Shown piece after piece: positions 1 to 53,072 of a DNA stretch of 53,072 bases (positions are counted from its first letter, which is position 1; the number at the start of each line of letters is the position of its first letter). The notes under the pieces are model-generated. The model was not told where the DNA came from. It ran no database searches and worked only from the letters and a program-made list of their open reading frames with translations. Source of the DNA: Ignavibacteria bacterium (GTDB lineage: Bacteria > Bacteroidota > Ignavibacteria > Ignavibacteriales > Melioribacteraceae); contig JAAYAN010000048.1 in assembly GCA_012719345.1 (NCBI GenBank), forward strand, positions 1 through 53,072, written 5' to 3'. Both the position numbers and the translations under genes were made by a program.

Positions 1-315
1 ATTTATCGGGGAATTTTTAATTCTAAATTTTGAATGAAAAACAAAGCAGAGCGCATAGCGGAGACCGGAAACAGGGTAAACGGCAAAAGGTAAAGGGTTT
101 TTAAAATCTTACTCTTGAACCTTACTCATACTCTTTTCCCGTATCATTTAACCCTTGACCTTTACAAATTAAATCAATAATTTTCCGTCAGGCATCTTGG
201 AAGTCTTTTTTGCCTGTAAAACTACAAAACAATTATGTGAAAGGAATAATTACAAAACGGTACAGAGTTAAGGGGGATTATAACAGGGCAGTTTGGCGGT
301 GAATATTTTTTCCGG
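1..315. other. gene-free stretch with degraded repeat sequence
   Basis: I see no convincing gene here. The first ~36 bases resemble the distal part of a ~70-bp repeat that occurs twice more (1634-1703 and 3902-3970); they share a CGG-A-rich start, a T run and the string AAATTTTGAATG. The rest is low-complexity sequence, including a purine-rich AAAGGTAAAGGGTT stretch and a roughly complementary ACCCTTGACCTTTAC stretch about 70 bases later. An open frame starting with TTG at 293 runs into the tandem array and is treated as non-coding. Confidence 0.5.
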
Positions 316-567
316 TTTGGTACACCGGCACAGTTCGGGTATAACATATTTCAAACGAAGTATTATCTGCCACACTCAGGTAACGTATTTGGGTCCAAAA
401 AGTATTATCCGCCACGTGCGGCGAGCGGCACTTTGGCAAAAAAGTATATCCCGCCGCGTGCGGCGAGAGTATATTTCTTTAAAAAGTATAACCCGCCACG
501 TATGGCGGACAATGATTTCTGCAAATATTATACCCCGGCACGTGTGGCGGGGTTTGCAAATTCGGGC
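316..567. repeat. tandem array of six 42-bp units with a palindromic core
   Basis: Units start near 316, 358, 400, 442, 484 and 526. Units 2 to 5 begin with AAGTATNAY, then a GC-rich core of the type CCGCCACGTGCGGCG (inverted symmetry around CACGTG), then a variable AT-rich tail. The first unit is the most diverged. Because 42 is a multiple of three, the array reads through as a 14-residue repeat in one frame (RHVRR-like), and that explains the open frame from 293 to 718. It lies directly upstream of the G+C-rich gene at 696 and could be a regulatory or recombination element. It is not a CRISPR: the non-core part is only ~15-20 bp and the whole unit drifts. Confidence 0.75.
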
Positions 568-648
568 ATATTTTAATGAAACTGATTCAAATAGAGCGAT
601 TGTGAGCCAAAAACAGGGTATTGTGTTGTATTATTCAAATAAAAGGGC

Positions 649-667
649 TATATGGACTAACCATATA
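649..667 (+). promoter_or_regulatory. hairpin in the leader of the 696 gene
   Basis: TATATGG-ACTAA-CCATATA forms a perfect 7-bp stem with a 5-nt loop. It ends 18 nt before the AAGGAGG ribosome-binding site of the gene at 696. It could influence translation or mRNA stability; no function is shown by sequence alone. Confidence 0.4.
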
Positions 668-695
668 AATAAAAAACAAAAGATAAGGAGGCATA

Positions 696-1424
696 ATGCC
701 GTACAGAAATCTTCCTAACACGGATGCGGGTTTGGCTGCCGCTTTGCGTAAAGCTGACGAGCGCTGCAAAAACACCCCCGCCGGGTCAATTCCGTTTTCA
801 CCCGAAACACAGCAAAGAGTAAAAACATTCAGTTCTGTTTTCCTTAAGGAACTGGATGAAAGGGGAGGCGCGCTTGCAAATCAGGGCGAGGCTACCCGGT
901 TAAAAATGCAGTTTGAAGCGAAATGCAGGATGGCGGTTTCGCATTTCTTCCAAGTATTTAACTTAGGTGTTGCCCGCGAAAAGTATAAGGTAACAGAAAG
1001 GAGCTACTTCAAGTGGGATATTAATCAGGAAGCATTGCCGGCGCTTACAAACGAAGCGGATATTATTGCCGCAGCCGAAAACATAATTAACGGTGAAACG
1101 CTGAGAGTGGCTGCGGGCTGCGTTAAGATGCAAAATCCTTCGAGCGAAGAGGTTAAAGTTCATCTGGATAATTACACTAATTCAATTTCGAACCAGACTG
1201 CAAAGAAGGAAACTTATGAAAAGGAGCAGAAGGATGTTGATAAGCTGCGCGCCGAAGCTCTTGATCTGGTAACTGATATTTGGGATGAAACCGAGTTCAC
1301 TTACCGTAAGGATGCTGCTCCGCTTATGAGGCGTAAAGCCCGCGAGTTCGGGGTAGTCTACGCTCTGCGTCCCGGCGAACCCGAAGAACCGGAAGCACCT
1401 GCTGAAGGAACGGGAAAGAGTTAA
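696..1424 (+). CDS. conserved hypothetical protein, G+C-rich, charged and helical
   Basis: This 242-residue protein has no signal peptide or membrane segment. The N-terminal PYRNLPNTDAG motif and overall layout resemble, from memory, a Bacteroidota family of uncharacterised proteins that begin MPYRRLPNTDA. It looks mainly alpha-helical, with a charged coiled-coil-like segment (about 165-195, rich in K and E), an EFGVVYALRPGE motif near the end and a Pro/Glu/Ala-rich tail. The ATG is fixed by a near-perfect AAGGAGG ribosome-binding site 7 bases upstream, the strongest in this part of the window. Codon use is clearly more G+C-rich than the neighbouring genes, which suggests transfer or special expression. 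The upstream 42-bp array may belong with it. Function unknown. Confidence 0.8.
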   Translation: MPYRNLPNTDAGLAAALRKADERCKNTPAGSIPFSPETQQRVKTFSSVFLKELDERGGALANQGEATRLKMQFEAKCRMAVSHFFQVFNLGVAREKYKVTERSYFKWDINQEALPALTNEADIIAAAENIINGETLRVAAGCVKMQNPSSEEVKVHLDNYTNSISNQTAKKETYEKEQKDVDKLRAEALDLVTDIWDETEFTYRKDAAPLMRRKAREFGVVYALRPGEPEEPEAPAEGTGKS

Positions 1425-1451
1425 ACAACGGAACCACAAACCTCACCACGA

Positions 1452-1476
1452 CCCTCTCCTTAAAAAAAGGAGAGGG
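1452..1476 (+). terminator. 10-bp hairpin downstream of the 696 gene (repeat/terminator)
   Basis: CCCTCTCCTT and AAGGAGAGGG pair perfectly around five A residues, followed by AATTTAAAA. It begins 27 bases after the stop codon of the 696 gene and could terminate it. The flanking CCTCACCACGA plus this stem resembles a family of intergenic repeats (CCTCACCC...CCCTCTCC...GGAGAGGG) that I recall from Bacteroidota-type genomes, so it may be a dispersed repeat doing double duty. Confidence 0.5.
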
Positions 1477-1506
1477 AATTTAAAACAGGATGATGTTTTT
1501 TTTGTA

Positions 1507-1528
1507 GAGACGCAGTAAGCTGCGTCTC
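1507..1528. repeat. palindromic intergenic repeat
   Basis: GAGACGCAG-TAAG-CTGCGTCTC is a perfect 9-bp stem with a 4-nt loop. A T run precedes it instead of following, so it is not a classical terminator for the + strand. It looks like a dispersed palindromic repeat unit. It lies in the 393-base gap 1425-1817, which otherwise holds the 1452 hairpin, a ~70-bp repeat and the structured element at 1707. Confidence 0.5.
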
Positions 1529-1633
1529 CGCTTTAAATGCGGAAACCTTTACTTGGCTCAAATCTCACGTCTCGTGCCTGAATTCTAATAAAATGAAAAA
1601 AATATTATTGATTTTACCAAACTATCTTTTTAA

Positions 1634-1703
1634 TTTATGCCTGTTAATTTTATTGGCGGAAAGTTTTGGGAAAATGTTGGATGTTTTATTTTGAAGTTTT
1701 AAT
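1634..1703. repeat. ~70-bp dispersed repeat, copy A
   Basis: This stretch aligns with 3902-3970 at 54 of 69 positions with one gap by hand alignment. Shared blocks are TTTATGCC, GCGGAA, a T run, GATG/AATG, and ATTTTGAA-TTTTAAT at the end. A partial third copy is at 1-36. Copies A and B flank the HEPN/patatin pair as direct repeats. The AT-rich composition inflates identity, but the shared GCGGAA and TATGCC blocks at the same spacing make a common origin likely. Confidence 0.5.
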
Positions 1704-1706
1704 AAA

Positions 1707-1765
1707 GGAATGCAATACTGAAACTGCACACAGTATAACATTCCAGAAACTAATTGTTTGTGCAG
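1707..1765 (+). promoter_or_regulatory. structured element, potential H-type pseudoknot, upstream of the HEPN gene
   Basis: GGAATG (1707-1712) pairs with CATTCC (1739-1744) and ATACTG (1715-1720) with CAGTAT (1731-1736), giving a 14-step stem with one 2x2 internal mismatch. Its 10-nt loop holds CTGCACA (1724-1730), which is perfectly complementary to TGTGCAG at 1759-1765. The two helices would stack directly at 1730/1731, as in an H-type pseudoknot. It ends 52 bases before the TTG start at 1818. It could be a leader RNA, a small RNA or a single-stranded-DNA recombination hairpin. Confidence 0.45.
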
Positions 1766-1817
1766 CATAAGTATAAGTTTAATAAAATTACATTAAGATA
1801 TAAATAGAAGGTTCAAT

Positions 1818-2867
1818 TTGAAACACTGGACTCATCCAGACGGTATTTTTATTATGAATATTCCGATAGAGTGGAAATATATAAATATTCCTCCGAAGAG
1901 TGGACTAATTGAACCTCCTTATAGTTTTGAATCTTATGAAGATTCGGTTGGTTGTTTTCAAATAAGTTGTTATCCGCTCTCTGAAAGAGGAATAAATAAA
2001 ACTCAACCCGTTCAAAAAAATAACTCAAGAGTTTCTTGGTTAACCCAAAGAATGGATGGCGATGGTTTTAATGTTCACGTTTATTACGCGCAAGTTGATG
2101 ATCAATTTTGTATGGCAAAATATATTTATTCGACAAAAGCTCAAGATGACGTAACTGTTAAAAATGAACTTAAAAAGATTGATGTTATTTTAGATACTTT
2201 TCGCATAATTCCCCTAAAAGATAGAACACTCTCATCTAACTTAAATAAATATGATAATTTTCTTGGATCATTGGTTGCTTCCTTTGATCTTTGGCAAAAA
2301 GCTTTTGATAATGACGCATACATTGAACTTGTTGTAATTACATCTAATCAGATCGATGCATTTCTCAGACTATGTATCATATTACATAAACAATTGGAAG
2401 ATGAGACTAATGATATTGATATTGAATATCTGTTCCAAGCTGATAAAGAAAAAGGTTTTATGGAAAGGAAAATTTATACTGATTCATATAAACTGGGAAT
2501 AATCAATGATGAATTATATTCTGAGTTAAACGATCTTTACAACCAAAGAAATCGAGTAATTCATCGATATATAATTTCATATATAAAGACAAAAGACATT
2601 CTCAAAATAGCTTACGATTTTAGCGTAATTGCTGAAAAAGTGAGAGTCATACTAAAGTCTTATGAAGAAAAACAATTTGGAAAAGGATTTGGAATATATG
2701 GTAGAGGTTTTGAGCTAAATTATAGTATCACCGATGAAGATAGAAAAAGAGCGGCTGCAATGGTCAATGATAAGCATTTATTAGAAAACTTAAAACGGAA
2801 ATTTCCTGGCAGTCAGGGTCGCACCCTGACCCCCGAAGAAAGCAGTATAATGAGGTTGAATAAATAA
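1818..2867 (+). CDS. HEPN-like domain protein with N-terminal domain of unknown function
   Basis: This 349-residue protein starts at a TTG preceded at 6 bases by AGAAGG. The next in-frame ATG is 12 codons on and lacks such a site. Residues 1-135 form an all-beta-looking domain opening with HPDGIFIMNIPIEW, loosely like PsbP/DcrB-type domains. Residues 150-285 are helical and contain QRNRVIHRY with R244-N245 and H249, the Rx4H signature of HEPN domains, which are often RNases or substrate-binding helical bundles in toxin-antitoxin and phage-defence loci. Residues ~332-338 are encoded by a palindromic repeat (2812-2830), so the tail is probably not original. The patatin gene follows after 27 bases on the same strand, suggesting co-transcription. 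The HEPN assignment rests on the motif and helical context only. Confidence 0.65.
   Translation: MKHWTHPDGIFIMNIPIEWKYINIPPKSGLIEPPYSFESYEDSVGCFQISCYPLSERGINKTQPVQKNNSRVSWLTQRMDGDGFNVHVYYAQVDDQFCMAKYIYSTKAQDDVTVKNELKKIDVILDTFRIIPLKDRTLSSNLNKYDNFLGSLVASFDLWQKAFDNDAYIELVVITSNQIDAFLRLCIILHKQLEDETNDIDIEYLFQADKEKGFMERKIYTDSYKLGIINDELYSELNDLYNQRNRVIHRYIISYIKTKDILKIAYDFSVIAEKVRVILKSYEEKQFGKGFGIYGRGFELNYSITDEDRKRAAAMVNDKHLLENLKRKFPGSQGRTLTPEESSIMRLNK
2812..2830. repeat. palindromic repeat inside the 3' end of the HEPN gene
   Basis: GTCAGGGT-CGC-ACCCTGAC is a perfect 8-bp stem with a 3-nt loop, followed by CCCC. It is read as residues ~332-338 of the HEPN-like protein. It looks like a dispersed intergenic palindrome that has landed in or created the end of the coding sequence. 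Confidence 0.6.
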
Positions 2868-2894
2868 TATAACTAATTAAACAGGGGTTAAAAT

Positions 2895-3827
2895 ATGGCA
2901 AAATATCGTATCCTTTCGATTGACGGCGGCGGGATAAGAGGGATAATTCCCGCTACAATATTAAAACGTTTAAATGAAACTCCGGGGTTAGTTAATTTTT
3001 TAGACCGGACGAACTTAGTTGCCGGAACTTCTACAGGCGGGTTATTGGCTTTAGGTATTGCGCACGGATTAAAGCCCGAAGTTATGCAGAATGTTTATAT
3101 TAAAGAAGGAGAGAAGATTTTTGATGATTCCTGGATAGACGATGTGAAAGATTTGGGCAAATTAGCGGGCGCGGACTATGAAATTGAAAATCTAAAAAAA
3201 GTATTAAAAGGAATTTTCAAGGAAACGAAGTTAAAAGATTTAAAAAAGAAAGTGCTTGTAACAGCATTTGATTTGGATAATGAAGCTAAAGAAAAAAATG
3301 CAAGATGCTGGAAACCAAAGATATTCCACAATTACGAGGGGGAAGGCTGGGACGGCGAAGAATATGCTTATAAAGTGGGGTTATATACAAGCGCGGCGCC
3401 AACTTACTTTCCTGCCGTTGACGGTTACATTGACGGAGGCGTTTTTGCTACAAACCCGAGTATGTGCGCACTATCCCAAACGCAGGATTTGCGTTTTTTA
3501 ACATCTCCGCCAAAGCTTGATGAAATTGTACTTTTATCTATCGGCACAGGCGTTTCCTTAACTTATATAGAAGGGAAGAATCTTGATTGGGGATATGCCC
3601 AATGGCTGAAACCTTTAATATCCTTAATGATGGATGGAGTTAACGGAATTGCTGATTACGAGTGCAAGCAGATATTACGAAATAATTATCACCGTTTATC
3701 ACCGGTCTTCCCAAGCGATGTAACAATACCGATGGATGGAGTAAAAAAAATACCATATATGCTGGAATTTGCCAACAAGCTTGATTTAAGTCCAGTAACA
3801 AACTGGTTATTGGATAAATGGAATTGA
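2895..3827 (+). CDS. patatin-like phospholipase
   Basis: This 310-residue cytoplasmic patatin-family acyl hydrolase has an oxyanion loop D10-GGGIRG, nucleophile elbow G44-T-S46-T-G-G and catalytic D180-G-G, so the full Ser46/Asp180 dyad is intact. There is no signal peptide or membrane segment. The family cleaves acyl chains from membrane phospholipids. Relatives serve in bacterial lipid turnover and also as membrane-degrading effectors in anti-phage systems (CapV of CBASS), but no cyclase or other CBASS gene is present here. The ATG has an AGGGG-type site upstream. It follows the HEPN-like gene by 27 bases, and the pairing suggests a shared role; that link is inference. Confidence 0.9.
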   Translation: MAKYRILSIDGGGIRGIIPATILKRLNETPGLVNFLDRTNLVAGTSTGGLLALGIAHGLKPEVMQNVYIKEGEKIFDDSWIDDVKDLGKLAGADYEIENLKKVLKGIFKETKLKDLKKKVLVTAFDLDNEAKEKNARCWKPKIFHNYEGEGWDGEEYAYKVGLYTSAAPTYFPAVDGYIDGGVFATNPSMCALSQTQDLRFLTSPPKLDEIVLLSIGTGVSLTYIEGKNLDWGYAQWLKPLISLMMDGVNGIADYECKQILRNNYHRLSPVFPSDVTIPMDGVKKIPYMLEFANKLDLSPVTNWLLDKWN

Positions 3828-3901
3828 TACTAGTTTTCTGATTGGTAAGTTGAACCACGCAGCGAAAAATATATATTGATTTTTGAATTGCGATGATGTA
3901 T

Positions 3902-3970
3902 TTTATGCCCGTAATAAATATTAGCGGAAGCTTTTTAGAAATTTTGAATGTTTAATTTTGAATTTTTAAT
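3902..3970. repeat. ~70-bp dispersed repeat, copy B
   Basis: This is the second copy of the repeat at 1634-1703, in the same orientation, lying downstream of the patatin gene. It is followed at 3971-3982 by a short hairpin TCAAG-TG-CTTGA. Together with copy A it brackets the HEPN/patatin unit. Confidence 0.5.
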
Positions 3971-4057
3971 TCAAGTGCTTGAAGATTACAATTTGGACTG
4001 AGTGTGAATTTGATTACCGGGAAATATAGAGCAAAACAAATAACAGGGAGAATAAAT

Positions 4058-4483
4058 ATGAAAAAGGTTTTACTGCTTTTAATTGTTATTATATCTGTTA
4101 GCTGTAAAGATGAAATTGTTTCGCCAAATGAAACAAAAACAGCAGAATTGAATAAACCATTTGAGTTAAAAGTCGGCGAATCGGTTTCGCTGGAGATGGG
4201 AAAGGTTAATTTTACATTCGAATCTGTTCCGGCAGATTCACGATGCCCAACTGGAGCTATTTGCAGATGGGCCGGTGATGCCACTGTTGTTATTAAGTTC
4301 TCTGAAGAATTTCGAGATTCACTTCATACAAATGTGGGTCAAAGCGGTTTGATAGCAGACACATATTATATAGCGTTATTATCACTTTCTCCATATCCAA
4401 AAGTATCAGAACAAATTAAAGCAGAAGAATACATTGCAAAGTTTGAAGCACATCAAGTTATACTTGCAAAAAAGGGGAATTAA
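4058..4483 (+). CDS. small lipoprotein with a paired-cysteine RCPxGxxCxWAG motif
   Basis: This is a 141-residue secreted lipoprotein. The signal peptide is MKKVLLLLIVIISVS with lipid-anchored Cys16 (lipobox SVSC), followed by Lys and Asp. The mature part is short and beta-rich, and it carries DSRCPTGAICRWAGDA with C63 and C69, a motif I recall from many uncharacterised Bacteroidota lipoproteins; the two cysteines could form a disulfide. I chose the ATG at 4058, not an upstream in-frame start at 4004, because CAGGGAG lies just ahead of it and the signal peptide then begins at residue 1. Function unknown. It sits in a palindrome-rich region with no operon partner. Confidence 0.8.
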   Translation: MKKVLLLLIVIISVSCKDEIVSPNETKTAELNKPFELKVGESVSLEMGKVNFTFESVPADSRCPTGAICRWAGDATVVIKFSEEFRDSLHTNVGQSGLIADTYYIALLSLSPYPKVSEQIKAEEYIAKFEAHQVILAKKGN

Positions 4484-4907
4484 AAGCGAAAAGCACTTCC
4501 TGGCTACAGGATCAAACCTGAAAAAAACTTGTTGCTTCAAGAGATGATGTGACCGCCAAGGAATATTTTACAAATTGCGCGGGATTTATCTCGCGATTAA
4601 AATAAACTGCTAATAATCTGGACTTTAGTCCAAATGAAACTTTATGGGGTTAAAACCCATCTTTGTTTTTTATCATATAACTTAAAACCACCGACTTAAA
4701 AGTCGGGGCTATTATTATCTGGCTATAAACACAATTTTATATTTTGTAAAGGTACGCGACTCTGACCACCCGGGTAAACGATTTGCTACATACCTGACAG
4801 GGATTATAAACTTACCTTTGAATTAATATTTAACTTAAACATAAACATAAATTACTTTTTCCATAAAACCGGTTCATCAATTCCCAAATAAATCATATTT
4901 TTATGTT
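4484..4907. other. 424-base gene-free gap with four palindromes
   Basis: I see no gene. The gap holds four hairpins in ~130 bases (listed as the cluster at 4578-4706) followed by ~200 bases of AT-rich sequence leading to folP. No clear ribosome-binding site or Bacteroidota-type promoter stands out ahead of folP. Confidence 0.6.
4578..4706. repeat. cluster of four palindromic hairpins
   Basis: The hairpins are CGCGGGA-TTTA-TCTCGCG (4578-4595, one G-T pair), TGGACT-TT-AGTCCA (4619-4632), GGGTT-AA-AACCC (4647-4658) and CCGACTT-AA-AAGTCGG (4691-4706). The last three share a two-base centre and lie at short, similar spacing, like one composite repeat. None is followed by a convincing U-run, so they look like dispersed repeats, not terminators. 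Confidence 0.6.
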
Positions 4908-5759
4908 ATGAATTATTTGAACTTAAGCGAAACAGAATTTATATCATCAATTAAAGAAAACCGCCCGCTGATTATGGGCATTTTAAATATTACGCCGGAT
5001 TCGTTTTCGGATGGCGGGAATTATTTTAACAGGGATGCCGCAGTTAAAAAAGCTTTTGAGCTGCTTGAGCAGGGTGCAGATATTCTGGATATCGGCGGCG
5101 AATCAACACGTCCCGGCGCGGAAGCCGTAAGTTTTGATAACGAATATGAAAGGGTAATTCCGGTAATTGAAAAAATTCTTGAAATAAAACCCGCAACAAT
5201 AATTTCTGTTGATACAACAAAATCTAAAATTGCCGAAGAAGCACTTAAAAGGGGAGCAGCAATAATAAATGATATAAGCGGGCTGACTTTTGATGAAGAA
5301 ATGAAAAATGTGATTGCAAATTATAATGCCGCCGCTGTAATTATGCATATTAAAGGTAACCCAAAAAATATGCAGCAAAATCCCGAATACGAAAATGTAA
5401 CCGAAGAAGTTTATGAATTCCTTATCAAACAGGCAGAAGCGGCGCAAAAAGCCGGCGTAAAAAAAATAATTATCGACCCCGGGATTGGTTTTGGAAAAAA
5501 TATTCAACATAATTACGAATTGTTAAAAAATCTTAATAAATTTGCTTTGTCCGGTTATCCTTTATTGGTCGGACTTTCGAAGAAATCATTCTTAGGAAAT
5601 TTATTGAATATAAGTGTAAATGAACGGGAAAACGCAACAATAATTACTGAAACTGTTGCTGTTTTTTCAGGAGCAGATATAGTAAGAACGCACAATGTTT
5701 CTAATGCATTTCAAATGAAAAAAATATATAATGCAGTTAGCAATCCGGAAAAAATATAA
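4908..5759 (+). CDS. folP: dihydropteroate synthase
   Basis: This 283-residue enzyme condenses 6-hydroxymethyl-dihydropterin diphosphate with p-aminobenzoate in folate synthesis. The signatures are in order and intact: MGILNITPDSFSDGG (23-37), the GGESTRPG loop (63-70) that contacts p-aminobenzoate, DPGIGFGK (190-197) and LVGLSKKSF (220-228). The length is normal. The stop codon is directly followed by the ATG of cdaA with no gap; this folP-cdaA pairing is a recurring arrangement in Bacteroidota. folC, a later folate-pathway gene, is also in this window, far away on the other strand. Confidence 0.96.
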   Translation: MNYLNLSETEFISSIKENRPLIMGILNITPDSFSDGGNYFNRDAAVKKAFELLEQGADILDIGGESTRPGAEAVSFDNEYERVIPVIEKILEIKPATIISVDTTKSKIAEEALKRGAAIINDISGLTFDEEMKNVIANYNAAAVIMHIKGNPKNMQQNPEYENVTEEVYEFLIKQAEAAQKAGVKKIIIDPGIGFGKNIQHNYELLKNLNKFALSGYPLLVGLSKKSFLGNLLNISVNERENATIITETVAVFSGADIVRTHNVSNAFQMKKIYNAVSNPEKI

Positions 5760-6572
5760 ATGGTAGAGCTTTTTAAAATAGGTTTTTTGCCCGTTACTCT
5801 TTTGGATATACTTGATATATTCCTTGTAAGTTTTATTTTCTACAAATTATATTCAGTTATAAAAGGGACAATTGCTGCCCAGATATTTTACGGATTAATA
5901 ATTGTTCTTCTTCTTTCTTTTGTAGCGCAAGGTTTGAATTTAAAAGCTTTAAGCTGGATACTTAAATTAATTACTGATATTTGGGTAATTGCATTTATAA
6001 TTCTTTTTCAGCCCGAAATACGAAGATTATTAGTTCTTGTAGGAAGAAACAGAATAATAAATCTTGTATTTAAGAAAGAAGAAAAAAATGTTCCCGAAAT
6101 AATAACAGAAGCCGCTTTTGATCTTGCCCAGGTTCAGCACGGTGCATTAATGGTTATTACTCTTTCAACAGGACTTAAAGCAGTTATTGAAAGCGGTGAA
6201 ATGATTCAATCAAAAATAAGTAAAAACCTGCTTCGTTCAATATTTTTCCCCCGCTCTCCGCTGCACGACGGGGCAGTTATTATTTCCAACGGTATTATTG
6301 AAGCTGCGCGCTGTACATTGCCGCTTACGCAAAAAACAAATATAGGCGGAATTGATTTGGGAATGCGGCACAGGGCGGCAGTAGGAATTACCGAGCAAGC
6401 CGATGTTTTATGTGTTGTTGTTTCTGAAGAAACTGGAAGTATATCTATTGCGCAAGATGGAAATATAACACGGGGTGTATCAAAAGAATTTTTGTACAAA
6501 CGGCTGTCGGAATTGCTTAATATATCAAAAGATAAAGGGTGGAAAACAATTTTTGAAAACTTCAGTAAATAA
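5760..6572 (+). CDS. cdaA: diadenylate cyclase, membrane-bound CdaA type
   Basis: This 270-residue enzyme makes the second messenger c-di-AMP from two ATP. Three N-terminal membrane helices (about 16-32, 40-58 and 68-86) precede a DAC domain with the two nucleotide/metal motifs D170-G-A and R203-H-R, both intact. The size matches the CdaA (DacA/YbbP) class and not the cytosolic DisA class. It begins at the base after the folP stop codon. The usual Firmicutes partner cdaR is not adjacent, and a glycosyltransferase follows with slight overlap. It probably affects cell-wall or osmotic homeostasis, as known for the family. Confidence 0.95.
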   Translation: MVELFKIGFLPVTLLDILDIFLVSFIFYKLYSVIKGTIAAQIFYGLIIVLLLSFVAQGLNLKALSWILKLITDIWVIAFIILFQPEIRRLLVLVGRNRIINLVFKKEEKNVPEIITEAAFDLAQVQHGALMVITLSTGLKAVIESGEMIQSKISKNLLRSIFFPRSPLHDGAVIISNGIIEAARCTLPLTQKTNIGGIDLGMRHRAAVGITEQADVLCVVVSEETGSISIAQDGNITRGVSKEFLYKRLSELLNISKDKGWKTIFENFSK

Positions 6573-7218
6573 AAATTGTGCAGTCATTCCTTTTTATAAT
6601 GAAAAAAGGTTTATCAGGGAAATAATCTCGGATTTGCTTACTGTTGCAGATGTAATAATTGCTGTAGATGACGGATCGGAAGACGGAAGCGCTGAAGAAA
6701 TTCCGGAAAACGATAGAATAATTATTATAACTCATCCTACAAATATCGGGAAAGGAGCCGCGCTTAATTCCGGATTCCGAAAGAGCATCGAAATTGAGAC
6801 GCAATATACAATTACAATTGATGCGGATTTACAGCACCCCGTATCTTCCATTCCGCAAATGCTTGAAAAATGCAGTAATTACGATATAGTTATCGGCAAC
6901 AGAATGCATTCACTGGAAAATATGCCGTTGCCCAGAAGATTAAGCAACTTTCTTACTTCTCAGATTCTCACAATTAAAACCGGTGTTAAAATTAACGACA
7001 GTCAATGCGGTTTCCGTGTTTATAAAACTTCTGTTTTAAAAGATATTTTACCCTCTTCAAATGGATTTGAAGCAGAAAGCGAAATACTTGTAAATGCGGC
7101 TCGGAATAATCTTACTATCGGTTCGGTAAATATTCCTGTAATTTACGGTGAAGAAGAGAGCAAAATGAAAAATATTGAAGCAATTAAGGGATTCTTAAAG
7201 GTAGTTTTAACAAAATAA
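6553..7218 (+). CDS. family 2 glycosyltransferase (dolichyl-phosphate-mannose synthase-like)
   Basis: This is a ~221-residue GT-A glycosyltransferase with no membrane anchor. It shows VIPFYNE at the N-terminus, VDDGSEDGS for nucleotide binding, the metal-binding DADLQHP and DSQCGFRVYK, typical of the DPM1/polyprenyl-phosphate sugar transferase subgroup. The frame is open from 6475, but the TTG at 6553 is preferred: it gives a core start like other family members and has AGGGTGG about 10 bases upstream inside cdaA. It overlaps the cdaA end by 20 bases. The acceptor is probably a lipid or cell-surface glycan; the substrate is not visible from sequence. Confidence 0.85.
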   Translation: MKTSVNKNCAVIPFYNEKRFIREIISDLLTVADVIIAVDDGSEDGSAEEIPENDRIIIITHPTNIGKGAALNSGFRKSIEIETQYTITIDADLQHPVSSIPQMLEKCSNYDIVIGNRMHSLENMPLPRRLSNFLTSQILTIKTGVKINDSQCGFRVYKTSVLKDILPSSNGFEAESEILVNAARNNLTIGSVNIPVIYGEEESKMKNIEAIKGFLKVVLTK

Positions 7219-7231
7219 AAGTGAGGTTAAG

Positions 7232-7909
7232 ATGAAACTAAGATACTTTGCTCACAGTGCATTCGGAATTACTACAAACAAGGGCGAGCATCTGCTTATT
7301 GATCCTTTTTTGGATGGCAATCCGAATTCTCCGGTTAAATCGGACCAGGTAAAAGCTGATTATATTTTACTTTCTCATGCTCACGGAGATCATTTCGGCG
7401 ATACATTAAAAATTGCAAAAAAACAAAATTCGCTTGTTATTTGTGTTAACGAACTTGCAGAATATTGTGCTTCACGAGGTTTACGCGCGCATAATATGCA
7501 TATCGGCGGAAGTTACAAATTCAGTTTCGGAAAAGTAAAGTTTACTATTGCGCATCACGGTTCTATAACTCCCGATAATCATTTTGCAGGTCCCGCAGCC
7601 GGAATTCTTTTATTTATTGAAGACAAAATAATTTATCACACAGGCGATACAGGACTTTTTTACGATATGAAACTCATAGGGGAAATGAATAAAATTGATG
7701 TTATGCTTTGTCCTATTGGCGATAATTTTACAATGGGAATTGAAGATGCTGTAAAAGCTGTTGAATTTGTTAACCCCAAAATGGTTATTCCAATACATTA
7801 CAACACATTTGAAGTAATAGAAAATAATCCTTTGAAATTTAAAGAAGATGTTGATAAAATGAATGTTAATTGCAGGGTTTTGGAATATGGCGAGGAAATA
7901 GATATTTAA
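7232..7909 (+). CDS. UPF0173-family metal-dependent hydrolase (metallo-beta-lactamase fold)
   Basis: This 225-residue protein has a metallo-beta-lactamase fold. It has an N-terminal YFAHSAF, the zinc motif SHAHGDHFGD, an AHHGS motif, HTGDTGL and a C-terminal PIHYNTF. This set matches the UPF0173 group (YtkL-like), hydrolases of unknown substrate. The ATG has GTGAGG about 7 bases upstream. It follows the glycosyltransferase by 13 bases and is probably the last gene of the folP transcript. No signal peptide is present, so it should be cytosolic. Confidence 0.9.
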   Translation: MKLRYFAHSAFGITTNKGEHLLIDPFLDGNPNSPVKSDQVKADYILLSHAHGDHFGDTLKIAKKQNSLVICVNELAEYCASRGLRAHNMHIGGSYKFSFGKVKFTIAHHGSITPDNHFAGPAAGILLFIEDKIIYHTGDTGLFYDMKLIGEMNKIDVMLCPIGDNFTMGIEDAVKAVEFVNPKMVIPIHYNTFEVIENNPLKFKEDVDKMNVNCRVLEYGEEIDI

Positions 7910-8001
7910 ATTAGCGGGAAGAATTTTATATTTCTATCTTTAATTTTTGATAATTTGTTTATATTCAAACTCTATTTAAAAAAACTTGATGTGATTCCAG
8001 T

Positions 8002-8787
8002 ATGGCTGAAATTATTGCAATAGCAAACCAGAAAGGCGGCGTAGGAAAAACCACTACATCCATAAATCTATCGGCTTCGGTTGCGGCTGCCGAAAAGAAA
8101 ACGCTTATAATTGATATAGATCCGCAGGCGAATTCTTCTTCGGGTTTAGGCGTTGAAGACTACGAAAATTCAGTTTACGAAGTTTTAGTAGGGAAAAACA
8201 CGTTAATGCAATCGGTTCAGCAAACATATATGCCTTATCTGGATATTGTTCCTTCAAATATAAATCTTGTTGGTGCCGAGGTTGAGCTTGTTGATGTAAA
8301 TAACAGAGAAAGACTGCTTAAAAATGCCGTTGCAGAAATAAACGACAAGTACGATTACGTTTTTATCGATTGTCCTCCTTCGCTTGGAATTCTTACTCTT
8401 AATTCACTTACAGCAGCAAATTCGGTTCTTATTCCTGTTCAATGCGAGTATTTCGCACTTGAAGGATTGGGGCAGTTGCTCAACACAATTAATATCGTGA
8501 AAAAACATTTTAATCCGGATTTGGAAATAAAAGGCGTGCTTCTTACAATGTTCGATTCCCGTTTAAGGCTTTCTGTTCAGGTAGTGGAAGAAGTACGCAA
8601 GTATTTCGGCGATAAGGTTTTTGATACTATAATCCACAGAAATGTGAGAATATCCGAATCCCCAAGTCACCAAAAACCGGTAATTTTATATGATGCCATT
8701 TCAACCGGTTCGCGTAATTATATTTCGCTGGCATCGGAAGTAATAAACAGATCAAAAGAACAAATTATACGACCCGATAATGAATAA
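8002..8787 (+). CDS. parA: chromosome partitioning ATPase ParA/Soj
   Basis: This 261-residue ATPase drives segregation of ParB-parS complexes. It has the deviant Walker A KGGVGKT (11-17), the Walker B region [10 protein letters not shown] and a NQKGG start typical of chromosomal ParA/Soj. Length is standard and there is no N-terminal DNA-binding extension, unlike plasmid ParA. parB overlaps by 8 bases and a DUF5683 gene follows, the usual Bacteroidota order, which supports a chromosomal origin. The usual rsmG/mnmG neighbours and obvious parS sites are not seen in this window. Confidence 0.96.
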
Positions 8788-9730
8788 GAATAAAATTGGA
8801 TTAGGTAGGGGACTGGACGCATTGATAAATCCCCGGTTAAATAACAGCATCGAAAATCCGCTTGCAATTACAGCCGGTGAAATCCGAAAGGATGACGGAA
8901 GATCTTACGATATTCTGATAAAAATACCAATACTTTCAATAACACCTAATCCATATCAGCCGCGAACTGAATTTAACGAAGAAGCTCTTGAAGAATTAAA
9001 AAAATCAATTCTTGCAAACGGACTTATTCAGCCAGTAACTGTAAGACGCAAAGAAGAATCCGGCAAATTTGAACTGATTTCGGGTGAAAGAAGACTCCGC
9101 GCCTGCCGCGATATCGGATTTAGAGAAATTCCGGCTTACGTGATTAAGGTTGAAAGCACAGAAGCAATGCTTGCACTTTCTCTTATAGAAAACATACAGC
9201 GCGAACAGCTCAATGCAATTGAAGAAGCTATGGCTTACAAAAGGCTGATGGAAGAATGCAGCCTGTCTCAGGAAGAAATAGCTGAAAGAGTAGGGAAAAA
9301 CCGTACTACAATAACAAACTCTATGCGTTTGCTTAAACTTCCTAAAACTGTTCAGGAAAGCCTTTCAAAAGAGGAAATAAGCGCAGGACACGCAAGAGCG
9401 CTTATACCGTTGAACGACGATAGTGTCCAGTTCGAAATTCTGAAAAAAATAATAAAAGAAGGATTAAGCGTCCGCCAGGTTGAAGCATTAGTTAAGAGCT
9501 TTCTTTCTGCTCCAGAAAATAATAAACATTCCAGCACTAATCAGTCCGATTCTCTTGAAACAATAACACAAAAAGATATTGAGGCAAAACTTCGCGGTAT
9601 TTTCGGAACTAAAGTTATTTGCCGGCAAAAGAAAGACGGAACGGGACAAGTTGTTTTTGAATTTTATTCTAATGATGAATTAGACAGACTTTTTGATCTC
9701 TTTGATATCGTTGCAAAAAATAATTATTAA
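8780..9730 (+). CDS. parB: chromosome partitioning protein ParB/Spo0J
   Basis: This 316-residue CTPase and centromere-binding protein has all family parts: N-terminal GRGLDALI (9-16, the ParA-stimulating segment), the ParB/sulfiredoxin-like domain with GERRLRA (102-108) and ENIQRE (137-142), a helix-turn-helix (about 160-183) and a C-terminal dimerisation domain. It starts inside the last codons of parA, so the two are translationally coupled. Confidence 0.96.
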
Positions 9731-10205
9731 AATAGCGTTTATATTTTTTTTATTTTCCTGCAGCGCTTTTTCGCAGGAAAATATAATTCAGGATTCCCTT
9801 CAAACCGGATATTCTTCCGACGATTCGATGTTTGTAATGCAAAAATCTCCATTGAAAGCTGTTTTGTTAAGCGCTGTTGTTCCAGGTCTGGGACAGATTT
9901 ATAATGAATCCTATTGGAAAGTACCTGTTATACTCGGGCTCGGTTACTATTTTGTAAGTGTATGGGTTGATAATAATAATCTTTATTGGAAATATGCAAG
10001 ACTATACAGTAAAAATCAAATTGAAGACTATAAAAGAGTGCGGGAGTTTTACAGGGATCAAAGAGACCAGTTTGCTGTTTACATAGGCTTGACTTACATT
10101 CTTACGCTTGTAGATGCTTATGTTGATGCACAGCTTTTCGATTTTAATGTTTTACCCGATCCCGTAACATTAAGTCCGCAATTACAAATTTCAGTTAAAT
10201 TTTAA
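9711..10205 (+). CDS. DUF5683-family secreted/membrane protein
   Basis: This ~164-residue protein has a signal peptide ([18 protein letters not shown], then Gln) and the signature KAVLLSAVVPGLGQIYNESYW, a small membrane-inserted domain with a second hydrophobic stretch near YIGLTYILTLVDAYVDA. This matches DUF5683, a Bacteroidota protein commonly next to parB; function unknown. Two TTG starts are possible, 9693 and 9711. The later one gives a compact signal peptide and less overlap with parB. No strong ribosome-binding site is seen, suggesting translational coupling to parB. Confidence 0.8.
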   Translation: MQKIIIKIAFIFFLFSCSAFSQENIIQDSLQTGYSSDDSMFVMQKSPLKAVLLSAVVPGLGQIYNESYWKVPVILGLGYYFVSVWVDNNNLYWKYARLYSKNQIEDYKRVREFYRDQRDQFAVYIGLTYILTLVDAYVDAQLFDFNVLPDPVTLSPQLQISVKF

Positions 10206-10216
10206 CAGGAGACAAA

Positions 10217-10885
10217 ATGATTTGTCCCAAATGCAAAACAGAAAACGAAATTTACAGAGCAATTTGCCGAAGTTGCGGATTCTCACTGAGAGATAAAGTT
10301 GCAAATCTGAATCTTTGGGAAATATTCTTAAAGATTGTTTATAATCCTTCAAATGCAATAAAACAAATAATCTGGTCGGAACAGAAAAATTATATTATAC
10401 CTATTCTGTTTCTTGTATCTGTAAAAATTTATATTGAATATGTGATAATAGGAAATGTTGTTTTTAATGAGAAAATCTCATTTTCTTTTGACAAAGTGTT
10501 TTACTCTTTACTTATCTTTCCGGCTACGATTTTTATCCTTTCTTTTTTATTAAAAAAATCCGGTTTTGGCAAAAACACCAGATGGAAAGATAATTTTGCT
10601 CTGTTTATATTTTCATACTTACCGCAGGTTGTTTCAGTTATAATTATTGTTCCTTCAGCTTATGCCATATTCGGTAAATATTTAACAGATACAAATCCTT
10701 ATTTTTATGAAGTAAAACCTTTTCAGGCTTATTTTATTATTCTTCTGGAAGCTATAGTTTTATTTTGGAATGCGTTTTTGATATTCTTGTCTTTGAAAAT
10801 CCAGACAGGGAAAATTATATTTTCAGCAGTTTATTCAACAATAGTTTTATTATTGCCTCGGATTCTTATTTATTTATTTTTCTGA
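10217..10885 (+). CDS. zinc-ribbon and Yip1-type membrane protein
   Basis: This is a 222-residue membrane protein. An N-terminal zinc ribbon (C3-x2-C6 and C17-x2-C20) is followed by about five hydrophobic helices spanning ~60-222, the Yip1-like layout found in many bacterial proteins of unknown role. The ATG has CAGGAGA about 6 bases ahead. It follows the DUF5683 gene by 11 bases and its 3' end overlaps the convergent ppx/gppA gene by 20 bases. Confidence 0.75.
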   Translation: MICPKCKTENEIYRAICRSCGFSLRDKVANLNLWEIFLKIVYNPSNAIKQIIWSEQKNYIIPILFLVSVKIYIEYVIIGNVVFNEKISFSFDKVFYSLLIFPATIFILSFLLKKSGFGKNTRWKDNFALFIFSYLPQVVSVIIIVPSAYAIFGKYLTDTNPYFYEVKPFQAYFIILLEAIVLFWNAFLIFLSLKIQTGKIIFSAVYSTIVLLLPRILIYLFF

Positions 10886-11786
10886 TATAATCAGCAACAG
10901 CGCCATATCTTATTCCTTTGCCGCTTACAGTCATTTCGGAAAAGGAACAAGTCCTAAGTAAATTATGGAGAATGCAAGCGCCCGATAAAATTACATCATT
11001 TCTTCCTTTTACAACATTACCGAAACGGTTAAGGATTTCCTCGGAAGTTATTCCTTCCATTACTTTTATAAGCTTTTCTATTTCCTCGGAAGTTACGATG
11101 CTGTTTTCAACTTTTTCTTCGTTGTATTCTTTAAGATTCTGATTTATGCAGCTTATGCTTGTAGGTGTTCCGGCAACAGCAATAACCTCGGCAGGCTGTT
11201 TAATAATATTTGCAAGCTCATCAAATGTTAAGGATATATAATTGTTCATTTCCTCAAGTTCTTCCGTAAGCGGAGGGTTGGATTTAAGAAATTTTTCTGT
11301 AAGACTTACAGTTCCTATTCTGTAACTTTTCGAAAAGAAAACTTCATCATTATCTCCGTAAATAATTTCTGTGCTCCCGCCGCCAACATCAATAACCATT
11401 TTTGGAAGATTTGGCTGTCCTGCAGAAATTGCGCCTAAAAATGAAAGACGAGCTTCTTCTTCACCGGAAATTACATTGATTTTAATACCGGTTTGACCGT
11501 ACACTTTTTGGATTATCTCTGAGCTGTTAGAAGCAATCCGCATTGCGCTTGTAGCGCAGACGATAACAGCTTGGCAGTTATATTTATTAATATGCCGGCT
11601 GTATTCCTCAAGTATTTTAAGCAACTCCTCAATTCTGTCTTCGCGTATATTTCCGCCAGGGGTTAAACCTTTTCCAAGGCGGGGCATTCTGTATTCATTT
11701 TGCAGAGGAACTATTTTCTCGCCATTTATTTCCGCAATAAGTAAAAGGACAGTATTTGTTCCGATATCTATGGATGCTATATTCAT
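10866..11786 (-). CDS. ppx: Ppx/GppA-type exopolyphosphatase/pppGpp phosphatase
   Basis: This 306-residue member of the ASKHA phosphatases hydrolyses inorganic polyphosphate and/or pppGpp. It has the phosphate-1 motif SIDIGTNT at the N-terminus, the phosphate-2 motif VIDVGGGSTE, an ISGEEEARL motif and AVAGTPTS. It has only the two-lobed catalytic core, without the C-terminal HD-like domain of E. coli Ppx, which is typical of short Ppx/GppA enzymes. It is the only minus-strand gene between 4908 and 20574. Whether the main substrate is polyphosphate or pppGpp cannot be told from sequence. Confidence 0.92.
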   Translation of the reverse strand: MNIASIDIGTNTVLLLIAEINGEKIVPLQNEYRMPRLGKGLTPGGNIREDRIEELLKILEEYSRHINKYNCQAVIVCATSAMRIASNSSEIIQKVYGQTGIKINVISGEEEARLSFLGAISAGQPNLPKMVIDVGGGSTEIIYGDNDEVFFSKSYRIGTVSLTEKFLKSNPPLTEELEEMNNYISLTFDELANIIKQPAEVIAVAGTPTSISCINQNLKEYNEEKVENSIVTSEEIEKLIKVMEGITSEEILNRFGNVVKGRNDVILSGACILHNLLRTCSFSEMTVSGKGIRYGAVADYIRKINK

Positions 11787-11814
11787 TTTTATTCGTATTT
11801 GATTATCAAATAAT

Positions 11815-11822
11815 TATATTTG
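11815..11822 (+). promoter_or_regulatory. possible Bacteroidota-type -7 element
   Basis: TATATTTG matches TAnnTTTG exactly and lies 43 bases before the ATG at 11866, in the 79-base divergent gap between ppx and the 89-residue gene. At the expected N20 distance upstream there is TTC, not TTG, so support is partial. Confidence 0.3.
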
Positions 11823-11865
11823 CACTGATATTTATTTATTAAAATTAATAATTTTATTTTTCCCA

Positions 11866-12135
11866 ATGAAGATAAAAGAAAAAGAATTTGAAAGTATTTT
11901 TGAGGAATTAAAAGCTCTTGCTCAGCAAATGGGCGTTAAAGTCCGTTTTGAAAAAGGGGATTTTAAGGGTGGTTATTGCTTATTAAAAGACAGCAAAGTA
12001 ATTGTAATTAACAAAATGGCAAATTTGCAGAGAAAAGTAATGACTTTATCTGCTGCGTTAAAAGAGCTTGGAATAGAAGAAATATATCTTCCGCCTAAAT
12101 TACGCCAAATAATTGATGAAATGGATTTTATATGA
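11866..12135 (+). CDS. small conserved hypothetical protein upstream of aroQ
   Basis: This is an 89-residue acidic/basic mixed protein without signal peptide or membrane segment. It has a coiled-coil-prone N-terminus, a central FKGGYCLLKDSKVIVINK strand pair and a C-terminal LGIEEIYLPPKLRQIIDE motif. I do not recognise a named domain. Its stop overlaps the aroQ ATG by four bases, so the two are translationally coupled. The coupling may reflect only operon structure and not a role in aromatic amino acid synthesis. Confidence 0.75.
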   Translation: MKIKEKEFESIFEELKALAQQMGVKVRFEKGDFKGGYCLLKDSKVIVINKMANLQRKVMTLSAALKELGIEEIYLPPKLRQIIDEMDFI

Positions 12136-12554
12136 AAATTTTAGTTTTAAACGGTCCTAATCTTAATCTTTTAGGGAAAAGAGAAGAAACCCACTACGGG
12201 AAATTAACGATGGAAGATATCGAGAATCACTTGATAAAGGAATTTCCTGAAGTTTCTTTTGAGTTTTTTCAATCAAATTTTGAAGGCGCTCTTATCGAAA
12301 AGATTCATAGTGCGGCAGATTACTTTGACGGGCTTATTATAAATCCAGGAGGATATGCTCACACATCAGTAGCAATAAGAGATGCTCTAACACTTTGCAA
12401 AATACCGAAAGTTGAAGTTCATTTATCTAATATATCAGCTCGCGAAGAATTCCGTAACATTATGATTACTGCTCCCGTTTGCAACGGATATATTTCAGGT
12501 TTTAAGGAAAATAGTTATTCGGCCGGAGTTTATCTGTTAAAAAAGCTTGTATAA
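12132..12554 (+). CDS. aroQ: 3-dehydroquinate dehydratase, type II
   Basis: This 140-residue shikimate-pathway enzyme removes water from 3-dehydroquinate. Family signatures are N-terminal LNGPNLNLLGKRE with the catalytic-loop arginine, the NPGGYAHTSVAIRDA block and VEVHLSNISAREEFR with the catalytic His. The tyrosine of the flexible lid is present just after the N-terminal motif (THYG). The active form is normally a dodecamer. It overlaps the upstream small gene by four bases and is followed by a hairpin terminator. Confidence 0.96.
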   Translation: MKILVLNGPNLNLLGKREETHYGKLTMEDIENHLIKEFPEVSFEFFQSNFEGALIEKIHSAADYFDGLIINPGGYAHTSVAIRDALTLCKIPKVEVHLSNISAREEFRNIMITAPVCNGYISGFKENSYSAGVYLLKKLV

Positions 12555-12562
12555 GATTTAAG

Positions 12563-12581
12563 TAACAAGCATATCTTGTTA
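12563..12581 (+). terminator. probable terminator after aroQ
   Basis: TAACAAG-CATAT-CTTGTTA is a perfect 7-bp stem followed by TATTTTAAA. It begins 9 bases after the aroQ stop codon. The stem is AT-rich, so strength is moderate. Confidence 0.5.
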
Positions 12582-12639
12582 TATTTTAAACATTTACATA
12601 ATGTTATTAAATATATATATTAAATTAATATCACAAGTG

Positions 12640-12670
12640 TTGATATTATTTATACTATTGTTTATTTTGC
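12640..12670 (+). promoter_or_regulatory. possible promoter of the MerR-type gene and tRNA-Pro
   Basis: TTG at 12640-12642 is followed after 20 bases by TATTTTGC, a partial match to TAnnTTTG. The same bases can be read as TTGATA-N17-TATTTT for a housekeeping sigma factor. It lies ~22 bases before the ATG at 12693, after the terminator of aroQ, in an otherwise empty gap. Confidence 0.35.
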
Positions 12671-12692
12671 CTCTTAATTTTAAATAAATAAA

Positions 12693-13085
12693 ATGAAAGA
12701 TTTCGGGGTTAAAAAATTATATTATTCAATAAGCGAAGTAAGTAAACTTACCGACCTTGAACAGTATATTTTAAGATATTGGGAAACAGAATTCGAACAA
12801 TTAAAACCTTCTAAAAACCGAGCAGGGAACCGGATTTATACAAACCGCGATATTCAACTTATTTTGAAAATCAAAAAGCTTCTTCGCGATCAAAAATACA
12901 CAATTGACGGAGCAAAAAAAATTCTTGTAGATGTAGATATTGAGAAAGAAGAGGAAGTACCAACAGAGATTTGTGAAGTTGAATTAAAAAATGACACTGA
13001 AAAATATGTCAATTCGAAAGATCCCCTTAAAAAAGAACTTGAGGAAATCAGGCTTTTTTTGTTAGATTTGAAGTCAAAGTTTTAG
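12693..13085 (+). CDS. MerR-family transcriptional regulator
   Basis: This 130-residue DNA-binding protein has an N-terminal MerR winged helix: LYYSISEVSKLTDLEQYILRYWE carries the helix-turn-helix, and NRIYTNRDIQLILKIKKLL the wing and next helix. A predicted coiled coil occupies the C-terminus. There is no cysteine-rich metal site or large ligand domain, so it is the short stand-alone type common in Bacteroidota. Its target is unknown. The tRNA-Pro gene begins 10 bases after its stop codon, so they may share a transcript. Confidence 0.85.
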   Translation: MKDFGVKKLYYSISEVSKLTDLEQYILRYWETEFEQLKPSKNRAGNRIYTNRDIQLILKIKKLLRDQKYTIDGAKKILVDVDIEKEEEVPTEICEVELKNDTEKYVNSKDPLKKELEEIRLFLLDLKSKF

Positions 13086-13095
13086 TTATTATTTT

Positions 13096-13172
13096 CGGAA
13101 CGTGGCGCAGTCCGGTAGCGTACTTGAATGGGGTTCAAGTGGTCGCGGGTTCAAATCCCGCCGTTCCGACCA
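13096..13172 (+). tRNA. tRNA-Pro (anticodon GGG)
   Basis: This 77-nt cloverleaf has acceptor CGGAACG/CGTTCCG, anticodon stem CTTGA/TCAAG with loop ATGGGGT (anticodon GGG), T stem GCGGG/CCCGC with loop TTCAAAT, discriminator A and an encoded CCA. The C1-G72 pair is the bacterial tRNA-Pro identity feature. Confidence 0.95.
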
Positions 13173-13218
13173 CAAGGTGCTGAAAAGTACCTTTTCTTTT
13201 AATGTAAGCGGATATTTT

Positions 13219-14685
13219 ATGGATAAACCTAAAAGTTATTGCGGTGTATTTGGAATTTATTGTAATGATAAAGCTGCATACAACACATATTTTGGATTGC
13301 ACGCACTTCAGCATAGAGGACAGGAAGCTGCCGGAATTGTAACACGAAACATAAATAAAGGAAATATTCCGGTTTTCAGTATGCATAAAAACTTTGGTCT
13401 TGTTTCTGAAGTTTTTAACGATAAATTGTTTCAGGAAAAATTGACAGGTGATGCAGCTATTGGACATAACAGATATTCGACTACCGGTTCTTCTGATTCT
13501 GTTAAAAATGTTCAACCTTTTTTAGTTAACTACCGATTAGGGCATATCGCTCTGGCTCATAACGGAAATTTAACCAATGCAGGAAGTTTGCGTCAGGAAT
13601 TAGTTAACGAAGGAGCTATATTTCAATCTTCCAGCGATTCCGAAGTCATTCTTCATCTAATAGCCCGCAGCAGAATAAATAATCAAGTAGAGCAGATTAA
13701 AGAGGCTTTGGACAAAGTTAAAGGAGCTTTTTCTGTTGTTCTTCTTACAGATAGTTCTCTTGTTGCTGCCCGCGATCCTCATGGGTTTAAACCATTGTGT
13801 ATTGGCAAACATAATAATTCATATATAATTGCTTCCGAAACTTGTGCACTGGATATAATAAAAGCAGAATATATAAGAGATGTTGAGCCGGGAGAAATTG
13901 TTGTTATAGATGATGAGACAGTTAAAACCGGCAGCATTAAATCATTCCGATTAACCGAAAAGCCTGAACATCACAGTAAATGTATTTTTGAATATATATA
14001 TTTTTCTAGACCCGACAGTAAAATATTCGACCACAATGTTGATAAAATTAGGCGTAAACTAGGAAAAATTCTGGCTGAAAAACATCCGGTAAGAGATAAA
14101 GACGGTGAGAAAGTTATTGTTATAAGTGTTCCCGACAGCTCAAACACCTGCGCTATCGGCTATCAAAATTTCCTAGAAAAAATGGGAATTCACTCGAAAC
14201 TTGAAATAGGACTTATCAGAAGTCATTATATTGGAAGGACTTTTATTCTTCCCGGACAATTAAAAAGGGAATTGGGAGTTAGAATAAAATTCAATACTGT
14301 TCGAGGTGTTCTTGAAGGGAGGACTATTGTTCTTGTTGACGATTCAATTGTAAGAGGTACAACATCTAAACAGCTTGTTAATCTGATAAAAGAAGCTAAC
14401 CCAAAGGAAATTCACTTAAGAATTTCTTCATCTCCAATTCTTTTCCCATGTTATTACGGTATGGATTTCCCGTCAAAAGAAGAGCTTATAGCTAATAAAC
14501 TTAATAATAATATTGAAGAAATTAGGAAGTATCTCGATGTTGACAGTGTTGAATATATGACGATTGATGAAATGCTGTCCGCAATGAAAGATCAAGAACC
14601 TACAGGTTTCTGCACTTCTTGTTTTTCAGGGAAATATCCGGTTTCTATTGATAATTCATTCAGGAAAGAAGCTTATGATAATTAG
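13219..14685 (+). CDS. purF: amidophosphoribosyltransferase
   Basis: This 488-residue enzyme catalyses the first committed step of purine synthesis (PRPP plus glutamine to phosphoribosylamine). The N-terminal Ntn glutaminase domain has its nucleophile at Cys8 (YCGVFGIY) after a 7-residue propeptide, with LQHRGQEAAGIV and GHNRYSTTG following. The C-terminal phosphoribosyltransferase domain carries IVLVDDSIVRGTTSKQL. The frame is open upstream through the tRNA-Pro gene, but the ATG at 13219 is the only start that puts the nucleophile near the N-terminus. The start lies 46 bases after the tRNA. Confidence 0.95.
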   Translation: MDKPKSYCGVFGIYCNDKAAYNTYFGLHALQHRGQEAAGIVTRNINKGNIPVFSMHKNFGLVSEVFNDKLFQEKLTGDAAIGHNRYSTTGSSDSVKNVQPFLVNYRLGHIALAHNGNLTNAGSLRQELVNEGAIFQSSSDSEVILHLIARSRINNQVEQIKEALDKVKGAFSVVLLTDSSLVAARDPHGFKPLCIGKHNNSYIIASETCALDIIKAEYIRDVEPGEIVVIDDETVKTGSIKSFRLTEKPEHHSKCIFEYIYFSRPDSKIFDHNVDKIRRKLGKILAEKHPVRDKDGEKVIVISVPDSSNTCAIGYQNFLEKMGIHSKLEIGLIRSHYIGRTFILPGQLKRELGVRIKFNTVRGVLEGRTIVLVDDSIVRGTTSKQLVNLIKEANPKEIHLRISSSPILFPCYYGMDFPSKEELIANKLNNNIEEIRKYLDVDSVEYMTIDEMLSAMKDQEPTGFCTSCFSGKYPVSIDNSFRKEAYDN

Positions 14686-17600
14686 GTTTTTAGTACTGAT
14701 CAGTTTCAGCTTATGTTTTATTAAAGCACAGTCTGTTTACTTTATTAAGTACAAAAACACAGTTCCTGAAAGCAGAATAGAATTCTCACTTAAGAATATA
14801 ACTGAAAGCTATCAATCAAAATATTCCCTGAAAAAATCTTCATTAAAACACAGTCCTTTTCTCAAGAAAAAAGTTTCTGATGAAAATATTGATAGAATAT
14901 TTAAAATAATTATTAGTAATTCGGAAGACGAAAATGAATTTGTTAATAGTATCAGCAGCAATGAAGAAATAGAGTATATTCAAAAATCTGTTATTTATAA
15001 AACAGATTTTATCCCTAACGATATTCTTTCAAAAGAACAATATGCTTTAGAAAAAATAAAAATATTTGATGCTTGGGAAATAACGCAGGGCGATACAAAT
15101 ATTATTGTTGCAATAATTGATACCGGAATTGATTTTTTACACGAAGATCTGCAAGCTAATTTATTCATTAACCATCCTGAAGATCTAAATAAAAACAGCA
15201 TTTTTGACGAGGGTGACTTAAACGGTATTGATGATGATGGGAACGGTTTTATTGACGATGTTATAGGTTGGGATTTTACTGATAGGATTTTTTTTCCGGA
15301 GAACGTTTCGGCAGGAGATTACAGAACCCGGGATAATAATCCGATGGATGAACATGGACATGGAACTAATGTAGCAGGAATAATAGGAGCAGTTTCAAAT
15401 AACAATATAGGAGTTTCAGGTTCGGTTCTTAATATTAAAATGCTCTGCGTCAAGGCTTTCGACCCTAACGGATACGGTGAAGAAGATGATGTAGCTACTG
15501 CAATTTTATATGCTGTTGAATCTGGGGCTAAAATAATAAACATGAGTTTCGGCGATAAAACATATTCAAAAGTTTTACGCGATGTAATAAAGTATGCCTA
15601 TTCAAAAGGCGTTGTTCTCGTTTCCAGCGCAGGAAATTCATCTTCGTCCGATCCTCATTATCCTAGCGGTTTTGATGAAGTAATATGCGTTGGTGCAACA
15701 GATAAAAACGACAATGTAGCTTCATTTTCAAATACAGGCAGTTCAATTGATATTGTTGCTCCAGGAGTATCTGTTTTAACAACTGAATTAAATAATAATT
15801 ATTCTAATAAAAACGGTACATCTTTTTCTGCTCCTTATGTTTCATCAGCGGCCGCTTTAATTTTATCTAAAAACAATTTCAACAATCAGGAAGTAAAACA
15901 AATCCTAAAATCAACTTCCGATGATATTTCAACAAGCGGCTGGGATGAAATAAGCGGAGCAGGCAGGTTAAATGTTTTACGTGCTTTAAATGTAAGTGCG
16001 GCATCTGCAATCAAGTTTAATTTTCCGCAAAGCGACTATTCAACTGATTCTTCATCGCTTTCTGTTTATGCTACAATTCTTTCTCCTTTTTTTAATAAGT
16101 ACAAATTAAAACTGGGAAAGGGATATTTACCAAGGGAATGGGAATATTTAATTTATGAAGGGATGAAGCAAGTTTTTGATGAGAAAATATATACAATCGA
16201 TTTACTAAACAGAAAGGATACAGTTTATACTCTTGCATTAGAAATTGAATTTACTAACGGAAGAATTACTGAAGAAAGAGTAAGTTTCTTTTTGGATCAC
16301 ACTCCTCCTGTTTCGGAACTGATAAATTTATTCGCTTCTTTTTCAGGTGACAAACCAACAATACTTACTTCAATTTATTCGAATGAACCGTCGGTTGCAA
16401 AGATGTTTTTCAGGAGAACCGGAGAATCAGAATTCAGGAATACTTCGATGGATGGATTTTCGCCAAACAGTAACTTTTTAAAAACTATGCATTTCGGATT
16501 TATTTCGGAAAATGATATTGCAGAAGATACGGAATATGAAGTGTTTTTTGAAGTTACAAATCTTGGAGGAATGACGACAATATTAAATAATGATAACAAT
16601 TTTTATAAACTTAAAACTGATTCAAAATCCAAATTGGAGAATTTTGTTAACAATGAATATTCACTTTCTTCCGGAAATATTTACGAAAATATTGTAAAAA
16701 TTGAGAATAATAATTACGTAATAATTAATCCTGTTACAAGAAATACGGATTCCGAAATTTATTCTTTTAACGGAAATTCTTTTAATCTCAAGAAGACTAT
16801 AAATAATAGAATTGTTAAATCTTTTGGTGATTTCAACAATGACGGGAAAACGGATCTTTTAAGTCTTTTTACTCGGAAAGGTTTTATTGATGAAATCATC
16901 GATAATAATTCATTTAATATAATTAACCGGTTCAGCGATACAACAGGTTCGTTTTGGCCAGTTTTGGCAGAAGATATTGATAGTGACGGCAGAACCGAGA
17001 TCGTATCGATAAGCAGCGATACAACAATAACTATTTATGAAGTATCAAATGATTTTAATCTAAATAAAGAAGCTGTTCTTAAAAACTTTACAACAAAAAA
17101 AGGAAACAGAAATTCATTAAATTCACCCAGCTGTTTGCTAAGGAAAAAAACTGAAAGCGGGAAGCCGGAAATCTGGTTTTTCGACAGCGAAGGCGATCTT
17201 TTTAGTTATAATGTTAACGGACAAAACTCCTATATTTTAAATTCTTTTTATGAAACTGGATTGGATGCTTCCAACGGTTCATTTTCATCAGGTGATATAG
17301 ATGGAGATAATATTGATGAAATATCTGTTTTATTAAGCTCGGATGAAAATTACGATATTGCTCCTTTTAAATATTTATTAATTTTCAATATTTCCGGAAA
17401 TACTTTTAATATTTTAAGAGAAAAAGCATTTATTGATATTTCTTCTGAAATGTCTTCAACTTTTCAAAACGCATCAGCTGCTGTAAAATTGGCAGATATT
17501 GATAGTGATGGAAAGTGCGAAACAATTATATTTGTTTATCCTTGCTCGTATATTTTTGATGACGAGACTAATGAATTTAATTTGATAAATGTTGAAAATG

Positions 17601-18859
17601 ATGTTTTTGCAAAGTCGGTTTTTACAGGAGATTTGAATGGAAACGGTTTAATGGAAATTGCATTTTCAAATGAAAACCGTATTATTTTCAAAGAAATTAC
17701 CGGAGGCAGCAGACCGGTAATACCGAATAATCTTCAGGCATACAGCTTAAATTCATCTCAAATAAACTTAAATTTCTCATCAAAAGGTTCGCTTAATTAT
17801 ATATACCGATATACATACGGTAACGAACCCTTACTTATTGATTCAACCGAGTTTCAATTTTACGCGGACACAACAATAAATGCCGATACAGAATATTTCT
17901 ATTTTGTAAAAACGAAAGATATTTCATATCCAGATCCTGTTTCTCTTAAAAGCAATACAGTATCTGTTTTTGCTCATAATCCGGCAAAATTATTAAGCTA
18001 TGAAGTTCAGAATAAAAAAAATATAATACTTGAATTCGATTATCCTGTCTCAGTTAATAATTTATCAGTCATAAACTTTGTCCTTGATGGAATCATTTAT
18101 CCTTCTTCAGCAAGTCTGTATAATCCAAATACATACTTTATCAGTTTCGAAAACGAAATAAATACAGGGGAACACAATCTGAAGCTGAAAAACTTAAAAG
18201 ATTTTCACAATTCACCTATAACTGAAAAAGAAATTATTTTTTCTATTCAATCTTCAGAGATTTCCAGAAAATTATTCATCGAAAATTATAATATTATCAA
18301 TGCTTATGAAATATCAGTAAGGTTTAATACTGACATTGTACCTGATGATGCTCTGGATAAAACTAATTTTTCGTTTAATCCTGAAAACCCTATTGAAAGT
18401 ATTACATTATCCGAAGAAAATTTAAGACAGGTGAATATTCGCTCAAAAAACCCGCTTACTTCGGTCGGTATAGAATATGTATTAAAAATATCAAATATTA
18501 GTGCGTATATGCAACCTGATGTGAAAATTGAAGAAGGAGCCGGAAGTTTTATTGTAATCCGGACCTCTGAAGAAACCTTAGAGAATATTTTTGTTTATCC
18601 GAATCCGGTTAATTCATCAAACAGTAAACTTACTTTTGCTAACTTGCCTGAAAAAGCTGAAATATTTATTTATGATATCAATGGTAACCTAATTGCTACT
18701 GTTACCGAAAACGACGGCAATGGCGGAGCTGAATGGAATTTAACCGACAGCAGCGGTAAGAGAATATCATCTGGAGTATATTTGTTTTTTGCAAGAAGAT
18801 TTGACAAAGACGGAAATATTGCAGAAGAAAAATTAAAAAAGTTTGCGGTGATTAGATGA
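14675..18859 (+). CDS. secreted subtilisin-like serine protease with FG-GAP/VCBS repeats and T9SS sorting domain
   Basis: This ~1394-residue exported protease starts at the ATG at 14675, which has AGGAAAG 6 bases upstream and overlaps purF by 11 bases. Parts in order: signal peptide (1-18, ending IKA), a propeptide-like region to ~120, an S8 domain with Asp149 (IIDTG), His229 (HGTNVAG), oxyanion Asn320 and Ser382 (GTSFSAP), then a long beta-rich region with five calcium-type D-x-[DN]-x-[DN]-G FG-GAP/VCBS repeats (DFNNDGKTD, DIDSDGRTE, DIDGDNIDE, DIDSDGKCE, DLNGNGLME), then fibronectin-like modules. The last ~85 residues are a type A T9SS sorting domain (VYPNPVNSS, IYDINGNLI, SSGVYLFFARR). It should cross the outer membrane by T9SS. 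Confidence 0.93.
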   Translation: MIIRFLVLISFSLCFIKAQSVYFIKYKNTVPESRIEFSLKNITESYQSKYSLKKSSLKHSPFLKKKVSDENIDRIFKIIISNSEDENEFVNSISSNEEIEYIQKSVIYKTDFIPNDILSKEQYALEKIKIFDAWEITQGDTNIIVAIIDTGIDFLHEDLQANLFINHPEDLNKNSIFDEGDLNGIDDDGNGFIDDVIGWDFTDRIFFPENVSAGDYRTRDNNPMDEHGHGTNVAGIIGAVSNNNIGVSGSVLNIKMLCVKAFDPNGYGEEDDVATAILYAVESGAKIINMSFGDKTYSKVLRDVIKYAYSKGVVLVSSAGNSSSSDPHYPSGFDEVICVGATDKNDNVASFSNTGSSIDIVAPGVSVLTTELNNNYSNKNGTSFSAPYVSSAAALILSKNNFNNQEVKQILKSTSDDISTSGWDEISGAGRLNVLRALNVSAASAIKFNFPQSDYSTDSSSLSVYATILSPFFNKYKLKLGKGYLPREWEYLIYEGMKQVFDEKIYTIDLLNRKDTVYTLALEIEFTNGRITEERVSFFLDHTPPVSELINLFASFSGDKPTILTSIYSNEPSVAKMFFRRTGESEFRNTSMDGFSPNSNFLKTMHFGFISENDIAEDTEYEVFFEVTNLGGMTTILNNDNNFYKLKTDSKSKLENFVNNEYSLSSGNIYENIVKIENNNYVIINPVTRNTDSEIYSFNGNSFNLKKTINNRIVKSFGDFNNDGKTDLLSLFTRKGFIDEIIDNNSFNIINRFSDTTGSFWPVLAEDIDSDGRTEIVSISSDTTITIYEVSNDFNLNKEAVLKNFTTKKGNRNSLNSPSCLLRKKTESGKPEIWFFDSEGDLFSYNVNGQNSYILNSFYETGLDASNGSFSSGDIDGDNIDEISVLLSSDENYDIAPFKYLLIFNISGNTFNILREKAFIDISSEMSSTFQNASAAVKLADIDSDGKCETIIFVYPCSYIFDDETNEFNLINVENDVFAKSVFTGDLNGNGLMEIAFSNENRIIFKEITGGSRPVIPNNLQAYSLNSSQINLNFSSKGSLNYIYRYTYGNEPLLIDSTEFQFYADTTINADTEYFYFVKTKDISYPDPVSLKSNTVSVFAHNPAKLLSYEVQNKKNIILEFDYPVSVNNLSVINFVLDGIIYPSSASLYNPNTYFISFENEINTGEHNLKLKNLKDFHNSPITEKEIIFSIQSSEISRKLFIENYNIINAYEISVRFNTDIVPDDALDKTNFSFNPENPIESITLSEENLRQVNIRSKNPLTSVGIEYVLKISNISAYMQPDVKIEEGAGSFIVIRTSEETLENIFVYPNPVNSSNSKLTFANLPEKAEIFIYDINGNLIATVTENDGNGGAEWNLTDSSGKRISSGVYLFFARRFDKDGNIAEEKLKKFAVIR

Positions 18860-19425
18860 AGTTTACATTTAAGGAAATAAATACAAAATCGAATTTGATT
18901 AGTTTTATACGGCTATTGATGGCTATTCCGCTCTTTATTCTTACTGGAAATATTGAAGAATACAGGATATTGTTAATAATTCTGATGATAATTGGTTGTT
19001 TTACTGATTTTCTTGACGGATATCTTGCGCGAAAATATAATGAAGTTACAGAATTCGGGAAAATTATTGATCCTTTGGCTGATAAAGTTGCTATTTCTGC
19101 AGTAGTACTTCAATTGTTCTTAAGCGGATTAATTCCGTCCGGTTATTTTGCCATAATAATTATGAGAGATATAATTATTTTTCTGGGCGGCATTTATGTC
19201 TCCAAGAAAATAAATAAAGTGCTGCCATCAAATCTTCTGGGTAAAATCACAGTTTTTTTTATAAGTATTTTTATGATTTTAATAGTTATAGGATTAAACA
19301 AAAACAACATTTTATATGAAGCTTTGATGTATGTAACAATATTATTAAGTATATTCTCTGTAATTGGTTATTTTATTAGAGGTTACGATTCATTAAAATG
19401 GAAAAATAAGAATGAAATTATTTAA
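18856..19425 (+). CDS. pgsA: CDP-diacylglycerol--glycerol-3-phosphate 3-phosphatidyltransferase
   Basis: This 189-residue inner-membrane enzyme makes phosphatidylglycerophosphate, the precursor of phosphatidylglycerol. The CDP-alcohol phosphatidyltransferase signature is complete: D-F-L-D-G-Y-L-A-R, then eight residues, G-K-I-I-D-P-L-A-D, starting near residue 52. About six membrane helices are visible. It overlaps the protease gene by four bases and ftsY by 14 bases. PgsA is most likely among CDP-alcohol transferases because of the N-terminal pattern and length; another head-group acceptor is possible. Confidence 0.88.
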   Translation: MKFTFKEINTKSNLISFIRLLMAIPLFILTGNIEEYRILLIILMIIGCFTDFLDGYLARKYNEVTEFGKIIDPLADKVAISAVVLQLFLSGLIPSGYFAIIIMRDIIIFLGGIYVSKKINKVLPSNLLGKITVFFISIFMILIVIGLNKNNILYEALMYVTILLSIFSVIGYFIRGYDSLKWKNKNEII

Positions 19426-20362
19426 CAATATCAATTTCAATAAATTAAAAGACGGATTAAATAAAACCAGAACTAATTTATTTAATAAAATAAATGAAAC
19501 AATAAGCGGTAAAGCCTTATTAGATAACGAGTTATTGGACAAGATTGAAGAGATACTGGTTTTGAGTGATATAGGAGCCGAATTAGCTCAGAATATTATT
19601 GATAAAACAAGGAAATCCTTAAAAAGCGATGACGACAGAACAAAAGAAAATGTTCTTAGGATTTTAAGGGAGGAAACGAAAAATATTCTTCTTTCTTATG
19701 ATAAAAATAACGTCAATACAGGGATTGATAAATACAAACCATACGTTATTCTCGTAGTTGGCGTTAACGGAGCAGGGAAGACTACTACAATCGGGAAACT
19801 GGCACACAATTATAAATCAGCGGGTCTTAAAGTTGTTATAGGGTCTGCCGATACATTTCGTGCTGCTGCAAATGAGCAGCTTGAAATTTGGGCTGGACGA
19901 GCCGGGGTTGAAATTGTTCAAAGTGTTTCGGGGAACGATCCTTCTTCAGTAGCTTTTGATACACTGTACAGAGCTAAAAGCATAAATGCAGATATTGTTA
20001 TAATTGACACTGCTGGTCGTTTGCATACAAAAACCAACTTGATGTCTGAATTAGAGAAGATTAATAGAGTTTTAGGAAAAGTATTAGATTATGCGCCAAA
20101 CGAAACTTTTTTGGTACTTGATGGCAACACAGGACAAAATGCTATTATACAAGCCCGAGAATTTTCTAATTACGCAAAACTCACAGGACTGATAGTTACT
20201 AAATTAGATGGAACCGCCAGAGGCGGAATTGTGTTAAAAATTATTTCCGAACTGAAAATACCATTAAAATACATAGGTGTTGGCGAAGGAATAAATGATT
20301 TGCAAAATTTCAGCGCCGACGAATTTATAAATGCTTTATTCAGCGGACAGGATAACTTATGA
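19412..20362 (+). CDS. ftsY: signal recognition particle receptor FtsY
   Basis: This 316-residue SRP-family GTPase docks ribosome-SRP complexes at the membrane. An N-domain (1-95) precedes the G domain with P-loop GVNGAGKTTTIGKLA, ADTFRAAANEQL, DTAGRLHTK, TKLDGTARGG and the closing GVGEGINDLQNF. It lacks the long acidic A domain of E. coli FtsY, as in most Bacteroidota. It overlaps pgsA upstream and the small membrane gene downstream (4 bases), so all are likely co-transcribed. Confidence 0.96.
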   Translation: MKLFNNINFNKLKDGLNKTRTNLFNKINETISGKALLDNELLDKIEEILVLSDIGAELAQNIIDKTRKSLKSDDDRTKENVLRILREETKNILLSYDKNNVNTGIDKYKPYVILVVGVNGAGKTTTIGKLAHNYKSAGLKVVIGSADTFRAAANEQLEIWAGRAGVEIVQSVSGNDPSSVAFDTLYRAKSINADIVIIDTAGRLHTKTNLMSELEKINRVLGKVLDYAPNETFLVLDGNTGQNAIIQAREFSNYAKLTGLIVTKLDGTARGGIVLKIISELKIPLKYIGVGEGINDLQNFSADEFINALFSGQDNL

Positions 20363-20574
20363 TATCTGGTTTTTTTAATAAAAGAATTTCTTACAATAAA
20401 TTTAATTACGAACCACGTTTTGTAAAAAAAGATGATGAAGATAAATCAGATAAGCGCAGAAGGAAAATACGATTTACAAAACGCAGGGGAACAACATTAA
20501 AAAAGAAATCTTTCATTGGTTTGTTTTTCTTATTGGCTTTGATTATCTATTTTATAATTAAACTTGCAGTATAG
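20359..20574 (+). CDS. small basic single-pass membrane protein
   Basis: This 71-residue protein has a charged, Lys/Arg-rich N-terminal half containing NYEPRFVKKDDEDKSDKRRRK and one C-terminal membrane helix (FIGLFFLLALIIYFIIKLAV). I recall similar short proteins in Bacteroidota, without assigned function. Its ATG overlaps the ftsY stop by four bases, and it is the last gene of the run that began at 13219. Confidence 0.7.
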   Translation: MISGFFNKRISYNKFNYEPRFVKKDDEDKSDKRRRKIRFTKRRGTTLKKKSFIGLFFLLALIIYFIIKLAV

Positions 20575-20604
20575 AAGTAAGTTTACATAATATACATTAT
20601 AGGC

Positions 20605-21438
20605 TTATTCTATTTCAAAAGACAGACAGCATTTTAGTTTACCGCAAGGTCCGGAAAGTTTATTGATATTTCCTGCGCAATTTTGTTCAGATGCAATCTG
20701 GGTAGTTATTTTCTTGAAATTATCTAAAAAAGCTGAACAGCAATATTCGCGTCCGCAAGTTCCTAAACCCCCGACTTTTTTAGCTTCGTCTCTAACACCA
20801 ATTTGCCTCAACTCAATTCTTGTTTTGAATATAGAAGCCAATTCTTTTGCTAATTCTCTGAAATCGACACGGCTGTCGGATGTATAAAAAAAGTAAAGTT
20901 TCTTTCTGTCGAATTGAAAATGAACATTAACAAGTTTCATATTTAATTCATATTTATCAACACATTTACGGAAAATATTCTTCGAGGATTCTTCATCAGC
21001 ACAATTTTGAACAAACTGTTCTATGTCTTTCTCAGTTGCAATTCTTGCAACTACAGGCAATTCCTCATTAAAAAGATTCATCCTATCTCTTTTATATTTA
21101 ACAATTTCACCTGTTTCCCGAACTTCAGAAATTTCAAAAACGTCATCAATCTGGATAATTACTTTGTCGTTTTTATGAAGTTCTATCTGCAAATCTTTTG
21201 GAATATCGCAAAAATGTTCTCCTAAAATCCCTTTGCAATGTGCTTCAATTATATTTCTGTTATCGTCAGAATCTCTTAGAATAACGTCCTGGTTGCATCC
21301 TTCGCAATTACAAACTTTGAATAATAATTGCTCAACTATCTGGTGCTGTAAATTTTTATTTGAATCAAGCTCAAGCAAATCGTGTTTATCCGACTCGAAC
21401 TCGGAACTCTTAAAAAAAGATAAATCAATATTTAACAC
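20605..21438 (-). CDS. PSP1-domain protein (RicT/YaaT family)
   Basis: This 277-residue protein has the PSP1 C-terminal domain: DSRVDFRELAKELA, RIELRQIGVRDEAK, GGLGTCGREYCC and SGPCGKLKCCLSFE, with the cysteine pairs that bind an iron-sulfur cluster in the Bacillus RicT (YaaT) complex. There it supports RNA processing and development with RicA and RicF; neither partner is seen here. The start is a GTG directly after the holB stop, with AGAGG 8 bases upstream. The holB-PSP1 adjacency matches the Firmicutes holB-yaaT order. The N-terminal CNCEGCNQ is an extra cysteine cluster. Confidence 0.88.
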   Translation of the reverse strand: MLNIDLSFFKSSEFESDKHDLLELDSNKNLQHQIVEQLLFKVCNCEGCNQDVILRDSDDNRNIIEAHCKGILGEHFCDIPKDLQIELHKNDKVIIQIDDVFEISEVRETGEIVKYKRDRMNLFNEELPVVARIATEKDIEQFVQNCADEESSKNIFRKCVDKYELNMKLVNVHFQFDRKKLYFFYTSDSRVDFRELAKELASIFKTRIELRQIGVRDEAKKVGGLGTCGREYCCSAFLDNFKKITTQIASEQNCAGNINKLSGPCGKLKCCLSFEIE

Positions 21439-22548
21439 TTAAGACCTCTTAACCAATGATGTTAATTCAAATATAATATTCATCCATAAAATATTCAAGT
21501 TTACATTGTTTTTAAAATAACCAGTTATTTCATCTATGCGCTTTATCACATTAAAAATATCAACATTGTTATATCCGCTAATAAATTTATGAATTGTATC
21601 TGGATATTTAACGAAATAAACAATTTCTTTTCCGTATTTTACTGAAATAACATCCATCAGCCATTTTTTTATAACGTCTATCAGCAAAAATGAGTATTCG
21701 TTTTCATTATCAATAATGTATTTGCTTAAATATTCCCAAGATGTATTTTGTAAATTTGCCATGCTGAAACGAATTATATTTATTACATCGTCCAGAAATT
21801 CATCAAAATTATTGTTTATTAGATAAACAGCTTTTTCAATGGATCCATCTGCAAAAAAACTGACTCGTTCAGCATAATTTTTATCAGTTGAAAAATATTT
21901 TACTAAAATCTCTACTATGTGATCAATATTAAGAGGTCGAAATTTTACTAACCAGCATCTAGATAAAATGGTTGGAAGTAGTTTTTCTTTGTCAGTAGTA
22001 GAAATGATGAATATGACTCCTTCAGGAGGTTCTTCCAGACTTTTTAAAAATGCATTTTGTGCATCCTCAGTCATCAAATGAGCGTTATCAAAAAAAATAA
22101 ACCTATACTTAATATCGCTGTAATTCATAGCGATACACTTACGAACATCTCTAATTGAACTAATTTTTATATTATTTGCATCAGGAATGGAAATAATATG
22201 ATAGGGGTTAATAATTTTGCTATTTAATTCTTCTTGAATTAGCTTGATATCTTCATCTTTAAGTTTTTCTGTTGGAGAATGATCTGATGTCTCACCTTTT
22301 CCTCTTGGAAGCGGAATAACAAATTTAAAGAAAGGTTCTTGCAGATACTTTAAATCTGATATTTCTGTGGATTTATCAGATTTACTGAAAAGTAATTTTG
22401 CAAACTCTGCTGCTGCTCGAAATTTACCGCAACCTGAAGTTCCCTCAAACAAAAAAGCATGAGGTATCTTTTTTGTTTTGTAAATATTTAATAATTGTTC
22501 TGAAACTTCATTTTGCCCTGTTACAGATAAAATATGGTTGTCATTCAT
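21439..22548 (-). CDS. holB: DNA polymerase III delta' subunit
   Basis: This ~369-residue clamp-loader subunit has an AAA+ core with P-loop GTSGCGK followed by Phe instead of Ser/Thr (delta' is not normally an active ATPase), IRDVRKCIAMN, FDNAHLMTEDAQNAFLKSLEEP and the sensor SRC motif in ILSRCW. The C-terminal half is helical and poorly conserved, as usual. The frame is open to a TTG at 22554; the ATG two codons later is preferred. It begins 9 bases after the DUF2795 stop and is followed immediately by the PSP1 gene. It lacks an obvious four-cysteine zinc module. Confidence 0.87.
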   Translation of the reverse strand: MNDNHILSVTGQNEVSEQLLNIYKTKKIPHAFLFEGTSGCGKFRAAAEFAKLLFSKSDKSTEISDLKYLQEPFFKFVIPLPRGKGETSDHSPTEKLKDEDIKLIQEELNSKIINPYHIISIPDANNIKISSIRDVRKCIAMNYSDIKYRFIFFDNAHLMTEDAQNAFLKSLEEPPEGVIFIISTTDKEKLLPTILSRCWLVKFRPLNIDHIVEILVKYFSTDKNYAERVSFFADGSIEKAVYLINNNFDEFLDDVINIIRFSMANLQNTSWEYLSKYIIDNENEYSFLLIDVIKKWLMDVISVKYGKEIVYFVKYPDTIHKFISGYNNVDIFNVIKRIDEITGYFKNNVNLNILWMNIIFELTSLVKRS

Positions 22549-22557
22549 TTTCAAAAA

Positions 22558-22779
22558 TCAATATTCATCCTCGCTGAAAAAGAAATCTTCATCACTAGGA
22601 AAATCAGGCCAGATATCTTCAATAGACTCGTAAGGTTCTTCGCCATCTTCAAGTTCCTGAAGGTTTTCAATTAATTCCCGCGGAGCTCCAATTCTGTCTG
22701 CATAATCAATTAGTTCATCTTTAGTTGCAGGCCATGGTGCATCGTCTAAATATGATGCCAGCTCAACTGTCCAAATCAT
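22558..22779 (-). CDS. DUF2795-family small acidic protein
   Basis: This 73-residue acidic protein matches the conserved Bacteroidota/Chlorobi DUF2795 pattern: WTVELASYLDDAPWPATKDELIDYADRIGAP, then ELEDGEEPYESIEDIWPDFPS and an acidic Phe-rich tail. It is probably a helical domain; the role is unknown. The ATG has GGAGAAAAAT upstream and overlaps the M23 stop by four bases, so it is coupled to that gene. Confidence 0.88.
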   Translation of the reverse strand: MIWTVELASYLDDAPWPATKDELIDYADRIGAPRELIENLQELEDGEEPYESIEDIWPDFPSDEDFFFSEDEY

Positions 22780-23717
22780 AATTTTTCTCCTAATGTTTTT
22801 TTATTCCTGCTTTGTAAAAATTCTTTTGTAGTAAATTCTTCTGTAATGTATTCTATCGGGTTAACAGGTATCTTATGGAATAATACTTCATAATGTAAGT
22901 GAGGACCTGTTGTTAAACTTCCAGAATTACCGCTTAAAGCAATTTTATCTCCACGGTTGATCTTTACACCTTCTTTTACTAAAGCTGAATTAAGATGCGC
23001 AAAAAGTGTAGAATATCCGTAGCCATGATCAATTACAACTGTTAAACCGTAGCCGTTTCTATAACCAACGAAAGTAACTTTTCCTTTTCCCGTTGCATAT
23101 ACAGGCGTATTCATATCAGCTATTATATCTATTCCTGTATGCATTCTCATATATCCGAGTAAGGGATGCATCCTTCCACCAAACAAACTACCATATCTTC
23201 CTTCTACCATTGGTTTAATTGCAGGTATAGATTCTGAATACTTCTCAAAATATTTAATGCGGTTTTCTAATTCTTTAAAATTGATTTTTCCTATTTCAAG
23301 TTTTGATTGAATGTTATTTTGAATTAAGGAAGAAGAATTCAGAATGTCTTCAGAATGTTCGAAGTAATTATTAAAAACACCGCCACCTGTACCTATACTG
23401 TCAAAAAGATTGTAAAAACTTTTTTTGTTAAGCTTAATGCACATATCGTTATTTGATAAAGCCAAATTGTTAAGTTTATTATCCAATAACTTGAACTTTA
23501 ATAAAATATCGGAAATATTATTAACATAATACGTACTGTCCATTTTGCATTCGTCAATAGTTTTTTTATTATTTAAAAATGCAACTGTTACACCGCGCCA
23601 TAAAAGCAAAGATGTAACTAAAGATACCAAACATGTTGCTGTAATTAATTTTAACCAAAAATACTTGATAACAACAAAGTTCAGTTTACGATTTGAATAG
23701 TAGAAAAATTTTTTCAT
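22776..23717 (-). CDS. M23 family (LytM) peptidoglycan endopeptidase, membrane-anchored
   Basis: This 313-residue cell-wall peptidase has a basic N-terminus and one signal anchor (about 22-45), a coiled-coil-like periplasmic segment, and a C-terminal LytM domain with RMHPLLGYMRMHTGIDI (first zinc ligands His and Asp), DHGYGYSTLFAHL and HLHYE. All metal ligands are present, so it should be catalytic and not a degenerate activator. It is the first gene of the M23-DUF2795-holB-PSP1 operon, with a promoter in the gap before it. Confidence 0.92.
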   Translation of the reverse strand: MKKFFYYSNRKLNFVVIKYFWLKLITATCLVSLVTSLLLWRGVTVAFLNNKKTIDECKMDSTYYVNNISDILLKFKLLDNKLNNLALSNNDMCIKLNKKSFYNLFDSIGTGGGVFNNYFEHSEDILNSSSLIQNNIQSKLEIGKINFKELENRIKYFEKYSESIPAIKPMVEGRYGSLFGGRMHPLLGYMRMHTGIDIIADMNTPVYATGKGKVTFVGYRNGYGLTVVIDHGYGYSTLFAHLNSALVKEGVKINRGDKIALSGNSGSLTTGPHLHYEVLFHKIPVNPIEYITEEFTTKEFLQSRNKKTLGEKL

Positions 23718-23730
23718 ATTAAACAGTGTG

Positions 23731-23761
23731 CGAATTTAACAAAACGAGACAATTTAGTCAA
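23731..23761 (-). promoter_or_regulatory. Bacteroidota-type promoter of the M23-holB operon
   Basis: Read on the minus strand: TTG (23761-23759), 20 bases, then TAAATTCG (23738-23731), a 7 of 8 match to TAnnTTTG. It lies 14 bases from the ATG of the M23 gene, right after the hprK stop, so the operon is probably transcribed separately from hprK. Confidence 0.5.
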
Positions 23762-23769
23762 GTAATATT

Positions 23770-24786
23770 CTATTCAAAATCGTGTTCAAAGTAATTAATT
23801 GTTCGGTTATCTTTTTCTTCTGTCTTTTTTCTTATACTTTCTTTTAATTTATTTTCGAATTCTTTGGCAGTATCGTAACCGAAATGCTTTAAAAGATAAT
23901 TTAAAGCAATCACTTCAGATATAACAGTAACGTTTTTTCCGGGTAAAATAGGCAATTTTACATATGGAAGCTCAATATCCAATATATCAATTGTTTTATT
24001 ATCCAGACCGGTGCGCGTATATGTTGCAGTATTATCCCATAATTCTAGTTCAATTATTATTTCAAGTCTTTTTTGAAAACGTATTGAACGAACTCCGAAC
24101 ATGCTTTTAACGTCAACAATTCCAATACCGCGGACTTCCATAAAATGTTTAACCAGTTTTGTACCCGAACCTATTAAAACATTTTCTCCTTTTTTGGTAA
24201 GAATAACAACATCGTCTGCTACAAGTCTATGACCACGTTCTACCAAATCAAGAGCAACTTCGCTTTTTCCTATTCCCGATTTTCCTATAAAAAGCATTCC
24301 TACTCCGTAAACATCTACAAATGATCCGTGAATTGAGACTCTTGGGGCAAATTGATCGTCGAGAAAATCACCGACAAAATAGGATAGTTTTGTTGTGGAA
24401 TATTCACTTCCAAAAACAGCAATACCTTGATTTTGGGCAATAGATACCATTTCTTCAGGCGGTGTATTTCCGTCTGTTACAATTATGCAGGGAATGTCGA
24501 ATTGAAGTAATCTTTCAAATACCTGTCTTCGCTGAGTGGAATCAAGCTGCTGCAAATAACGTAATTCCGTATTTCCAACTATTTGAACTCTGTTGTAAGT
24601 AAAAAGATCAACAAACCCGGCCAAAGCGAGACCGGGTCTGTGAATATTTTGATCGCAGATTAATTTTTCAAATCCAATTTCACCGGTATAACTTTTTAAT
24701 TTAAACTTATCGCGAGCTGTTTCAAAAAAAAACTCTACCGATATATTTTCTTTTCTTTTTGTATTTCTGCTGTCAATCTTTATCAT
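23770..24786 (-). CDS. hprK: HPr kinase/phosphorylase
   Basis: This 338-residue bifunctional Ser-kinase/phosphorylase acts on the PTS carrier HPr, linking carbon supply to regulation. The N-terminal domain (1-145) is followed by the catalytic P-loop GKSGIGKS (168-175), His153, the capping region around VADDVVIL, and the HPrK signature HFMEVRGIGIVDV (214-226). The C-terminal helix ends in a Lys/Glu-rich tail. It overlaps hpf by four bases. No ptsH, ptsI or ptsN gene is present in the window. Confidence 0.95.
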   Translation of the reverse strand: MIKIDSRNTKRKENISVEFFFETARDKFKLKSYTGEIGFEKLICDQNIHRPGLALAGFVDLFTYNRVQIVGNTELRYLQQLDSTQRRQVFERLLQFDIPCIIVTDGNTPPEEMVSIAQNQGIAVFGSEYSTTKLSYFVGDFLDDQFAPRVSIHGSFVDVYGVGMLFIGKSGIGKSEVALDLVERGHRLVADDVVILTKKGENVLIGSGTKLVKHFMEVRGIGIVDVKSMFGVRSIRFQKRLEIIIELELWDNTATYTRTGLDNKTIDILDIELPYVKLPILPGKNVTVISEVIALNYLLKHFGYDTAKEFENKLKESIRKKTEEKDNRTINYFEHDFE

Positions 24787-25085
24787 CTTTCTTTAGAAAT
24801 TTTTTTAGATTTTAATTTTTTAAGTTGTTTTTCTAATTTTGAAATTGCAAGGCTAACCGATTTATTAAAATCTTCGCTTTCTTCCGATACATTAAGAACA
24901 CTGCCCGGAACAGAAAGTATTATTTCTGCTGTTTTAATGCTTTCTGTAGAATGCATAAAACTTAATATTACTTTGGCTTCAAGAATGTCGTCGTAAAATT
25001 TTGTTAAACGGGACACTTCCTCCTTTATAAAATCTTTTAAGGATTCTTTTGCTCTAAATTTGCGGGATGTGATTTGGACTTTCAT
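24783..25085 (-). CDS. hpf: ribosome hibernation factor, short HPF/RaiA family
   Basis: This 100-residue cytosolic protein binds the 30S decoding centre in stationary phase. It has the S30AE fold pattern: ITSRKFRAKESLKDFIKEEVSRLTKFYDDI, then a strand-rich AEIILSVPGSVLNVSEE and a long basic C-terminal helix ending LKKLKSKKISKER. It is the short form, without the dimerisation extension of long HPF. The ATG has AAAGGAGT 6 bases ahead. It is coupled to hprK downstream, a hpf/hprK association also known in other phyla. Confidence 0.88.
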   Translation of the reverse strand: MKVQITSRKFRAKESLKDFIKEEVSRLTKFYDDILEAKVILSFMHSTESIKTAEIILSVPGSVLNVSEESEDFNKSVSLAISKLEKQLKKLKSKKISKER

Positions 25086-25096
25086 AGCAACTCCTT

Positions 25097-25999
25097 TTAT
25101 GATTTTGGATGTGATGATTTATAAGTTTTTTTCAGTCTTTCAATACTAACGTGCGTATAAATTTGTGTAGTCGATAAGTTTTCGTGACCAAGTATTTCTT
25201 TCACTGCAAGAAGGTCGGCTCCCCTGTCAAGCATATGTGTAGCAGCGCTGTGACGCAGAACGTGAGGACTTTTCTTTGAAATATCCGAAACAAGTGAAAT
25301 GTATTTATGAACTATACGATAAACATATCGGGGGTATAATTTATTCCCTTCTTCGGTTTTAAGTAAAAAATTATCTCTATCAATTTTTGAATGGTTTTTT
25401 GTTATAATACTCCTTAAAACTTTAAGTGAACTTTCTCCAATAGGAACTATTCTTATTTTCGAACCTTTTCCCGAAATTCTTAATACTTTTCTTTCAAAAT
25501 CTATATTATTAATTTTTAAATCACAAAGTTCCGAAACACGAAGAGCAGAACCATAAAGCAATTCGAAAATAGATTTGACAACAAGATTTTTATTAACATC
25601 TTTTTCAATTTCATCAATTAAAATAAAAATATTCATTAAAGAATCAAGACTTAAAGTTTCGGGTAACTTCCTTTGTGTTTTGGGATTAGAAATATTATTT
25701 AAAGGATTTTCTTCAATGATTTCATTTCTAATCAGATATTTCAAAAAACCCCTTAGACTGGATAATTTTCGTGAAATGCTGGTTTTATTAAGATTATCGC
25801 TGTTTAACTTAATCAGATAATTTATAAAAAACCTTTCTGAAAGCTGAGTAGGATTTAATAATTCCCTTTTGGTGCAAAAATCAGTGAATTCGCATAAATC
25901 ATTTTTATACGATATAACAGTATTTCCAGAATATCTTTTTATTCCGGATAAGTACATAAGATATTCTTCTATGTGTTCGCCGATCTTTTTTTTTATCAT
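25097..25999 (-). CDS. xerD: tyrosine recombinase XerC/XerD
   Basis: This ~300-residue site-specific recombinase resolves chromosome dimers at dif. The N-terminal SAM-like core-binding domain (about 8-100) precedes the catalytic domain with LYGSALRVSEL (first Arg), the Lys hairpin near RISGKGSKIR, HVLRHSAATHML (His-x-x-Arg) and LGHENLSTTQIYTHV with the nucleophilic Tyr. The pattern fits chromosomal XerC/D and not an integrase of a mobile element. A TTG at 26008 is possible, but the ATG at 25999 avoids overlap with topA. No strong ribosome-binding site is visible. Confidence 0.9.
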   Translation of the reverse strand: MIKKKIGEHIEEYLMYLSGIKRYSGNTVISYKNDLCEFTDFCTKRELLNPTQLSERFFINYLIKLNSDNLNKTSISRKLSSLRGFLKYLIRNEIIEENPLNNISNPKTQRKLPETLSLDSLMNIFILIDEIEKDVNKNLVVKSIFELLYGSALRVSELCDLKINNIDFERKVLRISGKGSKIRIVPIGESSLKVLRSIITKNHSKIDRDNFLLKTEEGNKLYPRYVYRIVHKYISLVSDISKKSPHVLRHSAATHMLDRGADLLAVKEILGHENLSTTQIYTHVSIERLKKTYKSSHPKS

Positions 26000-26004
26000 A
26001 AAAA

Positions 26005-28227
26005 TCAATCTATGTTTTCAGTTTCACCAGATTCATCTGCCGAAGGTTTTTTCCAGCTGATGAAATCGCAATCTGGATATCTGTTGCAACCGTAGAATAT
26101 TTTCCCTTTTTTAGATCGTCGGGAAACAACTTCTCCAGTTTTGCATTTAGGACATTTAATTTCTAAAGTAAGTTGCTTAGTATAGTCGCACTCGGGATAA
26201 TTTTCACATCCGATAAATTTTCCGAATTTACCTTCACGGAAAATAGTTTTCCCTCCGCATTTTTCGCAGGTACCGCCTGTAAATACAGGTTCTTCTTTCT
26301 CTTTTTTAGGTTCTTTCAACGATTTTATATTTTTACACTCGGGATAATTAGTACAAGCTAAAAATTTACCGAATCTGCCGACTTTAACCTCCATATCCGA
26401 ACCGCATTTATCGCACTTAACTCGTTCAATACTGCTTTCAACCTTTTTAAGATTTTCTTCAAAAGGACTATAAAAATCAGTCATCACGTTAATATATTGT
26501 GCATCTCCGCTGGCAATCAGATCCAATCTGGATTCCATTTGAGCTGTATAATTAACATTAAATAATTCGGAGAAGTTATTTATTAACACAGAGTTAACCC
26601 TTTTCCCAAGTAAAGTTGGTTTTATTTTTCTATCTTCCTGATATATATATTCTCGGTCTTGAATTGTTCCTATTATTAAAGCATAAGTACTTGGGCGTCC
26701 TATTCCGTTGCTTTCAAGCTCTCTTATTAAAGTGCTTTCAGTATAGCGAGGAAGCGGTTTAGTAAAATGCTGCTTATTGTTTATAATTTCTGCCGACATT
26801 ATTTGTTTTTCTTTTATGCCTGAAGGAATTGATTTTTCCATTGTTTCTTCATCAACTTCCTGTTTTTCTTCAGTTTCTTCATCATAAATTTTTAGGAAAC
26901 CATCAAACTTAACTTCAGTTCCAGTTGTACGGAAACCAAGATTGTCTCCTTTTATAGAAATTATTTTATTGCTTAAAACTGCAGACGACATCTGGCTTGC
27001 AATAAATCTTTTCCATATTAAGTTGTATAATTTAAATTGATCGGGTGTAAGGTACTTTCCAACTGCATCCGGAGAATAGTTTATAGAAGTAGGACGTATA
27101 GCTTCGTGCGCATCTTGTACTTTTGTTTTTCCTTTTGATGAATATTGTCTCGGTTTTTCAGGGGCGTATTTATTTCCATATTTCTGCGAGATATAGTCTA
27201 ATGCAGAAGATGTGATTTCATCGCTCAAACGGTACGAATCGGTTCTCATATATGTAATCAAACCTGTCAATCCGTCAGGACCAAGATCAATTCCTTCATA
27301 AAGACTCTGTGCTATTTGCATTGTAACACGTGGTCTTAATTTTAAGCACTTCGAAGCTTCTGCCTGAAGACTGCTTGTTATAAACGGAGGATAAGGGTTT
27401 TTAATCGATTCTTTTGTTGTTATGCTGTCAATTGTAAATTCTTTAATCTTTTTTATACGATTAAGGTATTCATCAACTATATTTTTATTATTAAGAGCAA
27501 TACTATTTTTGTTAAAAGTATCCCATTCTTTTTCTGTCATCACAGGTTTCGGCTGAATTTTAACAGACTTTCCGTCTGCCTCAACTAATTTTGCTTTTAA
27601 TATATCTTTCTTTTCATTAGCAAATTCACCCCAAATAGACCAATATTCTGTTGGTATAAATTTTTCAATGTCATCTTCCCTTTCGCATATTAATCTTAAT
27701 GCAATTGTTTGAACTCTTCCTGCCGAAAGTGAATTTGCGCTTGTATCAATTATTGCCTGCCATAGAAAGGGACTCAGTTTATATCCTATTATTCTGTCCA
27801 TAACGCGGCGGGCGCGCTGCGATTCTACCATTTTTGTATCGATTGATCTTGGATGCTGCATAGCTTCATTTACTGATTTTTTAGTAATTTCATTGAACAG
27901 AACACGGTAAATATTGCCATCGGTTTTATCTTTAATAACATCCACAATATCTTGCGCAATAGCTTCGCCTTCGCGGTCAGGGTCAGTTGCTATATATATG
28001 TTTTCGGTAGAAGAAGCTATTTTTTTGATGTTTTTAATTATATCACCTTTCCCTTTAATATTTAAAAGAGAAGGTATAAAACCGTTCTCAACATCAACAC
28101 CGAGTTTTGATTTTGGCAGATTACGTATGTGTCCAACAGTTGCTTCTACAACATAATTTTTCCCAAGATACTTATTGATTGTTTTTGCTTTAGAGGGTGA
28201 TTCTACTAGTACAAGATTTTTAGCCAT
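26005..28227 (-). CDS. topA: DNA topoisomerase I
   Basis: This 740-residue type IA topoisomerase relaxes negative supercoils. The Toprim domain starts VESPSKAKTINKYLG with DPDREGEAI (82-90); the catalytic Tyr326 lies in GLITYMRTDSYRLS; the MDRIIGYKLSPFLW and RPSTYA motifs follow. Three C-terminal four-cysteine zinc modules are present, each with FLACTNYPEC-, FIGCENYPEC- or YGCNRYPDC-type ends. It lies 8 bases after the DUF494 gene and abuts the recombinase gene. Confidence 0.97.
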   Translation of the reverse strand: MAKNLVLVESPSKAKTINKYLGKNYVVEATVGHIRNLPKSKLGVDVENGFIPSLLNIKGKGDIIKNIKKIASSTENIYIATDPDREGEAIAQDIVDVIKDKTDGNIYRVLFNEITKKSVNEAMQHPRSIDTKMVESQRARRVMDRIIGYKLSPFLWQAIIDTSANSLSAGRVQTIALRLICEREDDIEKFIPTEYWSIWGEFANEKKDILKAKLVEADGKSVKIQPKPVMTEKEWDTFNKNSIALNNKNIVDEYLNRIKKIKEFTIDSITTKESIKNPYPPFITSSLQAEASKCLKLRPRVTMQIAQSLYEGIDLGPDGLTGLITYMRTDSYRLSDEITSSALDYISQKYGNKYAPEKPRQYSSKGKTKVQDAHEAIRPTSINYSPDAVGKYLTPDQFKLYNLIWKRFIASQMSSAVLSNKIISIKGDNLGFRTTGTEVKFDGFLKIYDEETEEKQEVDEETMEKSIPSGIKEKQIMSAEIINNKQHFTKPLPRYTESTLIRELESNGIGRPSTYALIIGTIQDREYIYQEDRKIKPTLLGKRVNSVLINNFSELFNVNYTAQMESRLDLIASGDAQYINVMTDFYSPFEENLKKVESSIERVKCDKCGSDMEVKVGRFGKFLACTNYPECKNIKSLKEPKKEKEEPVFTGGTCEKCGGKTIFREGKFGKFIGCENYPECDYTKQLTLEIKCPKCKTGEVVSRRSKKGKIFYGCNRYPDCDFISWKKPSADESGETENID

Positions 28228-28235
28228 AGTTTTTC

Positions 28236-28697
28236 TTAGTTTATTTTATCGGAAGAAAACAGCAGAACTCTGCTGCCTGGAAGAATATCAACTTCGAAAT
28301 CAACTAATGATAACATAATTATAAAGTTTATATCTTCTTTAGTAATATTGTTTTTGGGTAATAGTATTATTTGTTCTAGTATCATTTCAAAGTCTATCAA
28401 ATCGAGAAGCCCTACGTTTTGAAGATAGAGGATATGATTATAATTATCCAATCCTATAATTTCTCTTTCATCATTATCTAAAACTCTGAAGCGGTTACTA
28501 TTTGGATCTTTATCGCTGTTTTTTAAACGTTTGTTTCGAAGTATTTTATCGTGAATAAGACTGAAAGCTATTCCTAAGGTTTGCTGGTCGAAAATATTTT
28601 TTATAGACAGACTTTTATAAACATCTTCAATCGAGCTGTTATTATTTAACCCTTCAAGAATTTTAGCCAAAGCGTCTACAAGTTTTTCATTTATCAT
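28236..28697 (-). CDS. DUF494/Smg-like protein
   Basis: This 153-residue protein has no signal or membrane segment. The C-terminal half (ERGIIG-like EREIIGLDNYNHILYLQNVGLLDLIDFEMILEQ, then a block ending in IIMLSLVDFEV) resembles DUF494, the Smg family. smg is a neighbour of topA in gamma-proteobacteria, so the position next to topA supports this call. The similarity is weak, especially in the N-terminal half, and the function is unknown. It overlaps ybeY by four bases. Confidence 0.6.
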   Translation of the reverse strand: MINEKLVDALAKILEGLNNNSSIEDVYKSLSIKNIFDQQTLGIAFSLIHDKILRNKRLKNSDKDPNSNRFRVLDNDEREIIGLDNYNHILYLQNVGLLDLIDFEMILEQIILLPKNNITKEDINFIIMLSLVDFEVDILPGSRVLLFSSDKIN

Positions 28698-29143
28698 AAG
28701 GTAAAACTGTTTCCTGGTAATAACCCTTTATATTTATTTACGTAAGTATCTTCTTTCAGTTTCATTTCACGTTTTTCATTATCTAAAATATCATTGTAAC
28801 CTAAAAGATGAAGAAAACCATGAATAATCAATCTTAATATTTCATCATCTGTGCTGCAACCGAAAGAAGAGGCATTTTCTTTTGCAACATCCCTGCAAAT
28901 AAAAATTTCTCCATCCAAACTATCATTTTTATCGGAATAATTAAAGGTAATTATATCTGTAGGGAAATTATGATCCAGATATTTCTTATTAATTTCAACC
29001 ATTTTATCCGATGAAATAAAGTTAAGCTCAATAGATTCAATTTTAAATTTAAGATCATTTTTTAATCTTTTTATAATCTCGCTGATAAGAGATTTATTAT
29101 ACTTTATTCTATTTTCGGAATAAATGTTAAGATTACGTATCAA
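28694..29143 (-). CDS. ybeY: endoribonuclease YbeY (rRNA maturation)
   Basis: This ~149-residue metal-dependent RNase takes part in 16S rRNA 3' processing and ribosome quality control. The motif is HGFLHLLGYNDILDNEKREM. The first two zinc His are present, while the third ligand position (His in E. coli HGxLHLxGYDH) is Asp/Asn here, as I recall for Bacteroidota YbeY with GYKD. PTDIITFNYSD and DGEIFICRDVA are also family features. The TTG at 29143 has AAGGA 10 bases upstream. A TTG three codons earlier is also open but lies too close to that site. Confidence 0.85.
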   Translation of the reverse strand: MIRNLNIYSENRIKYNKSLISEIIKRLKNDLKFKIESIELNFISSDKMVEINKKYLDHNFPTDIITFNYSDKNDSLDGEIFICRDVAKENASSFGCSTDDEILRLIIHGFLHLLGYNDILDNEKREMKLKEDTYVNKYKGLLPGNSFTL

Positions 29144-29144
29144 T

Positions 29145-30017
29145 TTATTCAATTCCTTGAGTATGAATTTTCATCCCTTCAAATGAAGCAATGCATTTTA
29201 TTTTTGAATTATTATCTTTTATAAGCTGCTGAGTTTCAAACTCAAGTTTATCGATTTCCGAATCTTTGTAATCGGGTTCGTAATGAAATAAAACCAGGTT
29301 TTTAACTTTTGCATACATACTGAAATAAGCTAGAGAAATATTATCGGAATGTCCCCACCCTTTTTTCTTGATAAAATCATTGTGATTATACATTGAATCG
29401 TGAATCAAATAATCAGATCCGTAACAAAATTCAATAAGGCTGCTGTTAAGTTCAAGTATTTTATCAGGTTTTTTATCATTGCTTTCCTGCTCGCAGAAAA
29501 TTTCGTTATCAGTCATATAAACTACTGATTTTTCATTTTCAGTAAATTTAAAAGCTACTGTTCCTTTGGAGTGATGCACTTTAACAGTTCTTACTTCAAC
29601 ATTACCAATCTTTATTTCTTTAGAAATGTCTATTGGAGCATATTTAATATTTGCTGTAAGTTCATCTTTATCTATCGGGAAAAATGATGAGTGAAGCTGA
29701 GTTTCAATTATTTTATTAGGTGAAAAATTATCGTGTAAATGAATATTTAATAAAGTTTTGGAATTATAAAGCGGAGCAAAAAAAGGAAGTCCGTGAATAT
29801 GATCCCAATGAGTATGACTGATAAACAAATCGAGTTCGTTGGAAGAATTTTGTTTTAATTCTTTACCCAAACCTCTTATACCGGTTCCGGCATCAATAAT
29901 AATATTACGTTCTTCATCTGTAAGTATGTGAACGCAAGGCGTATTGCCCCCGTATTTTATAGTTGATTCACCTGGGACAGGTATCGATCCTCGGGTACCC
30001 CAAAATGTAATTACCAT
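29145..30017 (-). CDS. metallo-beta-lactamase-fold phosphodiesterase-like hydrolase
   Basis: This is a 290-residue cytosolic protein of the RNase Z/cAMP phosphodiesterase-like branch. It has MVITFWGTRGSIPVPG, an early strand with YGGNTPCV, IDAGTGIRGLG, the metal motif SHTHWDHIHGLPFF, HHSKGTVAFKF, and later HDSMYNHNDF and GHSDN. These suit a hydrolase of cyclic nucleotides or phosphodiesters; substrate unknown. It overlaps the gamma-carbonic anhydrase stop by 7 bases. Confidence 0.88.
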   Translation of the reverse strand: MVITFWGTRGSIPVPGESTIKYGGNTPCVHILTDEERNIIIDAGTGIRGLGKELKQNSSNELDLFISHTHWDHIHGLPFFAPLYNSKTLLNIHLHDNFSPNKIIETQLHSSFFPIDKDELTANIKYAPIDISKEIKIGNVEVRTVKVHHSKGTVAFKFTENEKSVVYMTDNEIFCEQESNDKKPDKILELNSSLIEFCYGSDYLIHDSMYNHNDFIKKKGWGHSDNISLAYFSMYAKVKNLVLFHYEPDYKDSEIDKLEFETQQLIKDNNSKIKCIASFEGMKIHTQGIE

Positions 30018-30574
30018 TCTACCTGATAGTTATGTTTTTTTAATGAACTTACAGTGATTTCGGTATATTTAAAATATCTTTCAGCAGACCTTTCAAATTC
30101 AAGTATTTCATCTTCTGTTAAATCTCGTACAACTTTAGCAGGTACGCCGGCAACAAGTTTACCTTCGGGAACAATAAATCCTTGTTTCACAACCGATCCG
30201 GCAGCAACTAACGAGTTTTTTTTAACCAGCGCACCGTCAAGAATAACCGCACCCATTCCTATCAAACATAAATCTTCTAAAGTACATCCATGCAAAGTAA
30301 CATTATGTCCTACCGTAATTTTATTCCCGATATTCAAAGGAAATTTTCCGTTTGTAACGTGAAGCATACTGTTATCCTGTATATTGCTTTTTTCACCTAT
30401 TTTAACATAATTTACATCGCCTCTTATTACTGTATTATACCATACGCTGCTGTTTTTTGCAATTTTTACATCTCCAATAATTTTTGCACCCGAAGCAAGA
30501 AATACAGATTTATCAATCTGAGGGAATAAATTATCGTATGGGAAAAGTTTTATTTCTTTATATGTATTTTCCAT
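30011..30574 (-). CDS. gamma-carbonic anhydrase family protein
   Basis: This 187-residue trimeric left-handed beta-helix protein has repeated hexapeptides, and the three zinc-ligand histidines are visible in LHVTNG, VGHNVTLHG. VIRGDVNYVKIG and NIQDNSMLHV are typical of the YrdA/PaaY branch. It may have carbonic anhydrase or a related thioester-linked role; many family members have no proven activity. It lies 3 bases after the S41 peptidase gene. Confidence 0.88.
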   Translation of the reverse strand: MENTYKEIKLFPYDNLFPQIDKSVFLASGAKIIGDVKIAKNSSVWYNTVIRGDVNYVKIGEKSNIQDNSMLHVTNGKFPLNIGNKITVGHNVTLHGCTLEDLCLIGMGAVILDGALVKKNSLVAAGSVVKQGFIVPEGKLVAGVPAKVVRDLTEDEILEFERSAERYFKYTEITVSSLKKHNYQVEW

Positions 30575-30577
30575 ATC

Positions 30578-32107
30578 TTATTCTTTCTTTTTGTTTATGT
30601 AATCAAAAGCAGCTTTAAATTGTTTATCTGTTTCCAGAATAATGCTGAACCAGCCTTCATTGTTCCATAATTGTCTTGCAAGCTGCGCTTTTAAAACTAA
30701 AAATATATAATCTTTATCTAACTTAAATTGCTTTTCGTCAAAGTTGACATTTTTTTCTTCCGCAAAACTAATAAAATCTGATATATCGTCGTTATTAAAA
30801 TTAAAACTTTCTTTAAATAATAAAATGTTTTTTCCATATTTCTTCGAAATAGTTTCTTTATATTTTCCTACAAAATGTAATATCCATTCCTGAAAGACAT
30901 TGTTTCTTCGGAGATCAACCACAAAATCGGATACTTTTTCTGTTTTAACATTTAAATCAGGAGAAATTCCGCCTCTGTTGTAAGATGAATCTTTTTTTGA
31001 TCTGAGACTGTCTGTTTCGTAAATATCGTAATATTCCTCAATATTAGAAAAATCCCGCTGTATAACTTTTCCTGAAGGAGTAAAATATTTTGAAATTGTG
31101 AGCCGGAATGAAGAATTGTCATTCAAGTCAAATTGCTGTTGAACAAGCCCTTTTCCAAAAGTTCTTTCGCCAATAATTATTGCTCTTTTCCAATCCTGCA
31201 AAGCTCCTGCAACAATTTCGCTTGCAGATGCGCTTCCCTGATTAACAAGAATTACCAAGGGCAGTTTTTCGTAAGGGAATTTATACGAAGCGTATCTTTT
31301 TTCGTTAAAGCTGTTTAATCTTCCTTTTGTGTAAACAATAAGCTTATCTCCTTCAAGAAAAATATCTGCTACTTGAACCGCTTGCTGTAAATATCCGCCG
31401 GGATTGTTTCGTAAATCGAGTATCAATCTTTTCATCCCTTTTTTTGTGAGATATTCCAATGCTTCAAGTAATTCATCGGTAGTTGTTTCCGCAAACCTGG
31501 AAAGGCTTATATATCCTGTTTCGTTTTGTAAATTCAGCTTCACGTCAACTGAATAAAGAGGTATTTCGTCTCGCCGAATTGTGAAATCCAGCATTTTCTT
31601 TTGCGAAGGCCGGAAAACTCCTACTTTAACTTTGCTTCCTTTAGGACCTTTAAGAGTTTTTCTTACTTTATCTACATCAAAACCAATAGCATTTTCCTTT
31701 TCTATTTTTACGATTTTATCGCCAGAAAAAATACCAAGAGCCTCGCTTGGTCCTCCTGGTATAGGTGTAATTACTGTTATTGTATCTTTTATTATCTGAA
31801 ATTCAACGCCAATTCCTTCGTAATTCCCATTAAATTGTTCTTCCGAAAGAAGATTATCTTCTGCTGGAATATAAGCTGAATGAGGATCAAGACCTTTAGT
31901 CATTCCTTCAATAGCATTTTCAATAAGCTGTTTGGAATTTGTTTTTTCGATATAGCTTTGCTGTGTAATCTTAAAAACATCAGTAAATTTTTTAAGCGCG
32001 GGATCGGTGGTAGATTTAACATAAAAAGAATGGATTTCTATCCCCACAATTATCGATAATAAGACAATTATTATTATTCTGAAATTATTTTTTATAAGGT
32101 TTATCAT
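30578..32107 (-). CDS. S41 family C-terminal processing peptidase with PDZ domain
   Basis: This is a 509-residue periplasmic protease anchored by a signal/TM helix (about 10-28). A PDZ domain (near YEGIGVEFQI and GGPSEALGIFSGDKIVKIE) precedes the S41 core with LILDLRNNPGGYLQQAV, LVNQGSASASEIVAGALQD (catalytic Ser) and FGKGLVQ (catalytic Lys). The C-terminal ~120 residues are helical, typical of Bacteroidota CtpA/Prc relatives. It is coupled to the barrel gene upstream by a four-base overlap. Confidence 0.93.
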   Translation of the reverse strand: MINLIKNNFRIIIIVLLSIIVGIEIHSFYVKSTTDPALKKFTDVFKITQQSYIEKTNSKQLIENAIEGMTKGLDPHSAYIPAEDNLLSEEQFNGNYEGIGVEFQIIKDTITVITPIPGGPSEALGIFSGDKIVKIEKENAIGFDVDKVRKTLKGPKGSKVKVGVFRPSQKKMLDFTIRRDEIPLYSVDVKLNLQNETGYISLSRFAETTTDELLEALEYLTKKGMKRLILDLRNNPGGYLQQAVQVADIFLEGDKLIVYTKGRLNSFNEKRYASYKFPYEKLPLVILVNQGSASASEIVAGALQDWKRAIIIGERTFGKGLVQQQFDLNDNSSFRLTISKYFTPSGKVIQRDFSNIEEYYDIYETDSLRSKKDSSYNRGGISPDLNVKTEKVSDFVVDLRRNNVFQEWILHFVGKYKETISKKYGKNILLFKESFNFNNDDISDFISFAEEKNVNFDEKQFKLDKDYIFLVLKAQLARQLWNNEGWFSIILETDKQFKAAFDYINKKKE

Positions 32108-33756
32108 ATTTTTACTTTTAGTTCCAAATCTGTGAAAATAAATTTTTGTTTTTGTTCATTTCGTAAATACTCAATCTTAAAATTGCAGAAATAATTCCGC
32201 AAAGGCTGATAAGAAGCTTTAAAGCTTATAAAAGCGGAATGAGTTTTAATACCGTCCAAAAAATTAACTTTTTCGGAATCTCCGGGTCTGTGTCCGTTAT
32301 TTATGTTTCCGCCGAAATTATTTGCCAATCCGCCTTGTTCATTGTAAATATTATTTCCGTGAATAGAATAAAGAAAGTCAGCTTCAAAATTAAGCTTTTG
32401 GGATAGTGGATAATACATATTAATTGAGTAATTTATACTATTGGGCTGCAACGGATGAACCAGACTCAGTCCGAAATTAGTGTAATTATTATCCGTAATT
32501 CGGTGAGCGTAAACATAAGGTTCTATTCTTATCATTTGAAAAGTAATATCTGCCGGAAAGCTTTTGTAAAACGGAATGGTTCTAAATCCTGCATTAAACA
32601 AAGTTTTATTTCCGTACCAACCGGTGCCAATTTTCGAAAAATCCATATCATCAATCAAATATTCGGCAAACAGCGAGAAATTCTTAAAAATATCAGCTTT
32701 AAGATCAATAAATAAAACAGAATTATCTCTGTCGCGGTTATCGTGTTCAACGCTTTTATAAAAATTAAAAGGATTCAGATACGAAATATCCATCGAACGG
32801 CGGGAATAAATTATTGATTCACCGATTCCTAGATTAACATTTTTATATAAATTAAATCCGAATCTGTGATAAGCGAAATATTTCTCGTTAACAGAAGCAA
32901 TTGAACCTTGCAGCGAATCGTACGAACTGTTGTAGCTTCCCAGCAATTTTCCGTGAAGATAACTGAAACTGAAAAACGAATAAATAAAATTCATACCTAT
33001 ATAATCCATCGGCAGGCTGGAACTTCCCAAAATTGTTTTAACGTTGCCATAACCCAAATGGTTTTTATCTCTTCCAATTTTAATAGAAATATTATCGTTT
33101 GAAAAAGCTGCATAACCTTCAGTTTCGTCAAAATAATTACTGCCGGAATTGTTTGTAACCTCATTAAACTTATAGTTTGTGGCATAAGCCGGGTTTCTAA
33201 GCAGAACATATTTATTTCCGAAGGAAGTTCCGTTTGTGGCTTTAAAGCTGAATCCGAAATTATCTTTGTAAGTACCGGTTATTTTTCCGCCCCATTTCGC
33301 AGAAAAAACATTTCCAGATTTATTATCGAAATGCTTTTCTCCTGAATAAGCAACATCAAACAGCAGATTCATAAAGATACCGTTTCCGGTAGAATCAGCT
33401 TCATAATGCAAAAATCTTTCTTTTTCGGAAAAAAGACTGTTAACAGCAGGTTTTTTAACCAGCGAAAGATATTCAATAAAATCTCTTTTTATAATAAAAG
33501 AAAACTCCGATAAATATTCCAGAAGGAACTCTTTATCTTCTGTATTAAGAATATCTGAGTTTTTTTCTATTTCCGATAAATATTTTGAAACAGCTCTGAA
33601 TGATAACGGGATTTGATGACTATCGAAATCATCTAATACTCCGATAAGATTCATACGCTGAAAATATTTGTTTATCGGATGATCGTATTCAACAAATCCT
33701 GTTGATTGAGAAAATGCTGAAATTGTAAGAAAAATAAAAATCACTAACTTTCGCAA
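32104..33756 (-). CDS. outer-membrane beta-barrel protein, Wzi/capsule-assembly-like
   Basis: This 550-residue protein has a signal peptide ending AFSQ. A helical ~80-residue segment follows, then alternating aromatic/hydrophobic strands to the C-terminus, ending in a strand-type LELKVKI. RAVSKYLSEIE, IKIGRDKNHLGYG and the NPFNFYKSVEHDNRDRDN block recall the Wzi-like capsule assembly family. Start is TTG. It sits between a glycosyltransferase and the S41 protease. The barrel call is solid; the Wzi assignment is tentative. Confidence 0.75.
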   Translation of the reverse strand: MRKLVIFIFLTISAFSQSTGFVEYDHPINKYFQRMNLIGVLDDFDSHQIPLSFRAVSKYLSEIEKNSDILNTEDKEFLLEYLSEFSFIIKRDFIEYLSLVKKPAVNSLFSEKERFLHYEADSTGNGIFMNLLFDVAYSGEKHFDNKSGNVFSAKWGGKITGTYKDNFGFSFKATNGTSFGNKYVLLRNPAYATNYKFNEVTNNSGSNYFDETEGYAAFSNDNISIKIGRDKNHLGYGNVKTILGSSSLPMDYIGMNFIYSFFSFSYLHGKLLGSYNSSYDSLQGSIASVNEKYFAYHRFGFNLYKNVNLGIGESIIYSRRSMDISYLNPFNFYKSVEHDNRDRDNSVLFIDLKADIFKNFSLFAEYLIDDMDFSKIGTGWYGNKTLFNAGFRTIPFYKSFPADITFQMIRIEPYVYAHRITDNNYTNFGLSLVHPLQPNSINYSINMYYPLSQKLNFEADFLYSIHGNNIYNEQGGLANNFGGNINNGHRPGDSEKVNFLDGIKTHSAFISFKASYQPLRNYFCNFKIEYLRNEQKQKFIFTDLELKVKI

Positions 33757-34485
33757 TTACCTAACGGGCTCCCATTCTTTTGATAAAGACTTTTTTAACA
33801 GCATCACAAATATAGCATTAAAAAGCCATTTGAATAATATATTAAAATGTCCGTATTTTCTGTAACGTCTTGGAGATTCGAAAACTTTAGTTTTAAAATC
33901 AAAATAAATATCGTGTTTTTTTTTTATTCTTTTAAAAAGATCAAAATCTTCACCGGCAGCAAGGTTTTCATTATACTGGTTGAATTTGAAGAATATATTT
34001 TTTCGTATTATCTGGCATTCGCCGCGTCCCATTCCAATACCAATTTTATTAAGCAAATAAAAATACATATTGTAAAAATTTTGGAAAACGTAATCCCAGA
34101 ACCTTGCTTCATCGGGAAATACTTCAATTTTGCAAGTCATAGCAACATTTTTCTGGGAATTAAAAACGAAATCAATTCTTTCAAAAAATTCAGTCGGTTT
34201 GCTTATAAGAATATCCCCATTAAAAAAAATAAGAATATCTCCTTCTGCTACTTCCGAACCTCTGTTTCTTCCTGCCGCTATATTTTGTCTTTCAATTCCG
34301 TTGTGAATAATGACTTTGTCGGCAGATATTTTTGCAATACTTACTGTATTATCGGTACTTTTTCCGTCCGATATAATTATTTCATAATCGTACTTTTTCT
34401 TTAAGTCCTTATCCGCCAGCTGATTTAAAAGCTGCGGTAAAAGTTTTTCTTCATTCAACGTAGGTATTATAATGCTGTATTTCAA
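33757..34485 (-). CDS. family 2 glycosyltransferase
   Basis: This ~242-residue glycosyltransferase has a GT-A fold with no membrane anchor. It shows SIIIPTLNEEKLLPQLL at the N-terminus, IIISDGKSTDNTV for nucleotide binding and LIFFNGDI where the metal-binding DxD lies, then RGECQIIRKNIF and AAGEDFDLFKRI, the acceptor-loop motif. Start: the TTG at 34485 yields the normal N-terminus and follows TTAGG; an open extension to 34512 would overlap the previous gene. Sugar and acceptor are unknown. Context suggests surface polysaccharide. Confidence 0.83.
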   Translation of the reverse strand: MKYSIIIPTLNEEKLLPQLLNQLADKDLKKKYDYEIIISDGKSTDNTVSIAKISADKVIIHNGIERQNIAAGRNRGSEVAEGDILIFFNGDILISKPTEFFERIDFVFNSQKNVAMTCKIEVFPDEARFWDYVFQNFYNMYFYLLNKIGIGMGRGECQIIRKNIFFKFNQYNENLAAGEDFDLFKRIKKKHDIYFDFKTKVFESPRRYRKYGHFNILFKWLFNAIFVMLLKKSLSKEWEPVR

Positions 34486-34492
34486 ATTATGC

Positions 34493-35458
34493 CTAATAAG
34501 AAATTGGTACAAATTTTAAACCGGGACTGATACGTAAACCCGGCAGCGGAAAATGTAAATAATTGAGAGTATTTTTTACAAATTGCCATCCTTTGCCGAA
34601 TAATGGAATTTCTTCAGCGTCGATATCAAACGCTATATAAAATTCATTTTCTTTATAACCATCAGGCTGATGGTTTTTTACTGCATAGCCGATAGAAAGC
34701 ATTAAAAATGAAGGCCAATATTCAGCAACACTTTCGGGTAAAAGATTTTTAATGCGAATACTCAGCCATAATTTTTGTCCTTCGTAATCATCCATAATGT
34801 TATGGTCGTTGTTTGTTCTATTTAAATATTCTTTTGAAGGATAATAACTGACGCGCGGCTGAAAATTATTAAGATAGGGATAATAATATTTAAGAACAAA
34901 ATATGATGACCCTAACAAATCCGAAACTGCATCCCCGGGGCTGAATCCCCATTGTGGACCGTAACCGTCTTGCACTTCGATATAAAGCTGCAGAGCAAGA
35001 GCACAGCTAGCGCCGTACCAAGCAGATTCTTCAGTATGGAAACCTGATGCTTCAAATCCTGATGAAAATGCAAAACTTTGTAAATATGTCCCGTAAAAGT
35101 GCCCTAATTTGTCAATCCATAAAGCATATTTCCAATCATTCATAAATTTAAATTCAGCTTTATCGCGCCACCAGGTATTTTGATAATAATCATTAATAAA
35201 ATACAATGATGTAGCCGTAACAGCGCCTAAAGTAATTATTACGGGATAATTAAACTGACGCCGGAAAACATCGGGCTTTTCCATCAGAGATATTGAATCA
35301 AGTTTTTCAGGCTGAAGAGTAATTTCATTATTTTCGTAAAAATAAGAGATTTCCGAGGAATCTATCCCAATTCTGTTTTTCGCAAAAGAAGTATCTGTAA
35401 CAGATACTTGTGCTGACACAGAAACAATAATTATTATAAACAGACATAAATGTTTCAT
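34493..35458 (-). CDS. DUF2279-family secreted or membrane protein
   Basis: This ~321-residue protein has a signal peptide MKHLCLFIIIIVSVSA. A DUF2279-like body follows: FKFMNDWKYALWIDKLGHFYGTYLQSFAFS, then EVQDGYGPQWGFSPGDAVSDLLG, and a beta-rich C-terminal part that may sit in the outer membrane. Function unknown. An open frame extends to 35488, but that would run through the lysS terminator hairpin, so the ATG at 35458 is the real start. Confidence 0.8.
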   Translation of the reverse strand: MKHLCLFIIIIVSVSAQVSVTDTSFAKNRIGIDSSEISYFYENNEITLQPEKLDSISLMEKPDVFRRQFNYPVIITLGAVTATSLYFINDYYQNTWWRDKAEFKFMNDWKYALWIDKLGHFYGTYLQSFAFSSGFEASGFHTEESAWYGASCALALQLYIEVQDGYGPQWGFSPGDAVSDLLGSSYFVLKYYYPYLNNFQPRVSYYPSKEYLNRTNNDHNIMDDYEGQKLWLSIRIKNLLPESVAEYWPSFLMLSIGYAVKNHQPDGYKENEFYIAFDIDAEEIPLFGKGWQFVKNTLNYLHFPLPGLRISPGLKFVPISY

Positions 35459-35468
35459 ATAAAATAAA

Positions 35469-35486
35469 GACCGGCTTATGCCGGTC
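35469..35486 (-). terminator. Rho-independent terminator of the trpS-lysS operon
   Basis: On the minus strand GACCGGC-ATAA-GCCGGTC is a perfect 7-bp GC-rich stem with a 4-nt loop, followed by TTTATTTTAT. It begins 9 bases after the lysS stop codon and lies 10 bases before the next gene start, so it separates lysS from the DUF2279 operon. Confidence 0.85.
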
Positions 35487-35494
35487 AAGAATCC

Positions 35495-37000
35495 TTATTT
35501 TTCTGGTTTCATTTGCGGAAAAAGAATTACATCCCGGATTGAAGGCTGGCTTGTAAGCAGCATTACTAATCTGTCAATGCCAATTCCAAGTCCCGCCGTT
35601 GGAGGCATACCGTATTCGAGAGCACGAACAAAATCCTCATCAATCTGATGTGCTTCGTCATCACCCTCTTCAATCATTTTACCTTGTGCTTCAAATCTTT
35701 CCTTCTGATCAACAGGATCGTTAAGTTCCGAAAAAGCATTGCAAATTTCTCTTCCCAGAACAAATCCTTCAAAGCGTTCTACAAGTCCTTCTTTTGTTCT
35801 GTGTTTTTTAGCAAGCGGCGATAATTCAACCGGGTAATCCGTTACAAAAGTCGGGTTAATCAATTCGGGCTGCACCGTAACTTCAAAAAGTTCGTCAATC
35901 AGTTTTCCTTTGCTTTCGCCGCCTTTAATTCCTACGCCGCGTTTTTTAAGCTCAGCAATTATATCGGACGATGTTGCTTTTAAAACATCCAGCCCGGTTT
36001 TTTCTTTTATGCTGTCAACCATCGAAACTCTCTGCCACGGAGCCTTAAAGCTGATCATCTTTCCTTCAATTTCGAATTCAGTTTTATTAAAAACATCTTG
36101 TGCAATAGTATTTACCATTTTCTCAACAAAACACATCATCCATTCATAATCTTTAAAGGCAACATACAATTCCATCATTGTAAATTCGGGATTGTGTGTT
36201 TTGTCCATTCCTTCATTTCGGAAATCTTTCGATATTTCGTATACGCCGTCGAAACCGCCGACAATTAATCTTTTAAGATAAAGCTCATCGGCAATTCTTA
36301 AATATAAAGGCACATCCAAGGCATTATGATGTGTTACAAAAGGTCTTGCGGCTGCACCTCCGTACATCGGCTGAAGTACGGGTGTTTCAACTTCAACATA
36401 ACCGTTCGAATCTAAAAATCTTCTCATTGAAGAAACAATTTTGCTCCTTTTAAGAAATACGTCTTTAACTTCCGGATTAACAATCAAGTCAACATATCTC
36501 TGACGGTATCTCAATTCTTTGTCGGCAAACTGGTCGAATACCTGTTTATTTCCATTTTCGTCAACTACTTCCTTTGTTATGGGAATTGGTCTTAAAGATT
36601 TTGAAAGGATACTTAAAGATTTAGAATGTACGGATATTTCACCTGTCTTCGTTTTAAATACGAATCCCGAAACACCTATTATATCTCCTATATCAAGCAA
36701 TCGGAAAGCATCGTAAATTTCACCGACATCATCTTTTCTTAAATAAACTTGAATACGTCCGTTTTTATCCATTATGTGTACAAAAGAAGCTTTTCCCATT
36801 CTGCGGATTGCCATAATTCTTCCGGCTACACTTACATCTTTTCCTTCAAGTTTTTCGAAATTATTCTTGATTTCATCAGAATACGAATTAACCTCGAAAC
36901 TGTATGCATATGGCTGAATGCCCATTTTAGCAAGTTCGTTAAGTTCTTCATATCTTCGCTGGATAAGAGTATTGCTATCCTGCTGAATATTATTTTCCAA
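35495..37000 (-). CDS. lysS: lysyl-tRNA synthetase, class II
   Basis: This 501-residue enzyme charges tRNA-Lys. An N-terminal OB-fold anticodon-binding domain ([22 protein letters not shown]) precedes the class II core with motif 2 ([23 protein letters not shown]) and motif 3 ([12 protein letters not shown]). The start is a TTG at 37000: AAAGGAGG lies exactly 8 bases upstream, while the open frame to 37036 has no such site. It overlaps the rluB-type gene by 11 bases and is closed by a terminator at 35469. Confidence 0.96.
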
Positions 37001-37718
37001 TTTTTTTTCCTCCTTTAACATCAATATATTTTTCAATTTCTTTCTTTTTAATTTCCATATATTCTCCGGGTCTCAATTTACCTAACTGAAAATTCCCGAA
37101 TTTTATTCTTTCAAGATTTTTAACATTATATCCCAACGAAGAAAACATCCTTTTTACAAAGTGATTTCTGCCTTCAACAGTTGTTACATTTACTTTTTTC
37201 CTATTCTTGATTTCTTTGAACTCCATAGAACTGAATCTGCTTTTACGGTTATCCAGAATAATTCCCTTACTTAATCTCTCCTTGTCTTTTTCTTCAAGAG
37301 GTTTATCAAGAGTGGCCTTATATTCCCTTACAATTCTGTTACTTGGATGTGTCATCTTGTTAGAAAAATCGCCGTCGTTTGTAAGGAGAAGAAGTCCGGT
37401 TGTATTATAATCCAATCTGCCTACTGGAAAAATCTTTTTATCAGTTTTTATCAATTCAATTACAGTTTTTCTGTCTTTCTCATCCGAAGTTGAAGTTATA
37501 TAGCCTTTGGGTTTGTTAAGAATAAAATAAACCCGATCTTCAAATTTTATTTTTTCTCCGTCAACAGCAACAACATCTTTTTCAGTATCAATTTTTACTG
37601 AAAGGTCCGAAATTATTTTCCCGTTTATGGAAATTCGTCCTTGCTCAACAAGTTCTTCGGATTTCCTGCGGGAAGCAATTCCGCATTCCGATAAATATTT
37701 ATTAATTCTCAGATTCAT
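36990..37718 (-). CDS. RluB/RsuA-family pseudouridine synthase
   Basis: This 242-residue enzyme has an N-terminal S4 RNA-binding domain ([26 protein letters not shown]) and a catalytic domain with [17 protein letters not shown], where the Asp is the nucleophile. REYKATLD and [16 protein letters not shown] are further family motifs. It likely modifies 23S or 16S rRNA. It overlaps scpB by 17 bases; the scpA-scpB-rluB order is common in bacteria, including Bacteroidota. Whether RluB or RsuA specificity applies is not shown. Confidence 0.92.
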
Positions 37719-38349
37719 CTTCGTTTAACCCGCCTTCGTTTTCTGCAACTTCTTCCATTTGATTAAGCATTATTTGTCTTTTCTGTTCTAAAAAATCTTC
37801 ATCTTTCATTATTTCTTCAATTTCTCTTGGTTTAGGCAAATCTGTAATTCTGTTTAGCCCGAAGTACATTAAAAATTCGTCGGTTGTGCCGTAAAGCAGC
37901 GGACGCCCCATCGAATCAGCTCTGCCTTTTATTGTAATAAGATTTTTTTCGAGTAGTGTGTTGATTATGTAATCCGAATTCACTCCGCGTATTGTTTCAA
38001 CCTCAGGTTTTGTTATCGGCTGTTTGTATGCAATAATAGAAAGTGTTTCTACTGCCGCCTGACTTAAACGTCTCCGGCTGCTTTCAGAGGACAGATATCC
38101 TATATAATTTGCATAACCTGCATCTGTGGCATATATAAATCCTTCTGCAATTCTTCTTATTCTGAAGGGCTGTTCTGTCTGTTCGTATATTTCATTTAAT
38201 TCTTCAACAGCGGTTTCAACTTCCTGTACCGAAACAGCAATATCTTCCCCGTCAATAGCTTTTATTGCTTTAATAAGTTCATTTGCCTTGATTGGTTCAT
38301 CCGTTGCAAATATTAATGCGCTTATAATTGATTTGTAAATTTTATCCAT
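37702..38349 (-). CDS. scpB: segregation and condensation protein B
   Basis: This 215-residue SMC accessory subunit has two winged-helix domains: IISALIFATDEPI near the N-terminus, EELNEIYEQTEQPFRIRRIAEGF, then ALSQAAVETLSIIAYKQPITKPEVETIRGVN-type second wing motif with RGRADSMGRPLLYGTTDEFL. The acidic C-terminal tail is typical. It overlaps scpA by 8 bases. SMC itself is not in the window. Confidence 0.94.
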   Translation of the reverse strand: MDKIYKSIISALIFATDEPIKANELIKAIKAIDGEDIAVSVQEVETAVEELNEIYEQTEQPFRIRRIAEGFIYATDAGYANYIGYLSSESSRRRLSQAAVETLSIIAYKQPITKPEVETIRGVNSDYIINTLLEKNLITIKGRADSMGRPLLYGTTDEFLMYFGLNRITDLPKPREIEEIMKDEDFLEQKRQIMLNQMEEVAENEGGLNEDESEN

Positions 38350-39070
38350 TTATCTCTGCGCTGTAAATTATAAAATCATTAAAACTTTCCGACTCTTTTA
38401 TTCCGATTCTTCCCATTTTTACAAGTTCGAGCATTGCAATGAAAGTTACAATTATCCTTATTTTTTCTTTCATATCGCGAATAAGATTTATAAACAAAAC
38501 CGGCGTTCCGTCCGCAACTTTGCTCATTAAAAAATTAACTTGTTCTTCAATGGAAACATTAATTTTATTTATTTTATGAACTGGTTCGCTTTTCTTTTCT
38601 TCAAGAACTGTTCTGAAAGCTTTTATTAAATCGAAAATAGTAATGTTTTTTAGCAAAGTATCAAATTCCGGAGGATTCTCTTTTGGATCTTCCTTGTTAT
38701 ATCCTCTGAAATTTAATTTCATTGTGTCAGATTCAAGAAGAACAAGCTCTTCCGACATCTCTTTATAACGTTTATATTCAAGCAGAGCTTTTACAAGTTC
38801 ATCGCGCGGATCAATTTCTTCGCCTTTTTCATCAATTTCGCGGGGTAAAAGCATTTTAACTTTTATCTGCATCAGTGTTGAAGCCATTAAAATGAAATCG
38901 CCTGCAATTTCCAGATCGAGCTGTTTTATAATATTCAGGTAATCGAAAAAATCCTTTGTGATTTTAGAAATCGGTATATCGTATATATCAATTTCGTCCC
39001 TTTTGATAAAAAACAAAAGTAAATCTAAAGGTCCTTCGAACTGCTGAAGCTTAATTTTGTAAATACTCAT
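38342..39070 (-). CDS. scpA: segregation and condensation protein A (kleisin)
   Basis: This 242-residue kleisin bridges the SMC heads. The N-terminal FEGPLDLLLFFIKRDEIDIYDIPISKIT is the family signature, followed by AGDFILMASTLMQIKVKMLLP and a C-terminal winged helix with FIAMLELVKMGRI. Normal length. It overlaps trpS by four bases and scpB by 8, so the genes are coupled. Confidence 0.95.
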   Translation of the reverse strand: MSIYKIKLQQFEGPLDLLLFFIKRDEIDIYDIPISKITKDFFDYLNIIKQLDLEIAGDFILMASTLMQIKVKMLLPREIDEKGEEIDPRDELVKALLEYKRYKEMSEELVLLESDTMKLNFRGYNKEDPKENPPEFDTLLKNITIFDLIKAFRTVLEEKKSEPVHKINKINVSIEEQVNFLMSKVADGTPVLFINLIRDMKEKIRIIVTFIAMLELVKMGRIGIKESESFNDFIIYSAEING

Positions 39071-40047
39071 CCGAATTTCATTTTCTGACGAACTTCTTCC
39101 ATTGTTTCTTTAGCGACTGCTCTTGCTTTGGTTTCACCGTCATTCAACACATCTAAAACTTCATTTCTGTTATTTTCGTAATAATTTCTTTTTTCAAGTA
39201 TTGGTGCAAGAAATCTGTTAATGCCTGCTGAACATTTTGCTTTGCAATCAACACAGCCCAAAGCTCCCGAACGGCAGTTCTCTTCTATCTCGTTTACTTC
39301 CAAAGGGTTGAATTTTTTCTGATAAGTGAAAACAAGACACACTTCCGGTCTTCCCGGATCATTTTTACGTAATTTCTGCGGATCTGTAACCGCTTTACGT
39401 AATTTCTGACCAACAATATCAGGGCTGTCGGATAGTAAAACTGTATTGTTGAGAGATTTGCTCATCTTCGAGTTCCCGTCAAGTCCCTGAAGCCGTGAAA
39501 AAGCAGTTAATAATGGTTCGGGCTCAGGAAATACAATACCGTACTGCTGATTAAATTTTCTTGCAATTTCGCGGGTAATTTCAACGTGAGGCACCTGATC
39601 TTCACCTACTGGAACGGCATCTCCTTTATAAAGAAGAATATCTGCTGCCTGCAGAACCGGATAACCGAGATGACCGAATATTACATTATCAATATTCAGT
39701 TCCCTTATTTGATCTTTAACCGTAGGGTTACGTTCAAGTCTTGCTGTAGTTATTAACATAGTATAAATAAGGAACAATTCCGTATGTTCTTTAATTTGAG
39801 ATTGTCTAAAAAACGGACTTTTAGCCGGATCGAGTCCGGTAGAAAGCCAGTCAATAATCATTTCAATTGTGTTATCGTAAATTCCCGAGGTATCGAGACT
39901 TGTAGTAAGAACGTGGTAATCGGCAATCAAATGAAAACTGTCGTAATCGTTCTGAAGTTTAACCCAGTTTTCAAGCGCGCCAACATAATGTCCAATATGC
40001 AGCTTACCTGTAGGTCTCATTCCGCTTAAAATTCTTTTTCTACCCAT
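39067..40047 (-). CDS. trpS: tryptophanyl-tRNA synthetase
   Basis: This 326-residue class I synthetase has GMRPTGKLHIGHYVGAL (HIGH-type motif) and KMSKS in DGNSKMSKSLNNT, with VGEDQVPHVEITREIARKFN between. C-terminal CRSGALGCVDCKAKC is a cysteine cluster, as known for zinc- or iron-sulfur-binding TrpS types. The scpA start overlaps its end. It begins 73 bases after the HNH gene stop on the same strand. Confidence 0.96.
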   Translation of the reverse strand: MGRKRILSGMRPTGKLHIGHYVGALENWVKLQNDYDSFHLIADYHVLTTSLDTSGIYDNTIEMIIDWLSTGLDPAKSPFFRQSQIKEHTELFLIYTMLITTARLERNPTVKDQIRELNIDNVIFGHLGYPVLQAADILLYKGDAVPVGEDQVPHVEITREIARKFNQQYGIVFPEPEPLLTAFSRLQGLDGNSKMSKSLNNTVLLSDSPDIVGQKLRKAVTDPQKLRKNDPGRPEVCLVFTYQKKFNPLEVNEIEENCRSGALGCVDCKAKCSAGINRFLAPILEKRNYYENNRNEVLDVLNDGETKARAVAKETMEEVRQKMKFG

Positions 40048-40119
40048 ATATCCATAAAAATAATTAATGATCTTAAAATAAAAAATTACAGATGGGAATT
40101 TAATGAAAATAACTGATTT

Positions 40120-40689
40120 TTAAGAATGGAATAAATATTTTTTCCAAGTTGAATCCATTCTGCTCACGCTGTTCTTAATATACATAAGATGATCGGGTCT
40201 GTAAGGTTTTATTTTTAATGGCATATCAGCTTCTTCTGGCGTACGGTTGCCTTTAAGATTATTGCATTTTGTGCATGCAGTTACCAAATTATCCCAAACA
40301 TCCGATCCCCCGCGAGCTTTTGGAATAATATGATCAATTGTTAATGGCAGGTCTCCTCTTCCGCAATAACCGCATTTATGATTATCCCTTTTAAAGATAT
40401 TTTTTCTGCTTAATAATATTTTTTTGTAGGGAACATTAATGTACTCTTTTAATCTTATTACACTGGGACATTGCAATTCCTGACTGACAGAATGAATTTT
40501 GAGAGAATTTTTAGAATCTATTAGCTCCGCTTTGCGTAAATAAATCAGTATAATCGCTTTTTTTACATTGCAGACGGTAAGTGGTTCGTAGCTTTGATTC
40601 AGAAGCAGTACTTTTGCATTTAATTTACCATTATTCGTACAGACTTGTTCGAAGACAGCCTCCTTTGAATAAATGAATTTATTGTGCAA
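40120..40689 (-). CDS. HNH endonuclease family protein (start uncertain)
   Basis: This 189-residue protein has the core NAKVLLLNQSYEPLTVCNVKKAI at the N-terminus of the family domain and a C-terminal HNH domain: CGYCGRGDLPLTIDHIIPKARGGSDVWDNLVTACTKCNNLKGNRTPEEA, with the zinc cysteine pairs. This group of HNH proteins is common in Bacteroidota and of unknown target. The only standard in-frame start is the TTG at 40689, which falls inside a TATATTTG promoter-like string; a strong AAAGGAGG (40666-40659) lies ~8 codons later with no standard in-frame start after it. See findings. Confidence 0.85.
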   Translation of the reverse strand: MHNKFIYSKEAVFEQVCTNNGKLNAKVLLLNQSYEPLTVCNVKKAIILIYLRKAELIDSKNSLKIHSVSQELQCPSVIRLKEYINVPYKKILLSRKNIFKRDNHKCGYCGRGDLPLTIDHIIPKARGGSDVWDNLVTACTKCNNLKGNRTPEEADMPLKIKPYRPDHLMYIKNSVSRMDSTWKKYLFHS

Positions 40690-40694
40690 ATATA
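40687..40694 (-). promoter_or_regulatory. possible -7 element of the HNH-trpS operon
   Basis: TATATTTG on the minus strand matches TAnnTTTG exactly and coincides with the first annotated codon of the HNH gene. No TTG is found at the N20 distance upstream. If used, transcription would begin after the apparent TTG start codon. Confidence 0.3.
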
Positions 40695-40808
40695 GTTATA
40701 TTTTTCAATATAATTTATTCAGTCTTACTTTTTTTCCTTACTATAGCTCTTTCTAATATTAAAGAATCTTTAAAATAATACTTGGTTTATTGATTTACTT
40801 ATTTCATC

Positions 40809-40839
40809 TTGTAATAATTCTGTTTTTGTTTTATATTTC
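40809..40839 (+). promoter_or_regulatory. Bacteroidota-type promoter of tRNA-Arg
   Basis: TTG (40809-40811), 20 bases, then TATATTTC (40832-40839), 7 of 8 matches to TAnnTTTG. It ends 16 bases before the first base of the tRNA-Arg gene, as expected for a short tRNA leader. Confidence 0.55.
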
Positions 40840-40855
40840 GTTTCTAAATTTCATT

Positions 40856-40929
40856 GCACCCGTAGCTCAATTGGATAGAGCATCTGACTACGGATCAGAA
40901 GGTTTGGGGTTCGACTCCCTACGGGTGTA
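40856..40929 (+). tRNA. tRNA-Arg (anticodon ACG)
   Basis: This 74-nt cloverleaf has acceptor GCACCCG/CGGGTGT (the first pair is G-U), anticodon stem TCTGA/TCAGA with loop CTACGGA (anticodon ACG, read as ICG after TadA editing), and T stem TGGGG/CCCTA with loop TTCGACT. CCA is not encoded. The tadA gene that edits this anticodon lies only ~330 bases downstream. Confidence 0.95.
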
Positions 40930-41057
40930 CTTCTAATAATGAAGAATTAAGAGTTAATAATTAAAAAGAGATTGGTAATATCTCTGATTTAATAAAATAT
41001 CAAAGAAATTCTACAATAATTATTACTTATTCATTATTAATTTTTAATTATGTTCCT

Positions 41058-41130
41058 GCGCCCGTGGCTCAATGGATAGAGCATCAGATTCCGGTTCTGA
41101 GGGTTGAAGGTTCGAGTCCTTCCGGGCGTA
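41058..41130 (+). tRNA. tRNA-Arg (anticodon CCG)
   Basis: This 73-nt cloverleaf has acceptor GCGCCCG/CGGGCGT (first pair G-U), anticodon stem TCAGA/TCTGA with loop TTCCGGT (anticodon CCG), and T stem GAAGG/CCTTC with loop TTCGAGT. CCA is not encoded. It lies in the second unit of a tandem duplication with the ACG gene. Confidence 0.95.
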
Positions 41131-41261
41131 CTTCTGTAATGAATAATTAAGAGTTAATAATTAAAAATGATTGTTAATAGATACGCTGTTTTTAATTAGA
41201 ATTTCGAAGAAATTCCTCAATAAATTCTTAATTATTACTTATTAACTTTTAATTGAAATTT

Positions 41262-41720
41262 ATGTTATTCGATAAACTTCATTACGATTTTATGTTTGCA
41301 GCTCTTACTGAAGCCGAAAGAGCTTCCGAGCAGGAAGAAATACCTGTAGGAGCAGTTGTTGTACATAATAACAGAATTATCGGGAAAGGTTTTAATCAAG
41401 TTGAAAAATTAAAAGACCCAACTGCCCATGCCGAAATGATAGCAATAACCGCCGCTTCAAATTATCTAAACGAAAAATTTCTGCTTAATTGCGACATTTA
41501 TGTTACTTTGGAACCTTGCGTTATGTGTACCGGAGCAATTATACATTCGAAAATTAGAAATCTATATTATTCTGTTCCCGATCCTAAAAGTGGAGCCTGC
41601 GGTTCTGTTTATAATATCCCGGAAGAAAACAAGCTTAACCATAAAGTAAATGTTTTTCAAGGTATCTATTCTGAAGAAAGCCGGCATCTTCTGAAAAACT
41701 TTTTTTATAAAAAAAGATAA
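41262..41720 (+). CDS. tadA: tRNA-specific adenosine deaminase
   Basis: This ~152-residue deaminase converts the wobble A34 of tRNA-Arg(ACG) to inosine. The zinc site is complete: HAEMIAI (His and catalytic Glu) and LEPCVMCTGAIIHSKI (two Cys); PVGAVVVHNN and SGACGSVYN are TadA features. A TTG three codons earlier is open, but the ATG at 41262 is preferred. It lies close to its substrate gene, tRNA-Arg(ACG), which supports TadA over a guanine or cytosine deaminase. Confidence 0.92.
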   Translation: MLFDKLHYDFMFAALTEAERASEQEEIPVGAVVVHNNRIIGKGFNQVEKLKDPTAHAEMIAITAASNYLNEKFLLNCDIYVTLEPCVMCTGAIIHSKIRNLYYSVPDPKSGACGSVYNIPEENKLNHKVNVFQGIYSEESRHLLKNFFYKKR

Positions 41721-41796
41721 TACTCATAATAAATTCTGAATATTCACTTAAAATATTGTTAATTTTCGCTAATTAAATTAATATTATAGGATATTT

Positions 41797-42438
41797 ATGA
41801 AATTGGTAATTTTTGGAGCCCCTGGAGTCGGCAAGGGCACACAAGCAAAAATTCTTTCCGAAAAGCTTAAAATTGTACATATCTCTACTGGAGACATTTT
41901 AAGGCAAGCAATTAAACAAGATTCGGAAACAGGCAGAAATATTAAAAACATCATTGATAAAGGTCAGCTTGTTCCTGATGAAATAATGATAGAAATTGTT
42001 AAAGAAGCAATTACTTCTGAAAATTGTTCGAACGGATATATTTTGGACGGATTTCCAAGAACAGTAAATCAGGCGGTAATGCTCGACAGGCTTTTTATTA
42101 GCACAGGACAATCGATGCCGATAATAATTGATATTGCTGCAGATGATGAAGTTCTTATCAGCAGACTCACATCCAGAAGAACTTGTAATTCGTGTAAAAA
42201 TATTATAAGTCTTTCCGATATTATAGAAAATAATGTATGTCCTGTATGTAAGGCTGTTAATACTCTTGAAAAACGAAAAGATGACGATGAGGAAGTTATA
42301 AGAAAGAGATTAAAAGTTTTTCACGAAACAACTGCGCCTGTTATGGAATATTACAGCAAAAAAGGCAATATAATTAAAGTAAATGGAATTCAACCAATCG
42401 AAAAGGTAAACGCTGATATATTAGCTGAATTACATTAA
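41797..42438 (+). CDS. adk: adenylate kinase
   Basis: This 213-residue enzyme interconverts AMP, ADP and ATP. It has P-loop GAPGVGKGTQA, the AMP-binding STGDILRQA and DGFPRTVNQA motifs. The long LID carries a four-cysteine zinc site (CNSC and CPVC), a structural feature typical of Gram-positive and some other adenylate kinases. The ATG is preceded by AGGAT 6 bases upstream. The 3' end overlaps the convergent ftsE gene by four bases. Confidence 0.96.
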   Translation: MKLVIFGAPGVGKGTQAKILSEKLKIVHISTGDILRQAIKQDSETGRNIKNIIDKGQLVPDEIMIEIVKEAITSENCSNGYILDGFPRTVNQAVMLDRLFISTGQSMPIIIDIAADDEVLISRLTSRRTCNSCKNIISLSDIIENNVCPVCKAVNTLEKRKDDDEEVIRKRLKVFHETTAPVMEYYSKKGNIIKVNGIQPIEKVNADILAELH

Positions 42439-43115
42439 GCTGTTTCAGCTTTTTTACGAACTTTTACTTCTACAGCTTTGCCGTCGGCAATTTTTATAAT
42501 TTTAGTATCGAATTGTTTAACCAATTCATAATTATGAGTTGCAAATAAAACTGAAGTGCCTCCGGAGTTTATCTTTTTAATAAGATTAAGGATTTCTTCG
42601 CTTGTTTCGGGATCAAGGTTTCCAGTTGGTTCGTCGGCAAGTATCAATTTAGGCTCATTTATTATTGCTCTTGCAATAGCTACCCTTTGTTTTTCTCCTC
42701 CCGATAAATTTTGTGGCATCTGATTTCTTTTATGAGATAAACCTACATCCGCAAGCGCATTAAGAATTTTCTTCTTAATATCAGTTTTTCTTACACCCGT
42801 AACTTTTAAAACAAATTCCAAATTATCATAAACATTCCTGTCTTCAAGTAAACGAAAATCTTGAAAAACAATTCCAAGTTTTCTTCTTAAAAAAGGAATA
42901 TCGTTTTGGGAAATATTATCTGAATTATAGCCGCTTACTTCAATATAGCCAGATACGGGGAAAATATTCATATAAATTAATTGAAGAAGAGTACTTTTAC
43001 CGGCCCCGCTCTTCCCTATTAAAAAAGAGAATTCTCCCTGTTTTAGTTCGAAATTCAAATCGCTAAATACCGGCTGACCCGGATATGCAAATTCAACATG
43101 ACTGGAAGTTAACAT
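42435..43115 (-). CDS. ftsE: FtsE-like ABC transporter ATP-binding protein
   Basis: This 226-residue ATPase has Walker A GKSGAGKST, the Q-loop VFQDFRLLEDRNVYDNL, signature LSGGEKQR, Walker B LILADEPTGNLDPE and the H-loop THN. The DFRLL pattern after the Q-loop fits FtsE and not MacB/LolD. FtsE works with the membrane subunit FtsX at division-site peptidoglycan hydrolysis, but no ftsX is in this window; upstream on the same strand is a methyltransferase gene overlapping by ~7 bases. Confidence 0.85.
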   Translation of the reverse strand: MLTSSHVEFAYPGQPVFSDLNFELKQGEFSFLIGKSGAGKSTLLQLIYMNIFPVSGYIEVSGYNSDNISQNDIPFLRRKLGIVFQDFRLLEDRNVYDNLEFVLKVTGVRKTDIKKKILNALADVGLSHKRNQMPQNLSGGEKQRVAIARAIINEPKLILADEPTGNLDPETSEEILNLIKKINSGGTSVLFATHNYELVKQFDTKIIKIADGKAVEVKVRKKAETA

Positions 43116-43840
43116 TTTTTTCCTTTTTTTATTACAAACTGAGCTCTGTCTACATCCGGGTTTGCATCTTTAAATGTAAATGCCCGGTAACAGTTCGAAA
43201 CATACAAAGATGTTTTGGAAACAGCATCAAAGAAAAATTCAAACGGATAAATTTTCTGTTTGTGAATTTCTGTAACTATAATGCCATTTTCAAGTATTAT
43301 CTTAAATTTATTCGTATGAATTCGGTTTTTTTTATTAAAACTGCTATATTGAAAATATTTCATTCCTTTCGTAGTGCCTTTTCTGTTAAGCACTTTTGAA
43401 TGGCGAAGACTGTTTTTATAAAGACTTACATCAAAAGTAAAAATTCCATCATCCGATAAAATCTGCTCAACTTCTTTAAACATCTTAATAATATCTTTTT
43501 TTCTTAAAAGATAGTTAACGCTATCAAAAGTAGAAAAAATAAAATTATACTTTTCCTTAAAAGGAAGGTCACGCATATCGCAGCATACTACGTTTTTATT
43601 TTGACATTCAATTTGTTTTAACATTGATAATGAAATATCGCTTAATACCATTTCAGGAAATATCGGATGCAAATACTCCGAAACTAATCCGGTACCCGAA
43701 GCAAGTTCTAATATTTTAGGGTTATCTAAGTTATTTGAGTCAATCAATTCACAGATATATTTAGTCCATTCCTTAAATGAAATGTCCCGCATAAGGTGTG
43801 AATAAATAACAGAAACGTAATTATATGGTTTAACCTGCAT
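43109..43840 (-). CDS. class I SAM-dependent methyltransferase
   Basis: This ~243-residue methyltransferase has motif I LELASGTGLVSEYL, motif II region MVLSDISLSMLK and CCDMRDLP, typical of the small-molecule methyltransferase fold with a C-terminal beta extension. The substrate is not visible. The frame is open to a TTG at 43864, but the ATG at 43840 gives a usual N-terminus and less overlap with pdxA (11 bases). Confidence 0.85.
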   Translation of the reverse strand: MQVKPYNYVSVIYSHLMRDISFKEWTKYICELIDSNNLDNPKILELASGTGLVSEYLHPIFPEMVLSDISLSMLKQIECQNKNVVCCDMRDLPFKEKYNFIFSTFDSVNYLLRKKDIIKMFKEVEQILSDDGIFTFDVSLYKNSLRHSKVLNRKGTTKGMKYFQYSSFNKKNRIHTNKFKIILENGIIVTEIHKQKIYPFEFFFDAVSKTSLYVSNCYRAFTFKDANPDVDRAQFVIKKGKKC

Positions 43841-44819
43841 TTTTAATTTTCCGATTTTGTGCAATTATTACATTCCATTTAAATGCTTCAATTGTGCTTG
43901 AAGGATTAGCTTGCAATTTCCCGGAAATGTCAAATGCAGTTCCGTGATCGGGAGAAGTACGGACAATTGGAAGTCCCGCTGTAAAATTAACTCCTTTATC
44001 AAAATTTAGCATTTTAAAAGGTATTAAAACCTGATCGTGGTACATACCAACAACAGCATCATATTTAAGATGAAGACCTTTTCCGAAGAATGCATCCGGA
44101 ACAAATGGTCCCTCGACAATTTCAGAAGGAAAAATTTTTATCACCGGTGCTATTATTTCCTCTTCTTCTTTTCCAAGTCTGCCGTTTTCACCGCCATGCG
44201 GATTTAATGAAAGCACTGCAATCTTGGGTTTTTTCATGGCGATATCTGTTTTTAAAGTGTTAACAACAAGATTGATTATCTTAAATAGTTTATTTTCTGT
44301 AATATTTGCCGGAATGTCTTTAAGAGGAATATGAATTGTTGTAAGCGCAGCTTTCATATTGTCTGATAAAAACATCATACCATAATCATTTGTGTTACAA
44401 ATATCTGCCAATATTTCAGTATGACCCGGAAAGTTAATTCCAGCCATTTCTAAAGATATTTTAGAAATTGGAGCCGTAACAATTCCATCTGTTTTTTTAG
44501 AAAGAGCTAATTTTGAAGCTAACTCAATTGCGGCTAATGATATTTTTCCGGAAATATCTGTAGGCATACCCGGATTAAATTGAGCGTTTCCTAAACCGAT
44601 AAGGTTCAAATGACCTGAAAGAAAAACAGGATTATCTATATTGCAATAATTAATAGGTATTCTAAAATCGAGAAGACTTCTATAATGTTCAAAAATGTTT
44701 TCGGGACAAATAAAAATTATTGAATATTTTTCACTGTTAAATACTTGCCTGATTGATTTCAAGCTTACTTCCGGACCAATTCCGTTTATGTCTCCGCATG
44801 TAAAAATAATATTAACCAT
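43830..44819 (-). CDS. pdxA: 4-hydroxythreonine-4-phosphate dehydrogenase
   Basis: This 329-residue enzyme of the DXP-dependent pyridoxal-5'-phosphate pathway oxidises 4-phosphohydroxy-threonine. Family features: N-terminal GDINGIGPEV, GHTEILAD (substrate/metal His), LNPHGGENGRLGKEE (second metal His) and YHDQVLIPFK (third His), then RTSPDHGTAFDISG. All three metal ligands are present. It starts one base into the stop codon of the GWxTD gene. Confidence 0.96.
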   Translation of the reverse strand: MVNIIFTCGDINGIGPEVSLKSIRQVFNSEKYSIIFICPENIFEHYRSLLDFRIPINYCNIDNPVFLSGHLNLIGLGNAQFNPGMPTDISGKISLAAIELASKLALSKKTDGIVTAPISKISLEMAGINFPGHTEILADICNTNDYGMMFLSDNMKAALTTIHIPLKDIPANITENKLFKIINLVVNTLKTDIAMKKPKIAVLSLNPHGGENGRLGKEEEEIIAPVIKIFPSEIVEGPFVPDAFFGKGLHLKYDAVVGMYHDQVLIPFKMLNFDKGVNFTAGLPIVRTSPDHGTAFDISGKLQANPSSTIEAFKWNVIIAQNRKIKNAG

Positions 44820-46072
44820 TATAATACAAGCTCAAATTTTCCAAGTCCGGATTTATCAACAAAAATAAACTTTTTACTTGGTTTTTCGTATATCCAGTAT
44901 TCAAGGGCAAAATTATCTTTAGTAAATGATCTTTGAATTGAATCTGCCTGACCGTATTTGATAAAAATCATTCCTCTGTCGCTTAAAGCTCCGTTTCTTT
45001 CATCAATAGTACTAAATTCTTTAGCTGCCTTATCAACTCTTTGATAAAACAGTTCCATAATTTCATTAAATTTTGTAGCAGTGTCAGGGTCAAATTTTTT
45101 CCAATATTGATATAGCAGTTCTTTACCGCTGAAATTTTCCTTTAATTTATCAATTTCTTCTTTTCCTTGAATTTTAGCTAATATTTTTATTGCAAAATCA
45201 GTGTCCTTTAATGATTGCGGCTTATTTTCCCATTCAACAAAATCATTAAATATTTTTAATATTTTTTCATTAACCGAAATTTCAATCTTCACAAAACCTT
45301 CATCAAGCTTTTCCAAACCATCAGCTATAAAAAAAAGTCCGAATTTCCCATTATCTTCTAACTTAGTCTTAATTTTGTTGTTATCATCAAAAATAAGAAG
45401 ATTTGATAAATATCTTACTTTACAAACTGATTTAATTACTTGTTTATCTTTTTGAGAAATTGTGATAGTAACTGTATCGGGCAAGTTTTTTGTTTTAGGG
45501 ATAATTAAGCTGAATTTATCTTTTGAAAACGGTATGGAATTTTCGTTCCGAAGAATTAGAACATTATTTAGGGAGTCGTAATAATCCACAACAAATGGTT
45601 TTAGGAAATATTCAGAGTTATCAGAAACCGATATTTCAGATTCGGGCGGAATTAGACGTTTATTTTGTACATCAATAGAAGATTTAATAACATATTTACC
45701 TTCTTGTAATAAGAAATTAACAACACCTTGCAGATAATTATCTCGCGATTCTGTAATTTCAAAATTATCTGCCCAGGCAATTTGTGAGAAAGACTGTCTG
45801 CTTATTTCTTTAGTTTCCGAATTAACAACATCAAAAATGATTAAAATATCAGATGAATATCTTCTTCCGTTTTTTTCAAAAATAAGTTTATCATAACTTA
45901 TCTTAAAAGATAAATAAAGATTATAATAAGCAGAATCTGCCGGAATTATTTGCGTTTCAAATACAACTAATTTTTCTTTGAAGCTGTCGTCATTCTTATT
46001 AGAAGACTGCGGTATAATAAGTCCGGCAAATATAAATAATATTAAAAATATTCTGAAGATTTGAAACTTCAT
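44819..46072 (-). CDS. GWxTD-domain secreted protein
   Basis: This 417-residue exported protein has an N-terminal signal peptide (FRIFLILFIFAGLIIP). A long beta-sandwich-like middle is followed by the C-terminal GWxTD domain: KLKENFSGKELLYQYWKKFD, RVDKAAKEFSTIDERNGALSDRGMIFIKYGQADSI and EYWIYEKPSKKF. This domain is known mainly from Bacteroidota/Ignavibacteria and some Acidobacteria; its role is not established. It lies between rho and pdxA, with a one-base overlap to pdxA. Confidence 0.85.
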   Translation of the reverse strand: MKFQIFRIFLILFIFAGLIIPQSSNKNDDSFKEKLVVFETQIIPADSAYYNLYLSFKISYDKLIFEKNGRRYSSDILIIFDVVNSETKEISRQSFSQIAWADNFEITESRDNYLQGVVNFLLQEGKYVIKSSIDVQNKRLIPPESEISVSDNSEYFLKPFVVDYYDSLNNVLILRNENSIPFSKDKFSLIIPKTKNLPDTVTITISQKDKQVIKSVCKVRYLSNLLIFDDNNKIKTKLEDNGKFGLFFIADGLEKLDEGFVKIEISVNEKILKIFNDFVEWENKPQSLKDTDFAIKILAKIQGKEEIDKLKENFSGKELLYQYWKKFDPDTATKFNEIMELFYQRVDKAAKEFSTIDERNGALSDRGMIFIKYGQADSIQRSFTKDNFALEYWIYEKPSKKFIFVDKSGLGKFELVL

Positions 46073-46076
46073 AATA

Positions 46077-47330
46077 TCAGCTGTTCATATTTATTAGAAA
46101 ATCCTTATTGGATTTTGTGCCTCTCATTTTATCAAGAATAAATTCCATAGCCTCAACAGAATCGTATTCAGCTAATATTTTTCTCAAAATCCATATTCTG
46201 TTAAGAACATCATCTTTCAATAATAGTTCTTCTTTACGAGTACCTGATTTATTAACATTAATAGCAGGGAAAATACGTCTGTCTGCAAGATCTCTGTCGA
46301 GAACCAATTCCATATTACCGGTTCCCTTAAATTCTTCAAATATAACTTCATCCATTCTGCTGCCCGTTTCAATAAGAGCTGTAGCAATTATTGTAAGACT
46401 TCCGCCGTCTTCAGTGTTTCTTGCGGCTCCGAAAAATCTTTTAGGCTTTTGTAATGCATTCGAATCAACGCCTCCCGAAAGTATTCTTCCGCTGTGAGGA
46501 ATTACTGTGTTATGAGCACGCGCAAGACGTGTAATACTGTCTAACAGAATAACAACATCTTCTTTAGCTTCAACCATTCTTTTTGCTTTTTCAATAACCA
46601 TATTTGCAACCTGAACGTGTCTTTCAGCAGGCTCATCAAAAGTAGATGCAATAACTTCTGCCTGAACAGAACGCTGCATATCAGTAACTTCTTCGGGACG
46701 TTCATCTATCAAAAGCATTATAAGTTTAATTTCCGGATGGTTTCTTGTTATTGAGTTGGCTATTTTCTGAAGAAGAATTGTTTTACCGCTTTTTGGAGGG
46801 GATACTATTAAACCTCTCTGCCCTTTTCCGATAGGCGATAATAAATCCATAATTCGCATCGAGTGTTCGCCGGGGGCAGATTCTAAACTGATTTTTTTTG
46901 TAGGGTAAAGAGGAGTTAAATCATCGAACTGTGTTCTTTCCTTTATTTGATCTGGGTCTTTACCGTTAACTGCCTCAACGCGCAAGAGAGCAAAAAACCT
47001 TTCTCCTTCTTTTGGCGGCCTAACCTGTCCGCTTACAAAATCTCCGGTACGGAGTCCGAATCTTTTAATTTGTGAAGGTGATACATAAATATCATCCGGA
47101 GAAGGCAGATAATTATAATCTGAGGATCTTAAAAATCCGTATCCGTCGGATAAAGCTTCAAGAACTCCGCGGGAAAATGTAAGCCCGTCCTTTTTTGTCT
47201 GCTCTTCCAGAATTTTAAATATCAATTCTTGTTTTCTTAATTCAGTATATCCCTGAATATTTAAGTCTTTTGCTATTTCATATAAATCTACAATTTTTTT
47301 CGATTGGAGTTGAGAAATATCCATCGGCAT
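46077..47330 (-). CDS. rho: transcription termination factor Rho
   Basis: This 417-residue hexameric helicase ends transcripts. An N-terminal helix bundle ([14 protein letters not shown]) and the cold-shock RNA-binding domain with [11 protein letters not shown] (RNA-binding aromatic set) precede the ATPase core: P-loop SPPKSGKT, Walker [15 protein letters not shown] and the Q/R-loops near [12 protein letters not shown]. It has no long N-terminal insertion and is the common short form. The ATG at 47330 has AAGG 9 bases upstream. It has its own promoter, right at the end of folC. Confidence 0.97.
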
Positions 47331-47458
47331 ATTTATGTACCTTTTTTGTTTAAAATATATTGTTTAATTGTTTATGGTTTAACAAGATCAGTTAACCGGG
47401 GCCTATATTTTTTTGATTTTAACTAGAACTTCCTTTGATTGGAACAAGAGGAACAACG

Positions 47459-47489
47459 CAAAATTACCTTTCAAATTATTTAATGTCAA
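47459..47489 (-). promoter_or_regulatory. Bacteroidota-type promoter of rho
   Basis: On the minus strand TTGACA begins at 47489; TTG (47489-47487) is followed after exactly 20 bases by TAATTTTG (47466-47459), an exact match to TAnnTTTG. The -33 part overlaps the last codon of folC. Transcription would start near 47452, giving a leader of about 120 nt before rho. Confidence 0.65.
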
Positions 47490-48751
47490 GTAAAATCTTT
47501 CAATATTAATTTTTCTTTTATCGAACCGAGCATATAAATGCTGCCTAATACCACCAGACACTCGTTTTTACCCGTTTTTATAAAGTTTGAAATAACTTTA
47601 TCAGGATTTTCTTCAATGCTTGATTTTAAATTAAGATTATCGGTCAATTCCAAAAATTCTTTATAATTTAGTGCTCTTTTGTTATCTATTCGTGTAAAAA
47701 GAATTTCGCTGAAATATTCTTTTAATAAAATCATCATACTTCTGATGTTTTTATCTTTCATAGCTCCAAAAATCAAATAACATTTATCATAATTGAAAAA
47801 TTCATTTTTAAACTCATCTAAAAATACAGTTACCCCTTCTTCATTATGACAAGAATCGAATATAACTCTCGGATATTTATAAAATATTTCGTACCTGCCC
47901 TGAATACCTGTGTTTTCTATTACATTTTGTAAACCTTTACGCAGAATATTTTCATTGTTAAAATTTAATTCTTTATTCAGCGAAAGAACGGCTAATGCCG
48001 CATTTATTTTTTGATGGTTACCGTAGAGAGGAAGATTATTAATTCTGAATTCACTTATAATATTTTTCAATATTACATTATTATCTTTTTCGTAAATGTA
48101 ATTGGATAAATTATATAAGTCTGCTGATTTATCGAAAGATATTTTCTTAATTACATCAAAAGCTTTTTCTTGAAGCAGCCCTGTAAAAATATTTCCGTTT
48201 TGTTTTATAATTCCTGCTTTTTCTTTTGCAATCTGCTCAATAGTATTCCCTAATATATTCTGATGTTCAAGGCTTATTGTTGTTATTACTGATGCGATAG
48301 GATTAATAATATTTGTTGCATCAAGTCTTCCGCCTAAACCGGTTTCAATAACAGCATAATCAACTTTTTCGGAATTAAAATATTCGAATGCCAAAGCTGT
48401 GGTGATTTCAAAAAAAGTAACACTGTTATTGACTATGTAATTATGATTATTTTTCAGAAAGTCAGCGATAAAATCATCATTTATCATCTCTCCGTTTATT
48501 CTTATCCGTTCATTAAATTTAACAAAATGCGGAGATGTATATAATCCTGTCTTAAAACCAGCTTCTCGTAATATGCTTGCTATAAAAGAAGCTGTACTTC
48601 CCTTTCCGTTTGAACCGGCAATGTGAAAACATTTTAAATTATTTTGAGGATTGCCAAGATGATTCATTAGATTGGTAATACTTTCCAATCCAAGCTTTAT
48701 GCTGAATTGGTGAAGAGAATAGATTTTTTCAAGTGATTCTTGTATGTCCAT
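47486..48751 (-). CDS. folC: folylpolyglutamate synthase / dihydrofolate synthase
   Basis: This 421-residue Mur-ligase-family enzyme adds glutamates to folates. N-terminal HIAGSNGKGSTASFIASIL is the ATP-binding loop, followed by LYTSPHFVKFNERIRING, the signature FEITTALAFEYF and ETGLGGRLDATN; the C-terminal Rossmann-like domain holds DSCHNEEG. Whether it also makes dihydrofolate from dihydropteroate is not decided by sequence. It lies one base after pyrD on the same strand. Confidence 0.93.
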   Translation of the reverse strand: MDIQESLEKIYSLHQFSIKLGLESITNLMNHLGNPQNNLKCFHIAGSNGKGSTASFIASILREAGFKTGLYTSPHFVKFNERIRINGEMINDDFIADFLKNNHNYIVNNSVTFFEITTALAFEYFNSEKVDYAVIETGLGGRLDATNIINPIASVITTISLEHQNILGNTIEQIAKEKAGIIKQNGNIFTGLLQEKAFDVIKKISFDKSADLYNLSNYIYEKDNNVILKNIISEFRINNLPLYGNHQKINAALAVLSLNKELNFNNENILRKGLQNVIENTGIQGRYEIFYKYPRVIFDSCHNEEGVTVFLDEFKNEFFNYDKCYLIFGAMKDKNIRSMMILLKEYFSEILFTRIDNKRALNYKEFLELTDNLNLKSSIEENPDKVISNFIKTGKNECLVVLGSIYMLGSIKEKLILKDFT

Positions 48752-48752
48752 T

Positions 48753-49664
48753 TTAAAGAATGTACGAAGCAGTCACTTCGGAAATACTATTTATTTTCAT
48801 CTCTTCGCAGTATTTTTTTAATCCTTCAATAATCTCAATTCCTGCATTCGGATTAATAAAATTAACTGTGCCTAACTCGAAAGCCGATGCTCCGGCTATC
48901 ATAAACTCAACTGCATCTTTCCAGCACATAATTCCGCCTATTCCAATAATAGGTATATCAACATTTCTACTGATTTCAAGCACTTTTGCTAATGCCACCG
49001 GTTTAATTGCAGGACCAGATAACCCTCCGGTAATGTTTTTTATTACAGGTTTTCGTGTGTAAATATTAAATGCAGTTCCAACCAATGTATTTATTGCCGA
49101 TACAGCATCTGCACCTTCTTTTTTTGCCACTGCTGCAAACTGACTTATAGATGCCGTATTCGGTGAAAGTTTTATTATCAGAGTTTTATTTGTTACAGCC
49201 CTTACTTTTTCAGTAATTTTACCAACTGCTTCAGGGTTATTCCCAAATACAAGTCCGCCTTCTTTAACATTTGGACACGAAACATTTATTTCAAAACCTT
49301 TTACTGTATCTTGCTCTTCAAGTATCTTTACACACTCAACATATTCTTCGATGCTGCTTGCTGCTATATTACAAATTAAAGTACTGTTCACTTTTTGCAA
49401 AAAAGGAATTTTATCTTCAATAAATTTTTCTACCCCTACATTAGCTAGTCCAATTGCATTCAGCATTCCTGAAGATGTTTCCATTATTCTGCGCGGAGGA
49501 TTTCCCTTCCGTGGATTCAATGATACGGATTTTGTTACAATTGCTCCTATTTTACTAAGATCAGTAAAATTAGAGATTTCATTTCCGTAACCTACCGTTC
49601 CCGATGCCAGCATTACTGGGTTTTTCAATTTAAGTTTGCCTATATTTACGCTTAAATCTATCAT
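48753..49664 (-). CDS. pyrD: dihydroorotate dehydrogenase B, catalytic subunit
   Basis: This 303-residue FMN enzyme oxidises dihydroorotate to orotate in pyrimidine synthesis. Class 1B features: N-terminal NPVMLASGTVGYG, ISLNPRKGNPPRR, NVSCPNVKEGG with the catalytic Cys, IIKLSPNT, and GGLSGPAIKPVAL and PIIGIGGI in the phosphate-binding region. Class 1B enzymes pair with PyrK, which is the overlapping gene upstream (4 bases). Confidence 0.95.
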   Translation of the reverse strand: MIDLSVNIGKLKLKNPVMLASGTVGYGNEISNFTDLSKIGAIVTKSVSLNPRKGNPPRRIMETSSGMLNAIGLANVGVEKFIEDKIPFLQKVNSTLICNIAASSIEEYVECVKILEEQDTVKGFEINVSCPNVKEGGLVFGNNPEAVGKITEKVRAVTNKTLIIKLSPNTASISQFAAVAKKEGADAVSAINTLVGTAFNIYTRKPVIKNITGGLSGPAIKPVALAKVLEISRNVDIPIIGIGGIMCWKDAVEFMIAGASAFELGTVNFINPNAGIEIIEGLKKYCEEMKINSISEVTASYIL

Positions 49665-50419
49665 AATTTAACTTCCTTAGCATCAAAAACAGGTCCGTCA
49701 ATACATACCAATTTATATTTATCTTCTTCCTCAGCAGATTCTATATTGCAGCCTTGACAAATACCAAAGCCGCAAGCCATCGCACATTCCGTCGATAACT
49801 GGCATTTTATTTTATATTGTAAAGATAAATCCTGAACTGCTTTAAGCATTGGTGTAGGACCGCACGAAAAAATCACAGCATTACCCAAATCAATTTTATC
49901 AATGTATCTTTTAAAAGACTCAACAACATTTCCTTTAAAACCAACTGATCCGTTATCTGTTGAAATAATGCAGTTTTCCAATCCGTGAGTTATAATTTCA
50001 TTTTCTGAACGTCCGCCTATAAACGCATATATTTTTTTATTGTTTATCTTTTTTGTTAAAAAAGGAAATGGCGCAACACCCAATCCGCCCGCAATTATTA
50101 CAGCAGACTTAAATTCTGTTTCAAAGTTAAACCCATTTCCCAAAGGTCCTAATATGTTAATTGTTTCGCCGTTTTGTTTGCTTGAAAGAAGTTTTGTCCC
50201 TTCTCCGGCAACATTAAACATAAAATAGATATATTCCCCGTCAACATCCGAGATGCTGAAAGGACGACGCAACAATGGGAAATTACAATCAGATACTTTT
50301 ATGTTACAGAATTGTCCAGGTTTTGCTGATTTAGCAATTTCAGGCGAATGAATTTTTATCAGATTTATATTATCATGTAATTTAATTATTTCAGATATTG
50401 TACTGTTAAATATTTTCAA
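49661..50419 (-). CDS. pyrK: dihydroorotate dehydrogenase electron-transfer subunit PyrK
   Basis: This 252-residue subunit passes electrons from FMN in PyrD through FAD and an iron-sulfur cluster to NAD+. An FAD domain (RRPFSISDVDG), NAD-binding GGLGVAPFP and the C-terminal cluster motif ECAMACGFGICQGC with a fourth cysteine in LVCIDGPVF are present. The start is a TTG. It forms the PyrD-PyrK heterotetramer. Confidence 0.95.
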   Translation of the reverse strand: MKIFNSTISEIIKLHDNINLIKIHSPEIAKSAKPGQFCNIKVSDCNFPLLRRPFSISDVDGEYIYFMFNVAGEGTKLLSSKQNGETINILGPLGNGFNFETEFKSAVIIAGGLGVAPFPFLTKKINNKKIYAFIGGRSENEIITHGLENCIISTDNGSVGFKGNVVESFKRYIDKIDLGNAVIFSCGPTPMLKAVQDLSLQYKIKCQLSTECAMACGFGICQGCNIESAEEEDKYKLVCIDGPVFDAKEVKL

Positions 50420-50451
50420 GCGTGTTATTCTCTTTTATTATTTAATATTAA

Positions 50452-51519
50452 TTAAAAAAGGTCTGTCTTATTATTCAGTTTAAGATGATCTACAACAAGT
50501 TTTACATCTTGCGCATTTTCTCGGTTACAAATAAGCAGCGCTTCAGGAGTATCAATTACTATTAATTTTTGTGCTCCTATTACTGCAGTAAATTTCCCAT
50601 CGGAAAAAATATATGAGTCTGATGTTTTTTCAGTATATACATTCCCAGATATAAAATTGTTAAGTTTATCTTTTTGAGATAACTGATAGACTGCTTCCCA
50701 GCTGCCCACATCATTCCAATCAAATAAACCCTTTATTAGATAAACAGAATTTGATTTTTCCATAATTCCATAATCTATTGAAATGCTTTTTAATTGACCG
50801 TAAACCTGAATTAAGGTTTCTGAAAATTTCTCCGTTCCGATAACTTCTTTTATTTCTTGAATTCCTTCATATAATTCAGGCATATATTTACGGATTTCAT
50901 TTATAATAAAATCAACTTTCCAGATGAACATCCCGGCATTCCAGAAAAAATCTCCTGCATCAACAAATCTTTCTGCGGTTGCTTTGTTTGGTTTTTCAGC
51001 AAATGTTAATACTTTATATACATTTTCGCTTACACTTTTTTCGCTGATTTGAATATAGCCGTAACCTATTTCGGGGCGAGAGGGTTGAATTCCTATTGTA
51101 CACAAAGAATTTTTTGAAGCTGCGAAATTTGCAGCTGTTAAAATTGTTGATTGAAATGTTTCAATATCCGGAATAAGATGATCAGCAGGCAGAACAACCA
51201 TTACAGCATCCGGATTTCGTTTTTGAACTATTACTGATGCTAGACCGATACAGGGAGCTGTGTTTTTACCAAAAGGTTCATCAATAATATTTTCAACAGG
51301 AATATCAGGAAGCTGCTGTTTAACCATCGGTTTTTGCGTTCTATTTGTAATAATAAGTATGTTTTCTTTTTTGACTATTCCTTCAAGTCTGTTTACAGTA
51401 TCCTGAATCATTGTGTTTTTACCGAAAATCTGTAAAAGCTGTTTGGGCTTTTTTTCTTTACTGCGCGGCCAGAATCTCGATCCAACTCCGCCAGCCATTA
51501 TTACTGCATAAATTTCCAT
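50452..51519 (-). CDS. mannose-1-phosphate guanylyltransferase
   Basis: This 355-residue nucleotidyltransferase makes GDP-mannose from mannose 1-phosphate and GTP. The signature MAGGVGSRFWPRSKEKKPKQLL is at the N-terminus, followed by EPFGKNTAPCIGLAS, VVLPADHLI, TFAEKPN and FFWNAGMFIW. The length fits the single-domain enzyme without the phosphomannose isomerase module. The GDP-mannose could feed the glycosyltransferases of this window. It starts one base into the stop codon of the upstream unknown gene. Confidence 0.93.
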   Translation of the reverse strand: MEIYAVIMAGGVGSRFWPRSKEKKPKQLLQIFGKNTMIQDTVNRLEGIVKKENILIITNRTQKPMVKQQLPDIPVENIIDEPFGKNTAPCIGLASVIVQKRNPDAVMVVLPADHLIPDIETFQSTILTAANFAASKNSLCTIGIQPSRPEIGYGYIQISEKSVSENVYKVLTFAEKPNKATAERFVDAGDFFWNAGMFIWKVDFIINEIRKYMPELYEGIQEIKEVIGTEKFSETLIQVYGQLKSISIDYGIMEKSNSVYLIKGLFDWNDVGSWEAVYQLSQKDKLNNFISGNVYTEKTSDSYIFSDGKFTAVIGAQKLIVIDTPEALLICNRENAQDVKLVVDHLKLNNKTDLF

Positions 51520-52340
51520 TACTTTGTTTCCTCCTTTAAAGCATTAATCCTTTCGCCAAAGATTTCTGCTTTATTTAAATACCCTGTTATATCAACTTCT
51601 TTCCCTCTTACTACTGCTACAATTACAATTAAACAAGCCCGTATCCCCTCAATTACCGGAGCTAATGCTAATATATTTTTTTCTCGTAATTGGCTTATTG
51701 CTTTGCTTGTAATAGTATGCATATCAGCAATAAGCGAAAAGCCTGATTGCCTGCTTAAATCTGCATTTTTCAAAAATACATCTTCGAAATATTCCAATTC
51801 TTCATCCGAATATTCATTTGTATTTAATCTTTTTAACAAAGGATCGATCTCTTTTACAGCTTCTAAAATTATCGATTCATATTCAGCAAGTTTTAGTTCA
51901 CTGTTTTTTGTTTTTTCAATACATTCTGATTGATTATTATTATCAATATTTTCTTTAATTTCTTCATCAATTTTAAATTCAACTTCAGTATCCTGCTTTT
52001 TCAATTCATTAAATATTTCAATAACTTTTTTTGGAGTACAAACATCAAGAGTGTTACTTAAATCCATAATAATTGAAGCGCTGTGCTCTTTAAATTTATC
52101 GCTTATTGTAAGATAATCGAAATTCCCCTGTTGAATAAACTGAAGAATCTGGTCAAGTTTAATTGCTAGTTTCGAAAATTCCGTTCTTCTTTTAAGCCTG
52201 TTTATTTCACCGGATAAATTATTGCATTCTTCAAGATGAGATTTTAATAAAGATACAATCTCTATTTTTTCAGTATTAAGCCGTAGGTTTTCTGCAGCTG
52301 TTGAAATACTTTGAATTAAATATTTATTTATCAGATTCAT
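51519..52340 (-). CDS. hypothetical helical protein between alr and the guanylyltransferase gene
   Basis: This 273-residue protein has no signal or membrane segment. It looks wholly helical: a leucine-patterned N-terminal half (to ~115), an acidic, Gln/Asn-rich linker (~115-150) and a second helical block (~150-270) with SLIADMHTITSKAISQLREKN. I do not recognise a domain. It lies on the minus strand with short gaps to alr (3 bases) and an overlap with the guanylyltransferase gene, so it is a conserved operon member candidate. Confidence 0.75.
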   Translation of the reverse strand: MNLINKYLIQSISTAAENLRLNTEKIEIVSLLKSHLEECNNLSGEINRLKRRTEFSKLAIKLDQILQFIQQGNFDYLTISDKFKEHSASIIMDLSNTLDVCTPKKVIEIFNELKKQDTEVEFKIDEEIKENIDNNNQSECIEKTKNSELKLAEYESIILEAVKEIDPLLKRLNTNEYSDEELEYFEDVFLKNADLSRQSGFSLIADMHTITSKAISQLREKNILALAPVIEGIRACLIVIVAVVRGKEVDITGYLNKAEIFGERINALKEETK

Positions 52341-52343
52341 CTA

Positions 52344-53072
52344 TCAGTTTTTATAAATTCTTTTTACTCTTTTGCTTATTCCGCACATAACTTCATACGG
52401 AATTGTTTTCATTATTCTCGTCCAATCCCATACAGTTACCTTCTGGCCGCCTTGTTCACCTAATAAAACAATGTCATCTCCTGCTTTTATATCATCAAAC
52501 CCGATATCGAACATAACTGTATCCATTGTAATTCTGCCTATCTGAGGATATTTTTTCCCGTTTATTATTCCGTAAATATTATTAGATAATTCCCTGTCGT
52601 AACCGTCAGCATAACCAATCGGAACAATCGCAATGTTAGTTTCTTGTTTGGCAATAAACATTCTGCCGTAACTTACAGATTCACCTTTCAAAATGTTTTT
52701 TATTCCGCTAACTTTCGATTTTAAACTCATAACTTGTTTTAACAGCATTTTTCCATCAGTCCTTTCGGATGGTGAAACTCCGTAAAGGATAATTCCCGGA
52801 CGGATCATATCAAAAATACTGTCTGATATTTCTAGAATTGCACTGCTGTTATTTGCATGAACAACCCCGTAGTTAATTCCCTCATTTTTTAATTCAATTA
52901 AAACATTTTTGAATCTTTCTAATTGAATGTTTGAAAATGATTTATCTTCTTCGTCAGCAGTTGCATAATGCGTATAAACCCCGTCAAGAGTAACTCCCGG
53001 TATTTCGGTGATTTTTTTAAGGAAATTAACAGCATTATAATGTTTTACGCCAATTCTTCCCATGCCTGTATC
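52344..53072 (-). CDS. alr: alanine racemase (partial, N-terminus beyond the window)
   Basis: This is a PLP enzyme making D-alanine for peptidoglycan. Visible: D-T-G-M-G-R-I-G at the edge, GVYTHYATADEEDKSF, HANNSSAILEI, DMIRPGIILYG, VSYGRMF, IVPIGYADGYDRELSNN with the catalytic Tyr, and IGRITMDTVMFDI in the C-terminal domain. The PLP lysine lies upstream, outside the window. The reading frame is open to base 53072, so the gene continues beyond the end. Confidence 0.94.
   Translation of the reverse strand, partial: DTGMGRIGVKHYNAVNFLKKITEIPGVTLDGVYTHYATADEEDKSFSNIQLERFKNVLIELKNEGINYGVVHANNSSAILEISDSIFDMIRPGIILYGVSPSERTDGKMLLKQVMSLKSKVSGIKNILKGESVSYGRMFIAKQETNIAIVPIGYADGYDRELSNNIYGIINGKKYPQIGRITMDTVMFDIGFDDIKAGDDIVLLGEQGGQKVTVWDWTRIMKTIPYEVMCGISKRVKRIYKN

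Follow-up and report, generated by a model that had tools for sequence, protein, structure and literature searches.

A 42-bp tandem array of imperfect dyads 5' of a gene for a predicted all-helical protein in an Ignavibacteria genome

The window analyzed here, a stretch of 53,072 nucleotides from an Ignavibacteria bacterium, is an entire contig of a 4.0-Mb genome assembled in 323 contigs. Close to its beginning lies a 42-bp tandem array, and 128 bp separate the last unit from the start of gene 696 (positions 696–1424, + strand), the gene directly ahead of which the initial annotation had placed the array. In the window, TRF reports the array at 396–550 with 3.7 copies and 71% matches, and autocorrelation over 240–600 exceeds 0.38, among lags of 5–139, only at 42 (0.486) and 84 (0.444). 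Four well-kept units of 42 bp start at 400, 442, 484 and 526 (together 400–567), as defined by TRF, aligned rows and profile matches; two decayed 42-bp units, starting at 316 and 358 (316–399), align with them in register, and a probable further decayed unit at 274–315 continues the register, judging from the rows and from short repeats at spacings of 209 and 250. (The array, its units and its dyads are given without strand.) A profile that was itself built with these units matches the window at 409–486 and 450–525. The six 42-bp units proposed initially are thus real as an array with a 42-bp register, but only four of them are in good condition.

The same four units carry the GC-rich near-palindromic core, which had been ascribed to every unit and is missing from the other two of the six. 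With up to three mismatches, the core pattern CCGCCACGTGYGGCG has four sites in the window, each of them inside the array; counting both strands there are six matches against 0.15 expected from shuffles, and none of 100 shuffles reached six. The idea that the cores are centered on CACGTG did not survive, because this hexamer is found only in the 400 and 526 units, the other two good units having CGCGTG and CACGTA, and it is not conserved as a sequence. Between the four good units, pairwise identity is 0.82 in the core versus 0.42 in the tail, and GC content is 0.81 versus 0.31. The core forms a dyad (dyad A), located by the core pattern and a register scan at 409–424 in the 400 unit (CGCC-ACGTGC-GGCG), at 451–466 in the 442 unit and at 493–508 in the 484 unit (CCGCC-ACGTAT-GGCGG); in the last unit it lies at 532–553, with 10-bp arms that are 90% complementary (inverted-repeat pair I7 and the register scan). 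An example of a second, A+T-rich dyad (dyad B) is found at 430–445, with its axis 21 bp from that of dyad A (column 33.5, counted from 0, of a unit starting at 404). A separate inverted repeat with 7-bp arms, TATATGG-ACTAA-CCATATA, can be read from the sequence at 649–667, immediately ahead of the gene 696 ribosome-binding site.

A relaxed form of the unit pattern finds no other site in the 4.0-Mb genome to which the window belongs; a stricter two-core pattern was uninformative because it fails to match the window array itself. Among the matches listed, the array profile gives one weak match in this genome (G000), at C190 (E 0.008), and blastn of 270–590 against 97 relatives returned short matches only, the best foreign one at E 0.0036. 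Elsewhere in the window, two tRNA-Arg genes (anticodons ACG and CCG) lie in a 201-bp tandem duplication at 40855–41254.

Gene 696, delimited from the list of open reading frames, a homologue profile and a structural model, encodes 242 residues and belongs to an unnamed family. Its product has no above-chance match in Pfam, NCBIfam or PHROG, and Y1_Tnp is absent both from its own Pfam matches (E up to 1) and from those of 12 family members (E up to 0.1). At E 1e-5 the gene is unmatched in 72,556 plasmid records and in a phage collection. PADLOC matches at 0.0035 and 0.0066 were taken as coiled-coil noise. The AlphaFold2 model, made with 45 sequences (pLDDT 92), consists of helices only, save for two-residue strand stretches, with long helices at residues 36–93 and 150–202 and a low-confidence tail. 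Foldseek returned no match to this model at E<=0.001, and the best VIA-align result (Z 8.2, over the long helices) is within the tool's stated noise for helical bundles; by these two comparisons of the model, the protein appears to have no convincing fold relative. A six-homologue profile run over the genome collection identified at least 485 encoding stretches, of which 80 were listed. The family is nonetheless rare in the window's class (4 of 391 genomes) and in a sample of the phylum (6 of 395 genomes at E<=1e-20). It occurs in Bacteroidota, in Ignavibacteria and in one verrucomicrobial metagenome bin, and the carrier genomes are mostly metagenome bins, apart from Draconibacterium orientale.

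The pairing of array and gene extends beyond the window. Within one clade of the family, which we call the array clade, an array lies 5' of the gene in 23 of 28 loci. These 28 comprise 20 loci with a TRF array of period 41–43, three (L058, L063 and L065) where TRF reports no such array yet 42 is the best among lags 20–64, four without an array (G034/L006, L060, L199 and L201), and L062, where just 228 bp of sequence is too short to judge. TRF arrays were thus found on the 5' side in 20 of the 25 array-clade loci scanned; their period is 42 in 17, 43 in two and 41 in one, and their copy number ranges from 2.1 to 10.3. The placement is one-sided: within 650 bp, arrays of period 40–44 lie 5' of the gene in 20/25 loci and 3' in 0/24. 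At L199 there is a 21-bp repeat (1.9 copies), apparently 3' of the gene. In a tree of the family, drawn without L060, which has lost its start, and with L097 in place of the frame-broken L059 gene, a 100/100 branch separates a side with arrays in 23 of 27 rows from a side with arrays in none of 20. The array label requires 5 changes on this tree versus 15.8 for shuffled labels, and arrays seem to have been lost a few times within the array clade.

The carriers' own background gives a 0.6–3% chance of an array in a stretch of that size. Leaving out L060 and L062, arrays are found at 7/8 loci in G708 and at 16/18 elsewhere (13/18 by TRF alone), so the array-clade gene has an array far more often than this background predicts. 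Around 68 sister-type loci (425,683 bases), TRF found four arrays of 30–130 bp, none with a period of ~21n. Speaking against a clean split of the family, 42 is the best lag at five sister-clade loci (L081, L086, L118, L127 and L129; z 2.7–3.5, with about 1.6 of 72 expected by chance), none of which is a 42-bp TRF array. The suggestion that the array precedes homologues of gene 696 therefore holds for most of the array clade, but not for the distant part of the family and not for G034, a closest homologue (52% identity) of gene 696. The encoded proteins differ as well: the median pI is 5.8 among 23 array-clade protein cores (range 4.6–9.9; 7.7 for the window product), and 14 sister-clade cores have pI values of 7.7–9.4, mostly about 9.2. 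As a rule, then, the array-clade product is not basic.

What is shared among the gene-linked arrays is not their sequence. Among 21 such arrays, only two of the 210 pairs reach a score of at least 40, and both are recent paralogue pairs. G708, with eight family genes, has seven arrays of six distinct sequences; its other 20 array pairs score at most 19, the value that shuffles reach at their 99th percentile. A few cross-genome pairs (L061 with L063, L066, L067 and others) score 22–24, where the shuffled maximum is 23, in line with a common GCATGC-like core. Gene-linked arrays thus keep their 5' position and a near-constant period, and their letters are private to the locus.

They also keep symmetry. 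Eight arrays align without gaps over 42 columns once set by the GCATGC-like core. Over 420 cyclic hairpin registers (mean 0.325, sd 0.066), the A dyad is the best, with a mean of 0.68 over the eight arrays, and the next distinct register, at 0.60, lies exactly 21 bp away; only this B axis is independent, because the A register served to set the units. Dyad axes 21 bp apart are two helical turns apart, which upholds the earlier claim about helical phase. Whole-unit self-complementarity of 21 arrays, compared jointly with shuffles, gives a Fisher p of 6e-8, although paralogous arrays are not independent, and the view of the units as dyads is sound for the set as a whole. Singly, with TRF consensus units, the dyad is significant in 10 of the 21 and not in the other 11 (L059, L061, L066, L069, L071, L187, L194, L195, L196, L197 and L198). 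For the window unit p is <0.0005 with aligned units and 0.008 with the TRF consensus. Aligned units also give p<0.0005 for L063 and L066, the latter depending on register (p 0.55 with the TRF consensus). When whole arrays are folded, often into a single long hairpin, one strand or both reach z <= -3 in 9/10 cases; L061 does the opposite, folding worse than its own shuffles on both strands (z +3.7 and +0.9). The expected retention of the core while the tails drift is seen in the window and, clearly, in four of eight arrays (the window, L063, L066 and L067), but core and tail are about equal in L057 and L069, and the core is the worse kept in L059 and L061. Overall, period and symmetry are much less free than sequence in the gene-linked arrays.

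Arrays of this kind are not exclusive to the gene. Among the matches listed, the array profile finds other sites in G706 (three), G710 (three, one of a single unit), G707 (one) and G712 (one), and TRF calls six of the eight as arrays of 42 or 84 bp; G713 has a 21-bp array of 23 copies with a weak profile match. Random stretches of seven carriers, read de novo, contain 22 intergenic arrays of period 42, 63, 84 or 126 (±1) in 1,389,020 bases, that is, 22 of the carriers' 28 intergenic arrays of 30–130 bp, where intergenic means outside any clearly longer open reading frame of at least 120 residues. Fifteen of these orphan arrays come from G708 and none from G713. Eight gene-free relatives had no such array in 700,000 bases (p 1.6e-4 versus the carriers, and p 0.046, 7 versus 0, when G708 is left out), in a comparison of groups unmatched for lineage: two carriers contributed 400 kb, five 100–189 kb and the gene-free genomes 80–100 kb each, and G705, where the homologue is array-free, was counted with neither. 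Arrays of period ~21n were likewise absent from 0.08 Mb of other gene-free loci. A class-wide search with an array profile (R1) gave 4 of 382 genomes, a circular result because three of the four are carriers in the model; in the fourth, G056 (E 5e-4), TRF finds no array.

The orphan arrays are flanked by unrelated genes in all orientations, some of them convergent. Since same-period arrays occur at unrelated sites, some between convergent genes, the arrays as such do not require a role in the gene's expression. The initial annotation had held that binding-site arrays would be unlikely if the array occurred at unrelated sites and its core decayed as fast as the tails; same-period arrays do occur at unrelated intergenic sites, and the comparison of core with tail is mixed. 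Orphans resemble the gene-linked array of their own genome in 7/144 pairs (score >=40), versus 1/528 across genomes, where four of the seven pairs involve loci chosen with a model from the same arrays and three come from random samples. In one orphan, L244 (13044–13703), two things stand beside the array: a short stretch that resembles, by eye and at a tblastn E of 0.097, the beginning of a family gene, and a gene for a secreted protein, the start of which shares 84% identity with the gene 3' of the L194 copy; the array end holds units that, by eye, are like those of L202. From its sequence, L244 is judged to be a decayed copy of array and gene, not an array that jumped. An origin of L244 by excision of the gene from L194 was considered and rejected, because L244 keeps the gene-start stretch and has its downstream gene in common with L194. 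Beside the other orphans there is no gene remnant at E<0.05. Genes for Y1_Tnp proteins are present in 11 of 12 carriers. Among the matches listed, compared by eye, no Y1 gene comes closer to a strong array match than the Y1 transposase gene at G707:C201:22776–23117, which is 2.9 kb away from a locus with array and gene; in G710 a weak array match (E 0.11) lies 0.9 kb from a Y1 gene.

In the window, two + frames are open over 358–573, one of them over 274–573. The frame at 250–576 (+ strand), which ends in TAA at 574–576, indeed reads as the 14-residue repeat described in the initial annotation, but coding is unsupported beyond part of the arrays, and the frame, which holds no open reading frame of at least 60 residues with an ATG, GTG or TTG start, was judged to be no gene. 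The same judgment was made of a second open frame (293–718, + strand; 141 residues from a TTG, in the list of open reading frames), which overlaps the start of gene 696 and has no Pfam match. At least one + frame is open across 9 of 12 arrays, and all + frames are closed in L061, L063 and L071. As a protein query, the frame over 250–573 gave matches at E<=0.1 in 23 of 294 class genomes (best foreign 0.004). TRF was applied to 19 of the foreign loci and called a 42-bp array in none; one of these loci, L038 from the class relative G159, has at 2572–2802 a 48-bp tandem array with the palindrome CCGTCCCGGAGGGACGG.

Signals of a transcribed element are similarly sparse. Counted over whole units on the gene-sense strand of 21 arrays, mismatches are G.T, which an RNA would accommodate, in 35 cases versus A.C, which it would not, in 38, and the better-folding strand is + in 9 arrays and - in 12. 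In the A stem alone (41 units, those of one array not being independent) A.C outnumbers G.T, 36 versus 15, an excess that could hint at a minus-strand RNA. With three of 12 arrays lacking an open + frame and neither strand favored overall, peptide repeats and a one-strand RNA both seem unlikely. A terminator between array and gene was rejected as a rule, the scan (loops of 3–8) having found no terminator-like site in 23/23 loci; the last unit of L064, a hairpin followed by T5, is terminator-like by eye and falls outside the loop range of the scan. Rfam gave one match at gathering score in nine loci, a tRNA, and three matches far below gathering scores in window positions 1–1000, the best of which spans the array and is to a plant microRNA model, as a long hairpin would give.

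We found no description, in openly available papers, of a 42-bp array paired with such a gene, but several known systems share parts of its layout. As described in the portions covered of two reports, REP elements with their REP-associated tyrosine transposases (RAYTs) and REPINs consist of intergenic palindromic repeats, with one set beside a single gene (PMC2817692, PMC3116915). To that extent the present locus is similar, with palindromic intergenic repeats next to one gene and apparently cognate copies dispersed in some genomes (among the matches listed, G706, G707, G708, G710 and G712; in G000 the pattern occurs at the gene locus only, and the profile adds the weak match at C190). It differs in that the repeats form 42-bp head-to-tail arrays on the 5' side only, so that, as far as tandem arrays of period 40–44 are concerned, the flanking of the gene by two inverted palindromic repeats that marks REP/RAYT was not found; in that the gene 696 product has an all-helical model and no match to the Y1 (HuH) transposases; and in that many orphans are unrelated in sequence to the gene-linked array. 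Iteron and operator arrays, as in plasmid replication and partition sites, likewise place direct repeats at whole helical turns 5' of a gene, as here, but gene 696 is unmatched in plasmid records, its unit sequence differs from locus to locus and the product is, as a rule, not basic. Type III toxin-antitoxin loci, among which TenpIN is also counted, are a further comparison. In ToxIN and CptIN, tandem repeats of 36 and 45 nt lie 5' of one gene, repeats and protein co-vary and, in the part of the source covered, ToxN and CptN have a twisted beta-sheet core (PMC4627078). Tandem repeats directly 5' of a gene are what the array-clade loci show too; unlike in those systems, the units are dyads that favor neither strand overall, terminators are generally lacking, the protein model is without the beta-sheet fold described for ToxN/CptN in that part of the source, and a sister clade is array-free. 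The locus thus resembles both REP/RAYT and type III toxin-antitoxin systems in layout, and each fails in at least one defining feature that was tested. Finally, BrickBuilt, a minisatellite-MITE of Porphyromonas gingivalis, forms intergenic tandem arrays at several genomic sites; in the portions covered it has a 23-nt unit of one sequence family with leader and tail, and no partner gene is named (PMC4596501). Several intergenic tandem arrays in Bacteroidota genomes are common to both cases, but units here are of 41–43 bp, with private sequences and a partner gene, unlike BrickBuilt as far as those portions describe it.

How might these observations be explained? We tentatively favor, at somewhat less than even odds, the possibility that the array is a DNA-level cis element of the gene-696 locus, a dyad platform coupled to the gene. 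Quasi-palindromes of 42 bp, with axes every 21 bp, would form this element 5' of the gene, the spacing keeping the dyads to the same side of the helix. The capacity of each unit to fold back would let slippage or unequal exchange remove, add and homogenize units a whole number of helical turns at a time, with the result that sequence drifts and length and symmetry stay. The run of dyads may be a platform, either nucleoprotein or cruciform, by which the gene's expression is set; alternatively, it may be bound by the gene product or by a co-varying partner. The initial suggestion of a binding-site or cruciform array is kept in part: the array consists of dyads with axes every two helical turns and is tied to one gene, but the product is not basic as a rule. 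Against a platform, 11/21 arrays have no significant dyad of their own, L061 folds worse than shuffles, and G034, L199, L201 and L060 have no array. Another explanation is a neutral minisatellite, made up of quasi-palindromic hairpins and 42-bp slippage, whose link to the gene would be mere descent and which would be abundant in slippage-prone genomes. The 22 intergenic ~21n arrays in 1.39 Mb of seven carriers, with unrelated neighbors in any orientation and 15 of them from the single genome G708, are as this explanation would have them, as is the variation in gene-linked copy number from 2.1 to 10.3. We nevertheless consider it somewhat unlikely, because the arrays are 5' and not 3' (20/25 vs 0/24), far above the genomes' own background, and because position is kept although sequences differ between loci, as is the period, 42 in 17/20.

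A further explanation is akin to REP/RAYT: a trans-acting protein, either the gene product or a Y1 transposase encoded elsewhere, would spread or maintain cognate arrays, and the gene-linked one would be the source copy. Orphans do resemble the gene-linked array of the same genome more often than those of other genomes (7/144 vs 1/528), the profile finds further arrays in G706, G710, G707 and G712, none were found in 0.70 Mb of eight gene-free relatives, and 11/12 carriers have Y1_Tnp genes. Yet the product is modeled as an all-helical bundle without a Y1 match, arrays are on one side of the gene only, the nearest Y1 gene to a strong match is 2.9 kb away among the matches listed, L244 looks like a decayed array-gene copy, and the pattern search turned up no cognate orphan in the window genome; we regard this explanation as unlikely. 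Highly improbable, in our estimate, is a type III toxin-antitoxin-like locus, in which the array would be transcribed and cut into RNAs of ~42 nt that neutralize the protein. Its layout of tandem repeats 5' of one gene, in 23/28 array-clade loci, the private repeats per copy in G708 and the hairpin with T5 in L064 are suggestive, but pairs in 21 arrays have no overall strand bias, the scan found no terminator-like site in 23/23 loci (L064, by eye, aside), the all-helical model has no core like the beta-sheet that the covered part of PMC4627078 describes, and family genes in 20/20 sister rows are array-free. That the array encodes a protein of 14-residue repeats can hardly be entertained: 42 is a multiple of 3, and 9/12 arrays, including the window with two frames open over 358–573, have an open + frame, but L061, L063 and L071 are closed in all + frames, periods of 41 and 43 occur, the dyads are left without explanation, and the longest window frame has no ATG, GTG or TTG start giving an open reading frame of 60 residues or more.

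Returning to the cis element that we favor, a functional pairing would mean that a gene family is accompanied by a DNA array that is free in its letters but conserved in length and symmetry. It would offer a testable case of selection acting on DNA geometry, namely helical phase and dyads, and not on sequence, and a handle on an uncharacterized protein family with at least 485 encoding stretches. A bolder idea, which we think quite unlikely, is that the array-clade gene supplies one component of a machinery by which 42-bp (2 x 21 bp) dyad arrays of any sequence are made or kept, first on the 5' side of the gene itself and then genome-wide. Such a protein would be a length-and-symmetry ruler for DNA, in place of a sequence-specific partner, and carriers would be recognizable by private arrays of one period.

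At L060, positions 1380–1500, the N-terminal part of the gene copy seems, by eye, to have been replaced by array-like DNA. Among loci of the sister type (L072–L140 without L097), 10 of 68 have tandem repeats of 7 or 14 bp, differing in sequence, within 80 bp of the start codon.
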